Positions 1 through 64,000 of a DNA stretch of 64,000 nt are shown here, piece by piece; within the stretch, counting starts at the first letter, position 1; every line of letters begins with the position of its first letter. The notes under the pieces were generated by a model, which ran no database searches, was not told the DNA's origin, and saw only the letters and a program-made list of their open reading frames with translations. Source of the DNA: Bryoerythrophyllum caledonicum (Eukaryota; Streptophyta; Bryopsida; Pottiales; Pottiaceae); the NCBI GenBank assembly GCA_963971425.1, contig OZ020521.1, positions 7,581,519 to 7,645,518 on the forward strand, given 5' to 3'. The position numbers were made by a program, and so were the translations under genes.

Positions 1-499
1 TTAAAAAAAAAAAAACCAAGTTTGTACAAACATATTGTGTATAATCAAATTTGTTGATATGAGAAGCTGTGGAATTTTCAACATATTTTCAATAAATCTT
101 TGTTAATTATTGATGAATATCTATTTAACATTGTTGTGCAAAAATTCAAAGAAATATTATACGGATTGTACTCTACAAAAAAACGCAATCACCAATAATG
201 ATACAAGAAGCAACAATCGCCAAATCATAAGAGGATATTCTAAATAGTACATGATATACAAATGGAAGAAAATAAGTATACCTGCATCTATACATGGACA
301 TAGAGATGTAATTTAGCAATAGTAAAAATCTCTTTAATCCATAGGATTGCTTCACAACGTCCTATATAACCCTTACAATAAACTACCTTTGCACATACAC
401 TAAATAGCAATCACCATATACAATACACTCATAATACTTTCATTATTGACTATATAGCATTTAAGGTTGCTTGCAAGTGGTTGTCGTCGGTAGCTTCGG
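1..499. other. AT-rich non-coding stretch
   Basis: This AT-rich stretch contains only short chance reading frames. I see no recognisable coding, RNA or repeat feature before the transposon remnant that starts near 500. Confidence 0.5.
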
Positions 500-3085
500 T
501 TTGCATTGCAATATTTTCTAGTATGTGAGCCTTAGCCGATTGAAGAATGCAAAACCTGCTTTCAACCTGCATTCCACCAACAAGCCCGAGTCATGGTTCT
601 TTCCGATTCATCTACCTATGAAAAAATGCATGCCTCTTTCTCTACCCAACGATGGTTCTCACCAAATGGCTACCACAATGAATCCATGCAATATGCATAC
701 TGTTGTGCAGATAACTCCACTCCATCAACAACCCCTCCTCGGATGATGGGCCAATACCAACAAACCTTCATCTTCAATCTCCATAGGCTTTTCCGTCTTC
801 AATCACCTTTTCTACATAGAATGGTATACCACCTTCTACTTCTGCTGGATCAACACTCAAGGCTACAAATTGTCCACAACCAATATCAAATTCTGGATTG
901 AATGGTGGAAACGGGTTGTGGTTACTTTCATGCACTGCTCCTTGTTTGGCTTGCTCCTCAACATGGTTGCGTTCCATTCGTTGTGCCCTACGGACTGCTT
1001 GATTAAATGGTCTTCCTCTACAAGGATCAAAGTATCCTTGAACGTCGGCATTTGAAAGCATGGTCACTATTTGGTCCACAACAGTTATCTCGCGATTATG
1101 TTGAGTTGGACCGTCCATTACATCCAAGGCTGCACTTTTGCAGGTGCAGTGTTGGAGACCTCTGAAGGCCAAAATGCTGAAGAATAATTCTTGTTGTTGT
1201 GGTCTTTGTATGGAAATTTAGCTAGATAGAGTTTCAATCTTTCGGCCTCCTCTTTTGCATCACAATTCTTGTCCATATGTTGCAGTCTTTGAATGCACCT
1301 TTTTTTATATGCAATAAAGTCATCCAATGCCTTCGGTTCTCGCTTGTCTGCTTCAAATACTTTTGCAAAATTTGGTCGCTCATCTCTACTTGAGAACAAC
1401 CTCAAGGTCTTTGTTCCTCCCTCCGATCTCTATGGATCCTTGCAATAATGCTTTTGTTGTACTCGAGCCTCATGGATCCCCTCTCGATTCTCCATATAGA
1501 ATCGCATGTGGTGCGGATATGTTATGACAACCAATAAATCCGGACCTGTTGGTAAGTGAGGAGTTATAAACAATTTTCAATCCCACTCATTCTCTAACAG
1601 CCAGGCGCTAACAAATGCCTCCGTAGGAGATGTTCCTCTTTCTGTAAGACTAAGCATCTCCTTCAACGAATCCATGTCCGACCTCTTCAATGTACTTGAT
1701 ATACAACTAAAGCATTGATCAATATCTTCGTACGTATGACCAACTATAAGAAAAGAGAGTTCCACCTCCTTGAAGAAGCCCAATCCCACCAATGTAGTAT
1801 ATAAAGCAAACATATAAATGTTTTTATTCTCACCTGTGCAGTTTTCCGCTTGGATGCGCAATGTTGGTGGCAAAAAGCCCTTCCTCCGCAACACATCTCC
1901 TATCACGTACAACAATGTACTCACGACCTTGTTGGTATCATGTTTGTGGTGAGCTCCTAACCACACATTGCAATATAAACCAATCCCATGTACAAGGGCC
2001 CTACACAAGTGGGTCTTCACAAATCGGTGTTCAATGTTCTTCATAGTTTGACGCATCTTTGGTACCATGGTTGTGTTTTGGTCCATGCCATCCACAATGG
2101 TGCACATGTACAACTCAGATCTAATATAACACGACCTCTTAAATATCCAATAATGCCTACGTTCTTCTATTTGGTTGCATAGATGCAACATATACAACTC
2201 TTTTATCTTTATCGTTGCATTCGCATTGGTGGTTCTGTCCATGGCACATTTATACTTCCAACAATGATAACAATTTGAGAGTCTCGAGAATGGAGGTACC
2301 TAGATGTAAGAATACCTGATGCGCCACATCCTCCGGAACAAGTTGATCGAAATGGTTTCCCCAATATAAATTCTCTTCACCTCCTTGTTCACATATTTGA
2401 ATACATCAAACTTTACTATATTCATGGAAAAGAGAATAAGAGGCACCACTTTGTTGTCTTTCCCACGGACATTCTAGTGCTCTCTCTAACCGCGTCTAAA
2501 AGGGTGTTGCCGTGAATGGCCTTCACTCTTCCATATATTAAACAATCTTTCTTCAATTGCTTAAAGCGTCTTTTCAAATAGCCAACCTCAAGAGCGTAGC
2601 AAGCATTGCAAACTTGTTTGCCATCTATCTTCGTTACAAATTTATCACCACAAGTTTCTTCCGTCTGTGTAAATAGAAACGAGCATCTATCCCATTCACG
2701 TACTTCGTATAGGAAACCTGGAAGCCCATGCATTATATCGCATGTCCAATAGATACTTTGCTGGAATGTCACTCAAACAAATTATTTTGTTTTCATCCTC
2801 TTTGAGCTATTGCCCATTGCATGCTTGTAATTGGTGTAGCTTCTGTCAAGGATGCCTTTCTTGAGACTGCCATTCTCCTATTCTGCAAAGAATGTGGACG
2901 ATGCATTGGTCTAACATAAGCTAATCCATCTACACATGGGAGATCTTGGATGTTGGAGGGAGTAGATTGGAAAAATGGCGAATTCTCATCTACGGGGTTT
3001 AAAGCTTCATTAGTGCGCCGAGACTTGTTGGTGGATCCTGGTGTGTTCAACCGCTCATGGAAATCAAATTTTGGAGCCGTCATTT
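500..3085 (-). pseudogene. Decayed DDE-type transposon gene (DUF7869-like)
   Basis: Consecutive minus-strand fragments read as one decayed protein. The N-terminal piece (3083-2793) is low in information. The next piece (2772-2422) has a cysteine-bearing segment around KIDGKQVCNACY. The central piece (2242-1577) carries three acidic blocks typical of a DDE/RNase H fold: IVDGMDQN, LRIQAENCTGENKN and VGHTYEDIDQCF. The C-terminal pieces (1405-1118 and 1172-774) include FVALSVDPAEVEGGIPFYV. The central blocks resemble, from memory, the DUF7869 family of repetitive proteins in algae, early land plants and animals. Frames change between pieces and several stops intervene, so it is broken. I found no terminal repeats. 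The transposon assignment is inferred from the acidic blocks and the degraded repeat context. Confidence 0.6.
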
Positions 3086-4057
3086 GTGTAGGTGATGTTT
3101 AAGATCCATCTTCACCATGGACATTTGTAATATTAGGTTCTACCCCAAAGACACGTTGCAAAGACCGGTGCCAACAAATGATCAAGCCATTACACGTGCT
3201 AAGACGTTCTTCTACAACCTTTTCAATCCAATCCAATGCATTGTTAGCCCTAATGATATGCACCGCCACCTTGAATGGGAATAACTTTGACCCTTCAATT
3301 CCATGCCACTTTTAAATGTATGCTCAGGGTTGTCATAACAGACGAAATAGGGTCATCCGGTGGGCAAATCGGACGGACGAACTGGACCAGACGAGCAGAC
3401 AAACTGATTCAACGATTTGTCCATTGTATATATAGTTCAAGAGTGAAATAGTTGGCTACAAATGATACTTCAGTACGTGACATGTTGTTCCACAGTGGAT
3501 TGAAGTCCACCTTGGAAGCCTCCAACAAAGCACGGATGTTAGCGTTGGGGCGCAGACATCCTCGTACAGGGCAGAGACGTCATCGGACATGGTGGGGACG
3601 TGCGGCGGGGACTTTACCCGTTGAAGAGAGTCCCTTCTTCAAACTCTTGCAAACTCTCTTCCAAAAATTAGAAGAACCATTAATGGAAATTGGATATTAT
3701 TTATAAGTCCAACAAGATCTTGACATGAATCTCCATTAATGACAATAATAATGTCTTTGCCAATATGTCAAAAGGAACTCTTTATTTGAGGTTTGACTCG
3801 AGAGGTCGTACTCCCGAGTCCCTTCCTTCTATTGGATTTGATTATTTTGCTCTCTTCCACCACCACTGCCCTCTTCTCTCTACCTCCAAATCTTGATCAT
3901 ATATCACTTCCCCATTCCTTCTACCTCCATACCATGCTTAATTAAATAAATGTCTTTCATTTCCATTCCTTACACCCTCCAACTCCCACTAGAATTAAGT
4001 GAAAATCTTTCCGCCTTGGTACATTGCTGGCATGTGTAGGAACCTGTCAAGGGACAC
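3086..4057. other. Non-coding spacer between two transposon remnants
   Basis: No protein family is recognisable here. An 84-codon frame at 3452-3706 looks like chance. The stretch near 3360-3420 is locally rich in GGACGGACGA-like steps but forms no clear repeat. Confidence 0.4.
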
Positions 4058-6253
4058 TCAGACAGCTACATCACCTTTGAAAATCCCACATCCATACATA
4101 AGATAGGCACACTCTTCCAAAATCAACGTCTGGATGTAGTTCGCCTTTATTTTTTGCGTCCCATTCTCTAGCCACGCTTTCCGGACTTGCCAAAGGCAAA
4201 GAAAAACCTTAATGTTTACTTCGTCAGGCCATATCTCCCTACAAAAAAGAAAATTATATTTGGTAAGGAAGTCACACTTGTTTATACGCATCCTATCTAA
4301 AATTGTATCAATGATATGAGAAGGTTAGAGGTGATAACAGTTAACAGGGTGAAGAATAAACCTAATGGCATTAAGCTCGGCGTTGTTGTTAACTGTCATG
4401 ACAACATTAGGTTGCCAATCCGGCCGCACCGCCAGGCAACGGTCTCTCAACTTAGTCAACCATGCCGCAATGTCTTCCTGTCGTGACTTCCCTTGTATGG
4501 TGAACGTGACGGATATTCCTTGTTCCCACTTCTCAAAGACCATTACACTATAGGTGGATATAATACAACAGATAGATGAACGAACATGAGCTCTTGCCAT
4601 CAACGGTGAGTAGCAAAGAAGGGAACGACCTTTAAGTTTTACATTTGGCTCGTTTGTGCCAAACGTGGCGTCCATAGAGAAGGCACGCTGATGCCCATGT
4701 TGCACCATCATCTCTAATTGCAAATCTGTCTATATTGCCAGACAAAATAGGTTGTCATTTGGAGGCGGCTCGTTCAGTTGGATGTTCCCGTATTCATTGT
4801 AGTGATACCAAGACTCTCGAGTTTTCAAGGTCCACATTCTCACGCTAAGAGAATCCCGACGGTCTTTTTCCCACAATTCCTTTGCCAAAGACTTCCTAAT
4901 ATTTCCAACATCGTGAAGGAGTATGAATGTATCTCTGGTGGCTAGCACGTTCAGCTTTGCACATCTCATCACCTCAGACTTATGATCTGCCATGACCTGC
5001 GCATTAGACTTTCCACTCTTGAGCGCTGATTGAATCCAGCTCTTTGTGGCTTGCAAGAGTCTACCGGAGAGCTCAGCCCGCTGTCTAGCAAATTCCGTGC
5101 CGTGGCAAAGTGTCCCTTCCTTGTTAACATAGTCCATGCAATAGAAATGTATGGTGCAAAGTTCTTAATCTACCAACAATTGCTTAGCAACAAAAGAACA
5201 TTGGCAGCCATGTTTGATCGACATACCAGAAACTATTTTTCTCACTCGTGTCTTTTGCATAGTTGTCTTGTGTGCATCAATGGTCTTCTCGGCTTGAAAA
5301 AGCCTGTGTTGCGCTTCTTAAACAAGGGCTTGCTCCTCAAGATCTTCCTCCACAGGCTCTGCAGTTGGATTGCAGTCAATCCCACTTGCCGCGACAAGTT
5401 CGGTCCGGGCCTTCTTGGAAGCCCTAGCTGCCGCGGCAGCAACAACTCTCTCAGCTTGGAGGACGGTCATTTTGGCTCATTAAAGAGCCTTCTTCTTCTT
5501 TGTAGATCCTATACGGTCCGTCAAAATGTGTGCAAAAACCTCCCGAATCTCTGCCTTGCACTGCTTGTTGTAGTCCTCCGAACCGTATTGGCAGGAATAC
5601 TTGAACGTGATAGGATTTTGAACGTTAATTGGAGAGCTTCAACTTGTAAATATGTAAATTGAAGTGTAGCGCAATAGTGGAACTTACTTGATCACTTGGA
5701 TTGCAAATTCTGCTCGAGCTTGTGTGTGGTCTTCCTTCCCTCGAAATGGAAGCCAACTTTCTTCAACAAATGTGCATGGATATTGCCGAGTCGGCACCTC
5801 TTCGTCTGGGAAGTTGTCAAGCCTTGACCATAGTAAGGTGGCCTTTTTCACGATTTTCCTTTTCCCTCCTCCCTAATTAACCTTATCGTCTCATTTGAGG
5901 TCACTGCGGTCAAATGGTCCAGGTAGGGGCATTTGGAGAGCTTCATAAAGTCTTTTAGCTACTTGCCTCAATGATTCCTTCTTCAACGTCTCAGCAAGGG
6001 TTGCGCTTCCATAGTGGCCTAGTAGGGCCATTTTTCCAGGAGAACTGGCAATATCATTTGAGGGGCGGCTCGCAAAAGCGTCTCCAAATATCCCAACAAT
6101 AGCATTGGCGGGGGATGATATGAAGTTAACTTCATAGTCGCACATAAGGACCTCGCTACTTTTTTCCATGGTGCCTTCGTCATATGTCCAAGGGTGCACG
6201 TCATCATCAGCGCCAAAATCTACGGTTCTATCTATACTATCTATGATACCCAT
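4058..6253 (-). pseudogene. Degenerate MULE-type transposase gene
   Basis: Minus-strand fragments follow the order of a Mutator-like transposase. The start is an acidic N-terminal piece from 6253. Near 5200 comes a zinc-finger-like stretch (KHGCQCSFVAKQL, then YVNKEGTLCHG) as in the FAR1/MULE N-terminal region. The 5137-4730 piece has LSVRMWTLKTRESWYHYNE. At 4723-4325 is the catalytic start FSMDATFGTN, followed by MVFEKWEQGISVTF and AELNAIR. At 4291-4058 is VFLCLWQVRKAWLEN, the usual block after the second acidic residue. The second catalytic aspartate, expected just before AELNAIR, is replaced by asparagines (TVNNNAEL). Frame changes and stops also break the gene, so it cannot encode a functional transposase. 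No TIRs or target duplication were found. Confidence 0.75.
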
Positions 6254-7128
6254 CCTCCGCTAAGTATGTGAATCTTGGCGTAAACCAAGTGGACCCTAAA
6301 GCTAGGCCTTGGCGTGACAGCTAAAATGATTGTGAATCCTGGCACTAATCTATGCAACACCCTGCACACCTAGTTCCCACATGGCAAATTAAAACCTTAA
6401 ATCATGTCCACTTCACATTACTTTATAAGCTTGTCTATTTCAATTCCCTTTAATCTTGTCCAGAAAGCATGAGAAAACAAAGAGCCTTGAACACCTAGCA
6501 CACCTAAACCATGATAATATCAACCATAAACCGCATTTAGACATTCAATTGAAACTTGAAATGCATAGGACATCATGCCCATATAAAGAAAGTCCCTAGT
6601 AATTACATACCAAAAAATTGAAGCAAGGCCACATGTGTCCGGCCACGCTCACAAAACATACCAAGAATGTGGAGGAACACATGGAGAAATCGTAAACCCC
6701 AATCACCCCAAATCCTACTACTAGCCGACAAATTAGAGGCGCCCAATTTTGAATCCAAATTAGTTTATTGAGGAAAGAGGTAGTTGAACGATCTCCTGTC
6801 AGGGACATTGAAGTGGGATTGTTGAGAGAGACGGTTAGTCTAGCGGATGTGAATGGAGGTTGGATGCGGGCAGACAAACAGGCGGAGGACCCATGTGGGT
6901 GGGCGGATGCCAGCCTCGTGGGGCAACGATGTGGCGGGGCGCCACCGTGGTGCGATGGGCACGGATTCCGGGCAAGAGCGCCAGGTTCGGGGGCCAAAGC
7001 ATCCACTCCACCACACCTCACACCTGACCCATGCCCGACCGGGGTGGATTGGGCAATCCGTCTTGTGAGGAGGCAGTGGAGTAGGTCCTCAATTTTCTCC
7101 AATGCTCCTTATTTGGGTTGGGTAGAGT
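6254..7128. other. Spacer with a GC-rich island
   Basis: 6254-6800 is AT-rich and non-coding. About 6830-7080 is unusually GC-rich, and open frames of 123 codons (plus) and 168 codons (minus) run through it. These overlapping frames have low-complexity composition (GAPPW, ARAPGSGAKAS) and no family match, so they probably reflect GC content rather than a gene. It could be a gene or transposon fragment. Confidence 0.35.
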
Positions 7129-8081
7129 TTAACCCCTAAGGTACCAAGACAGTCTTACACCAAAAACACTTCAATATTAATGGATTCTAGTGCAATGAAT
7201 AAAGAAGGCAACAAAAAAAATTATTTTTAGTTCTAACCGTAGGATCTCAATAAAGGCTTATTAAGTAATACATGTACAAAATTTCATAAACTTTGACCGC
7301 ACGGATTGAAAGATTATAGTGTTTGAAGTCAAGCAAATGGTTCATTTTCTTCCCTGCGTTTAGTGGATCAGCAGCCTTTGACTTCACTGGGTGTCAAACA
7401 TTTTCACTACACAAGGTCTAAGTCTATTACCATCTTGTTAAGCATGACGTTAGCTCCTTACACACCAATTTTTAGAGGTAGAGACGGGGTGTAGCATATT
7501 CAAAACAAGTGTGCAAGGAGTGGAGGCTCGAAATTTGTTAATTCACACTTTAATTTTTTTTGAACTTAATATGTTTTCGATTGATAATCCGAATGGTCGA
7601 TAAGAAGGTTTACATTACATATTGTTGTGGAAAAAATAAAAAGTGAAAAATATGAAGATCTCTAGGTTTTATGTGGAAAAGAAGAAGCTTTTTTGGTACC
7701 TTGCCCAACAATGAGTGACAATGTGTGAAAATGTTTGACTTGGGTTGGTATGCTATTTTTCACTAAAGACAAGAACTTTTTTTTGACAACATGAAGGGAA
7801 ATAATATTACTTGCGAGTACTCAAAATCTCACTTTCAATAGAGTGTCCTATCAAAAGTTTTTGGAGGTGCCCGAGGTGCCCGCCTTCCCCATTTAAAATT
7901 CAAAACCCTATAACTTTTTCATCAAATGTCCAATTTAGGAAAAAATTGTTTTCTCACTGAGCTCTTGGTAATGTCTTTCTATAGTAAAAATTTCAAAGTG
8001 GAATGTTGGAAATTGACAGCATAGGAACCTGACCGATTTTTCAAAAAGCCAAATTTGGACACTTGGTCCTTTAGGGGTTAA
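7129..8081. mobile_element. TTAA-flanked non-autonomous TIR element A
   Basis: The element is bounded by TTAA at 7129-7132 and 8078-8081. The left end reads CCCCTAAGGTACCAAGAC. The right end, in reverse complement, reads CCCCTAAAGGACCAAGTGTC, so the ends form an imperfect inverted repeat of about 20 bp. The interior (945 bp) has no coding frame. It shares long similarity with the elements at 8296, 21472 and 15124 (inverted), for example around GACCGCACGGATTGAAAGAT. A TTAA target is known for piggyBac and Sola3 superfamilies; which applies here is not established. Confidence 0.72.
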
Positions 8082-8295
8082 AGGGCAACATTCGAATTTG
8101 GTGGAATCTGATCACCTTGGCAGAGCAAGTCGCTATATGTACACAATTTTGCCAAAAGGAGTCCTTTCCATAACCTGGAGGGACATTATCTACCACCTGC
8201 ATGTCAACTTGTGCACGCTGCTATGGTTTCAGAGACTCGAGCAATTATGATTCTTCTGTCAAAGATATAGGTAAGTTTGACCTCTTTTCCTCATT

Positions 8296-9496
8296 TTAAC
8301 CCTCTAACCCCAAAAGGACCGTGACAATTTCACACCAAAAACAATTGAAAACCCTTGATTCTATACAATGAGTAAGGAAGGAAACGTAACCTTAAATTTA
8401 TAGTTTTGACCGTAGGATCTCAACTAAGACTTAGTAAATAACATACTCACAAAATTTCATGCACTTTGACCGCACGGATTGAAAGATTATAGTCTTTGAA
8501 GTCTAGAAAATGGTTCATTTTCTTCCCTGTGTTGAGTGGATCAGCAAACTTTGACTTCAGTTGGTATCAAACTTCTGCACTATACAAGGTTCAAATCTTT
8601 CACCACATTGTTAACCCTTTAGCGCCCAGGAAGCTCAAAATGGGACTCCGGAGGTGCTAAAACTCAGTTTGTATAAAATCCATGAGGAATTAGGCTTCGA
8701 GATACGATTGCACACACATTTCATGAACATTGTCCAACAATGAGATCATGATTAGGATTTATAGAACTCTTAGAAAAGAAAGGAATACAACACAAAATAC
8801 ATCAAATACACTAAAATACAGTAAATACAGAGAATACCATGCCACATACTATGTTGTATTTCACACACATGCACATTGATTTTGATCTATAATTTTGATT
8901 GAACTTCATCTTTAAGACATTCTTCATTGATTTGTGATTGTTGATCTCTCTCTCCACATACAAAACTTCCATTTTGATTTGTATACGGTTGGAACAATTT
9001 TGTATACAATCAAGTAGGAAAAAGCAAAAAAATCACCAAAAATTGTGTATAAATATTTTCTTCACATATGATATGTCAATGCAAAGCTATCAACCTAGTG
9101 CACATGTGAATTGCTCTAATTCAAAGTAATAATATTCTTGCAAGAATCTATTGATGGTTAAAATAGTACACCCTCCAAATTCCAAAGTTTTCACTACCAA
9201 TACACAGTAACTTTAAACACTATAATTTATTCCATCAACCATTGGATGTTGTCCAAAATTTCCCCAAAGTTCTCGTCATGGGTTAAGTTCAAATTTGTAA
9301 GGTTAGATATTAATATTAGGCATTGTATGGGTACTAACTTTCAAACCATGAATCCAAACGTAATAATAATAGTACCTCCACAAAGCTCTTATCTAGTATA
9401 AAATTTTCAAAAAATAAAGATTTTTTTTCAAATTTTAGGAATCCGCCCAAAATCAAAATCATCCCCCTGAGGGACACTTGGTCCTTTAGGAATTAA
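8296..9496. mobile_element. TTAA-flanked element C, probably composite
   Basis: The left end is TTAA (8296-8299) followed by CCCTCTAACCCCAAAAGGACC. The first 300 bp match element A closely. At 8611 a new TTAA plus CCCTTTAGCGCCCAGG interrupts the match, suggesting a nested insertion. The right end is ACTTGGTCCTTTAGGAA followed by TTAA (9493-9496). The 200 bp before it match, in reverse complement, the left end of element E at 15128. So C and E probably share both ends, with C carrying an insert of undetermined right border. No coding capacity. Confidence 0.6.
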
Positions 9497-10073
9497 GGCC
9501 TAACGGTTGTTTATGGGTCGTTTTGGCACAAGAACCTTTGTAGCAAGCACTACACGCCACCTCAAAGGAAAAAATGTACCATGACATAGACTCGGTGGAG
9601 GAATATGGGCATTAACTAAAACCATTGCCACGACAATCGGTGCAAAGATCTGCAAGTTACAGTGATTTTTGTGAAGTGGAATTGTAGATTTTGTGCTTAA
9701 ATGTATCTAGGGCGTAGATGCTATTTTGTGATTTAGAACAGTTGTAGATTTTCTTTGGCAAGAATACCTCATCCGCCATAAAGGATTAAGGCTGATGAGC
9801 TCTTTTAGCCTACGAGAATCTACATGTTTTCTAGATCATATAGAACAACATCTATATACAAGGTACATTATATCACAATCCCACTTGACGGAAATCATTG
9901 TAGTTCACCGATGCTTGCATCTATTTTCATTGCGCCAGTCTCAATAGATGCCTAAGGCTTCCTCCACCCCTATATCATAGTTATAGTCTTTCATGGAGGG
10001 AACGTGTAGCATTGCTAATGAGATTATTGTGCTGCCACGACCCAAAAATGGTCGTTTGTCCTTAAAGGGTTAA
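9493..10073. mobile_element. TTAA-flanked element L
   Basis: It starts at the TTAA that closes element C (9493-9496) and ends at TTAA 10070-10073. The left end GGCCTAACGGTTGTTTATGG and the right end (reverse complement CCCTTTAAGGACAAACGACC) are imperfect inverted repeats, both followed inward by GGGTCGT. The interior is about 573 bp and non-coding. The two neighbouring elements share one TTAA. Confidence 0.5.
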
Positions 10074-10244
10074 TCATCAACTCTAAATTGCTTTACAAAT
10101 TTACAAGTTGCTCTAAGAGATAGAAAAAAATTCTTCATACAAAATGGTCTTTTTTTTATCTTCCCTCTCAAAGGCGGCTAAACCCAAGTTGAAGCCCCCA
10201 TGACCAACAAGTTAAGCAATTCGCATACATGGAGAGAACAAATA

Positions 10245-12080
10245 ACCATACATTTACTTTTCAGTAATAGCCAATAGAATTACAATTTTAATTCAAGAGC
10301 TTTCCAATAAGTTACCTCCACAAGCGCTAACCAGAAGTAAGGGGTCTTCACTAATATTAAACCTCCATTTGGAGTTCAATGGATAGTAATGGAATGGAAG
10401 TGGGTTGGATATATTCTATAGTATAGAAATCTCTATTGGGTATTAAATCAATCAAACATCCTTCGTTATTCAACTCTACACTGTTAACCGGAAATAGATC
10501 TTTTTGTTTTGTGTATAAGTAGCTTAAGGTCGTAACATGTAGGTAGTAATTATATTTATTATTGAATTAATCCAACGTATGTTCTTTAAGGAATTAATTA
10601 TCACTGAGGAGACACTCTTAGTCCAATCAAATTGATAGTATCTTTAGTATCCAATTGATGTATCCATGATCAAATTGATAGTCACAACATTTGCAAGTTC
10701 ATTCACCTTAATCTATATTACGAGTTGTATTATGCCATGTTGCATAATTGAAATTAGGGTTTCAATACTTAGCTCATGCAATTCTCTCGCTTATCTTTAC
10801 TCCTTTCTTACTCCTTGTCATCCGGTCTCAATATCCAATTGAGAATACTTTGCGTATGTAAAATGCATTGGTTGCAATTCTTAGACTTCCACGAGTCATT
10901 TACAATTCTGATCTCCCTGAGTACATTTACTTGATGAATTCCATTTAAAGATTATAGTATTCTATTTGATAAAGGTTGCACATACCTCATAGCAAATAGT
11001 ATACCTTTCATAAAAGTCAAGAAAATCCTTAAAGGAAATTTTTTTAAATGAAATTGGATTGGGCCCACTAGCTGTCCGCAGGACCCGCGGATCAACTAGC
11101 ATCGGCCCACCACATTGGTTTTTTTTTTTTGTCTTCCCTTGTGTGAACAAAAGTTTAATGACCTTGACTTTTAGGGGAAGTGGATGAGATGACGTGGTCC
11201 AACATTTGATGAACAAGACCCATTTTCAAAGATTGCCCTACCAAAGATTGCTTGGATAATTCAATAAATTGTTTAATTTTAGATATTTATACTATTATTC
11301 TCCAATTCTTTTTCCTAAATTAGTGAGAACGGAATGACAAGTTTGAACCGTTGGGATTCTCAAATATGTAAAGTTGTATGCAACAAACATTTCCACTCCA
11401 TTTTTGAAGTCAATGTCACATTCTTTTACCCCCATGCACCAAACTATATATTTCAACATGCTTCACTCCTCCATTTGACCTAAAATTTTGCACATAATTA
11501 GCTAACATCACATGAGTCATATTGGTAATGATTCCAATTACACTTTAGTGTAAAAGTTACAAGATATGCAAAGTCTAAGTGGGCTGACCTTGCCGGGCAA
11601 GGGGCAAAAAAAACTATTTCTTGCACTTCAAACGCCATAATCTTCATATTCGTGCAGCGGTTTGCAACCAAGAAAATGTGGCACATTTAGATAGGAGTCT
11701 ATTTTAAGATCTTATGGTTAAAAGTCCAAAGTCTTACTCAAAAATATGATTTTTGTGCCTCTTTTTGATAGTGGCAGTTTTGGACTAAGGTAAGCCTCCC
11801 CATAACCAACAAAAACCCATAGCCAACGCCTATAACATTGGGGTATATCCGACCCTCTTCCATCCCATTACCACCAACTAGCTCCAAATGGAGGTTTGCT
11901 ATTAGTCAAGACCCTTACTTTTGGTCGTTGGTTATGGGGGTACCTACCGCTGGCCACCCACTAAACATGGCTGCAGAGTTTGAAAATTCATAACTAATTT
12001 AGTTTTCATCAAAAAAATATGAAATCACATGGGTTGGAATTGCAATTCTATTGGCTATCACTGAAAAATAATAGTGTAAT
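10245..12080. repeat. Inverted repeat pair with about 1.3 kb between arms
   Basis: The arm at about 10245-10460 matches the reverse complement of about 11785-12075. Shared anchors are CAGTAATAGCCAATAGAATT and AAACCTCCATTTGGAG. The right arm has extra sequence between these anchors. The intervening DNA (10460-11785) is AT-rich with no recognised protein. This may be the two ends of one decayed TIR transposon, or two separate copies of a repeat in opposite orientation. Confidence 0.55.
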
Positions 12081-12175
12081 AATCTCCTCTCTCCTAATAT
12101 GCACATTCCTTAACTTGTTGATTTTACGGGGGCTTACCTTAGTATTTGAGCGAAATCGCCAAGGAACTTTAGAAG

Positions 12176-13024
12176 TTAACCCCTAAAGTCGAAAGCCCTC
12201 AAAACTGCCAAAAACCCTCAAAACTGCCCTCTTTCAATGCAAGGTGAAATTTGTTAACTTTTGACAAATTTTCGAGTATGTAACCGTAAGATCTAGTACC
12301 TAACTTGTACATGTACATGCATACCGAATCTTAGATTCAAATTCCTCTCCATTTGTGAGATCGTAATGTTCAAAGTTGAAAAAAAAGATTTTTTCCTTGT
12401 TGTAGAATGGAAAACTAATGTTTTGGGGGCCAAAAAAACCAATTTTGAAAGGAAATTTGACATGAGGCTCTTCAAATTCTTGTTCCTATGTGAGTAAGGA
12501 ATATGTCCATATAATTTTTACCCTCATAGGACCTATAAAACCTAAAGAAATGCTTAATTTTTCACACGGAGGTATGCTGAAATACAAATACAAATGCCCA
12601 TTTTCAACAATTAAAAAGGCATGTAAAAAATTATCCGATTGAAAATCCAAACGGTGAGATCATGATTTACTACCTCTTTTACATGTACGAAAAACAAAAT
12701 TCGAAAAAAAATAAAATCTCAATTTTTGGTGAATTTTTGAAGTTACTGCGATCTAATTGATTTTGGGCAGATTTTGAGAATAATTGAGCATATACCGCAG
12801 TTCTGGGCAGATTTCAGCATGCCCTAACAGTGTTTTCAAACTTTGACCGTGAATATCTCCTAAAGTATGAGGAATTTTGAAGCATGAATGGTGTCATTTT
12901 AAAGGTATGGGAAAACTCTACAATCTTCCATGAAAGTAACTTCATACGATCTAAATTTAGTAACTGAGAGCCTGACCAGAGTCAGATCGACCACATTCTG
13001 GTCGATTTCGACTTTAGGGGTTAA
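12176..13024. mobile_element. TTAA-flanked TIR element G
   Basis: TTAA at 12176-12179 and 13021-13024 bound an 841-bp element. The terminal 15 bp CCCCTAAAGTCGAAA are identical at both ends in inverted orientation. The interior is non-coding and AT-rich. This is the cleanest example of the TTAA-bounded group in the window: perfect short TIR plus perfect four-base flank. Confidence 0.8.
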
Positions 13025-13359
13025 GTGAAGGCCAAAGTTCTTCTTCTTTCTGCACCATGTACAGGTGCTGCTAGTTAATGCCATGGCATACTTCCAGAAG
13101 CTAGTGAAGACTATTTTGCGCGATTCCCAAGACGACCAGGAGCTGAGTTGTAGCGGCCTCAGTAAAGAAGTAGACCAGGAATAAAAGGTATATACACACC
13201 AAGGAGAGATCAGCCACGATCGTATTCCGAATGCCACTGTCCCACATGCCGCAATTTGTATCAATGCTCTAGCTCTCCACCAACTTGAAGCCTTCAAGGA
13301 GCTACTACTGTACTGCTTAGATCCCCCCCCACAATCCACCTTTAAGACTTTCCACAGAT

Positions 13360-13565
13360 GCTCTGTAACATGCCAACGCAGCGATCCTAGAATCAATTTC
13401 TGAAAATTGGCAGACATGCTACAACCTGCACTTTGAAGGAGTCTCTTAAGTCAATCAAACATATAATACGTGGAGATACCTAAGTGATACCCTGCAGTAT
13501 CCGTCATTTACCTGTGTGGATATCATCTCAGAAGATGACTAAATACTAATAATATCAATACTAAA
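13360..13565 (+). repeat. Interspersed repeat family R, copy 1
   Basis: About 200 bp beginning near CAGCGATCCTAGAATCAATT and running through a CATATAATACGTGGAGATAC segment to a GATATCATCTC-like tail. It matches 62.70-62.94 kb (same strand), 56.55-56.70 kb (opposite strand) and the sequence on both sides of the LINE at 41.5-45.7 kb. The family is non-coding and its ends are not defined. Similarity may extend further left, toward 13300. Confidence 0.6.
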
Positions 13566-13693
13566 TCCCGGAGCTCTCATCCGGCGTATAAAAATTAACC
13601 CCACCCCACCGTCACCGGGGGTGGGTAGGGATGGGGCTGCTCTAATCATGAATCCAAACACTAAATGTGAACAACGCATTTCATGTTGTTACA

Positions 13694-14385
13694 TTAACAC
13701 CTAAAGGCCCAATGTTCCCTCGGGGACATTTTGAGTTTGTTAGGATTATTTTTCAGTATAATATTCTAATAGTGCATTAGTTCAGTGTGACATACAACAA
13801 ATAGTGTAGCAAAACATTAATTCATTCTAAATTCCATGGAAATTTGAGTTTTTGTCCAAAAAAATTAAATTTAAAACCCTCGTGGAAAGAAAATGGAAAT
13901 CTTTGCATCTACTATACGGATTTTTGAATTTAAAAAATATGAGAAGGGTATGATATATGCAAAACTTGAAGTGCGTTGTTGATTCTCAAAACACAGCTGC
14001 ATTGCATGATTTGTAAGGTCATCTTCTATCCCTCTTCTACTTCTAAATTTGGTGCACATGTGCTTGTGGTGATCCTTTATAAATTAAACTTAGAAAATCA
14101 CGGATTGTAGTGCAAAAAGTTGCCATAGAAGGTGGTCGAAGTTTGTTGGATGTGTATAGTATGACCTAAAAAAGAGTTTATGCCTCACTTCAAAGACTAA
14201 CATCTTGCAACCCATGCCGTCAAACTGAACAATTTTTTTACCACACACACTTGTACAATCCTAGTAGACGATCCTACATTTAGATATGTAAAATTGTGTT
14301 TTATTGCATTTTGTGTTTAATGCATTGAAACAAACAATTTTCAGTGAGTTTGGGTGCTAAAATGTTGCGGGCATTTAGAGGTTAA
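13694..14385. mobile_element. TTAA-flanked element H
   Basis: The left border is TTAA (13694-13697) followed by CACCTAAAGGCCCAATGTT. The right border is GCATTTAGAGG followed by TTAA (14382-14385), which in reverse complement gives CCTCTAAATGCCCGCAACATT. The inverted repeats are imperfect but alignable. The 684-bp interior is non-coding. Confidence 0.55.
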
Positions 14386-15123
14386 ATGCCAACTCCAACA
14401 GTTTTTGTCAACTCTGGTAAATAATGGTATATTAGAGCTTTCCTAAGTGTTTTCTGAAGGGGAAAGCTAGTATGACAGTGGTGCTAGACATAACTAATAT
14501 TTTAATGCACAAGAATAGACTTCCAAAAACCTCATACTCCCTTCATTTGCACCAATGAGATGCATGGCAATCTATGCTCTTGGGCCCTACCTCATGCAAG
14601 CTAAAGCTCCCCCGTAGTAACCAAAGTTCCAAAAAAGCTTACAGGTGGTTCCTTCACACCTTTCCCAAGTCAAGTCACCATATTTATGTGGTCCTAGTTA
14701 CTAACATAAGAGCCTAAGATTTGGGTGACATGCGGGGTCACCCTCCTTTACTTTCAAAAAATAAAAATAAAAAAAATATATTGGTTGACACTTAGTGTAG
14801 AATATTCACTATATATATACTATAGTATATACCATATACTGTATTTGCAATGACTATGTATTTATTTTACTATATATTATATACATATTGGACATTGCAA
14901 AGTACAATATATACCACAACATCATATACAATATAATACAATACATAATACAATACAATATACAATACAATATATATTCACAATATGTACATTAATTAAT
15001 ACAACGCATATATGGTCAAAGTCGGGGGCTTGTTGTAGACGTGACGGTTGTGAGAACTAACAATAATCATCAACCTCTTTATAAATAGTATAGCAAGGTA
15101 ACATCACTAATTGTAACACAAAA
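14386..15123. other. AT-rich spacer
   Basis: Nothing coding is visible. 14800-15000 is dominated by ATATAC/ATACAAT-type degenerate simple sequence. The stretch ends at the TTAA border of element E. Confidence 0.5.
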
Positions 15124-16278
15124 TTAACCCCTACAGGACCAAGTGTCCTCTAGACGGACGATTTTGATTTTGGGCAGGTTTCTAAAATAAATAAATAAAT
15201 CCTTTTTTAATACTAGATTTATTATTATTTTAGATTCTCCCTCTAAGAGCTTTGTGGATGTATTTTTTTAATATTTTTTTAGATTCATGGTTTAAAAATT
15301 TGTACCACTCAAAATTAGAAATGGGGACTTCGGAGTCCGGGCAGCTCCAAAAAAATTCTAGAAGTTTCTAATGACATTGAGATTTTTCACAAATACAAAG
15401 AATATATGTGTACTTCCTTGAAGATGTCAAAAAAATTCTTGTCTTTAGTGTAAAAAAACATTTGAACTCAAGGCAAACATTTTTACACATTTCGGACAAG
15501 CAGGGAAAAAAACTTCATCTATGCTACATAAAACCTAGAGATCTTCAAATTTTTCACATTTTATTTTTTCAACAACAATATGTGGTGAGAAACTATTTAT
15601 TGACCGTTTGGATTCCTGATCTAAAACATATTAGGTTCACAAATAAATAAAATATAAATTGACAATTTTGAACCTCTACTCCTTGCACACATATTTTGAA
15701 TATGTTAACCCTTAAACGTCAGTTGAGAACCGTATATATACGACCGTATTTCACAATAGAATATAGAAAATGTATTAAAGTTTAGCAAGACTTACACCTT
15801 TAGATTGAAGAATCTTCAACTATCATCTTTCATTTGGGAGTCATTTCAATATTTGAACCTTATCATGTTCAACTACGACACAGTACATGTAGAATACGGT
15901 GGCTACTAGCGGCACCTTTTGATGTTTAAGGCTTAAATCCCTTTACCTCGAAAACTTGGTGTATAGGGAACTAACATCATACACGCAATGATAAAAGTTT
16001 TAGACCTTTAGTGCAAAAATTTGATACCAAGTGATGTCAAAGTCTGCTGATGCATTCAACGCAAGGAAGAAAATGAACCATTTTCAAAAAGTATAATTTT
16101 CAATATGTGCAATCCAAGCTTTTGAAATTTTGTGAGTATGTTACTTAATAAGTCTTAATTGAGAACTTACAATCAAAACTATGAAAGTAAGGATTTGTTT
16201 CCTTCCTTACTCATTACACTAGAATCAACAATTTTGAAGTGTTTTTCGCGTGAAATTGTGACGATCTTCAGGGGTGTA
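15124..16278 (-). mobile_element. TTAA-type element E carrying a nested insertion
   Basis: The left border is TTAA (15124-15127) followed by CCCCTACAGGACCAAGTGTC. The right border near 16274 reads CTTCAGGGG followed by TGTAA, a degraded TTAA. E is in the opposite orientation to A, B and C: its right half is the reverse complement of their left halves (GACTTCA...GATCAGCAGAC region), and its left end matches the right end of C. The alignment is interrupted at 15705-15936 by element F and resumes on the other side. No coding capacity. Confidence 0.65.
15705..15936. mobile_element. 224-bp TTAA MITE (F) nested in element E
   Basis: TTAA at 15705-15708 and 15933-15936 flank 224 bp. The left end is CCCTTAAACGTCAGT and the right end, in reverse complement, is GCCTTAAACATCAAA. 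Host element E aligns with element A directly across the insertion, so the unfilled site is deducible. The size and lack of coding capacity fit a MITE. Confidence 0.7.
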
Positions 16279-16421
16279 ACATCATTTTTTGTAGAGTTAG
16301 AACCTCGAGAACATTAGGACACGTAGTAAAACTAGAAGTAAACTAAAGGCTTCCAAGTACCGTATACTTGTGCCAGTAGATCCACATGGATCAAGCTTTT
16401 GTTGGGGATAGTGGAAGTATA

Positions 16422-16604
16422 CATGGATCATGGGTAGTAAATGACTTGTAAATGTTACAAGTTTTTACTTTTGATATAAATTTTTACTAAGATGACAACA
16501 ATCTACACTACTCAAAGAGGGAGATCAAAGTGGACATGGTCGGTCAGAATATTCATCAAGAGTGCATACTTCTGGCATGTACAAGTCATTTACTGCCCAT
16601 GACA
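16422..16604. mobile_element. Foldback MITE, family M copy 1
   Basis: The ends pair as inverted repeats: left ATCATGGGTAGTAAATGACT, right (reverse complement) GTCATGGGCAGTAAATGACT. Pairing continues inward to a shared TTTTTACTTTTGAT-like block. The centre (CTCAAAGAGGGAGATC) is shared with foldbacks at 38.95 kb and 41.06 kb. Confidence 0.6.
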
Positions 16605-18117
16605 CTAAACATCAAAGTCAGTGTAGCAAGTAAATAGTACATGCTATTTTAAAACTTTCCTTTCAGAATGAATCTACGACTTAGAATGCCAAACTCTTCC
16701 TTAGACCGATCCCAATACAATGAATTGTTCATGCAAGTAGCGCCGAATTATTCCTAGTCCTCGAACTTCACCCGGCATTTCCTGTCAATTTTCTCCAAAA
16801 TGCGAGTATGTCCAACAAAGCTTTCAGCTGATTTTACATGCAATATGTAGCATTTGAACAAAGGATTCATTCAAACAGAATTTACACTCAATGCAATCAC
16901 GGCTGATGGAACAAAATGTAATAGCAGGAGCTTCAGAAGCAGACCGAAGTGAGAAAGTGGAACACCCCTTTCACCCAGTGTTACTTGCCGAATAACATCG
17001 ACAGATAATTCATTAAAAGAGTTTCCACTAGAAGTAATCACGAGTTCTTAACGATGTAATAGAGACGCTTCCGTGTCAATATTCAGAAGAAAACTAGATT
17101 GTAAACACTTTTAGGTAACATACAAATAAGATCGAACAGAGGGCATCATATTCCTGCTACACCTCTTGCTAGAAAAGCTGCAGAAGACGTGCGATGACTG
17201 GAGTACTCTGGTGGGGATCAAGCTCCCCGCTTCCTAACTAATTTTTCCCTCCTGCAAGCTTTGCCGGCGCGTTCACCGACAGTAGTCGCGTCAATGGCGG
17301 CTGCTGCGGGGCCCGCCGATGGGGTTCATGACGCACTAGTTCGCGTATCGTGGACAGTGGTCTTAATGAGAGCCGCCTCCGCATGAACACAGCCCACCTG
17401 CCACAGAATCTAGCTTTAACTCCGGGCCTAATTTCCGGACGGCAGCATTTAAGACTCCCGACGCTTCAGCTTCCTCACCCACCGAGACTGGAGTGCGAGC
17501 AGCTGCGGCAGCCGAGGTGCAATTAAGTTCCAGTAGCGATCATCGTGAAATGTTGCGTGTCTGAGCCAGCTTTACCTGCAGATCTCATCCAGTTTGTTAG
17601 GAGGATATGTGAATTACAATACTAAACAAATACTAAACAGATTCGACTTTGCGCTGTGAAGTATCGACTGTAAAGTACTCAGCTCCATTGAAACACACCA
17701 CACTAGGGATTTGGGCATCTGTAGTGGAAGACGCAGCGACGCTTATGGATGACGTACCAGGTTCAGAATGTACCGTGCGGACCTACATGGGGAGGAATAG
17801 GACTCAGGGGGAAAGTTAGCTAGCTCAGAACGCACCGGATTCTGTTGTGGATGACGACTCGACATTGATCTAGCTAGAAGGCACTGACAGATCTCGCTGA
17901 GCTGAAGGTTCAGAGAGGGAAAGTGAAGGTCCAGCTGAAAAACCGAAAATTGACAGTATTAGGTTACACAGCATTCTACAGAGGAAATCTAGTACAATGT
18001 ACGAGAGTTTGGCGCTCTGTAGTGCTGAAATCGAACACATTTTCTCCTTCAAGACCTGACTATAAAATTGTGGGGAAGCAGGCACATAAAACAGACGAGG
18101 GGTAAAGTGAAGGAAAG
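16605..18117. other. Non-coding region with moderately GC-rich patches
   Basis: No convincing gene is seen. 17160-17530 is GC-rich (GCCGGCGCGTTCACCGAC) and interrupted by stops in all frames. Short frames near 17870-18100 look random. A decayed gene or promoter fragment cannot be excluded. Confidence 0.35.
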
Positions 18118-18204
18118 GATGTGATATTGGCGCGGCTCAATCTGCTGGCCACACCAGTATTTACTGGCATGACCATCTGATTGAGCGCCCCCAATATCAC
18201 ATGC
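18118..18204. repeat. 87-nt near-perfect hairpin
   Basis: The arms GGATGTGATATTGGCGCGGC and (reverse complement of the right arm) GGCATGTGATATTGGGGGCG pair with few mismatches. Pairing continues through CTCAATC and CCAGTA toward a central ACCAGTATTTACTGG loop region. Total stem is about 40 bp. It could be a short MITE or a transcribed foldback such as a small-RNA precursor; no transcription evidence is visible. Confidence 0.65.
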
Positions 18205-18279
18205 CTCCGAATAATCTCGTTCTCCCTCATCAACCAAACCAATGCCGGTCTTCTCGCTCCGTCACGTTCACGTCCAGTC

Positions 18280-18740
18280 CCTCCCAGAAGCAGGAAGATC
18301 ACCAACACAATCAGGCTCACCATAACTTGAACCATCACTCCACACGTAAGACCTCAACTCTCCAACTTGAAAAACAACCACAATGAAGTAGCAGATGGAA
18401 CCAGACCTCTGCAGATGTCTGGTCCCAGTTCCTCCCGAAACTAGGATGGCCACCAACACAATCAGGCTCTATACATGTACTTGATCCATCACTCCACCAA
18501 ATTAAACAGACTCCACCCTCCCCAGATGACCAATCTAGACAACCTGAAGTTGCAGGTGGAACAAGTACTCGTGAGCCAACTTGAAAAGACTCCACCTTCT
18601 CTAGATGACCAATCTAGACAACACGAAGTTGCAGGTGGAAAAAGTACTAGTCAGCCAACTTGGAATGGCTCCACCCACCCTAGATGACCAATCTAGACAT
18701 CGTGAAGTTGGCGCAGGTGGAACAAGAACTCTTGAGGAGA
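18280..18740 (+). repeat. Minisatellite: 79-bp x3 plus a preceding degenerate duplication
   Basis: The block AGATGACCAATCTAGACA recurs at 18524, 18603 and 18682, a 79-bp period. Each unit also carries GAAGTTG...CAGGTGGAACAAG and GCCAACTTG. Upstream, 18280-18500 holds two degenerate copies of a longer unit sharing ACCAACACAATCAGGCTC. Open frames across this block follow the repeats and are not taken as genes. Confidence 0.75.
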
Positions 18741-20102
18741 GACTGCAAGTCGAGCTTGTGTAGTGAGGGGAAGGGGAGGCGAGAGGTGCATCTTATAGGG
18801 CAGAAGAGGGAGGAGTCGCCATTAAGGGGCGGATTGGCGTGCATCGAGAGGCGCAATGCAGCAGCACCACAGCAGCTCCACCAACACAGCTAGTAGCCAC
18901 TTGAAGGCGGAGAGCGGCTCGATATTATTAATGATCCGGCCGCGCTTAACGTCCAGTTAATTAAGCGCATTGCGGCGTGCATGGGGTGCCCTTCAATGGC
19001 GTGCCCACTGTTGGGATGGGACAAGCCTATCTTTAGGCGACCTGCGTCAGGAATCGTTTCCATTACTTTCTGCTGCTGCCTTCCTCCTCTTACGCTTCCA
19101 CCATTCGCAGCGACCGTCTCGCAACCGTGTTTCGCTCTTCCAAGAGGAAGTGTTCGTTCGGGGAACAAATCTTTTCACCTTCACTGCAATTATCTTTCAA
19201 TCCATATGGTCAAATTTTTTACCACATCATCTTGTAATAATTTAGAAGAAGATCCTATGGTTACATTCTCAAAAAGTTCATTTTGGCAGTTTTTAATTAG
19301 TGGATTAGAGATTCCTCTAAAATGTAGTAGTGTTCACCAACCGGATGAATGCGAGATGTACCGATGAGCTACATGGTGTTCTGCATAATCTACTTTGGTT
19401 GTGGATTTCATCATCTCGTCGCTAGTTTTTGGTGAATTTGAAAGAAGAAAAGACAAATGATGAAAGTTGAACAATCTAAATGTTGGCTTGATTTTATTTG
19501 GTTTTTAGAATTGATCTGTTGAACTCTTTGACATTTTTTCACAAAATACCCTACTTATGTATGTTCTTTATCCAAGAGAGGAGAGAGACAAAGAATAAAA
19601 GTGTACACAATCATTAATTGTAGAATCCTAATTATGATAGTTCCTTGTAAACCAAATTAAGTAGCTAGAAGATGGATGTAGCCTTTTTTTTTTAAAATTG
19701 TGTAAAGATTGGAGGATTCAATTTTTCCAAGACATTTTAGTTTTTTTGTGAATTGGTTCCTTATATTATGTGACTTTATATTTAATATATAATAGAAGGT
19801 CTAAGCAAAGGGGTATGCCAATGCATCTTGTAGTAGAAAAAATAAGATGATAAAAATCTCGAATTTATATTTGGAAAAGAAATAAATAAATTCTCTACCT
19901 AGTCAAGTGAAAGAACTTTTTGACTTGCCTTACAACAAAGAAATGTCCAAAAATGTGTTTCATTATTTAAAATTTCTAAGAATATAATAGTAATTAATTG
20001 TGGAGTAATGGAAATTTGTTAGTGCAGATAGATCCTTTAAGATGGACCATGTAGCAACCACCATAAATGAGTCCAACAAGACAGGTCAAACTTAATGTAT
20101 GC

Positions 20103-20105
<3 letters not shown>
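18741..20105. other. Non-coding region with a repeat shared with the right edge of the window
   Basis: No gene was recognised. 19150-19325 resembles 63360-63520: both contain TATCTTTCAATCC, GAAGATCCTA and TTCTCTAAAATG-like blocks in the same order. This suggests copies of one interspersed element. Overlapping frames of up to 128 codons at 18890-19367 look like chance. Confidence 0.4.

Positions 20106-20156
<51 letters not shown>
20106..20156. repeat. (TA)n microsatellite
   Basis: An uninterrupted TA dinucleotide tract of about 50 bp. Confidence 0.95.
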
Positions 20157-20159
<3 letters not shown>

Positions 20160-21471
20160 GACATAGTAGACTTGTGTCTCTCTTATCAGAGCTTAATGCT
20201 AAGCTATTATAGCTAAAAATTGGATAAGAGTAACTATTAATCTTTAATATGATAAACATTTCACTCATTTTTTTTTATGAAAGTTGATAATTAAACATTG
20301 TACAAAAAATTGCCAAATTTAAATATGATTTCAAAAATCAAAAAGGTATTTGGCTTCTAATGATTAAAAAAGGTGATCTAAGATGTAATAATTATCAAAT
20401 ATAAACATTGTGTATATTGACAAAATCAATTGTATCTTTTACATCTTAAGGACGTAAAGCCCGCAAGAATTTTTGTGAATGGACTTTGCAGGTACGTCAC
20501 GTCGTGTAAGCCTCCCTTTCCCAGGAGTTTTTGGGCAGTATATGCAGGAGGCCCCACGTTCCCGGGCCTCATGGATGGAAGACCCGCCGTACAGATGTTG
20601 AAATCATACTATAATGAAGGTTCGGGAAGAAAATTCCTTTGGGCTTTACAAAGTAAGAGGCCCCATTTGCAGGGCCTCTATCAATAAAATCATTCAATAT
20701 TGGGCTTTTTGGTAGTGTAGGCTTTTGTAAAGTCAAATTTTTTTTTATAAATTTTTTTGGTTGTAAACATTGACAATAACAAGAACTTCATAGAACTTCA
20801 TAAAAAAAATCATAGTGCCGGAATGGAGTTTGCTACTCATTGGGTAGTGTGACCAGCTATGCCACATACATCTATCAGTTTAGAGATTTATTTTATAAGT
20901 ACCTTATAGGACAATCTTTGAACTTTCTAGAATGAAACTTCTTTTAGTGCATATAGTTTATTCCATAAACTTGAGTAAAAAAATTTCCACTCTATCGGAC
21001 ACGATGTACATCAAACTTTGTTTTGACCATGTGCATTGAGATTTATTGAAAAATTTATTACTTTGTAAAATAATTTGAATTTGCTAGGTTGGTACTCAAT
21101 TCAATTTGAATATTAATCTCAGTATGCTACAAATGTTTTCAATGTCTAAATTATGGTGTACAATTAGCTAGCTTAGTCATTTGTGTCATGAGCCAAAACC
21201 CAAAACTTCAAAGTCCAAAAATGTAAAAATTAAAAAGTCAAAGGATGTAAACCATGTTGGAAAAAAACCACAAAAAATAATCAAATGCTAATATCTTTCA
21301 ATATGTGAGGTCAAATTTCTTAGATGTTTTACTATCTATTGTGACAACCTAATCAATGATCCTAAAATAATTGTTGATTTTATTTTAATTTTTTAGTCAT
21401 TCAATATTTAAAACTACAAGTGGTAGTTTAGAAGTGTATTTTGGAGAAACTCTGTCAAAGAATTATAGAAA
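20157..21471. other. AT-rich non-coding region
   Basis: 20450-20690 is a GC-richer patch with recurring GAGGCCCCA/GGGCCTC motifs (AGGAGGCCCCACGTTCCCGG near 20549 and AGAGGCCCCATTTGCAGGGC near 20658). It may be the remnant of a repeat with inverted parts. The remainder is AT-rich and holds no recognisable feature. Confidence 0.4.
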
Positions 21472-21841
21472 TTAACCCCTAAAGGACCGTGACTATTTCA
21501 CACCAAAAACACTTTAAAACTATTGATTCTAGTGCAATGAGTAAGTAAAGAAACAAAATCTTTTGTTTCAAGTTTTGGGTGCAGAATCTCAATTTAGACT
21601 TGTTGAGTATCATACTCACAAAATTTCAAAAAGTTTGACTGCACAAAGTATAGTGTTTGAAGTCAACAAAATGGTTCATTTTCACCCCTGCCTTGAGTGG
21701 ATCAGCAGACTTTGACTTCACTTGGTGTAAAATTTTTGCACTATGCAAGGTTTTAATCCATTACCAATATGTTATGCATGATACTAATTCATTGTACACC
21801 AATTTTGAAAGGTAGAAAAGGGGTGTAGCAAAATAATTGTA

Positions 21842-22785
21842 CAGTAGGGTGACATTCAAATTGGCGTTTGGGCAATTCCAGGGATGGTGTCCCACACTGC
21901 TGCCAACTTTGACGCCCTCCACAGGGCTGAAAAATTGTTCTTTTACCCTGAAATTTTGGGAACAACATCACCTCTATGTTAAAAACATGCATACCAAATT
22001 TCAAGTCCAGAGGACTTATAAAACAAAAGATATTAAAAATTAACCACCATGGGGTAGCTGTGAGAAAAGTTTCTCAACCGCCAACTTTGACACCATCCCA
22101 AGGATTGAGGAAATTTTTTTTGCCCATGAAATTTTTGGAGTGAGAACACCTTTATGTTGATTACATGTGTGGAAATTTTCAAGTCCAAAAAATGCACAAA
22201 AAAAATCACACCCCATATCTACCAACATGTGTAATTGTGAGAAAAAAAGGGAAAAACCATTTTACTACTTCCAACTTTGACACCCTCCCTAGGATTGAGG
22301 GTTTGTTATTTCAACATGAAATTTTTGACACATGGTAACCTTTATGTTGATAACATGTGGGAAAATTTTCAAGGCCAAAGAATGTATTCAAAAGAAGATA
22401 TTCAAAATCTACTAACATGGGGGTTAGTTGTGAGAAAAGTTTCACAGCTGCCCACTTTGACACCCTCCCAAGAATTCAAAAAAAATTATTTTTCCATGAA
22501 ATTTTGGGTATGAAGTCACCTTCACGTCAAATACAAGTGTGGAAAATTTCAAAATCCAAAATATTTACACAAAAAAACATATACCAAGTCTACCAACATG
22601 TATTGTTGTGACAAACAAAGGGGAAAGTTTACCACTACTTCCAACTTCAACACCCTTCCTAGGATTGAGTTTTTGTTGATACATAATGAAATTTTGGCCA
22701 CAAGATCATCTCTATATTGGTAACATATGAGATAGATTTCAAAGCCAAAAGATGTATATACAAAAAAAAATTATTCCATATCTAC
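21842..22785 (+). repeat. Left TIR of the Tc1-like element, built of five tandem units
   Basis: The 944-bp arm contains five tandem degenerate units. Each starts near CCAACTTTGACACCCTCC: 21903, 22081, 22271, 22451 and 22641 (spacing 178-190 bp). Each unit continues with a (G)ATTGAGG-like block, a TGAAATTTT block and a CTACCAACATG-like end. The open frames in the arm mirror those in the other arm and are not genes. Confidence 0.9.
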
Positions 22786-23215
22786 AAATGTTTGTAACAA
22801 TGAGAAACTATATTGAAGGGGCATATTGAGAATGTCAAATTATCTTTGACACCTCGTACTCTTCATTGATTTTATTCATGTGACTAAGCTACCAAACATA
22901 AATGCATCTTGAAAAGATCAATGAAATCTACATGTAGAATTGCAGAGTTGTTTTGTGTAGAAGAATCCACTTGTCATAAGGTTTGGTGTGCATTATGCAC
23001 GTATGACGAGTTTTCTCCTCCAAATATCTGTTGAGCACTATGTAAAGGAAATGTTGTGTGTATTTTGTCATGTGATTTGTAATAGAGTGAATGTTGAGAT
23101 GGTATTGAGTGGACATATTAGATATGGGCTGAGTGTTGTTGACTGATTGAGTAGACAAATCACATATGGGCTGATCCATTGAGTGGGCATATCACATATG
23201 GGTTGATTTATTGAG

Positions 23216-23216
23216 T

Positions 23217-23290
<74 letters not shown>
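23216..23290. repeat. (AT)n microsatellite inside the transposon
   Basis: About 70 bp of uninterrupted AT dinucleotides between the left TIR and the transposase gene. It is preceded by imperfect CACATATGGGCTGA repeats (23090-23215) and followed by tandem copies of AATGCACATGCCATGGTTAT (about 23370-23440). Confidence 0.9.
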
Positions 23291-23291
<1 letters not shown>

Positions 23292-23602
23292 AGTGTTGTT
23301 GACTAGTTTACTGAGTGTTGACGAATCACATGTGGCATGAGTATGTCCAAGAGTATTTTTTGGTTCACTCAATTGATGCACATGCCATGGTTATCATCTA
23401 ATGCACATGCCATGGTTATCACCTAATGCACATGCCAATGTGAGTGTTATGTTGTTGATTGATTTATTTAGTGCACATGCCATAAGCTGAGTCCTTTGTG
23501 TTTACTGAATTATATAATCCAATTGCCATAGGTTGAGTGTTATATTGATTACTTATTGAAGAGCATTTAGTATTGTATCAACATCATAAAAAATAGTCTG
23601 TA

Positions 23603-24610
23603 ATGGCAATTTCAGATGAAATCCGTGCTCGCATTATAGGTTTGAGTGAGGGAGGAAATACAGCAGTTCAAATTACAGCCATTACTGGAGTTTCTGTTAG
23701 AACAGTTCAGAGTTTAATAAAAACGTTTAAAGAAGATGGAACTTATAAGCACAAACCTTGCGGTGGAAGTCACGCTAAAAAACTTAGTGAGAGAGATGTG
23801 AATAATATTGTGCGTTATGCAAAAACTCATCGTCGTTCCTCAGTCTCAGAGATTATTAATATGTGCCGTACTCAAGTGTGTAGACGTACTATTCAAAGGA
23901 TATTACATAAAAGTGGTATTTTTAGTCGAATTGCAGTCAAAAAACCTTTCTTGACATCCCATCACATGTCTCAACGGTTAGCTTTTGCTCAGAAGTACCA
24001 TGGATGGAGTCCAAAAGAGTGGGAGCGTATTGTTTGGACAGATGAATCTACTTTTGAGATTGGAAAAAGTTCTCGGCAAATTCATGTTTGGAGAAGTGCA
24101 TATGAGCGTTATTCATCAAGTTGTATAGTTCCTACTTTTAAAAGTGGACGGACATCTTTGATGATTTGGGGTGCATTTGCTGGAGGACAAAAGTCACAAC
24201 TTGTCTTTATGCCAAAAACTCAACGTTCTGCTAAAGATTTTGTTGAAGTGGTCTACGATGGCGAATTGATTCATTTCTTGAGTAGACTTCCAGAAGGAGT
24301 GCTAATGGAAGATGGTGCACCTGTTCATCGTAGCAAAACATGTGAAGAATGGAGACAAACCCACCAACTCGAAAAGCTCAATTGGCCTGTAAACTCTCCC
24401 GATCTCAATCCAATTGAGAATGTCTGGAGGATGCTAAAAGATGTTGTGCAACATGGCAAGGAATGCCCTAGAAACTTAGAAGTGATGAAGGTAGTTCTTG
24501 AAAAAGAGTGGAATTTGGTTAGTGGTACAAAGCTCCTTCAACTATATCATTCTATGCCCTCAAGGTTACAAGCGGTGATTGATGCTAATGGAGGACATAC
24601 ACGTTGGTAG
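23603..24610 (+). CDS. Tc1-like DD34E transposase
   Basis: A 335-aa cut-and-paste transposase. Residues 1-45 form a helix-turn-helix (QITAITGVSVRTVQSLIKTF). A second DNA-binding region follows (about 60-110, LSERDVNNIVRYAK). The region that is GRPR-like in relatives reads GGSH at 54-57. The catalytic triad is D147 (VWTDEST), D237 (LMEDGAPVHRS) and E272 (SPDLNPIENVW), giving 34 residues between the second D and E, the Tc1 spacing. Length (335) is normal for Tc1 (about 340) and there are no stops or frameshifts, so it may be functional. The ATG at 23603 is the first in frame and precedes the HTH. The stop (24608-24610) overlaps the inner end of the right TIR. The LMEDGAPVHRS motif resembles fungal-type Tc1 proteins, so horizontal origin is possible but untested. 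Confidence 0.95.
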   Translation: MAISDEIRARIIGLSEGGNTAVQITAITGVSVRTVQSLIKTFKEDGTYKHKPCGGSHAKKLSERDVNNIVRYAKTHRRSSVSEIINMCRTQVCRRTIQRILHKSGIFSRIAVKKPFLTSHHMSQRLAFAQKYHGWSPKEWERIVWTDESTFEIGKSSRQIHVWRSAYERYSSSCIVPTFKSGRTSLMIWGAFAGGQKSQLVFMPKTQRSAKDFVEVVYDGELIHFLSRLPEGVLMEDGAPVHRSKTCEEWRQTHQLEKLNWPVNSPDLNPIENVWRMLKDVVQHGKECPRNLEVMKVVLEKEWNLVSGTKLLQLYHSMPSRLQAVIDANGGHTRW

Positions 24611-25550
24611 ATATGGAATAAATTTTTTTTGTATATACATCTTTTAGCTTTGAAATCTATCTTATATGTTACCAATATAGAGATGATCTTGTGGCCAAAA
24701 TTTCATTATGTATCAACAAAAACTCAATCCTAGGAAGGGTGTTGAAGTTGGAAGTAGTGGTAAACTTTCCCCTTTGTTTGTCACAACAATACATGTTGGT
24801 AGACTTGGTATATGTTTTTTTGTGTAAATATTTTGGATTTTGAAATTTTCCACACTTGTATTTGACGTGAAGGTGACTTCATACCCAAAATTTCATGGAA
24901 AAATAATTTTTTTTGAATTCTTGGGAGGGTGTCAAAGTGGGCAGCTGTGAAACTTTTCTCACAACTAACCCCCATGTTAGTAGATTTTGAATATCTTCTT
25001 TTGAATACATTCTTTGGCCTTGAAAATTTTCCCACATGTTATCAACATAAAGGTTACCATGTGTCAAAAATTTCATGTTGAAATAACAAACCCTCAATCC
25101 TAGGGAGGGTGTCAAAGTTGGAAGTAGTAAAATGGTTTTTCCCTTTTTTTCTCACAATTACACATGTTGGTAGATATGGGGTGTGATTTTTTTTGTGCAT
25201 TTTTTGGACTTGAAAATTTCCACACATGTAATCAACATAAAGGTGTTCTCACTCCAAAAATTTCATGGGCAAAAAAAATTTCCTCAATCCTTGGGATGGT
25301 GTCAAAGTTGGCGGTTGAGAAACTTTTCTCACAGCTACCCCATGGTGGTTAATTTTTAATATCTTTTGTTTTATAAGTCCTCTGGACTTGAAATTTGGTA
25401 TGCATGTTTTTAACATAGAGGTGATGTTGTTCCCAAAATTTCAGGGTAAAAGAACAATTTTTCAGCCCTGTGGAGGGCGTCAAAGTTGGCAACAGTGTGG
25501 GACACCATCCCTGGAATTGCCCAAACGCCAATTTGAATGTCACCCTACTG
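24607..25550 (-). repeat. Right TIR of the Tc1-like element
   Basis: Inverted counterpart of 21842-22785, also 944 bp and built of the same five units in reverse. Differences are few, for example ATAAGAT against ATGAGAT near the inner end and small homopolymer changes. Confidence 0.92.
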
Positions 25551-25860
25551 TACAAGCAATAGAGGCTCAAAAATTGCCAATCCACCTTTTGTTTTTTTGT
25601 GAACTTTTTTTGTTCAAGAATGATAATTTAAATGGTCAATAAGATAGTTTACACCACATATTGTTTGTGGAAAAAATAAGAAGTGAAAATATGAAGATCT
25701 CTAAGTTTTATGTGGAAAAGATATTCTTTTGAGTACCTTGCTCGACAATGCATGACAATGTATAAGAATGTTTGACTTGGATAACTATGCTATTTTTCAC
25801 TTAAGACAAAAAAATATTTTTTGACAATGTGAAAGGAAATAATACTACTTTCTACCATAT

Positions 25861-26199
25861 GTCGAACGCAGATTTGGCACTTATACGCCAAATAATTAAT
25901 TATAGTAAAAGAAAAGAATTCAATAAAAAATTCAGAGTAACAAAAAATTTGATTTTTATCTAGAAAGAAGAAGTAAAATTTGACTTTTTGGATGAATGTC
26001 ATTGATTGGATGGCGGATGGAGGTTGATTTCTTTTGCAACTCATATAATTGATGACAAATCCAACTACTTGGCGGCCATCATAATTGACACGTTTTTCAC
26101 TCTCCTTCCACTTTTTGAACGTTGCAAAGGGCATTGGTTATTTTGGTGTATGTTTTATGGCATTTTGGTGTTTTGGAATATATTCTGAGTTAGTTGTGA
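25861..26199. other. Short AT-rich spacer
   Basis: No recognised feature. A 114-codon minus frame (25790-26134) is AT-rich and low-complexity and looks like chance. Confidence 0.4.
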
Positions 26200-26844
26200 A
26201 AGAAAATGGCGAGACTAAAGACATTTACAACCATATTTAATTCAATTAGCAAAGAAGAGAGAAGAAAGTGTACAACGTGAATTTTCAACCTTGAAAGAGA
26301 AACTACAAGAAGAAAAGGCTATGGAGGTGGAGGTAGAGGTGGTGAAATAACTTGTAGGAAGGTTCAAACGTGCAATTGAACCAATATTGTTAACTTCTAT
26401 TCAAGAGGGTAAGGCAACATCAAACAAAAAGGTACGAGGCCCGTATAACAATTGGTTTGCACCATCTCTTTGAGGTCCAATTTACACTACAATAAGAAAG
26501 CATAGGTCTATTACTGCCGTTTACAACTACCAAAAGAATGCTTATAAGAAACCATAAGAGTAACATGGTCCTTTCCAAAATCTTTCTAGAGGTTCTATAA
26601 ATGAGTTGGGTCAACACATCTACATGGGAAATAAAGGAAGAGTACAAAAAATACATAAAGGAAGGTTCTTTCCATTCTAATGAAGGGAGATCAACATTAC
26701 TTCATCCTTTCCAAGTACCTTGCGTTGTGAAAAGATAATCAAAGCTCGTAAGTCACATACACAAACATGACAATCATTGTTTGCTAGAAACATAAGAAAT
26801 CTAATTATTTCTATCATCAAGGAAAAACCATCACTTTTAGGTCA

Positions 26845-27445
26845 AGGGTGAAAGTCCACTAAGGTGGTATATTATAGTGTCACAAATTGTTTTGAAAACA
26901 GTCACAAACCTTCTATTGCTGCATACGGTAGTGTAAGTGTCGAACCGATCTTTGAATCCTATTGATAGAATGTGATAGTTGCCTTGATTTGAAGTACAAG
27001 AACCTCAAAAATGTTGAGTTTTGACTTACGGTTTGGCCAATATAGGTACATCTTTCATCAGTATATACTTGCCACAAGTATATGACATTTACCATATATA
27101 CTTATTTTGAAAGTTTCAGGAAGCTAAATACTTCAAAATTTTCAAAACACATTCACGCCACAATGTGTTCATATATTATAATTGAAAATACTAGATTTAA
27201 AGATTATTTTCACTTTTCTTGCTAAAAACAAAATATTTCTTCAGGGCTTCCAAAATAGGGATCGATGTTGATTCTTGCTTTGATTTCTTATCCAATTAGA
27301 TACATCATGCTTAGATCCATCTTGAAACATACTTTTTTCTTAACAATTTTTTTTTCCCATTAATTTGGGCAAATCCAAAAAAAAAATCCCAAAAAAGCAT
27401 ACTTTAAGGTATATTCTTTTTGCCCAAAAGTGAGTAATCCTAGCT
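26845..27445. mobile_element. TIR element related to the insert in LINE copy 2
   Basis: It begins near GGGTGAAAGTCCACTAAGG and shares scattered blocks with 42186-43040: ACTAAGGTGGTA, CACAAA, a GAACCG-like block, ATATACTT and a terminal GGTATATT. Both copies interrupt other transposons. The right border here is uncertain. No coding capacity. Confidence 0.45.
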
Positions 27446-27510
27446 GATTTCTACCCTCAAGAGTGTAGAAGTGGGTGGAATGTGTCATTGAATTGGGTTA
27501 GATTGTTTGT

Positions 27511-30500
27511 AAGAAGAAGAACTTTGGACTCCGAAGGGAGCCAAAGTGAATAAAGTGTTTGTTTGTCCGACTACTAAATCCATGTCTACCGGACATAGGT
27601 TTAGTGGTATGCCAAATTCTTCCCCTTCTAAAAGGTAGACACTATGTAAGCAGTAAGAAGCAACCATCAACCAAGGACCAACCAAAGCCACAAGGCTCAA
27701 TTCCAAGAGATTATTTGTGAGGATGTGTGTTTTAGAGAGGTTTTTAAGGGATATCATATGATTCTTGGACAGGTTGGTTATTTTCAATCTTTGTTTGTGT
27801 AGGAGTATGGACATTATATGTTGGATAGCAATGGTATTAAAATTTGTGAATGTCTTTTTAGTTGGATAATTGAGGATATTGAATGTTTTTTCAAGACTTT
27901 TCATAGAGGGAATCAAGGTAGTAGCTTTAGCATAGCAACAATGATAATAACACGGTCAAATTTCCATCCAAAAGCTGCAGTGTCATTAATAAGTGTTGGT
28001 ATTTTTTTAATTTTTTCAATTGCTTTTGGAGAAAATCTGTCAATATAATATTTGAATTTGATAAATTGGATAGTAAGGTTTGTATTTATGTGGTCCGGTA
28101 AGGGGTCTTTATATGGTAGTCCTTTGACGCATAGTATATCTGGTTTAAATTTGGCATTACAATGACATCCTTGGGTTCCACATGTGCATGGAAGTAGCCA
28201 TGGAGACACCGTATTTTCTTGTGGATTATTGTTGAAGGTTCCGGCGTGCATAAGTATAAAGCATCGGGATTTTTTGAGAATATAATTAGTTTCCGGATTT
28301 TTCATATCGCTTTGTTGTGTCTTTTGACGATTAGAGAACGTATGTGATGCTTTTGGCATTTGAAGAGTACATGTAGCCATGTGTCCAAGTCCATGGGGTG
28401 CATATTGGGCATGTTATGGAGGGAAATTGTTATATTCCTAAGAAGAGTTGTTGCAGGCATTTCTCATGTATTGTTGAGTACAAAATTTGGTAAGGCATGT
28501 TTTTTGTGAGTGTAATTGTGGGATTTTCCGAAAGTTTGTGGAGAGTTTGTTATCAATGTTGTAGTTACCGGTCAATTTGTCTATCTTAGGGAAACTTTCC
28601 GAGATTAAATACAGGTTGTGGATTCGGTCTTAGTTTTTGAGATATTTGTCTAGAAATCCGATGGGGCTTTTGTCCGGGGAATCTTCCATAGTAGATCAAC
28701 TATCTCTCTGGAAGTAGTATGGGGTAGCGTGGGCATGTTCATGCATGTGTTTGGCATTTGTATGGGATTCATCTAGTCCTTCTTTAGATAATTTATTTGA
28801 TTGTTTGTTTCCTTCTATTTTGGCATGTGCTCTAATTTTATGAAGGGTTGTAATTTTGTCCAATTTTGTAGCATTTGAACTAAAGATGTTAACATGGCTT
28901 GGTCAAGGTGGATATTGTGGAGGATAGGGTGTGTTATTTGTGTATTTTGTAGATATGATACGTTTATACAATATGTAAAGATGCGTGGGTTCATTGGCGT
29001 ATTGTGTAGTAATAATTTGGAGGGTTTTATGTAGGGCCATCATTTTTGCACTGAGGATATTTTGAAGTCCACGTAGTCCTTTGGATATTTTTATTTCTTT
29101 AATTGAGTTGCATATGCCATATCCAACTTTTTCTCTATGCTAATGTCTCAGGCTAGCTTTTGCTGGTTTTTTTAAGGAACCATCTGTGTAGTAGCTATAT
29201 GCGGGGTCAAATTTTGATGGAATATAGTCTGAATATGTGGGGAGGAGACGCGGTGAGGTGATGTAATTTTGTATTGTGTTTATATATTTAAGGTTTGACC
29301 ATTTTTTGTTGTGGATTACTGGGGTTAGGGAAGGTGTAGGTGGGGCTACTTTTTTTATATAGTTGGTGTATATTAAGATTTTTATTATAGAGGTGAGTGT
29401 GGGAAGTTGTTCAGTGGTGCGAATATTATTATTTTGGTGGTGTATGCATAGTATTTGCATAGTAGATGACTCAAGTCTTGGTTATTTCTTAGTTCACGTG
29501 GTAATGTGGGTTCTTCATATGGTACCAAGTTTGCTTCATGTAGTGTGATGATGTGAGAGTTGAAGAATGGGCTCAAATGTGGATTAAAGTTTTGGTACCA
29601 ATTGTTGTCAGCTGTGATAATAAAGGAGGATGTATATTTTGGATCATTTTTGGCCGCAAGTCTTGCCCAATGTATTGCTTGTTGTGTTTCTTCTATATTG
29701 TGGGGGTGCGCAATACCAGTTCCAATCCATTTGTGTTCAAAGGCGTTTTCTAGTCAACCAAAGATTTTGTCTCTTTCAAAGGGTGAGTGGAATTTAGTAA
29801 GTTGAACGGAGCATGTGATGGGGGATGAAAAGTACAAGTGTTGGATGTCAAAGGATGTGATTAGTGAGTTTAGAATGGGCGTGGGTGATGTGTATTGTCT
29901 GAGTTAGAGGCGGTCATTTTCTTAGATGCAATATTTATATTTTTAGTATAGCTGAACTATTTAAGTTTTAAATGGTTGAATTATTGGCTCTATGTTTGTG
30001 GGAGTTTGTGGGAGTTTGTGATTTGTTATAGTATTGGTACCATAGCCATTGAAGTCTAGTGACAATAATAGTGATCAGATGTCTCTCATTGTCTTCGTAT
30101 ATATGTGCATGATTCTCAACAATATTGATTGTGTTGATTGATGTAAGAATATCTTTTTTGGGGTTACATTTGGTTGTCTGGATGTTGAAGAGATGAGTGA
30201 GTATGTATAAGGTAACGGATCTTGAGTCACGAATTTGTTCTTGGGGCTGGTGTGCTTGAAATTTTTCTAAGTAGAATATATTTTGGGTGTTTTGATAATA
30301 TTGCGTAAATTGTGCGGAGTTATAGGTGTAGGTATTTTGGTCATGCCATAGGAAGAGGTTCCTTTAGGGTACCCATTTGTTGTTGGTAGCTTTTGTGTTG
30401 CCATTGGCATAAATATTTGGTATCATTTTTTGTAATTTTGTTTGAGACAATATGCTTCCTATGTTTATGGTCAGTAATGAGATTTATGGGATGTGCGGAC

Positions 30501-30530
30501 GGATTTTTAATGATGTATGTTGAGGGATGG
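27511..30530 (-). mobile_element. LINE copy 1 (RNase H + R2-type endonuclease), 5'-truncated and decayed
   Basis: Read on the minus strand, fragments give, in order: a region also present in copy 2 (TKYLCQWQHKS near 30400); an RNase H start (YSYYTDGS at about 29200) with the late RNase H block (IRAHAKIEGNKQSNKLSKEG near 28830); a zinc motif (CPIC, then DTWLHVLFKC and KRHNKAI near 28400-28330); and a C-terminal nuclease (PCTCGTQGCHC, KFKPDIL, IQFIKFKY at 28220-28040, then VIIIVAMLK). The 3' end is the AAGAAGAAGAA tract at 27511 (TTC repeats in the sense strand). Many stops and shifts. Its insertion separates the two halves of the pogo-like gene. No target duplication was found. Confidence 0.75.
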
Positions 30531-31150
30531 AGGAAGGGGTAGAGAAAGGAAGCAAGCATGTGGCAGTTCTAGAGGTTCAAGACAAGAGACAACTTATTGT
30601 TACCTTATCCTCATCCCCGGGCAAGGATATACTACCTTTCCAACTTATCTCTAGTAGAAAGTCAAGTCATAGTCTACCTCCACTAAATGAAGGGAGAATT
30701 TATGCAAAGGTGCTGGATGGCACATCACCAACTCCAAGAATCACTGGAGCAGCCTAGCAAGATGCAAAGATTTTGTAGAAACAATTCTAAAGCCCTATAG
30801 TATCTAGTGAGTGGAAGACCTAGGATTGAGCAAAGACACTCTCCTCTTTTGTCTCATCGATTGTTGGACAGTGCACATTATACAAAATTTTACGACATGA
30901 TTAAAGAAAACTTACCCACAACTGAAGACTATCTTTGTACCAACCAATAGCTCAAGTATCTATGAGCCAATGGATGATATACTACAATATCCCTTTAAAT
31001 ATGGATTTAGAGAGAAATTTGACAAATGGAGCATTGAAGAGATTTCTAGACAATTACAAACATGTGAAGTAGAGGATGTTAAATTTGAAAGTAGAGGAAA
31101 TAAAGCAATGAAGACCAAGCCAACAACATTGAGCCATGTAAAAGTATAGA

Positions 31151-32454
31151 AGTAATGACCTAATCACTTGCACAACTCAATATCAACAATGTCTAAGACA
31201 AGGTTGCGTATCACATGAGCTCTTCACGGAAAATGGCGAGTTATGTCTTTGCTCCAAAAACCAAAGAATTTTTATTCAAATTTTTTATTTAGAGTTGAAC
31301 ATGCCATTAAATTTATATGTCTTGCGTTGTGCAGGAGAGGCACACAAAAATGTTGAATCTAGCTTGTTTATATGTCTTACCTTTGGATTCTAGGACAAAT
31401 TTAGAGCTACCAAGCTGTTGAAGTCTTTCAATATCTACATCAAATCCAAATTTTTAATAAAATTGAAGTAAGCAAAATGAAAAGAAGCAAGATATGTTAG
31501 AAGTGCGAGAAAGGCGTGACAATTAGAACGGTACTTGTTGTGAAGGTGGTCCTTGAGTTGTTGGCTTTAGTCTTTAGTTTTGCTATCGTTTAGTGTTTGT
31601 TCGGATTTTATGTGTATATAGTATTTTTTTTATATTAATATATTTTGGCCATCTTCGTTTTTTTGTAGAAGTGATAATGTGCTTGTGAAATTCATCTTGT
31701 AACCTTGCTACCTACATTGCAAAACTATTTGTTGAAAAACAATGAGATCTATAAGAAAAACTATCAAATTGTTTTATGCAAGCTTTGAGTAGGCAAATGT
31801 TGTGAGATGCATGATTTAGCTAAATGTGGACTATGAGGTGAATTTAGGACTGTGGACTAAAAACAACATCCGGAGATCCGCGGAAAAAAAATAGTAGAGT
31901 ATGGAATACTTGTATTTGGAGTACTTTTCAAGCATTCCATGCATCCTTAGTGACAATGATGAATGTTGAAGTAGGGTTGAGAAGTAAAACATTCAATTAT
32001 GAAAATTGTCAGACAAGATGTAGAGCCTAAATCCTAAAAATATATATTTTTTAAAAATAAAATGTAGAAAGGGTTGTAGATATATTGAGAATTAGATAAT
32101 TAATGATTAAGTTTAAACTAAGTAGTTAATTAATTTAAAAGTACCTATTCATATCCAAGAATTAGAAAATAATGGGAAAAGGATTGAACTCGCACCGTTT
32201 GGGAAGGGTGTGCCTTTTCATGAATAGATGTGAGGATTTAGTGGAATTAATCTTAATGGTTAATTCTAGGGAAAACCTCTTGCCAAGAGGTGTGCCTCTT
32301 GGATTTAGAGTAGAATGAATAGCTTGAATTTTTAGCATTCTTTGCCATTATCATAGCCATTCCTTGCCATTATCATAGCCATTCCTTGGAGGAAGATTGG
32401 AGTGAGCTCTAGCTTTAGGTGAAAAATCTAGTTGATGACTCTTAATGTTATAAG
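31151..32454. other. AT-rich non-coding region
   Basis: No protein family was recognised. Near 32340-32390 a 24-bp unit (CCATTCCTTGCCATTATCATAG) is tandemly duplicated. Otherwise featureless. Confidence 0.4.
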
Positions 32455-32455
32455 A

Positions 32456-32501
<46 letters not shown>
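32455..32501. repeat. (TA)n microsatellite
   Basis: An uninterrupted TA tract of about 44 bp. Confidence 0.95.
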
Positions 32502-32504
<3 letters not shown>

Positions 32505-33894
32505 TTATTGAATTTGCATATGTAAAGTCTTGTGTGTGTCTTGAGTCATATGTATAATTGCAATAATATTAGATCTTCATAGAATAAATTTGACATTGTG
32601 TTTTGTAACTGCAATTGTATGCGTGAGGTATTAATTGTGGATAAAATTCCTATGTATAAATGCATTATATATTTAGATCTTCATTGTAGAAATTAGGATA
32701 TCATCCTAATTGTTCATGTGGCATGAACTTGCGTGTGTTAATGTATTCAATTTAATGTATTGCATATGAGTGGTATGTGCATACTTAATATTAAATCTTC
32801 AAGAGATTAAGTTAGGGAAGGACTCTAACTAGGTCAAAGTGACCTTGTGGATGTTAAAGCAATAACTCTAAGTGTATGTGAGGCATTTAGGAGTCAATTC
32901 GGAGTAAGTAATTTAATGCATTAATGTGAGAAATGCATAAGTAGTTGATGTAAGACTTAAGTTTTAAGTGTGGAAACTGAAGTATTAAGACATAAGACGA
33001 GAGTCTTATGCATGTGTAAATAAGAAAATTTAAGTCTACTATGAGGGAGAACTTAAGTATAAATGATAGAACTTACTCTGAGTTATAGAACTTAAGTCAT
33101 GCAAGTGGAAGAGTGAAAGAACTCTTTTTGCATTTAAGTGTTAAAGACTATTGGATAGATTAGATTTTAGTCACGTCCTAGAGTAGATTATTTGGAGGCT
33201 TAATCTAACTTGTGTGTTGTTTGAGTCTAACACTTGTAACGAGTACGTGAGTACGTGAACCGTTGGACGTACGTGAGAAGTGGAACAAATTGCACGAGGT
33301 AAATTCGTGAATTCTAATGGATTTAATTAAGGAACAAACAATGACTGCGATGGATACTATCCATGAGCCGAAGATAGCAAAGACTAGGAAACTAATTAAC
33401 TTGCACATTCATAGTTAATTAAAGAGCAAGGTTCTTTAAAGAAGCAAGGCTCTAACTAAGCACTTAAATCCTTGGGACTAACACCTTAAGAGTGGAATGC
33501 TAAGAGTGATGCATTTCAAGGCTTAATTTCCTTAAAACGAGTGCATAAACTTAAGTAATTCAATAGAAAATAGTTTTTCATCTACAATTAGAGACAAACT
33601 ACTTAACACTAGACGCCAGACCATCCCACGAAGAATTTAGAATCATATGTGAGTCTTGGGTGTCTTGCGAGTGTAAATTTTATGGTTTACACAAGATATA
33701 TAAGAATGCCCTCGTAGGCAGCCACATGTAAACTTGGAACAATTGATAGAACTAAGCTAGAGCCACCCAATTCTGCCATGTAAGTTTGGGGTGGAGAAGA
33801 TAGAGATTGTAAACTTGATATAGACATCAATACCTATTGCAGTTAACTATTTTTTTTTGGAAATCCAAAAGTGGTAATTACAAACAACGGTATT
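32502..33894. other. Non-coding region
   Basis: AT-rich, with many short scattered CTTAAGT-like words (32940-33130) but no clear unit. No LTR, primer-binding site or protein was recognised. Confidence 0.35.
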
Positions 33895-34150
33895 AAATCG
33901 TGGAGGGTCTGAAAGTTTATTTAAGGCATGTATGTCAATGGAGGTTATTGGAAAGGATCTTGTAAAATCTCAATGACCAGTTTTGGTCACAGAGGGCCTG
34001 AAATTGGGCTCAAGGCATGTATGTTAATGATGGTTGTTGGAAAGGATTTTGCAAATCTCAATGAGCGGTTTGGGATCACGGAGGAAGTGATATTGAGTTC
34101 AAGCAAAATTTATCAATGGAGGTTGTTGGGGAGGATTTTGCACATTAAGA
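33895..34150 (+). repeat. About 90-bp tandem repeat, nearly three units
   Basis: GGAGGTTATTGGAAAGGAT recurs in diverged form near 33940, 34030 and 34120, each followed by CTCAATGA...GG and a GGCATGTATGT or similar block. An 80-codon open frame across it follows the repeat. Confidence 0.65.
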
Positions 34151-36410
34151 ATAATGAAAATGAGATCTAAAAATTGGCCGCTGCCACTCCTAATTAGAAG
34201 AATGCGTCCACCAAATTATGGTTGCCATAGCTCAAGATTACATTTTTTAATAGCTAGTTTTAAGACAAACTAAATGACATCCACCAAAACTAAATCGTTC
34301 CATTTTAATTAAAGAGATTTCATGCAAGGCTTTGGGCCACACAAGAACCACTTATGTGCATCATCATTTTGTAAGATTCATGAGGTTGGGGATTAAGATA
34401 GAGAACTTAATTCATCACACATTACACATGGTCAAGTTACATAAGAACTACATGAGAGAGTTGATTGCAAGAAGAGAAAGCTCATTGCACATGATGGCTC
34501 AAGATAACAATAATGAAGATAACTAATTACAGAGGAGAGAGTTGATGACACTGAGGTGAGTGCACACAATTAAAAAATTGAGATTGCACTTCTACTTACA
34601 TCATTATACATGGTTACACATAGTTGAGAGAACAAGATTGCACTTCGAATTACCTCATTGCAATTACATTGCACTTAGATGATGGCTCAAAATCCATAGC
34701 TAGGACATGAGGTAATAGCGAATACCTATACCCAAGTTGGAATAGAAGCTGAGGTGGCTAGAATGCATACATAAGTTCATTAGAAAACATATCTGAGCTA
34801 ATTGGGCATGATTGCACATCCACTAACTTGCATTACACTAACTTCACGCACATAGCTAGAAGGTTGATTACACTAATTTAGAATATAGAGTTCTTTGGTA
34901 TAACTTAAAGGTTGATTATACCATCCAAGAGCAACTTAGCTGATTACACATACCTTGTTGTACCTATAGATATCCATGGTGATTTTCATAAGACTATCCT
35001 TAGTTTGCACCAAGGTTCCGAAAGACTACACCACATTGGCAGAGAAAGTGACAGTAACGATAATATACAACCAAACACACAAGACATGGACTACAACGCA
35101 CTAGAACAAGAAATCCAAACAAGAAGGATTTCACGACATGGAAGGGAAGGTCGGGACATATCAAGTGGTTATGGACGTTTATTTACCTTACGAGAAGACC
35201 TTGCAAAGACAATATTAAGAAGGTCAACTTTCCAAGGTGCATTAAGACCAACATCGAGGAATGTCACTGGTGTAGGTCTTCTTCTACACACAAACAACTC
35301 GCGGGGAAATCGATGTCAATCATTACACAATACGAGAAGCTCATAAGGTAATCATGACCATCCAATACTTGGCACATCATTCCATTCCATCCCTCACCTA
35401 AAGTGCAATTTCAATCTAGTGGTAGTGTCGGTGCTAGTGAATTGTACCAGTGGCAGTTCTGTCATGGCCAATAATCCATTGACTATAGTAAGCATGGGAG
35501 TTTTGCTCAACATCCGTTCGAGGACATTACGACTCTAGCATCTTCCTGTGGTAGATTTAGAGATTTAGTGATATATAAGAATATCCAAGTCCTAAAGCTC
35601 AACCATGATTAAGGGCTAGTTTTTTATTAGGCATGTGTTTTTGGCATTGGTAGGAATTAATGCATTATATTTTGGCTCAAACTTTGGAGCATTTTGTTGA
35701 ATGGGACTATACTTCACTATCTATTTACTCTAGTACTTGAAAACAAATCACTAAGCATGTATGGGTTTTTGAGCACATATTGTGTATGCAATTCGTAGTA
35801 ATACATATCTAATAACTAATCAAGTTAATTCAAAATAACGCTCTAAATAATATGTAATAAGTGTAAAGAATTGATCTCAATAATTCTTCAATAATTGTGC
35901 ATATACGTGACATTCAATAGAAATTTACTCGAATAAATATAAAACAATTCTAGAACAAATATATAATTACTAATGAATAAATAATGACGTAACTAGCACA
36001 TAACTGAAAATAACTAGAGAAAAACTACAATAAAACTAATAAATAACTATGCAATGTGCACATAGATTTCATCCAATCAAATGCCTCCACGTAATTGCAA
36101 GTGGGTTCCAAAGAAGTGACGCATAAGGTGTCACATATGAATACACGTCATAAGGGAAACACGTCATCATCCACCTCAATTGCCACCTCATCATTGCTCC
36201 ATGATGACGCTCCATGTTGGCAGATGGATGAAAAATCCTCGTGGCAATAAAGAATAACTACAGAAAGAAATAACTCACAACAATAACCACGCCCGTTTGA
36301 AAAAATTGCAATTATTCTTTGATTTTGCCTCTTTGTTAGTTATTGATTGCCAATCTATAACTGAACAAAGAGGCAAACTCCTAGTTATTTATCCATGGAT
36401 TTGTAGTAGT
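34151..36410. other. Non-coding region with one 144-codon open frame
   Basis: The frame at 34912-35346 (plus) is basic and polar (TRRISRHGREGRDISSGYGR) and matches no family I recognise. With no splice or promoter context it may be chance or a decayed element. The remainder is AT-rich. Confidence 0.35.
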
Positions 36411-36935
36411 GAAAATTAATAAATACCAGCCATTTATTAATAACATTGGTACTCTTGGATGGAACGTTGACCTCCTTATTGTCATTACCGCTGGAGCTAG
36501 AGCTACTACCTTTATCTCCTCTATGCAAAGTCTTGAACAACATTTCATATCCCCATTAATCCAATTAAAAAGACTTTCACTAAAATTAATACCATCGCTA
36601 TCCAACATACAATGTCCATACCTCTACACAAATGTAAACTCGAAAACAACCAACCTCTCCCGGACTACATGATACCTCTTAAAAATCCTTAAAAACACAC
36701 ATTCAACCTCTACAAATTATCCCTTGGAATGGAGCCTTGTAGCTCCAACTAGTCCCTGGTCATTGGTTACTAGTTATCGGTCACTGGTTACATAGTGTCT
36801 ACCCTCAAGAGGAGGGAGTAGTTCCATAATAATAAATCTATGCCTAGTGGACATAGATATAGTGGTGGAATGAACAGACACTTTAGTCACTTCGGCCCCT
36901 TCTAGGACCGGAGTTTTCCTTCTTCCCTAACCAAT
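36411..36935 (+). mobile_element. LINE copy 3, 3' fragment
   Basis: Plus-strand fragment coding the last part of the nuclease domain: KINKYQPFINNIGTLGWNV, then LLIVITAGARATTFISSM. It continues into the family 3' UTR (GTGGACATAGATATAGTGG) and ends near the ACCGGAGTTTTCCTTCTTC tract. Strongly 5'-truncated, as is typical for LINE insertions. Confidence 0.75.
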
Positions 36936-37309
36936 GTAGAGTTCATTTTTATAGATATGTATTATAATTTTTTTTCATTTTATATATCTAAAGATTGATA
37001 AATACCAAACGAAGCACCCTAGGTTATAGGATATACTTCTTCCTAACTTACTTTCACTCAAATCTTATCCAAGTTACTAGTACGTGAAAGAACAATGTCT
37101 CCCTTAATAAGTACAAGTGGCTCCCTTTACAACAACCTTGTTGATTTTGCTTGTTATATATAGAGGCTACTACATTGAGCAGCTGTTATAATGGAAAGGA
37201 TCGGTAACAAGTGTTACAACAAGTATTGTTGTTGTAGAGAGAGAAGCTGTGATTTGACCCAAGTTGCATGTTATAATCGGATTATTGTTGTATCAAATGC
37301 TTGTGTAAA
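36936..37309. other. Short spacer between LINE fragments
   Basis: Nothing coding or repeated was recognised between the two LINE 3' fragments. Confidence 0.4.
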
Positions 37310-37425
37310 GTTCCATATTGCTAACCCATGTCCGGTGGGCATGGACTTAGTGGTGGTACAAACATACACTTTATTCACGTCGGCCTCCTCATAGAGACTG
37401 GAGTTCTTCTCTTCTTGCTTGTGTT
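37310..37425 (+). mobile_element. LINE copy 4, 3' UTR fragment
   Basis: About 115 bp of family 3' UTR: CCATGTCCGGTGGGCATGG, GTGGTACAAACA, then GGCCTCCTC and GACTGGAGTTCTTCTCTTC. Same strand as copy 3. Confidence 0.7.
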
Positions 37426-37593
37426 AAGAGAGTTGATTGTATATAGAACCAAATGGCTTTCATGATTATTGAATATCCCATTTATACAAAGAAAATTTAT
37501 TCCACCAACATCTTTCATTCAAAATGGATATACATGGATGAAAATGACCAAAATGGATGATGTACCTGACATATTAGAATGAAAAGTCACATG

Positions 37594-38524
37594 TATAGTC
37601 ATCCCTCCCATAAGTTATAATGCCACTAACTTATAACCTCAACTAACTATAATTTCAACAAACTTCTAACTATTGCACACTGACATGTCTCAAGCATTTT
37701 TAGCTTCACGACGCAATGCCTAGGCAAGGAATGTGGTTGTTGATGTCATGAACATGGTTGGTCAACCAATGTGGTCAGTTGATTCACTAATGCCCTATGG
37801 CATGGCAACATATGCTCACATGGCTTGACACACTACTGCTAAGAGCATCTCCACCCCTTGCTCCCAACGGGACGAGCTAAAATGCCTTTGCCGGGACCCG
37901 CCAAAGGATTAATGGCGGTAGTCTTAGTAAGTGCTCCACCGGTCCGCACCATTTGCCCTTCCCCCTCTTCCCAAGCACCTTCCTCCCACGCCCCTCTCAC
38001 TTCCTCCCCACCTTCCATTTCAAACCCCCCTCATGGCTGTCATAATGATATAGGCATATTACTGTTCACGATGATGTCAAAGTAGATAAAATATAGGCAC
38101 CATGATGTCAAAGTAGATAAAATTCTGTGCTACAGTCCAAAAGTCAAGAAATGCAATGAGGCACAAGCTCACTGCAAGCTGCAGGGAGGAGGGGTGCTTT
38201 TGCCGTGACTGGAAGAGCCTATCCCGTTGGCGCCACTGCGGTGGACGTCATAAAGGGAAAAGTCACGGCATATATTCCGTTGGTGGTCCCATTGAAGACA
38301 ACGGTGGCGATGCTCTAACATGGGGTAGAATGGTGCTTTATGTGGAGCTCTAGCGGGTGATGTAGCGCTAGGGGGTAGTGTGGCGCTTAAGGTGCAATAA
38401 AATTGGACTAAAATAATCAAGCCCTCCACTAAACTCATCGCTAACTTTTATCCTCCACTAAGTTCTTACCACTTCCATCCACCAGCGCTAGATTTGGCTC
38501 TAACTTATGGGAGGGATGACTGTA
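37594..38524. mobile_element. TA-flanked TIR element (mariner/Stowaway-like)
   Basis: 927 bp (37596-38522) between TA dinucleotides at 37594-37595 and 38523-38524. The ends TAGTCATCCCTCCCATAAGT (left) and CAGTCATCCCTCCCATAAGT (right, reverse complement) differ by one base. A TA flank and CAGT-like ends fit a non-autonomous Tc1/mariner-type element. It contains a second element at about 37846-38322. Confidence 0.75.
37846..38322. mobile_element. Nested TIR element with GAGCATC ends
   Basis: The left end is GAGCATCTCCACCCCTTGCT. The right end, in reverse complement, is GAGCATCGCCACCGTTGTCT. GAGCATCTCCA-type ends are common on plant MITEs. GC-rich interior (GCCGTGAC, GGACGTCATAAAGG). No convincing target duplication was seen. 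Confidence 0.5.
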
Positions 38525-38949
38525 TTTAAATTTTAGCTAAAGAAAACTATTACAAAACTTTTGCCGCCAGGAGTTTTAAGTTCAATATGAAGGTCAGCTC
38601 AAGACTGACAGGCTAGACTAGAAAGTGCATTGCAGCAGATATCAGATTCCTTGACCAAAAACAGGCAGAGTAGGGTAGTAGAATTAGGGCATGCAATTGA
38701 AGTGAAGTACTTATCGTTGTGGGGCTCAATAAATGGGCCACAAATACAACTGTTTGTTCATGCATGGGACACTGTGAGAGGGAGCAAAAGAATCAGGTGA
38801 GGGATGGCCCCTCTTCAACTTCAATGAAAAAACAATGCATTTGGCACACCCTAATTTTATGACACTGCCTAGGTTTTGACCCTAACCTTTACACAGATCG
38901 GATATACTATACAATATTGCCAAACATATGGCCACACTAGAGATGATAT
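38525..38949. other. Spacer
   Basis: No recognisable gene or repeat. Confidence 0.4.
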
Positions 38950-39145
38950 TTAGTGTGAACCACACTTATTTGTTTGAAAATGCTATAAGTTTTTACTCTT
39001 GATGAATATTTTTACCAACTATGCTTACAATAATCCCCCTCTTTTGGTAGTACTGGTAGATGTGCTTTCCATAAAAAAATTCTTCAAAAGTAAAAAATCA
39101 TAGCATTTCCAAAACAATTGGTTTGGTTACACTAAGGCATGTTTT
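38950..39145. mobile_element. Foldback MITE, family M copy 2
   Basis: The left arm TTTAGTGTGAACCACACTTA and the right arm (reverse complement CCTTAGTGTAACCAAACCAA) pair. Pairing continues inward to AAATGCTATAAGTTTTTACT against AAATGCTATGATTTTTTACT. The loop contains CCCCTCTTTTGGTAGTAC. Confidence 0.6.
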
Positions 39146-39157
39146 TAAATCATAAGT

Positions 39158-39984
39158 TTAACCCCTCGAGGACTTAGACTATGTTTCACCAAAATCACCC
39201 CTAAAATTGCCTCTCTTAGACGAGACGTTGCACGACAGCTGTTTACTATTTTCGACTGTAGGATCTTCAACTTTGCTACTATGAGGAGGCACTCAAGAAA
39301 TTTTGTAGATTTAACCATAAGGATTGTAAGATACATGCATTCGAAGAGTGAAGTAGGGTCATTTTACTTTGACTTTAGATAATGGCATATTTTTCTGGTA
39401 CACGTTGTATAAATTTTATAGATCAATGTTCTACCTTTTGATAGGACATTGCACTCCAAAAAACACAAGTTATGGAGGTGTTTAGGATAAGGAAAATGGA
39501 CTTGTGGTGACTAGGAATATAGAAAGTAGCCATTTCATTGGAAGCATTTTTATTTTTAAAGTAGAAAAACGATTGTTGGATTTAGACTCCAAAAGTTGGA
39601 TAGAATTATTATGCCTTCTTGAAGAAGAAAAATATATAAAATAGTAAAATCCTTATTTTCTACACGTTTTTGAGTAAAAAGAATTAGGGTTTCTAACTTT
39701 CCTACACTATTACACGTGTGTGAGAAGTGCACAATTCAACTCTATCATTGCACTATTTAGTTCAATAGTACCTTGCCCAGAAGCCCCACGCACGAGCTTT
39801 TGATATTTTGAGCACCATAATTTTTTTCCCTATAAGTTCCAAAAAAGAAGAAAAATCCCCATAGTCATAATCCATATTCCAATTTTGAGTAAAGTTCTAA
39901 ATTTTTTTTCTCAAAATTAGATTGATAGGAACTTGCCCAGACTTGATTTGTACCTTCAGGTACAAATTTTCCTTTAAGAGTAAA
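39158..39984. mobile_element. TTAA-type element I
   Basis: The left border is TTAA (39158-39161) followed by CCCCTCGAGGACTTAG. The right end is GGTACAAATTTTCCTTTAAGAG followed by TAAA (39981-39984), one base off TTAA. Element J starts at this same flank. The left 40 bp match the right end of K (61.9 kb) in reverse complement, including the CACCCC(T)AAAATTGCC block. Confidence 0.55.
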
Positions 39985-40783
39985 CCCCTAAAAGAATAAG
40001 TGTCTGTTTGGAGGACAAATTTATTTGTTTGAGTGTAATTATATTTTGATCTATTCAATCAAAATTGATAAAAAAATTGTGACACCATCTCATATAATTT
40101 TACAAAAGAAGACTCTACGTTTACATTCTAAAAAATTTGACCATTGTAGATAAAATTTTAAAGCAATGGACTAACTTTTTAAAGGGAATTAAAAATTTGA
40201 CCTCTAAATTCCCTCTCTAACTTTAGAGGGAATTTTTAAGCAATGGACTAACTTTTTGAGAATGTAGCCACATGATCTTCTTTCTAAAACTTATACAAGA
40301 TATTATGCTAGAGTATTTGTGAATTTTGACAATAAGGATTGAAAGATAATTGCAATCAAAGTGCAAAAAATTATCTCCCAATGGGAAACTTAGCCATTTA
40401 GCTGTTCAGGAATAATATAGAATCTTTAGAGGCTATTTAAATTCCTAAAATTCCTTGACTATTTCACATCTATTATGCAATGGAGGTTGCCAAGAACTTT
40501 CCCTCATTGCTATCTACCTCACAAAATTCCATTAGTCAACTCTACAGAACTACTATTCAACTTTACAGTATTTTGCCCAACTGCCTCAAACTCAAGCTTT
40601 TGATGTTCAAATCATTATAGTTTTTTCGTTATACATCCAAATAAAGAAAAAATCCCCTTCAAAGATAACCCATATTCCTATTCTCACTTAAATCATCAAG
40701 AAGTTATCTTCAAAATTGGATTTTTAGGAATTTGTCCAAAATCCAATTGTACCCGCAGGTACAAATTGTCCTATTGGAGTTAA
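39981..40783. mobile_element. TTAA-type element J, abutting I
   Basis: The left end CCCCTAAAAGAATAAGTGTC follows TAAA (39981-39984). The right end is GGTACAAATTGTCCTATTGGAG followed by TTAA (40780-40783). The right end of J matches the right end of I. Both contain an inverted GGTACAAAT near the right end (TACCTTCAGGTACAAAT in I, TACCCGCAGGTACAAAT in J). The interior is non-coding. Confidence 0.55.
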
Positions 40784-41057
40784 TAAGGAGAATCTACAAA
40801 ACTAGGAGACATCAAAGGGGAGCTGGACTTTGAAAAGCTATGGTCTTTACCAGTGTATGCTTGACACTTTCAGATTGGAGCCCGACGGTCTAAAGTTCAA
40901 AGCTCATGGTAAGTTTATCCAACACTTCACCACCTCACTGCCACTACAGGTAACTTAGTGAGTTATTTACAATAGTAATGAAGTGCAAGTGGCGTGTTGA
41001 TAAAGGCATACTTCATACTTTTGTTGCATGCCATGAATAATAGAGAAAAGGAGGTAG

Positions 41058-41278
41058 AGTGATAATGATGTTTAGTATATCCACACTATATGATTTAGAA
41101 GTGCTATAGTTTTTACTTTTGAAGATGATCTTATCCAGCGCACAACTTGGATCTATAATACTCAAAGAGATGGATCATTGTCAATCAATAGTTGGTAAAA
41201 ATCAATTCATCAAAAGTAGAAACTTACTACATTTATAAATCAATTAGTGTGTATATACTAAACATCATTTTTAGAGTA
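41058..41278. mobile_element. Foldback MITE, family M copy 3
   Basis: The left arm AATGATGTTTAGTATATCCA pairs with the right arm (reverse complement AATGATGTTTAGTATATACA). Pairing continues through AGTTTTTACTTTTGAAGATG against AGTTTCTACTTTTGATGAAT. The loop CTCAAAGAGATGGATC is shared with copy 1. Confidence 0.65.
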
Positions 41279-41344
41279 GTGGTGGAGAAAAATTGGGCTA
41301 TGACTTATACTCTATGAAATAATTTTTTAAATGATGAGATTCAG

Positions 41345-41483
41345 CCAGAATGTTGATGAGCATTATAAGTATTTAGACATCTTTTGAGGTGATATCTATG
41401 GGTATCACATAGGTATAGCATGAATATTGCATGGTATCATCTAGATATATCACGGATATTGCAAGGTATGGCCTAGGTATTCC
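41345..41483 (-). repeat. Repeat family R, copy 2, part flanking the LINE on the left
   Basis: Matches the reverse complement of 62.83-62.94 kb: TATTTAGACATCT, GGTATCACATAGGTATA and TATGGCCTAGGT blocks in order. It ends with the 14-bp target duplication GGCCTAGGTATTCC (41470-41483). Confidence 0.7.
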
Positions 41484-44400
41484 TAGAAGAAGAAGAACTC
41501 CGGTCTCCGAAGGGAGGCCAACATGTGTCTAATGTGTCTAGTCATACCACTACAAAGTCCATGTCCACCGGACATTAATAAGTGGTATGGAACTATTCCC
41601 CTTGTCAAGGATAGATACTATGTACCACGTAATAAGTAACCAAGAATAGAGAACCAATGACGCCAAGGGGGCTAATGGGGTAAAGCTTTAGTAGGTTTTC
41701 AAGGGGGGTCTAGCGTGTCCGGGATGGGTTGGTTGTTTTTGAGTTTCTTTTTGTGTAGGAGTATGGACATAGCATGTTGGATTGCAATAGTGTTAATATT
41801 TGTAAAGGTGGTTTTGATTAAGATAATGAGAATTTTGAATGTTTTTTCAAGGGTAGTCATTGAGGGAACAAAGGTGGTGGCTCTAGCACCCACGGTGATG
41901 ACAATGAGGGGGTCTACTTTCCATCCAAGTGCTTGCATATCATTGAGGAGTGGTTGATATTTATTTATTTTGTTTGTGATGACTTCCGGTGAGAATCTAT
42001 CATTGCAATATTTGAATTCAATAAATTGAATAGTGAGGTTTAGGTCCATGTGGGTCGGTAGGGGTCATCATATGGTAGCCCTTTAACACATAGGTTGGGT
42101 TTAAACCTTGCGTTACACTGACATCTTTGAGTACCGCATGTGCATGGAAATAACCATGGAGTTACGGTGTTTTCTTGCAGGTTGTCGGATGATAGTCGAC
42201 TAAGGTGGTACAAATAAACTATCACAAACCGTTTTTTGCCATGTCACAACTGCTCTTTCGCGTCACATGCCGAATTCGCTATTGATTTCAGATGTTGGTC
42301 TACAAAATGTGAGTCCTGGCTTCCATGCCATCACACATATCATAAATTTTCACCGAACCGGTCTACAGTTCAATGAGAAGAAGTAAATTTGTAATTAGTA
42401 TATATTTGTCACAGTTTTAAAAATGGCTTCAAATATACTTCTTGTGGGAGATCAGAAGTTCACAATTCTACAAAACTTTCAGATTACATGCACAACGTGT
42501 TCTTTTTGGTCATTCCAAATGAAAAATTATGATCTGAGACTTAAATTTGCTTGTACAGCAAAAAATGGGCTGATTTTCAAAAATGCTCAAAATGGGGGTT
42601 AAATGTTGATTTTTGCTCCAAATTCTTATCGAACCTTCTTTAGTACACAAAAATATATCTTAAAATATAAAGTATTTTAAAAATACTTTTTTTTCATCAT
42701 TTTCTTCAAAACCTAGTTTTTGGTGCCTTAAAAAAACATATATACCTTGTAGTATTTTTGGTATATTTTTAGTCTCTGTAGTATGCAGTATTCTCATCTC
42801 GGGAAAGGGTTCGACCACTTATAGAGCAACATGTGTTATGACAACACAAAGTTCCAAAAATCAGCACTTTGTTCAAGAGATTTTATGTTCACCTAACATT
42901 TTGTTGGCCATGATTTCTTCATACCTAAAAAATGGACAGTTGGCATTCAACAAGAATTTAACAAAGGGCTTCAAAACAAACATACTATGGAGTATATTAT
43001 TTTTGCCCACTTTGTACCCCCTTTAGTGAACTTACACCATGTCGTTAAAAGTTTCGGCATTCATGAAGTTGAAGCAACGGGATTTGTTTGATGACACAAT
43101 TAATTTGCAAATAGCCTACACCGCTTTGTTGTGTTGTTTGAAAATTAGGGCGTGTATATGAGGGTTATGGCATTTGAGGAAAACGAGTAACCATGTGTCC
43201 GGGTCCGTAGTGTTGCATATTGAGCATGTCATGGAGGGGAATCTTTCTATGCCAAAGAAGGGTTGTTTATCGGCGTTTCCCATATATTGTCCGGTGCGGA
43301 ATTTGATGAGGCATGTTTTTTGCAAGTCTGTGATTATGGGATTTTTCCAAAAGTTGGTGGAGAGTTTGTTGTCAAAATTTGTATTATTGGTCCATTTATC
43401 AATCTTAGGGGATTTTTCCGTAAGTATTTCCCAAAAAAAATTGAGGTCATGTTTTTAAGGTATTTATCCAAGAATCTTATAGGGCCTTTATCATGGGTTT
43501 TGTCCATAGAGGGCCATTCATATCTATGGAAGTAGTATGGGGTGGCATGGGTATGTTCGGAAGGGTGTTTGGCATCTCGGTAGGCTTTCTCTTGACCTTC
43601 CTTTGCTAATTTGTCGGCTTATTCGTTGCCATCTATGTTAGCATGGGCTCAAACTTTATGTAATGTGGTGATTTGTGTCCAATTTTGGAGCATTACGACC
43701 ATGTGTGTTAGGATAGTTTTGTCCGGATGGCTATTGTGTTGGGTGGGGTGTTTCATATGTGTGTTTAGGAACTGTAATACATTAATGCAATCTGTAATAA
43801 TGGGTGTTGATTTGTTGGGGGTATAGCATGGTAATTATCTTGAGGGCTTTATGGATAGCTATTATTTCGGATCTAAGGATATTTTGAAGTCCATGTAGTC
43901 TTTTGGCAAGTTTAATTTGTTTGGTGGGGTTGTATTTTCCATAGCTGGCTTTTCCCCGGTGTTAATGTCTTGGGCTTACTTTGGTTGGTTCTTTGAAGGA
44001 GCCATCAGTGTAGTAACTAAAATTGGGGTCAAATTTCAGAGGGGTGTGATTTTGGTAATCATGAAGTAATGAGGTTGCAGGAGTTAGTGGTGTAAATTTG
44101 TTTATAGAGGGGGTCTTCGACCATTTTTAATTGCAATTTACATGAGTTAGTGTAGTTGTGGGTGGGGCAATTGCGGTGTACACATTATTGATGTTGAGAT
44201 TTTTTGCAACTAGTGTGAGTTGAACAAGGTGTTCTAATGTGCCAATTTCTCGGATTTGATAATGTATACATAGGACATGTAAGGTTGATGGCTCAAGATG
44301 GGGCTTTTGTATTTCCTGTGGTATAGTAGGTTCCATGTATGTCATTGAGTCCACTTCAAATAATGCTATAATGTGGGAGTTTGAAATTTGGCCCGACTGT

Positions 44401-45745
44401 ATATTAAAGTTTTGGTACCAATTGGTGTCGCGTGTGATGATAATGGTGGTGGTATGATAAGGGTTGTTGTTTGCCGCTGGTTGCGCCCAATGTATTGCTC
44501 GTTGTGTTTCTACGTCATTGAGGGGATGTGCTAGACCTATTCCGTTCCACATATAGTAAAATGCTTTCCCTAGTGAACCAAATATTTTATCCCACTCGAA
44601 TGGAGAGTAGAACTTAGAAATTTTTGTCGAACATGTGACAGGGGATGAAAAGTATGATTTTTTATATTAAAGGATTTGATGATGGAGTCTAGCAGAGGCG
44701 CTCGTAGTGTGTAGTGTGCATGTTTAAGAGGGTTATTTTTTTGGTATACGGTATTTGTATCTTTGGTATAGCCAAACAATTTCAGTTTCAAATGGTTGGG
44801 GTGTTGGTTCAAGGTTGATGGGGTTTTGTAGTGCATCATGGTATTGGTTCCATAGCCATTGTAATCTAGCGATTGGTATAGAAATTAGGTGTCTACCGTC
44901 CCCTTCATATATGTGGGCATTGTCTTACAGTTGTATTTTTATTGTGTTTGTTTGTGTAAGAATGTTGATTTTGGGGTAACATTCGGTCGTGAAGATGTTA
45001 AGGAGGGGGATGATGATGGACACTGTGACAAATCTTGTATGTCTAAGGTGTTCTTGGGGGTAATGTAATTTTATAGTTTCTAGGTAGAAGTTGTTTTGGA
45101 CTTGTTGGTAGTATTCTTTAAGAATTTGAGTGTTATGAAGTGAAGCCTTTCGATAGTGCTAAGGGAAAAGGTTTCTTTGTGGGAGCCATTTACTATAGGT
45201 GGTGTTATCGTGGCTCCAATGACATAAATATGTTGGGTCTTTTTTGCTTATTGTAATGGAGTCTGCATTTGTTTTGTGTTTATGGTGGATAATGTTGTTT
45301 ATAGGATACGTCAAAGGATTTTTTAATATATGTGGTGGTGGGGGGGAGGGGAAGGTGGGTGTGGCTGATAAGGGGGTTTGGTGCGGGGATGATTTCAGGT
45401 TGGATGGTATCGTTATCAATGATGTACGAGCTTTTTTGTGTGTAAGGTGGAGCGTGAGTGGGGCATGGGGTGGAGCATGTAGGAAGACATGCGGGGTGGC
45501 AAAATAATTGTTTAGCAATGTTGAGTGCACTTTATAGAAGCTTGGGTGGTGTACCACAAAACTTTTTGTAGTTAATTTCATTCGCAAGGTGAGTTGTGTT
45601 TGGAAGTGTGATTTCTTTTAGATTGTTGATGTTTGCGGAAAATAGTTTTTGTAAAAGTTTAGAGAATAGTTGTCAGTCAAATCTAAGGAGGTTATGAATC
45701 TCGTTTGCCCAAATTTGTTCTAGTGGCACAGGGCCTAGGTATTCC
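41470..45745 (-). mobile_element. LINE copy 2 with 14-bp target duplication: RNase H + R2-type endonuclease
   Basis: The LINE body (41484-45731) is flanked by GGCCTAGGTATTCC at 41470-41483 and 45732-45745. Minus-strand order is: post-RT linker (45587-45159, 44839-44570, 44552-44127; WNGIGLAHPLN); RNase H (FSYYTDGSFKEPTK near 44010, LRSEIIAIHKALKII near 43840, late block AHANIDGN near 43640); zinc motif (CSICN...DTWLLVFLKC...HNKAV, 43230-43116); then nuclease (FPCTCGTQRCQCN near 42150, PTHMDLNLTIQFIEFKYCND, LGWKVDPLIVITVGARATT, 42060-41860). PD...EFK fits a PD-(D/E)xK nuclease as in R2-type LINEs. The RT core is missing because the copy is 5'-truncated. The 3' UTR ends in TTCTTCTTCT. Several stops. 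A TIR element interrupts it at 42186-43040. Confidence 0.85.
42186..43040. mobile_element. TIR element inserted in LINE copy 2
   Basis: About 850 bp interrupts the LINE between RNase H/zinc motif and nuclease. The ends GATGATAGTCGACTAAGGTG (left) and GGTGTAAGTTCACTAAAGGG (right, reverse complement) form an imperfect TIR followed by GTACAAA. A possible TGTCG duplication flanks it, and LINE copy 1 runs continuously through the equivalent point. A related copy lies at 26845-27445. Confidence 0.6.
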
Positions 45746-45870
45746 CACATATTATGTGCTTGGATAGCTTACTTAACTCCTTTAAAGTGCAAGTGTAGCA
45801 TTTCCGTTAATTTTTAGAAATTGATCGTGGAATCGCTGGCTGACAGGCAGGATTGCGAAGGGGAAGAAAC
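45732..45870 (-). repeat. Repeat family R, copy 2, part flanking the LINE on the right
   Basis: After the 14-bp duplication the sequence continues ATTATGTGCTTGGATAGCTT, the reverse complement of the R copy at 62.77 kb (AAGCACATAATATCTGGAG reversed). It goes on through GTGTAGCATTT to about 45860. Joined to 41345-41483 it reconstructs the unfilled site. Confidence 0.7.
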
Positions 45871-46307
45871 AGGAATCCCATATGAACTCCGTGTAACGTA
45901 GGGAAATCTTGTCTTTAGAGACATGGAATGACCATTTCATTTCTCCCTTGAATCAGCTTGGTGTTAATTCTACTTGATCAAAATAAGAGTACAGTTCTGT
46001 GGAGATGGTCATAGTTTCTTCAGACATACATTGTTACAGTACATGTGTAGTTACTTACTAGCTCGTAGAGGAAATGAAAAATACTGTCCGAGATAAGAAT
46101 ACCACAAAAAGACAACATGAACGTTGAAACACGCATGAGCAATGACTTGATGGCTTCATTGAAAATATCCAGAGACCACTAATTTGTCGCATTATCAACT
46201 TACATTCCAGACACAGATGCAACATCCAGAGACTAGAGGGCGTGCAATACCCAGCCAGGTCAAAGCCTGTAAAAATTCATTGAAATGGTTACATGAGAGA
46301 GTATGGC
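45871..46307. other. Region downstream of RPS3a
   Basis: Non-coding, and likely includes the RPS3a 3' UTR (minus strand). No unambiguous polyadenylation signal was chosen. No other feature was recognised. Confidence 0.45.
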
Positions 46308-48220
46308 CTAGGCGCCGGGAACAGGGACAGCTTCCGCTGCGTCAGTCTCAGCATTGTCTCCAACAGGCCTCTCAATCTTGGCACCAACCTCCTCGCTGTA
46401 GTCTCCATGGACCTATCAACAGTCAAAACACATAATAAAAATGAGTAACAGAAAATACAACAGGTGTATTTTTTTCATCAAACCCGAAGTGCTCAGTTTA
46501 AAATGGATGAGAATGCCAAGTTAAGATAAAAACCATGTAAATGCAGGGACGAAATATGGATTGTATTTTAGATAAACGTAGGATTATTCGGGTTCATGAT
46601 TAAATTATGTTGTCCAACATATGAAGAAAATGTCTCCCCCAGGACAAATACAGACAATAGATATGAAGAGTGTAGTGAGATTTTTTGACTGACCTCCATG
46701 AGCTTCATCAAGTCGAACTTGGGGGCCTTGAGGATCTTCACTTTCCTAATGAAAGTGTTCTGCAGAGGGTAGATTCCTTGGGTGACCTTCTCAATTTCCT
46801 TGCCGATGACCTCAGGAATGAACTTCGCAACCAGCTCCTTCAAGTCACAGCTCTGAGCTTCACGGACCATGATTTCTCTCATCTTGCGCCTGATCTGTGA
46901 AGATGAAGGTAGAAAAAAAGGCTAAGAAACCTTGGCCAGAAAAGCAGATGGAAGATAGAGAGCAAACTAGGGTAAGGTGGCCCTGCTGAATTTCGGGTGT
47001 GGTAGAAAATATGGACTAATATGCAGTTATATGAGATGTTACCCAATGTGTGAGTAAGGTACCCCTCCTTAGGCAGTCCTCAACTAACCTCAAAAGAGAG
47101 AAAGGAGGCAAATATGCAAACTGTTTCGCTCCTGGAGACGGTTCGAACTACTTAGTTTTTAGTTTAGAGACCACCAAATCCCTTCCATATTTGAGAAGAG
47201 ATTCTAACAGTAAGATCATTTAGTTAAAAACAACTGATACTATTGAAGGTGAACAAATAATACCATAATGAACAAAGAGTAGATGTGTCTTTAGGTGACT
47301 TCACAAAATAATCTAGTAGTTGATAAGGCACACAAACCTGACGGATTTGGCTGCTCTGCGCATAGCAAGTCTTCTTAATCTGGTTGGGTCTCTTCTTGGT
47401 GAAGGCAATGCAGAAAAGACGCAACTGGTAGTTGTCAGTGGTCTTCACATCCACATGAGCCTCAATCAAACTCTGCCACTTGCGAACAAGCGACCGCAGC
47501 TTGTCGGTGGTGAAGTCCATGCCCTAATCATCCCAAAACCAACTAAAATCAGTATCCAATGTTCCTAATTGAAAACGTAAAATCCAAGACAGAATTCACA
47601 TCATGCTTCCCTTTCTGATATCACACTAACACAGAATTCACACACCATATCCATGCTGCTCTTTAGAACTTACCCAAAAGTTTGTGAGGATGTTCTTGCC
47701 CTGCACATCCTCAGCCCTAAGCTTGATCTTGCGGAAAGCCTGATCCTCGTCACCGTTCTGCAAATCAGCCAAAGAAACCTCGAAAACACGGCCCTTCAAG
47801 CCATCGGAAGCAATCTGCCAAAAGCAAAAAAAACCTCAGGTCAGAACCCTAATCCTCTCCAAACCAAACACTTAACCCAAACCCTATTAGAACAGAGAAA
47901 AAAAAAACCCCATTCCGAACCACCAGAAAAGCTAATCTCCCCATTCCACCAGAAAAAAATAATCGTTTGCTCACCTTCGTACCAGCGGTCCTGGTGACGA
48001 GCGTCTTCCCAAGCGACCTCACCGAGAAGGTGGTGGGCGCCTTGATGTCATACCAGTCCTTCTTGGAGAACGGGTCGACACTGCAACCACAAGTTTATCC
48101 ACAAGTTAGCTCCCGCAACAAGAGATGGTGGTTTCAAGGGAGGAGAAGGACCACTCCCTACATTTTCTTCTTGCCTCCCTTCTTCCCCTTGGAGATGCGC
48201 TTGTTCTTGCCGACCGCCAT
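46308..48220 (-). CDS. RPS3a: 40S ribosomal protein S3a (eS1), six coding exons
   Basis: eS1 is a structural protein of the small ribosomal subunit platform near the mRNA exit. Exons on the minus strand: 48220-48162, 48080-47975, 47814-47674, 47523-47338, 46894-46694 and 46412-46308. All introns have GT-AG ends. The coding length is 798 nt (265 aa), close to the usual 260-265. The start [19 protein letters not shown] is the standard plant N-terminus. Further family blocks are [14 protein letters not shown] (exon 2), FEVSLADLQ and GKNILTNFW (exon 3), [16 protein letters not shown] and [11 protein letters not shown] (exon 4), and [18 protein letters not shown] and [18 protein letters not shown] (exon 5). 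The C-terminal tail is acidic then proline-rich, as in plants. It shares a divergent promoter with RH10. It looks functional. Confidence 0.95.
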
Positions 48221-48563
48221 GGTTGCGGAAGGACGGACCGGGCAGGGCGGAGCAGCGGCAAAGCAGGGGCGAGCGTGAGCCGAAAGAGAATGTATTGTCC
48301 GCGCGATCAGGGTTTTGGGGGTCCCATGGGCGCCAAACCCTAACCCTAATTCACTTAAACCCTGGCCGCGTTCACACGGGGGGTCTGGGTTCCTCGTTCC
48401 CATCCATCTGCGAACGGCGCATTCTCGTGGAGGAGAATTTACCCTTTGCTTCAGGGCTTAGGGTTTTAGGGTTCAGAATTAGGGCTAGGCGGTATCCTCT
48501 TGTGTGTGTGCACACACACGGTGCAGACACACAGACACACAAGACGTTGAGTATTCGGGTGCG
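48221..48563. promoter_or_regulatory. Divergent RPS3a/RH10 promoter with telo-boxes
   Basis: Only 343 bp separate the two start codons. The interval contains AAACCCTAACCCTAA (48335-48349) and TTAGGGTTTTAGGGTT (48458-48473), the telo-box in both orientations. Telo-boxes are known plant promoter elements of ribosomal protein and translation genes. A (GT/CA)-rich run (GTGTGTGTGCACACACAC) precedes RH10. No TATA box is obvious. Shared control of both genes is an inference. Confidence 0.7.
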
Positions 48564-50671
<2,108 letters not shown>

Positions 50672-51334
50672 GGTTTAGGGTTTTGTAATACTGATTCTTG
50701 TCGGGGGAAAAATTATGATTCTATGATACCATTTTATGTTTAGGGTTTAGGGTGGCGCAAGTCCTCTGGTCCTCAGGGATAGCTTAAAGGGTAGGGTTTG
50801 CATCATATTCTTACACAGATGCAGTTTTTGTGTCTTTGATGGAAACTGAAATTTATTCTGATTTGAATTGTCTCAAGGGCATGGTTGCAGTTCGGGTTTT
50901 GTATGGATGTTTATGTTTGTCCAAAGCCCTAACCCCTAAACCTGGTTACGATATGATTTTTACGGACGCTTATGTTTAATCTTGATTATTTATCGTGTGT
51001 CTCAGAAGGGCATGGTTTTCTAGGTTAAATGTGTGTCCATGGTTTCCAGCACAGAAACCCTTTCCATGGTATATTGAGAGACAATCAGCGACAGCGCTCA
51101 GTACTTGTATCAATTAAAACTCTAAAAAGTAGAGTCTTAGATATCTTACTAAAACAGCTGTCCACCAAGAAATGACATCATAAACATTGATGCAGAGTGC
51201 TGAGATCTCTCCAATTTTACAAGCGAAGATAGCATTGTCTAACCCGAGAACAGTAAGGAATCAGGCAATGCTCTCACTGCTGGTACTGTCAGAGATTTTT
51301 TCCTCAGTTTGGAGATGTACCTTGCTCATCATCT
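50672..51334. other. Intergenic region with telomere-like motifs
   Basis: GTAGGGTTTAGGGTTTTG (50669-50686) and TTTAGGGTTTAGGGTGG (50739-50755) are short telomere-like runs of the kind found in plant promoters. No gene was recognised up to the F-box gene stop. Confidence 0.45.
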
Positions 51335-53574
51335 TCAGCTCAAGGCTGCAGGGGTTGGTTTTCCTCTAGGCTTGCTCTTGGTGGAAGTTTCGCTCCCAAA
51401 ACAGCGCCGTAGCTTCTGTTGTGTGAACGTTGTGGAAGAAAGAGTGAGGTCGTCCAGCACAGTACTTGCCTCCTGTAAATCTCTCCAAGTCAGAAACTTT
51501 TGCACAGTAGACTCTACTACAACCCCTGCACCCTACTACAACACTAGTGAAGTTATTTGTAAAGTCATCCAAAGTTTAAACAAGATAACCCCCTCTTCCT
51601 CATTAAAATCAGCTCTAAATGGTTGAAAATCAGCTCAAGAGAGAACGGTGAGTAGTATTTGTCAAGGTTGATCTCATGCAAACTCATTCATTTACTCTTG
51701 AAGAGGGTGATTTAACTTGAGTTTAGAGACCACCAAGCTCTTCCATCAAATGAACTGAAGGATTAGAATTAACGACTACTGAGAGTGAGGAAACTAGGGT
51801 AATAAAAAGAGGGGGTATTCTATTGGATGACTGGACAAATAACTCTAATGCATTCACAATAGAACAGCAAGTTCGTCTTTAACATATAATAAGGTACCTG
51901 AAATAGGTGATCGGCAGAGCGGAACAGGTCGAGCTCGTTGTCAGAAGCGATTCCGCCACGCTTTGCACTTGCCAAACCTGACCATGTTGCTTGCAAAACG
52001 CTTCGTATGCCGTACTTGAGAATGACCTGGCTCCTGCACGGAAATGACTCCGAAAGATGAAACTCTAGAGCTGAATGTGAACAAGAACAATTCACAACCT
52101 AGGTCCACTAATCAGCATCCAATATACCTGAAGCAGATTATGCCCTTTCCGTAAACCGTTGGAGTCGTCGCCAATGCATTACTGCGCAAACATGACAGGT
52201 CTTAATCTCATGCAGGAACCAGAAAGATAGAAGTGGCAGCTAAACCATTGAATATTGCAAGCAACAGATTGATGAAAGGAAAGAGGAGATTAGCTCGGTG
52301 CCTCCGTGCTCGCTCAGCCATGACCTCATGGTTGAGTTCCGGGCAATGTGACACCACAAGCATGAGCCATCGCTTGAACCGCCTCCACATCTCCAGAACA
52401 AGCACCCAAACTTGCTGGACCTCATCTTCATCCCACACGTCGTTCGGCAGATGCAAACCTTTCTCCCGCCTCTTGAGCTCAATCCTTTGGATGGTCACGA
52501 GCACAACCACCGCGACACGATCAGCGCGATCCGAAAACGCAGCTCCAAACGCCTCGTACAGAAGCGACCAGTCGTTGATGACGAGCTTCTGGGTGAGAGA
52601 GCGGAAGATGGCGGACGGGTGGTTGCTGTCCGGCTTCTCGTGGTCCCACCAAGCGTTGAGCGCGGAGCGCACAAACTCGTAGCCTCGGCGGAACACCTGG
52701 AATCGCATCCTCAAGTCCATCGACAGGCCCGCGTTGCGGATCTCCATCCACCTGCAGAGAGGACCACATTAGAATCCAGCATGAATGATGGACGTCATTG
52801 AAAGGATTCCCTTGAAGAAGCTATTTTCACACGGACGCAGGAAGTGTGAGGATTTTCACCACTTCACTATTTTGACATGGCACAAGAGCAGCGGATGTTC
52901 AAGTCATTTACAAATGATGAAAGAGGGTCCGACCCTCCTTCACCATATGTAAGTGGCTCTGTGATCCGATGTTCTTGTGTCATGTGAAAATGGTGAAGCG
53001 GTGAAAACCCTCACACTTCCTGCTTCCGTGTGAAAATAGCTGCTTTAAGGAAAACCTTTCTCTGGTGGAGAAGAGACAGACATTGAGTGCACCTTGGTAG
53101 GGCGCTGGCAGGAGCAGGAGTTCCAGACACAGGGACGTGCACCCAGACGTCCTCCCTGCAAGCGACTCGGTGCCACCGTTTGCACGTGCGCATGCAAGCG
53201 CAAAGCTCTCTCACGTTCAGCCTCGTGAGCACAGTCGCCAGGAGATCGTCGTCCATTGCGTCCGCAGGACAACCCTCGATGGGAGCGCTATACCCGACAG
53301 ATTTTTCGGCGTGCTTGGCCTTCTTCGTTGGCGTGGATTGGGGTTCCATCCGAGACACAGAGGGTGTCTGCACCTTGGAGCTCTTAGATATGCCTATCTC
53401 CCATCCGGGAAACGCAAAGGTGAGCTGCGAGGTTGTCGAAGGTGATGAAGTCTCCTCCTCGGTGATGTTGGGAGTCGGCGCTGGATTCTTGATGTATGTC
53501 GCGGCCAGCTCCATGTCCAGAGCGGCGTCCAGAGCCTCTTCGTCTATGTCACACACCGGTTCCTCCATCGCCAT
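51335..53574 (-). CDS. F-box domain protein, five exons
   Basis: F-box proteins recruit substrates to SCF ubiquitin ligases through SKP1. The tentative minus-strand model is 53574-53093, 52751-52266, 52181-52128, 52033-51898 and 51511-51335, giving 444 aa in one continuous frame. The F-box lies at about 117-155 (DDDLLATVLTRLNVRELCAC...CKRWHRVACREDVW). The N-terminus is acidic and Ser/Thr-rich. The rest (WMEIRNAGLSMDLRMRF, KLVINDWSLLYEAFGAAF, KYGIRSVLQATWSGLASA) is helical and matches no kelch, LRR or WD40 pattern; I do not recognise the family. The exon 1/2 junction (CCAAG|GTGCAC to TGCAG|G) is convincing. The exon 2 donor (AATCT|GTTGCT) and exon 5 acceptor (AGAG|TCT) are weak and chosen to keep the frame. 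Intron 1 contains a MITE. The start MAMEEPVCDIDEE is the first of two near ATGs; a longer upstream start in the same frame (53625) is possible. Confidence 0.75.
52819..53042. mobile_element. Palindromic MITE in intron 1 of the F-box gene
   Basis: About 224 bp with arms of about 80 bp. The left arm AGCTATTTTCACACGGACGC and right arm (reverse complement AGCTATTTTCACACGGAAGC) continue pairing through AGGAAGTGTGAGG and TTTTCACC. Candidate flanking duplications CTTGAAG (52811-52817) and CTTTAAG (53043-53049) differ by one base. It lies wholly between the exon 1 donor and exon 2 acceptor. Confidence 0.8.
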
Positions 53575-53689
53575 GGATGAGATGATAATCTTCGCCTCAC
53601 CCCAGAAAAACAGTAGAAGAATCACACATACTGGAGACCAACCAAAAGATGTGCAAACTCAAGTTTGCCAATTCCAACCCTTCTTTTCT

Positions 53690-54310
53690 CCAAACTAGAT
53701 ACGTCACAAGATCATCTGATCACCTCTTGGGGAAAGTTTCACTCCCAGAAAACACTAACAAATAGCAAGTCATGCTAAAACCCTAACTCTACATACAGAA
53801 ACCGAAAATCACCAGAATTATGGCAAAGGAAGCGCTGCAACGTCAATTCCACAAACGAATGCTCACAACCCACATTCTAGAGCACAATCACCTCTCAAAC
53901 TAGCTACCTTCACAAGATGATGCAACTGATCGTCTCTCATCCAGAGTTTCACCTCATCCAAAGAATCCTACTACTTCAATAGAAACTAAAGTACGAAGGT
54001 GATATATAATAACAAACCCTAACTCTACACACAGAAACTGAAACCCACCAAATCATGGCAAATGAAGCGCTGCAACGTCAATTTCACAAACAAATGCTCA
54101 CGAGCCCAAATTCTGAACCACAATCATCTCTGAAACTAGCTACCTTCACAAAATGATGCAACTGATCATCTCCTCCAAAGAATTCTACTAACTCAATAGA
54201 AACTAAAGTACAAAGTTTCAAATGTAATAACAGCAAAAATGCAGACTCAATTCCACAACCAAATGCTCACAACCCAAACCCCACATCACACGTCAAACTA
54301 GAGATGCGCT
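53690..54310. repeat. Degenerate tandem repeat upstream of the F-box gene
   Basis: Diverged units of about 205-240 bp start near AAACTAG at 53692, 53897 and 54132, with a partial unit at about 54294. They share CTTCACAAGATGATGCAACT, CAATAGAAACTAAAGTAC, AACCCTAACTCTACA and AAGCGCTGCAACGTCAATT. The block lies 5' of the F-box gene and may be part of its promoter region. Confidence 0.7.
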
Positions 54311-54856
54311 GCAAACCCTACTCGTTTCGCACTACCACAACAAACCAAAATCCAAGGCTGAAACATAACAACAATCATCACCAAATGCAACCTCAATTTT
54401 GATCAAGTTTTTTTTCACTGTAGTAGTTGAACTTATTCTTCAACTTTAATTCACTCAAATCAAATTAATTTCCATAATCATACTACTAAAATCATAATCT
54501 ACGCAGTGAACCATGCAGCCACCCACCACACAGCCAACTATGCACTGGACTACAAAAACATTGTACTCAACCGCGCAATTAATTGCGCAGTCGATGCACT
54601 GAACCATGTTACTTTTTTTTTTTTATACAGTTTGTAATATAAAAACAAGATTAAAATGGTTGGACTAATGCGTTGCAAAGCAAGCGCCAATTGCTAGTAT
54701 TTACATAAAATCATATTAACTTAAATAATATCTAGAAAAAAAGAAAAAAAGAAATGGTTTCTAAGATGAATGAATGCATTACTACAAAATATCTAATTTT
54801 CAAAATATCAAAATTGTAAGTGCTACACTTTGTGAATTGGTTTCTCATCAATGTGA
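54311..54856. other. AT-rich intergenic region
   Basis: No gene was recognised. It probably includes the 3' UTR of the secreted-protein gene at its right end. GCAGTGAACCATGCAGCC and CACTGAACCATG-like words near 54505-54605 recur loosely. Confidence 0.4.
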
Positions 54857-55426
54857 CTATGGTGTTGGTGATGGCGTGGGCGATGGAGGAGTAGAGTCTA
54901 TTGGTGCTTCACTTGGATTTGGCGCCACCATACATGTCACCGACAACTCCCCATATATACAAGTATGAGTAGGATGATAATTTGCATTTCTTGTTGACAC
55001 TTCCGATGTACATGTGAAGCTCGTATCTGTAGAAGTACATGTAGTGCCCGAAGAAATGGGTGGAGGCCCATGTGGGAATGGAAACCAATGTTTTCCTTCT
55101 GATTCCAAGGTTGGTGACAAAGCTTGGTCCATTGATGCTTCACTTGGTTGGGGTGCCACCACACATGTCACTGATGACTTTGTGTAGATACAACTATGGG
55201 TGGCAACATTTTGTGAATATGAACTTGACACCTCGGATGAACATGAGAAACCGGAATCGGTGAATGTACATGTGGTGCCCGAAGGAAGAGGTGGAGGTCC
55301 AAATCCGAAAGGAAATGGCCCATGTTTTCTTCCGAATTGGAATGTTTGGTCTGCACTTGCTTGAACAACATGTGATGCGAAAAGTAACCCAACGAGAAAC
55401 AATACCAAAAACTTCCTAAGGCCCAT
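54857..55426 (-). CDS. Small secreted protein with duplicated four-cysteine module
   Basis: A single-exon 189-aa protein of unknown family. Residues 1-25 form a signal peptide (MGLRKFLVLFLVGLLFASHV, cleavage likely after VQASA). The mature part has two tandem modules of about 77 residues, each opening with a PF(P/G)xGPPP(L/I)xSGTTC stretch. The cysteines are at 53, 62, 79, 88 and 130, 139, 156, 165, giving the same spacing C-x8-C-x16-C-x8-C in both. Shared blocks are SGTTCT, CSSEVS/CTSEVS, HSCIY/HTCIY and SVTC(V/M)VAP(Q/N)PSEA. The C-terminus is a Pro/Ser/Thr tail (PPSPTPSPTP). Even cysteines suggest disulfides and an extracellular or cell-wall role; function is unknown. The first ATG (55424-55426) directly precedes the signal peptide. 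A TATA-like box lies about 140 bp upstream. It appears intact. Confidence 0.85.
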   Translation of the reverse strand: MGLRKFLVLFLVGLLFASHVVQASADQTFQFGRKHGPFPFGFGPPPLPSGTTCTFTDSGFSCSSEVSSSYSQNVATHSCIYTKSSVTCVVAPQPSEASMDQALSPTLESEGKHWFPFPHGPPPISSGTTCTSTDTSFTCTSEVSTRNANYHPTHTCIYGELSVTCMVAPNPSEAPIDSTPPSPTPSPTP

Positions 55427-55560
55427 GTTGAGATACTACAAGACCTGAATAGCTTAGGAAAATAAAACAAAATGTGTCACAAAGGTGTAACAATCGATCA
55501 GAGAAAAATGGACAAGAGTCTAAGGAAGTAAGAAAACTCGTAATGAAGCTGACACTGACC

Positions 55561-55571
55561 CTTTTTTTATA
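55561..55571 (-). promoter_or_regulatory. TATA box of the secreted-protein gene
   Basis: Minus-strand TATAAAAAAAG at 55571-55561, about 135-145 bp upstream of the start codon. That leaves room for a 5' UTR of about 105-115 nt. Further upstream (55585-55670) the word GCATTTTACTTTA recurs three times in diverged form, perhaps regulatory. Confidence 0.6.
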
Positions 55572-55679
55572 GTTGGGGAGATGTTCACTTTTACTTTGAA
55601 GCATTTTACTTTAGAATCGTCATTTACTCCGGGAGCATTTTACTTCAGAAAGTAAAAGATGCATTTTACTTTACCCTTT

Positions 55680-57407
55680 TACATTAATCCTCTCATTGGT
55701 GGGGTCAAACCTTTTTTTTCTGGGCGATTTGGAGCCAAAAGGCACCCAAAAAATCCAACAAAAGAATATTCTCAATAGAATTGGAAAATTTATGATTTTA
55801 TATCATCAAAATTTCATTGATGGCGTTGCCATATCTTCATATTGCTACTAATGAATAGCGGGGACTCGATCCTGTGGCTAGAAAGGATGTACAAATCTAT
55901 GTTCACGGAGAAAGTTTGGTTTTGTATGGTTCCATGAGAAACTTTGTGTCGCCAAATATGTGCTCTCCAAATTTTTTGTTTAGCCACTCTGGCTATAACC
56001 GTGAAACCCAAAAATAATAATAATTAATAATAATAATAAAATAATAAAATAATAATAAAATAATATTTGGTGAGGTCGTTGGAATATTAAAGCTCCTCTT
56101 ACTTTTTTTGTCATTTTACACAATCTGACACTGGTTCTCGTTGAATGTTGTGGACTCTGGAGGTTTCAGAGTGCCCCTTTTCCAGTGTCTACCAATGATT
56201 TCTGGCAGTTCTTCTTATGATTACCGTCAGTGATAATCACAGCAGCTCAAAAGTCCCCTTCAACCTATTCCCCTACCTCAGAATTATTACCAAAATAATA
56301 TTCATTTTCCATCTCCTCACCTATCGACTTCTCCAAACTCCTAAACACACAAGTTACAATAAATTTGACAACCGGCAGCCAGATCATCCCATCAATATTC
56401 ATAAAAATTCTCTTTCATGTGCAAACTAAGTTCTCTGGTATTTTCTGTCACAACCACAATCACCAACGTTTCCTAAAGTTGCTAAAACCAGTCCCAAGAA
56501 AAACCCAGCTGCTACTATGAAAAATCGGAAAAAAAATAAGGAAATTAAACTAGATGGTGACCAACATTAAACAATATCCACGGACATCACATGGATATTA
56601 CAGGGTATCACCTAGATATCACATGCTTGAATAGGTTATTAAACTCCTTTTGAGACATTTTCAGAAATGAATATTTCAGGTCGCTGACAATCACCAACCA
56701 ACCAACCATTCATTTCTTTGCACACCAAGCTCAGTCGATGATTGAAGCTTCAGTCGGTAAGATGATATACTATAGTTATAGTTAGAAGTATTCTTGCCGG
56801 AAATTAGAACTTTGTTGAATCCGTGTTCACGTGGCTTCTACAGTTTCGCACCCGTATTGGGCAATCCGCTCGAATTGTCCCGCTCGCTCTCACGCGCTCG
56901 GAGGCGACGATCACTGCAGAGAAGCAGCTACCGATCCGTCAACTCGACCTCCAAGCAAACCTCGTGGAACGAACCTCTAGAAAATCATTACAGTTGACTG
57001 GGAGAGGGTGGATGTCGATCTCGCCGCGTTTGGAGCTCTAGGATTGACGTGGAGGTGGAGCGTTTCATGTCGAGGCGTTCGGTCAGGTTGTGTTGGATAG
57101 TTCTAGGATTGATCTGGAGGTGGGACACAGTCTGGATTTTGAGTGGGGTGAATTGATGCTTGACGGGCTTTGGGAGGCGAAGGGTCTAGCAGCTCTGGTG
57201 GTGAAGACGGGGAGGATTGGTGTTGAGAACTTGGCAGGTGAAGGTTCAATGCAGCGGGGTTGAGATCGGATTGCACCTCGTGTTAGGGTTTGGAGGTGGA
57301 TTGGAGCTCACGTGACTAGGGTTTGGAGCTGGATTGGAGGTCATTTCGGAGTGGGGAGTTTCTGTTTTGCGGGGTGGAGGCGCGAGCGAGGGAATTGGGT
57401 GGTTTCG
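55680..57407. other. Intergenic region upstream of the glycosyltransferase
   Basis: AT-rich to about 56780, including an (ATA)n-like run at 56013-56066 and a family R copy at about 56550-56700. From 56800 the sequence becomes GC-richer and probably holds the promoter and 5' UTR of the downstream gene. No other gene was recognised. Confidence 0.4.
56550..56700 (-). repeat. Repeat family R, copy 3
   Basis: Diverged copy with GGACATCACATGGATATTAC, GGTATCACCTAGATATCACA, TGCTTGAATAGGTTATTAAACTCC and TTTTCAGAAATGAAT in the same order as the reverse complement of the 62.7-62.9 kb copy. The GGCCTAGG segment is missing. Confidence 0.5.
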
Positions 57408-59210
57408 ATGCTGGAGACGAGGCATGGCGGATTTCGGACAGGCAGGCCCGACTGGCACGGGAGAATCTTTAGACCCGTCTACTTCCTCGTCACGCTCGCG
57501 ACAGGCGCATTGCTGGGCATCTTCCTCACGCTCCAGCTCCTCAACTACTTTCGGATCGGGTACATCATCTCCTCGAGCGACGTCGCAGCAGTCTCGCCCC
57601 TGCGTGGCCATCCTACCAACAGGTACCACTACTTGAACCAGGGCATGGGCGACGAGGAGCTGCTGTGGCGCGCCTCCATGGCGCCTCGTCGCCCCGGGTC
57701 GCCCGTTGCGCGCACTTTCAAGGTGGCGTTCATGTTCTTGACTGTCGGGCCCCTGCCGCTGCGGCCGCTCTGGGAGGAGTTCTTCAAGGGCCACGAAGAC
57801 AAGTACACCGTCTATGTGCATTCGCTGCCGGGTTACATCCCGGATGTGGAGCCTGGGTCTGTCTTCTTCGGCCGCCATGTCCGCAGCCAGGTTGGTTGTC
57901 ATTTCCTCTTGAGAGTTTGTGTCCGCATGATGAATGCCGTTGATATTGGTTTCTAAGTAGAGATAGGTTGATTTCATGTGCGAGGTGTGAGTACCAAGCC
58001 CGGCATCTGATGTGATTACCAAGGCCTGATGATGTGATGTATGTACGTGGAGCTGTTTGTGCAACAACCGTAACGTTCGTGTTTAATGATTTCCTTCCTA
58101 TGTGTAGACTGTGATATAGACTGTGATAGCAACCATTCCCAGCATACGTGACGAATGGCGTTGATATAGACTTACAGCAGAAATAGCTTGGTGCTCTGGT
58201 GCATGAGGTGTGAGTACCAAGCGCTGATGATGTTATGGAATAAGCGTAACGTCTGTGTGAATGAGGATGTCCTAACAATTTACCAGTTCATGTGTACATT
58301 CGTGATAGCATGTTACATCTTCCATATATTGGTTGTAGATTCACGGTAGAGATTTAGCTTCAAGGTGTTGTATTGCGAGGGTCCAGTGCTATGAGGTGCG
58401 AGTACTCAGTCCTGACGATGTGATTCACGATTGCGAAGTTGCTCATGGCATAAGCGTTTCGTTCGTGTGGGAGGATTTCAGATGTAGACTCATGGTAGCA
58501 TGTTACATCTTCAGTTCTACTGTTTTGCTCACCTTTGAACCTCTTTCTCACCATGTTGTTTCCAGGCCACGAAATGGGGCGACATCTCGATGTGCGACGC
58601 GGAGAGGCGTCTGCTAGCGAACGCGCTTCTGGACCAGGAGAACGAGCGGTTCGTCCTGCTGTCGGAGAGCTGCGCGCCGCTGTGGCCCTTCTCCTTCATC
58701 TACGGCTACCTCACCAACTCCACGGAGAGCTTCGTGGGCGTGTTCGACGACCCAGGCCCGGTGGGCCGGGGCCGCTACGACGAGCGCATGATGCCGGAGG
58801 TCAGCATCGACCAGTGGCGCAAGGGCGCGCAGTGGTTCGACGTAGACAGAGAGCTCGCCGTCTACATCGTGTCGGACGTGAAGTACTACCCCAAGTTCCA
58901 GGAGTTTTGCAGGCCCATTTGTTACGTGGACGAGCATTACATCCCGACCATGCTGTTCATCGAGTTCCGGGAGAAGGTGGCCATGCGGAGCGTGACGGCG
59001 GTGGACTGGACGCGAGGCGGGCCGCACCCGGGCGAGTTCGGCAAAGAGGACGCCGAGGAGTTTTACAAGCGCATCAGGAGCGGCAGGGATTGCAGCTACA
59101 ATGGCGAGCCTGGCCACTACTGCTATCTCTTCGCCAGGAAGTTCATGGCGGATAGCTTGGAGCCTTTGCATGCGCATCTTGTGCGAGAGCTGCGCGAGCT
59201 TCCGGATTGA
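57408..59210 (+). CDS. BC10-like GT14 glycosyltransferase (core-2/I-branching type), two exons
   Basis: A Golgi type II membrane protein of the plant DUF266/BC10 group (GT14). In rice BC10 affects cell-wall and arabinogalactan synthesis; the exact acceptor is unknown. Exons are 57408-57890 and 58566-59210, joined CAG|GTTGGT to TTCCAG|GCC in phase 0, giving 375 aa. Residues about 22-46 form the membrane anchor (VYFLVTLATGALLGIFLTLQLL). Family blocks are MGDEELLWRASMAP (80-93), KVAFMFLTVGPLPLRPLWEEFFKGH (105-129), YTVYVHSLPGY, then in exon 2 ISMCDAERRLLANALLD, RFVLLSESCAPL, SFVGVFDDPG, RYDERMMPEVS...WRKGAQWF, VDEHYIPTML and LFARKFMADSLEPL. Length fits the family (350-400). An upstream in-frame ATG (57312) would add 32 unconserved residues, so 57408 is preferred. 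The 3' end is duplicated downstream. It looks functional. Confidence 0.92.
57970..58525 (+). repeat. Diverged tandem units in the glycosyltransferase intron
   Basis: Three diverged units start near GTGAGTACCAAG/GCGAGTACTCAG at about 57986, 58209 and 58396. Each is followed by CTGATGATGTGAT-like, GCGTAACGT(T)CGTGT-like and GTAGACT/GTGATAGCATG-like blocks. They account for most of the 675-bp intron. Confidence 0.6.
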
Positions 59211-59350
59211 CCACTGCAACTTCTTCACCTTCATGCGATGACGTTGAACCTGCTATCTCTTCGCCAGGAAGTTCATGCCGGATAGCTTGGAGCCGTTGCA
59301 TGCGCATCTTCTGCGAGAGCTTCCGGATTGACCACTGCAACTTCTACATC
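59117..59350 (+). repeat. Tandem duplication of the glycosyltransferase 3' terminus
   Basis: The segment from CTGCTATCTCTTCGCCAGGA (59118) through the stop codon and CACTGCAACTTCT is repeated starting at 59250, about 132 bp downstream. The second copy has a G-to-C change (TTCATGCCGG), lacks the nine bases encoding LRE or ELR, and ends in the same stop. It lies after the real stop and is presumably 3' UTR. Confidence 0.85.
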
Positions 59351-61112
59351 TTCATGAGATGACATTGTCTGCTCATATCGAGGTTAGTCCTGAACATTGA
59401 CCTCTAATTTTGATGTGCTCCTGACGAGGTGCTGCGGATGTGGAGACTGCTTTTGAGGCTTCTTTTGAGAGATTTGCTGTGTGTACGTTGACGTCGCGGT
59501 CATTATGACAGTTTGTAGAAATTGATTATAGGTTCCGGGAATAAGTCTGTAGATAGTCAGTCAATGGCTAGAGCAAGTATTGCCCTCACACAACAATTTT
59601 GTACAATTTGACAGCATGATAATATCAATAATAATAACACGAGAGATTTGGTGCAGCAGCTGTTAGCAACAAATATTCAACACTTTCGCACTTTTTTGCT
59701 TGCCAACATGAGTCCTGAAATACAAAATACACTCATCGTTAGAGAGGGCTTCTTAAACTCTGATTGACTGAATCCATTCTTCAATCGGTCATGATTGAAC
59801 TCTTTGGAGAGACAATTTTGTGGTATGCTTAGGGTGTAGAAGTAAAAATAAAGAGTAGAATTGTACTCTCAAGAAGTGGATTACCTATTTTTGCTTTAAG
59901 AACCAGCACAGACTTCGTAATTGTCTTCATGGAGTTCTCGTGTTAATTCCTCTCTTTTTCTTGTGTGTCTTCTCGTGGGAGCTTCTCATGTGTTGTGGCT
60001 TACATGCTTTAAATCAGAAAAATAAAAAAGAGGAGGGTTTGATGTTTTATATTACTACTGCCTAAGCCAAGCAGTTATTGGTAAGCAAAAACATACCCGG
60101 TTTCCAAAAGGCCAACTCCAATTCTGCTTATTGTGAGTAGGCAACTTAACGATAATATCTGTCAAACAATTAGTACTAATTTGTGGCATACTCTGGCACT
60201 GATGGCCTTGCTCCAATTCTTTGCATTGCAACAATAAAAAATAATTAGTTGATTCGAATCATAGTTGCAATTAAACGCGTTCAACTCACGTGGACGCAAA
60301 AAAGGCAAAAGTTTCTCCAAATTTTACCTTTTTTCCTTTATTTTGGCCGCCCATGATTCTTCTCCTTTCTCGTCCATTCATGAATCTGACCCAGTCGCCT
60401 AAAAAATATGGCCCCAAATTTAAGGGCAATTCACATCTGGACCAAGTGTTGGGAGCCTTATTGAGTGGGCTCTTGGCTTTCACACTGCGACCAATATCGA
60501 GGGGTTGACGGTGTCCAAAATGCTCACATGGCAACATTTTTTGAGAGTTTTGGTGCCAACAAGAATAGAAACCCAAATGCTTTTTTTTCATTGAAATATT
60601 CAAACTGTGACAAGATCTTAGCTAATAAAGTGAAACAATAGTTTCTTTTACCTGAGTTTATTACCTTATTTTTTAATCCAAACTCTTTTATCTAAAATGT
60701 TTACTTTAATTTATTTTTGTGCGAGTCGTTGTGTTGGAATTTCTTTTGTGTAATGAGCATTTTGGCCATTTTCTTGATGTTCTTTTTACTAAAACTCTGT
60801 TATCTTCTAGGCTTCATGACTAAAGAAAGTGAGATAGGAATAATTTCAAATAATAAGGACCTTTAAAAAGTAAATTTTGACTCCGGATTTGCCAAATAAT
60901 TTGGATCACAGTCTCTCAACTCGGCCCTTGGGCTTTCAGACTACAAGGACCTAAACTCAAGAAATTGCATTTTTTAATGTTTTTTTTCCAACTCCAAGAC
61001 TTAGCTTCTCTGCATAGTTTGGTCTTTGATGGAGTTTGGTCCTTGGCCTGAGTGTGAATTGCCCCTTAAAATCAAAGTTGGGCTCTTTCACAAAGTGTAG
61101 CCGTAAGTTGAA
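59351..61112. other. Intergenic region
   Basis: AT-rich, with no recognisable gene. Two short overlapping frames near 60286-60603 look like chance. A TATCTCTTC-free 3' UTR of the glycosyltransferase probably extends a little into it. Confidence 0.4.
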
Positions 61113-61965
61113 TTAACCTCTCAAGGACAATTTGTCCTTGCGAGAGACAAATCCATTCTTGAACATAACTTCTTGAATTTTTTTTGTGAAAATAGTTACA
61201 CATGCTATCTTTGCGGGAATTTTTTTTCTATCTTTTTTTGAACTTACAGGAAAAAAATTATGGTGCTTAATACATAAAAAGCTCAACTCCTATGGCACTT
61301 GGGCAAGGTACTATAGAGATGAATAATACTACTGTAGACTTGACAATTGCACTTTTTTGAGGCCGGTAGAAGTGAAGGAAAGTTCTTAGCAACCTCCATT
61401 GTTTCCACCTTAAAACGCATAGAAATTCAAAATATTACTTTTTTTGAATTTTTCTAGTGTTATAATAAGCCATAGTTATTCTATTCACCGTTCGGATTTC
61501 AGATCCAACCATTATTTCTCAACATAAAAAATAAAATTGCTTTCCTAAGTGACAAGCCACTTTCTATACCCCTAGTCGTTGCACGTCCATTTTTCTTATC
61601 GTAAACACCTCCATCACTTGTGATTTTTTGCATGCAATTACCTAACACAAGGTAGAACAAAGATCCATTGAGTTTATGCGATGTGTAGTGCAAAAAAATG
61701 CCATTATCTTGAGTCAAAGTATGCTAGCTCTGTGGAGCACAATATGAAAAAAACAATTTTGCACTCTTCAAATGCACATAACCATCAATCCGTACGGTCG
61801 AAGTTTACGAAAAAATTTGGGTGTCTTTTCGTAATAGTCAACTTGAAGATCCAACGGCCGGAAGCAATTAAAAACTGTTTGAAAAAATCTAATAATATCT
61901 CATCTCAAAGTGGCAATTTTGGGGTGGCGTTGGTGAAGCACAAGGCCCGGTCCTCTAACATTTAA
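61113..61965. mobile_element. TTAA-flanked element K
   Basis: TTAA at 61113-61116 is followed by CCTCTCAAGGACAATTTGTC. The right end is CCGGTCCTCTAACA followed by TTTAA (TTAA 61962-61965). The left end matches the right end of J in reverse complement (GGACAATTTGTAC), and the right end matches the left end of I in reverse complement. K is therefore an inverted relative of I/J. Non-coding interior of about 845 bp. Confidence 0.55.
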
Positions 61966-62700
61966 AGAGGGCAGACTGTACAAGTACATGTGTAAAGGCC
62001 TGACACGCAAAGTTCCGTTGATCGCTTCAACGGGTGGGAATAGCAACGAGAAACTGTCATCGCGCGTGCCAGATCATCAGCTCCGAGGTCGGCAACGGTT
62101 GCTGGAAAGTGTTCAGGGTCCCCGGGAAACCAGTGTTTTCCTTACTTCTTTTTTACTCAGTGCAAAAATCTGGCGACACCACAAGTTTTCACGAGAGCAT
62201 GTTTGCACTGTATCATTTTTATTTGTGGCATTGAAGAGGATGTTTACGCCGTCTGCTACTTCCCACCAAAACATGACCAAAACATTGTACCAGTCACTAT
62301 ACAAACATCTCACTACTGATGGAGGCATTAATCTATCTTCAGTCAACATTGGATATCTTGTTTCTTTGTAGTGGGTGTTTCAGATATCTTCAAGGATAGA
62401 AAGTGTGCTTGGTGAGCTCCTGGAAGACTCCAATTGCTGAGTCAACTAAGTCGAGTTGGCTGCTATCTTATTCCATGTCAATCATTCATGTGAGTTCTCT
62501 GAAAAACCGGACACCTCCATCTTTTTGATCAGTTTAGAGATCACTTTCTTTTGCATATTTTCCTGTGTTGTACTGTGTGTATCAAGCCTGACCAGTCAGA
62601 GAGTGGTCGCCAACTTTGAGATGCTATTTTGTCCAGCTGTTATATGCTCCTCAATCCACACAGATCACTAAATCTAAAGGTCCACACTTTATATGCACAG
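61966..62700. other. Non-coding stretch
   Basis: A 127-codon frame at 61988-62371 has no recognisable family. No other feature, apart from loose similarity of 62400-62700 to the region left of family R copy 1 (13.2-13.36 kb). Confidence 0.35.
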
Positions 62701-62945
62701 CAGCGGTCCCAGAATTCATTTCTGAAAATTAGTAAAAATGCTACATCCTACACTTTGAAGTAGTTAAGTGAGCTATCCAAGCACATAATATCTGGAGACA
62801 CCTAGGCCATACTCTACACTATCTGTGATATACCTAGATGATATCCATGATATACCTATGTGATGCCCGTGGACATCTCTAAAGGTGGCTAAATACTTAA
62901 TATGTTGGTCAACATCCTAGCTAATTCTCATTATTTTGTTCAATT
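62701..62945 (+). repeat. Repeat family R, copy 4 (unfilled site for the LINE)
   Basis: CAGAATTCATTTCTGAAAAT, ACTTTGAAGTAGTTAAGTGAG, CCAAGCACATAATATCTGGA and CACCTAGGCCATACTCTACA appear in order, followed by GATATACCTAGATGATATCC. This copy is continuous across the point where LINE copy 2 sits in family R copy 2. Confidence 0.7.
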
Positions 62946-64000
62946 ATTAACACTGTATTATTAGCATCCCAAATTATCTTGTATCTTTTCAGCTAATTTT
63001 AGATACTTTAGGAACTGCTGATGCACACAAACTCTAAGTGGCAACTTACTGACATTGTGGAACATTTGCATTGTGGCCTACATGTGGCTAATAGTGAAAA
63101 CAAAATTCATCACTATATATCAAATTTAGCAATTTTCTAGAGTGGAAAATAACTTACAACTGTACATTTAGTATAATTATTAGGGTTTCCCACCCCCTAC
63201 TTTGACTTGACATTTACTAGTATTTACTCTACTGCATAGCACTTTCTAAATTTCAACTTGTTTACATTTAGAGTGAGCTACATGCTATTACGTAATTGTA
63301 GATCAACAAACAAAATTAGCGGCAACGATCACACAACAGAGAGATGGCCTTGGGAAATAATTTTTTTTCACTGTGCTTGGAAGTATCTTTCAATCCGTAC
63401 GATCAAAACGTTTACCACAACTTCTCACATAAGTTTAGGAGAAGATCCTACGGTTCCATTCAAAAAAGTTCATCTCAACGAAGAAGAGAATTCTCTAAAA
63501 TGCTGGGTCCTTTGCAACTCCTTTCCAACCGACACAATTGGACTAATTCCAAAGGCCGCCCCCAAAACCCAGAAAACCGGGACTCCATACAACCGCCACA
63601 GTATCAGACCACACAAAAGGGCACCGACCCGTACATCAACCCAGAAGCGCCGGGTATAGACTCCTCAACAGTCACTAGAAAGTGTCCCCCGCTCTCGCAT
63701 ATTCCGGCACTCCACATTCATACAAATCACTACAGTCCCCAACGAACTTGCTAAGTCTGGCATCGCGACATGACCTCCATGGCGCTAGATTTGGCCACTA
63801 ACAGAACATGCGAGCAAAGAGACAGACACATCTGGCAGTGGAAAGAGAGGACTCATCAGGTGGAAAGAGGGGACAGATCTGGCAGTGGACAGAGAGGACT
63901 GATCAGGTGGAAAGAGATTTTGGAATGCCGCGTTGAAGCTGGATGAAGGAGCTAGACTACATTTATCAGTGCCACGTGATTGAGGTGTTGCTGTGAGGAA
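62946..64000. other. Right edge: non-coding, with a repeat also present at 19.2 kb
   Basis: 63360-63520 resembles 19150-19325 (TCTTTCAATCC, GAAGATCCTA(C/T)GGTT, CAAAAA(A)GTTCAT, TTCTCTAAAATG). 63820-63915 contains a short tandem duplication (ATCTGGCAGTGGA(A)AGAGAGGACT, then AGGTGGAAAGAG). Frames of 133 and 136 codons at 63258-63754 overlap each other and match nothing I recognise. Confidence 0.4.

Follow-up and report, generated by a model that had tools for sequence, protein, structure and literature searches.

A putative Dualen/RandI-type LINE with two endonucleases and a PCIF1-like domain in a land plant genome

The window (the whole stretch of 64,000 nucleotides that was analysed) contains a 5'-truncated copy of a LINE whose open-frame relatives in the same genome carry an APE-type endonuclease, a reverse transcriptase (RT), an RNase H, a CCHC knuckle and an R2-type restriction-like endonuclease (RLE) in a single ORF2. 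The sequence-only reading had proposed a land-plant LINE with RNase H and R2-type RLE, and a Dualen-like element as one option; both proposals agree with the open-frame copies, in which APE stands beside RLE. Since these five parts occur in one ORF2, the dual-endonuclease (Dualen-type) option thus appears to be right, and domain content supports assignment of the element to the Dualen/RandI type. Taken as a whole, the explanation given here is probably correct: a recently active land-plant LINE of Dualen/RandI type, with two endonucleases and a length of about 12.7-12.9 kb (two copies measured), the parts of which would have the roles proposed below. PCIF1-like, chromodomain-like and 2A parts are additional to the features listed in the sequence-only reading.

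The limits given earlier to the window copy (41470-45745) coincide exactly with the outer boundaries of its 14-bp target-site duplication, the two repeats of which are identical. The copy lies between them on the minus strand (Table 1), and its 5' part is missing, as had been noticed. The RNase H, the zinc motif (CCHC knuckle) and the R2-type endonuclease tail announced for it were all found on that strand, with YYTDGS at 43986-44015, AHANIDGN at 43625-43648, TCSIC.. at 43206-43229, KQHNKAV at 43119-43139, CTCGTQRCQC at 42115-42144, IQFIEFKY at 42008-42031 and GARATT at 41873-41893. These motifs are spread over several frames because the window copy is decayed. The motifs quoted earlier are thus present, except for KPDIL: the copy reads KPN at 42079-42108, and KPDIL comes from another copy in the window, which has diverged further, while long open-frame copies keep KPD. 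The C-x2-C...H-x4-C knuckle is likewise present, but its His is lost (LLVFLKC, as against LHVLLKC or LHILLKC in open copies). Six tblastn pieces are colinear with a full-length relative at 64-79% identity, so that the similarity is not due to chance. Between knuckle and RLE lies a stretch without match to element copies. Pfam, with E allowed up to 1, matched neither of two pieces of the window copy taken alone, one of 121 aa from the RLE and one of 112 aa from the knuckle.

Table 1. Features of the window copy and related sequences in the window (positions are those of the window)
Feature	Position	Strand	Evidence
5'-truncated putative dual-endonuclease LINE copy	41484..45731	-	tblastn and blastn to open-frame copies; target-site duplications at both ends
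Target-site duplication, element 3' end	41470..41483	.	exact 14-bp repeat; GGAATACCTAGGCC on minus strand
Target-site duplication, element 5' end	45732..45745	.	exact 14-bp repeat
Segment just past RT core; truncation point of copy	45343..45731	-	tblastn 65% to L026
Chromodomain-like segment (YPINNIIHHK...YLCHW...KWLPQRNLFP)	45162..45308	-	Pfam Chromo in 6 fetched copies, below cut-off; window copy unmatched
PCIF1/CAPAM-like methyltransferase-fold domain	44100..44950 (approximate)	-	Pfam PF12237, including window piece 44127-44666; PDB 6irx with L026
HPLN in place of PCIF1 NPPF	44514-44537	-	window copy
RNase H, TDGS to AHANIDGN, frame change inside	43590..44030 (approximate)	-	Pfam RNase_H in open copies
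CCHC knuckle and RHN-type motif, upstream of RLE	43116..43229	-	motif reading; knuckle His lost
Unmatched stretch of about 850 bp within element, presumably an insert	42187..43040	.	no match to other copies
Predicted R2-type restriction-like endonuclease domain, KPN for KPD	41702..42189	-	tblastn 73-79% to L026; R2-like motif series in open copies
3' UTR, hairpin-like GC repeats and (TTC)n tail	41484..41701	-	
Another 5'-truncated copy of this element type, more diverged	27511..30520	-	blastn about 68-69%; translation
3' fragment of related copy	36412..36925	+	blastn 70-71%
3'-end fragment of related copy	37309..37416	+	blastn 81-84%

The search of the genome for longer copies that had been suggested gave nine in which ORF2 is stop-free over 2415-2613 aa when read as it stands, and an APE-type endonuclease region is present. 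The order of parts in ORF2 is: N-terminal region, APE-type endonuclease, RT, chromodomain-like segment, PCIF1-like domain, RNase H, CCHC and R2-type RLE. As the sequence-only reading had recommended, open copies were searched with HMMs, and both RT and RNase H were found by Pfam (RVT_1 1.6e-29 and RNase_H 2e-11 in L026; RNase_H 1.8e-12 in a second open copy). Purifying selection was found in 4 of 4 pairs for RT (w 0.06-0.12) and RNase H (0.03). Identity between copies reaches 99.96%, with several at 99.9%. Target-site duplications are 11-14 bp long in the three copies measured; for L025, L026, L027, L030 and L031 the search gave nothing convincing, probably because the fetched upstream sequence ends before the 5' end of the element. 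The 3' UTR is about 210 nt long with a TTC-rich tail; tails were TTC-rich in the 11 copies inspected, those of L033 and L034 being short or irregular. ORF1 has a conserved core of about 520 aa, the profile of which matched only vimentin in PDB (E 0.66, coiled-coil likeness).

The APE-type region was matched by Pfam Exo_endo_phos_2 in L035 (1.2e-5; 25.6 bits, under the cut-off of 27.4), and L026 gave no Pfam match for it at E up to 1. A four-copy profile matched ExoIII (E 0.011) and the L1 endonuclease (E 0.22), and N16, E45, D172, N174 and S255-D256-H257 are invariant across the 4 aligned APE regions. For the RLE, motifs follow one another in the same order as in R2 proteins (knuckle, RHN, KPD, (I/V)(D/E), K..KY). 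This series, which was written after inspecting both the element and R2, occurs in the element and in all 3 R2 segments compared; none of 200,000 shuffled versions of the element has it. Alignment of the RLE with R2 by hhalign was weak (Prob 7.4, E 0.0048) and was confined to the knuckle-RHN part, and the RLE profile had no match in PDB. AlphaFold predictions made without alignment for two window pieces (PCIF1-like and tail) were uninformative (pLDDT 36.5 and 41.1). The ordered motifs shared with solved R2 proteins support the C-terminal tail being an R2-type RLE.

Candidates with a single endonuclease type were rejected, a plant L1 with APE only on the presence of the RLE and an R2-like element without APE on the presence of the APE; assembly of the features by nesting is excluded by the nine uninterrupted frames. 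That an ordinary plant L1 or R2-like element should have acquired this mixture through nested insertions is hardly credible: the window copy is indeed broken and contains a stretch unmatched to the element, but nine copies inserted at different sites, several of them 99.9% identical, each have a single unbroken frame that takes in 2A, RT, RNase H and RLE. A stronger contender, to which we give somewhat less than an even chance, is that just one of the two endonucleases acts in integration and the other has been retained for a different role, such as that of a DNA-binding clamp (RLE) or of second-strand cleavage only (APE). Such a division would agree with the single endonuclease described for other LINE groups in the available parts of two papers (PMC4640811, PMC3636483) and with the GDFI found in the long-frame copy L026, where four other long-frame copies aligned with it have GDFN. 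Against it, all 4 pairs compared show purifying selection on both regions (APE, w 0.12-0.17; knuckle plus RLE, w 0.06-0.10), and the catalytic motifs of both are retained in aligned open-frame copies.

Alternatives were also weighed for the PCIF1-like domain, which lies between RT and RNase H. The proposition that its likeness to PCIF1 arose by chance or is extremely distant, the domain being a lineage-specific RNA-binding or thumb extension, could invoke the PDB PCIF1 match, which reached only E 0.13 with the 16-member profile (0.0052 with one member), and the uninformative fold prediction; it is nevertheless very unlikely, as all 16 aligned members were matched by Pfam PF12237 (PCIF1_WW) with E no higher than 1 (best 9.7e-15), L026 reached 41.3 bits (1.5e-9) against a curated cut-off of 31.1, all 150 scored genome places exceed that cut-off, and the match covers the SP..C, F.S.F and FGSxG motifs colinearly. 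Activity as a methyltransferase with an altered catalytic loop, modifying the element's own RNA or DNA, is improbable as well. The invariant FGSLGK loop, the nearly invariant SP..C motif (16 sequences) and purifying selection on the domain (w 0.12-0.19, 4/4 pairs) are in its favour, but NPPF, which is named as a PCIF1 motif in the available part of PMC8868631, is replaced by HPHN, HPHT, PPHN or HPLN in all 24 copies inspected. Compared with the cap-adenosine methyltransferase PCIF1/CAPAM, the element shows motifs in the same order, starting where the helical part ends and continuing into the methyltransferase, and differs in the replaced NPPF and in the location of the domain within a LINE polyprotein. 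A PCIF1 fragment was used to search for a host PCIF1 gene, by a procedure that genes divided into small exons would escape; among 150 scored places (of 765 first-look candidates) the highest score was 28.8 bits, and placeable matches were LINE copies, e.g. inside L026 and L051. No LINE with a PCIF1 domain was found in the literature covered (open-licence papers, mostly titles and abstract beginnings).

Pfam Chromo matched 6 of the 7 proteins covering the chromodomain-like segment (E 0.0058-0.17, none over the curated cut-off of 25.1 bits) and had no match in the window copy itself; the post-RT region that includes the segment is under purifying selection (w 0.13-0.21, 4/4 pairs). A possible chromodomain in a retroelement polyprotein recalls chromoviruses and other chromodomain elements, which are of LTR type in the available parts of PMC5348765 and PMC6338049, whereas here the segment would lie between a LINE RT and the PCIF1-like domain.

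Upstream of ORF2, a leader in the -1 frame of ORF1 spans an (AAC)n tract and reaches a 2A-like sequence, GDIE[TK]NPGP, which fits D-(V/I)-E-x-N-P-G-P in all 9 covering copies (12 long copies were fetched). In all 9 copies measured, which represent four lineages, the -1 frame is free of stops between the end of ORF1 and the AAC tract. No canonical slippery site was seen by eye, and an in-frame ATG about 65 codons upstream of 2A, present in 3 of the 4 copies readable to 2A, counts against entry from ORF1. 2A-like sequences are also carried by LINEs of trypanosomes and sea urchin (PMC4981915, in the part available); the present element differs in its two endonucleases and in its leader, which is encoded by a microsatellite in the -1 frame of ORF1 and is rich in asparagine.

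Dualen/RandI elements of Chlamydomonas, other green algae and cryptophytes likewise combine APE and RLE with RT, and RNase H is also listed for them, in the available parts of PMC4640811 and PMC3636483; these parts make no mention, for Dualen, of PCIF1-like or chromodomain-like segments, 2A or an (AAC)n leader. Repeats other than poly(A) end all 8 green-algal RandI families tabled in the available part of PMC3747384, and also the present element, where they are TTC repeats; its host differs in being a land plant. No bryophyte Dualen was found in the literature covered (open-licence papers, mostly titles and abstract beginnings). Two ORF2 proteins and one ORF1 frame gave no Pfam match to a protease at E up to 1. 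In the original description, Chlamydomonas Dualen reportedly has a cysteine protease.

Some R2 proteins are the closest among solved RTs (5e-31 to 8e-17 for R2, 5e-19 to 2e-18 for L1), the R2Bm RT (8gh6, 4.6e-18) being no closer than L1, and the R2 group shares the C-terminal knuckle-RHN-KPD-(D/E)-K..KY series. R2 targets one site, whereas copies of the element are scattered over many contigs; R2 is not known to have either APE or RNase H. Plant L1 elements with archaeal-type RNase H have APE, RT, RNase H and a downstream CCHC in common with the element, which differs from them in its RLE and in an RNase H that keeps the His (AHANIDGN), the archaeal type being described with Arg (PMC4640811, in the part available). 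RLE and RNase H also occur together in the Utopia LINEs of oomycetes; these differ in an RNase H upstream of RT and in U2 gene targets, as described in the available part of the same paper (PMC4640811). Utopia is grouped with RLE-only clades.

A working order for these parts can be proposed from their sequences. Ribosomes might either pass from ORF1 into ORF2, through a -1 frameshift or by reinitiation, or start inside the leader, and 2A would free the enzyme from this leader. The RT would use target-primed reverse transcription to copy the RNA; the two nicks would be shared out between APE and RLE, and RNase H would remove the template. The chromodomain-like segment may read chromatin, and the PCIF1-like domain, its NPPF lost, could be an RNA (perhaps cap) binding module and not a methylase. 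More tentatively, and with the chances rather against it, a land-plant LINE lineage may have captured a PCIF1 domain that then became catalytically inactive and was retained by selection to read the 5' end of the element's own RNA, beside a chromodomain and two endonucleases. The whole enzyme would be made fused to ORF1, by -1 frameshift and by way of a microsatellite leader, which 2A removes. If this is true, a 5'-end reader within the RT protein could favour full-length copies of a 12.8-kb element. For a retrotransposon, taking up RNA-cap machinery in the form of the PCIF1-like domain would be unusual; unusual, too, is the means of setting the ORF1:ORF2 ratio that the -1 frame with 2A suggests. 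A high-copy, recently active land-plant family with both active sites under selection would make the division of labour between nucleases directly testable.

Relatives were found neither in viral contigs (queries: the PCIF1-like piece of the window, A1, and the RNase H-to-RLE and RT parts of L026) nor in bacterial and archaeal contigs (A1). The top RVT_1 loci of the genome (L001-L008, best 8 of 150 rows) look by eye like LTR-type RTs (VDYRGLN, YLDD), not LINEs.

The motifs named in a sequence-only reading of the window were found on the minus strand, scattered over several frames because the window copy of the LINE is decayed. Two of them stood in part: the copy proper reads KPN at the place of KPD(IL), KPDIL being found in a second copy of the element, and the C-x2-C...H-x4-C knuckle is there with its His lost in the window copy. 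The limits proposed in that reading, 41470-45745, proved to be the outer edges of a perfect target-site duplication, so that the element proper is the segment between its two arms (see table). Inside it, a stretch of about 850 bp (42187-43040) has no match to other copies and is presumably an insert.

Copies of the LINE in the window and associated features
Feature	Position	Strand	Remark
Target-site duplication of the LINE	41470-41483 and 45732-45745		Perfect 14-bp repeat
LINE copy proper	41484-45731	minus	5' end truncated
Second copy of the element	27511-30520		Carries KPDIL
Small 3' fragment of a related copy	36412-36925		
Small 3' fragment of a related copy	37309-37416		

Other copies were searched in the whole genome (437 Mb, 894 contigs). 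Using the RLE (R2-type restriction-like endonuclease) piece of the window as query, at least 150 places were retrieved, i.e. the window and 149 others at 79-86% identity (best 150, 6859 first-look candidates), and many of the RLE matches, among those listed, lie within open frames of 1000-2800 codons. Twelve long stretches and 10 upstream stretches fetched around such copies (handles beginning with L) were examined. In 9 of the 12 long stretches, ORF2 reads without a stop over 2415-2613 aa and contains the 2A (ribosome-skipping-type peptide), YADD, TDGS and RLE motifs; of the others, L028 and L029 have runs of N at the 5' end and L024 is a stretch from the wrong side. Lengths of 12,884 bp and 12,720 bp were measured end to end in two copies, whose target-site duplications are GGGCTTTAGGG and TAGATCACTCGC. 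The 3' UTR spans about 210 nt and contains GC-rich, hairpin-like repeats. It finishes with a TTC-rich tail in 11/11 copies inspected; in L033 and L034 the tail is short or irregular. L027 and L031, on different contigs, are 99.96% identical over 7.5 kb, and three copies of another subfamily are 99.7% identical. In a profile search of the genome with PF12237, 42 of the best 150 places (2614 first-look candidates) share an E-value of 4.0e-11, and for 33 of these the surrounding open frame is exactly 3087 codons long. The near-identical copies on different contigs and the repeated identical PF12237 rows indicate that this LINE family has been active very recently.

These copies confirmed overall the observation of an RNase H followed by a knuckle and an R2-type tail, and supported its interpretation as a LINE with RNase H and RLE, possibly Dualen-like: APE-type endonuclease (APE), reverse transcriptase (RT), RNase H, knuckle and RLE are all in ORF2. 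The order (L026 numbering) is leader and 2A, N-terminal region (about 200 aa between 2A and APE, without assigned domain), APE, RT, chromodomain-like segment, PCIF1-like domain, RNase H, CCHC knuckle and RLE. The RT has YADD and matches RVT_1 at 1.6e-29; compared with solved proteins, it matches R2 at 5e-31 down to 8e-17 (R2Bm 4.6e-18) and L1 at 5e-19 to 2e-18. RNase H has a Pfam match at 2e-11, with the D-E-D-H-D residues visible in all five aligned copies. For the APE, Exo_endo_phos_2 was matched in L035 at 1.2e-5 (25.6 bits, under the Pfam cut-off of 27.4), and the Pfam scan of the L026 ORF2 gave no APE match at E up to 1. A profile built from four copies matches ExoIII at 0.011 and the L1 endonuclease at 0.22; these four copies, which do not include L026, all keep the catalytic N, E, D-F-N and SDH unchanged. 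In L026 the APE reads GDFI.

Assignment of the predicted RLE rests on motif order and spacing, which support it: R2Bm and two further R2 proteins of solved structure show H....C, RHN, KPD, (I/V)(D/E) and K..KY in the same order and with like spacing. The RLE profile had no match in the PDB, and in hhalign comparisons with three R2 segments the alignment was confined to the knuckle-RHN part (Prob 7.4, E 0.0048). The motif pattern with the full C..C...H....C knuckle matches 5 of 6 aligned element sequences, the sixth being the window piece, which does not cover the knuckle. Without the first two Cys, the pattern is found in 3/3 R2 segments and in the first element sequence; 200,000 shuffles of the latter gave 0 matches, a count that is no unbiased probability since the pattern was composed after both sides were seen. 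At the position aligned with the KPD Asp, the 8ibw R2 chain has Ala.

PF12237 (PCIF1_WW) was matched in two whole ORF2 proteins (1.5e-9 and 4.6e-9) and in all 16 members of an alignment of the domain (best 9.7e-15). The alignment with solved PCIF1 (6irx) spans F.SP..C, F.S.F and D..FGS.G, with E 0.0052 for one sequence and 0.13 for the 16-member profile. At the place of NPPF, so named as the PCIF1 motif in a passage of PMC8868631, most element copies have HPHN and single ones HPHT, PPHN or HPLN; NPPF occurs in none of 24 copies (the 12 long stretches, 10 fetched copies, the window copy and the second window copy). Purifying selection acts on the domain (w 0.12-0.19, 4 pairs). With a fold that seems kept and a catalytic motif that is lost, the domain would most plausibly serve as a binding module. 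Among the best 150 scored places of the genome search, none was conspicuous as a host PCIF1 gene.

The segment YPINNIIHHK...YLCQW...TYNKWLPQRDL, likened to a chromodomain by sequence, matches Pfam Chromo at E 0.0058-0.17 in 6 of the 7 proteins covering it, all under the Pfam cut-off of 25.1 bits; the seventh, from the decayed window copy, has no Chromo match, and an eighth protein scanned with them was the RLE piece. Chromo is matched by 4 members of the 16-member alignment (E up to 1), of which 6 do not reach the segment, and the CBX4 chromodomain is a weak match (0.88) of the 16-member profile. The segment is a probable chromodomain.

Selection was estimated as dN/dS (w) by NG86 on four pairs of subfamilies, whose related copies are not independent. 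Values were 0.06-0.12 for RT, 0.03 for RNase H, 0.06-0.10 for knuckle and RLE, 0.12-0.17 for APE and 0.13-0.21 for the post-RT region with the chromodomain-like segment; none of these domains, nor the PCIF1-like one, looks unconstrained. In three pairs across two leader types, dS of the ORF2 N-terminal region is 4 to 6 or saturated, versus 0.2-0.6 downstream, and this silent-site jump suggests that the 5' part was exchanged between subfamilies, by recombination of 5' modules. The high-dS pairs are L026 versus L027, and L032 and L025 versus L035.

Among five lineages, the conserved core of ORF1 (about 520 aa, start picked by eye) is 46-80% identical to that of the first one, and it has a coiled-coil-like end. 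ORF2 is in the -1 frame relative to ORF1. Between the end of ORF1 and the (AAC)n tract, the -1 frame is stop-free in 9/9 measured copies of four lineages, with 2-7 stops in the other frames (L037 is outside this count, the pattern having missed its ORF1 end); in the four copies readable to the 2A it is open throughout, with 3-13 stops in the other frames. The 2A is GDIETNPGP or GDIEKNPGP in all nine copies covering it. On one reading, ribosomes would pass from ORF1 into ORF2, yielding a fusion through the Asn-rich leader, and the 2A would release the enzyme; no canonical slippery site was seen by eye. Alternatively, translation of ORF2 could begin at an ATG within the leader in copies that have one, at a Met just after the 2A or at a non-AUG codon; L039, L043 and L045 have one ATG in the -1 frame, about 65 codons before the 2A, and L032 has none in this frame between the ORF1 stop and the 2A. 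The (AAC)n tract between the ORFs (L036-L045) varies greatly in length between copies yet keeps the ORF2 frame, and in some of these copies it is followed by an AACCAC tract coding (Asn-His)n.

An open frame of about 790 to 1,105 codons also precedes ORF1 in five lineages (L043 122-3391 and matching parts of L036, L037, L038 and L041), its amino-acid sequence being hardly conserved among them. For L043 this openness was compared with chance and exceeds it: the ORF1 frame continues upstream for another 1090 codons and has 0 stops there, the other forward frames having 40 and 48, and dinucleotide chains give an expectation of 45.8 (minimum 28 of 300).

By its plan as read from the sequence, the element was filed as Dualen-type. 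The protease of Dualen was not seen in Pfam scans of two ORF2 proteins and one ORF1 frame (E up to 1). The dual-endonuclease plan of the moss element is that of Dualen/RandI in the passages compared (PMC3636483, PMC4640811), the latter also listing RNase H. Passages of other papers report 3' repeats other than poly(A) in 8/8 green-algal RandI families (PMC3747384), Dualen in Chlamydomonas relatives (PMC8226300) and its expansion in most cryptophytes studied (PMC12747079). Within the passages compared, the land-plant host, the PCIF1-like domain, the possible chromodomain and the 2A with a -1 leader appear new.

In the window, a MIR171 microRNA precursor was detected at 18111-18210 (Rfam RF00643, 57 bits on the minus strand, 48.9 on the plus). 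Near the LINE copy, a stop-free DEAD-box helicase frame of 463 codons (48489-49880, plus strand; DEAD 4.2e-47, Helicase_C 1.6e-29) lies within a GC-rich stretch (61.7% GC in 48001-50000). On a plastid-like contig of 115 kb lie rbcL (Pfam PF00016) and a tRNA-Arg(CCG) beside a frame read as accD. With the MIR171 precursor, these features agree with a land plant as host, and the trnR(CCG)-accD order and the size of the plastid may indicate a bryophyte. Two clearly different rbcL genes are present in the assembly, in fetched stretch L046 (C821) versus L047 (C590) and L048 (C894); the second rbcL, on C821, may be from a second plant's plastid (foreign DNA) or represent an old nuclear insertion of plastid DNA.
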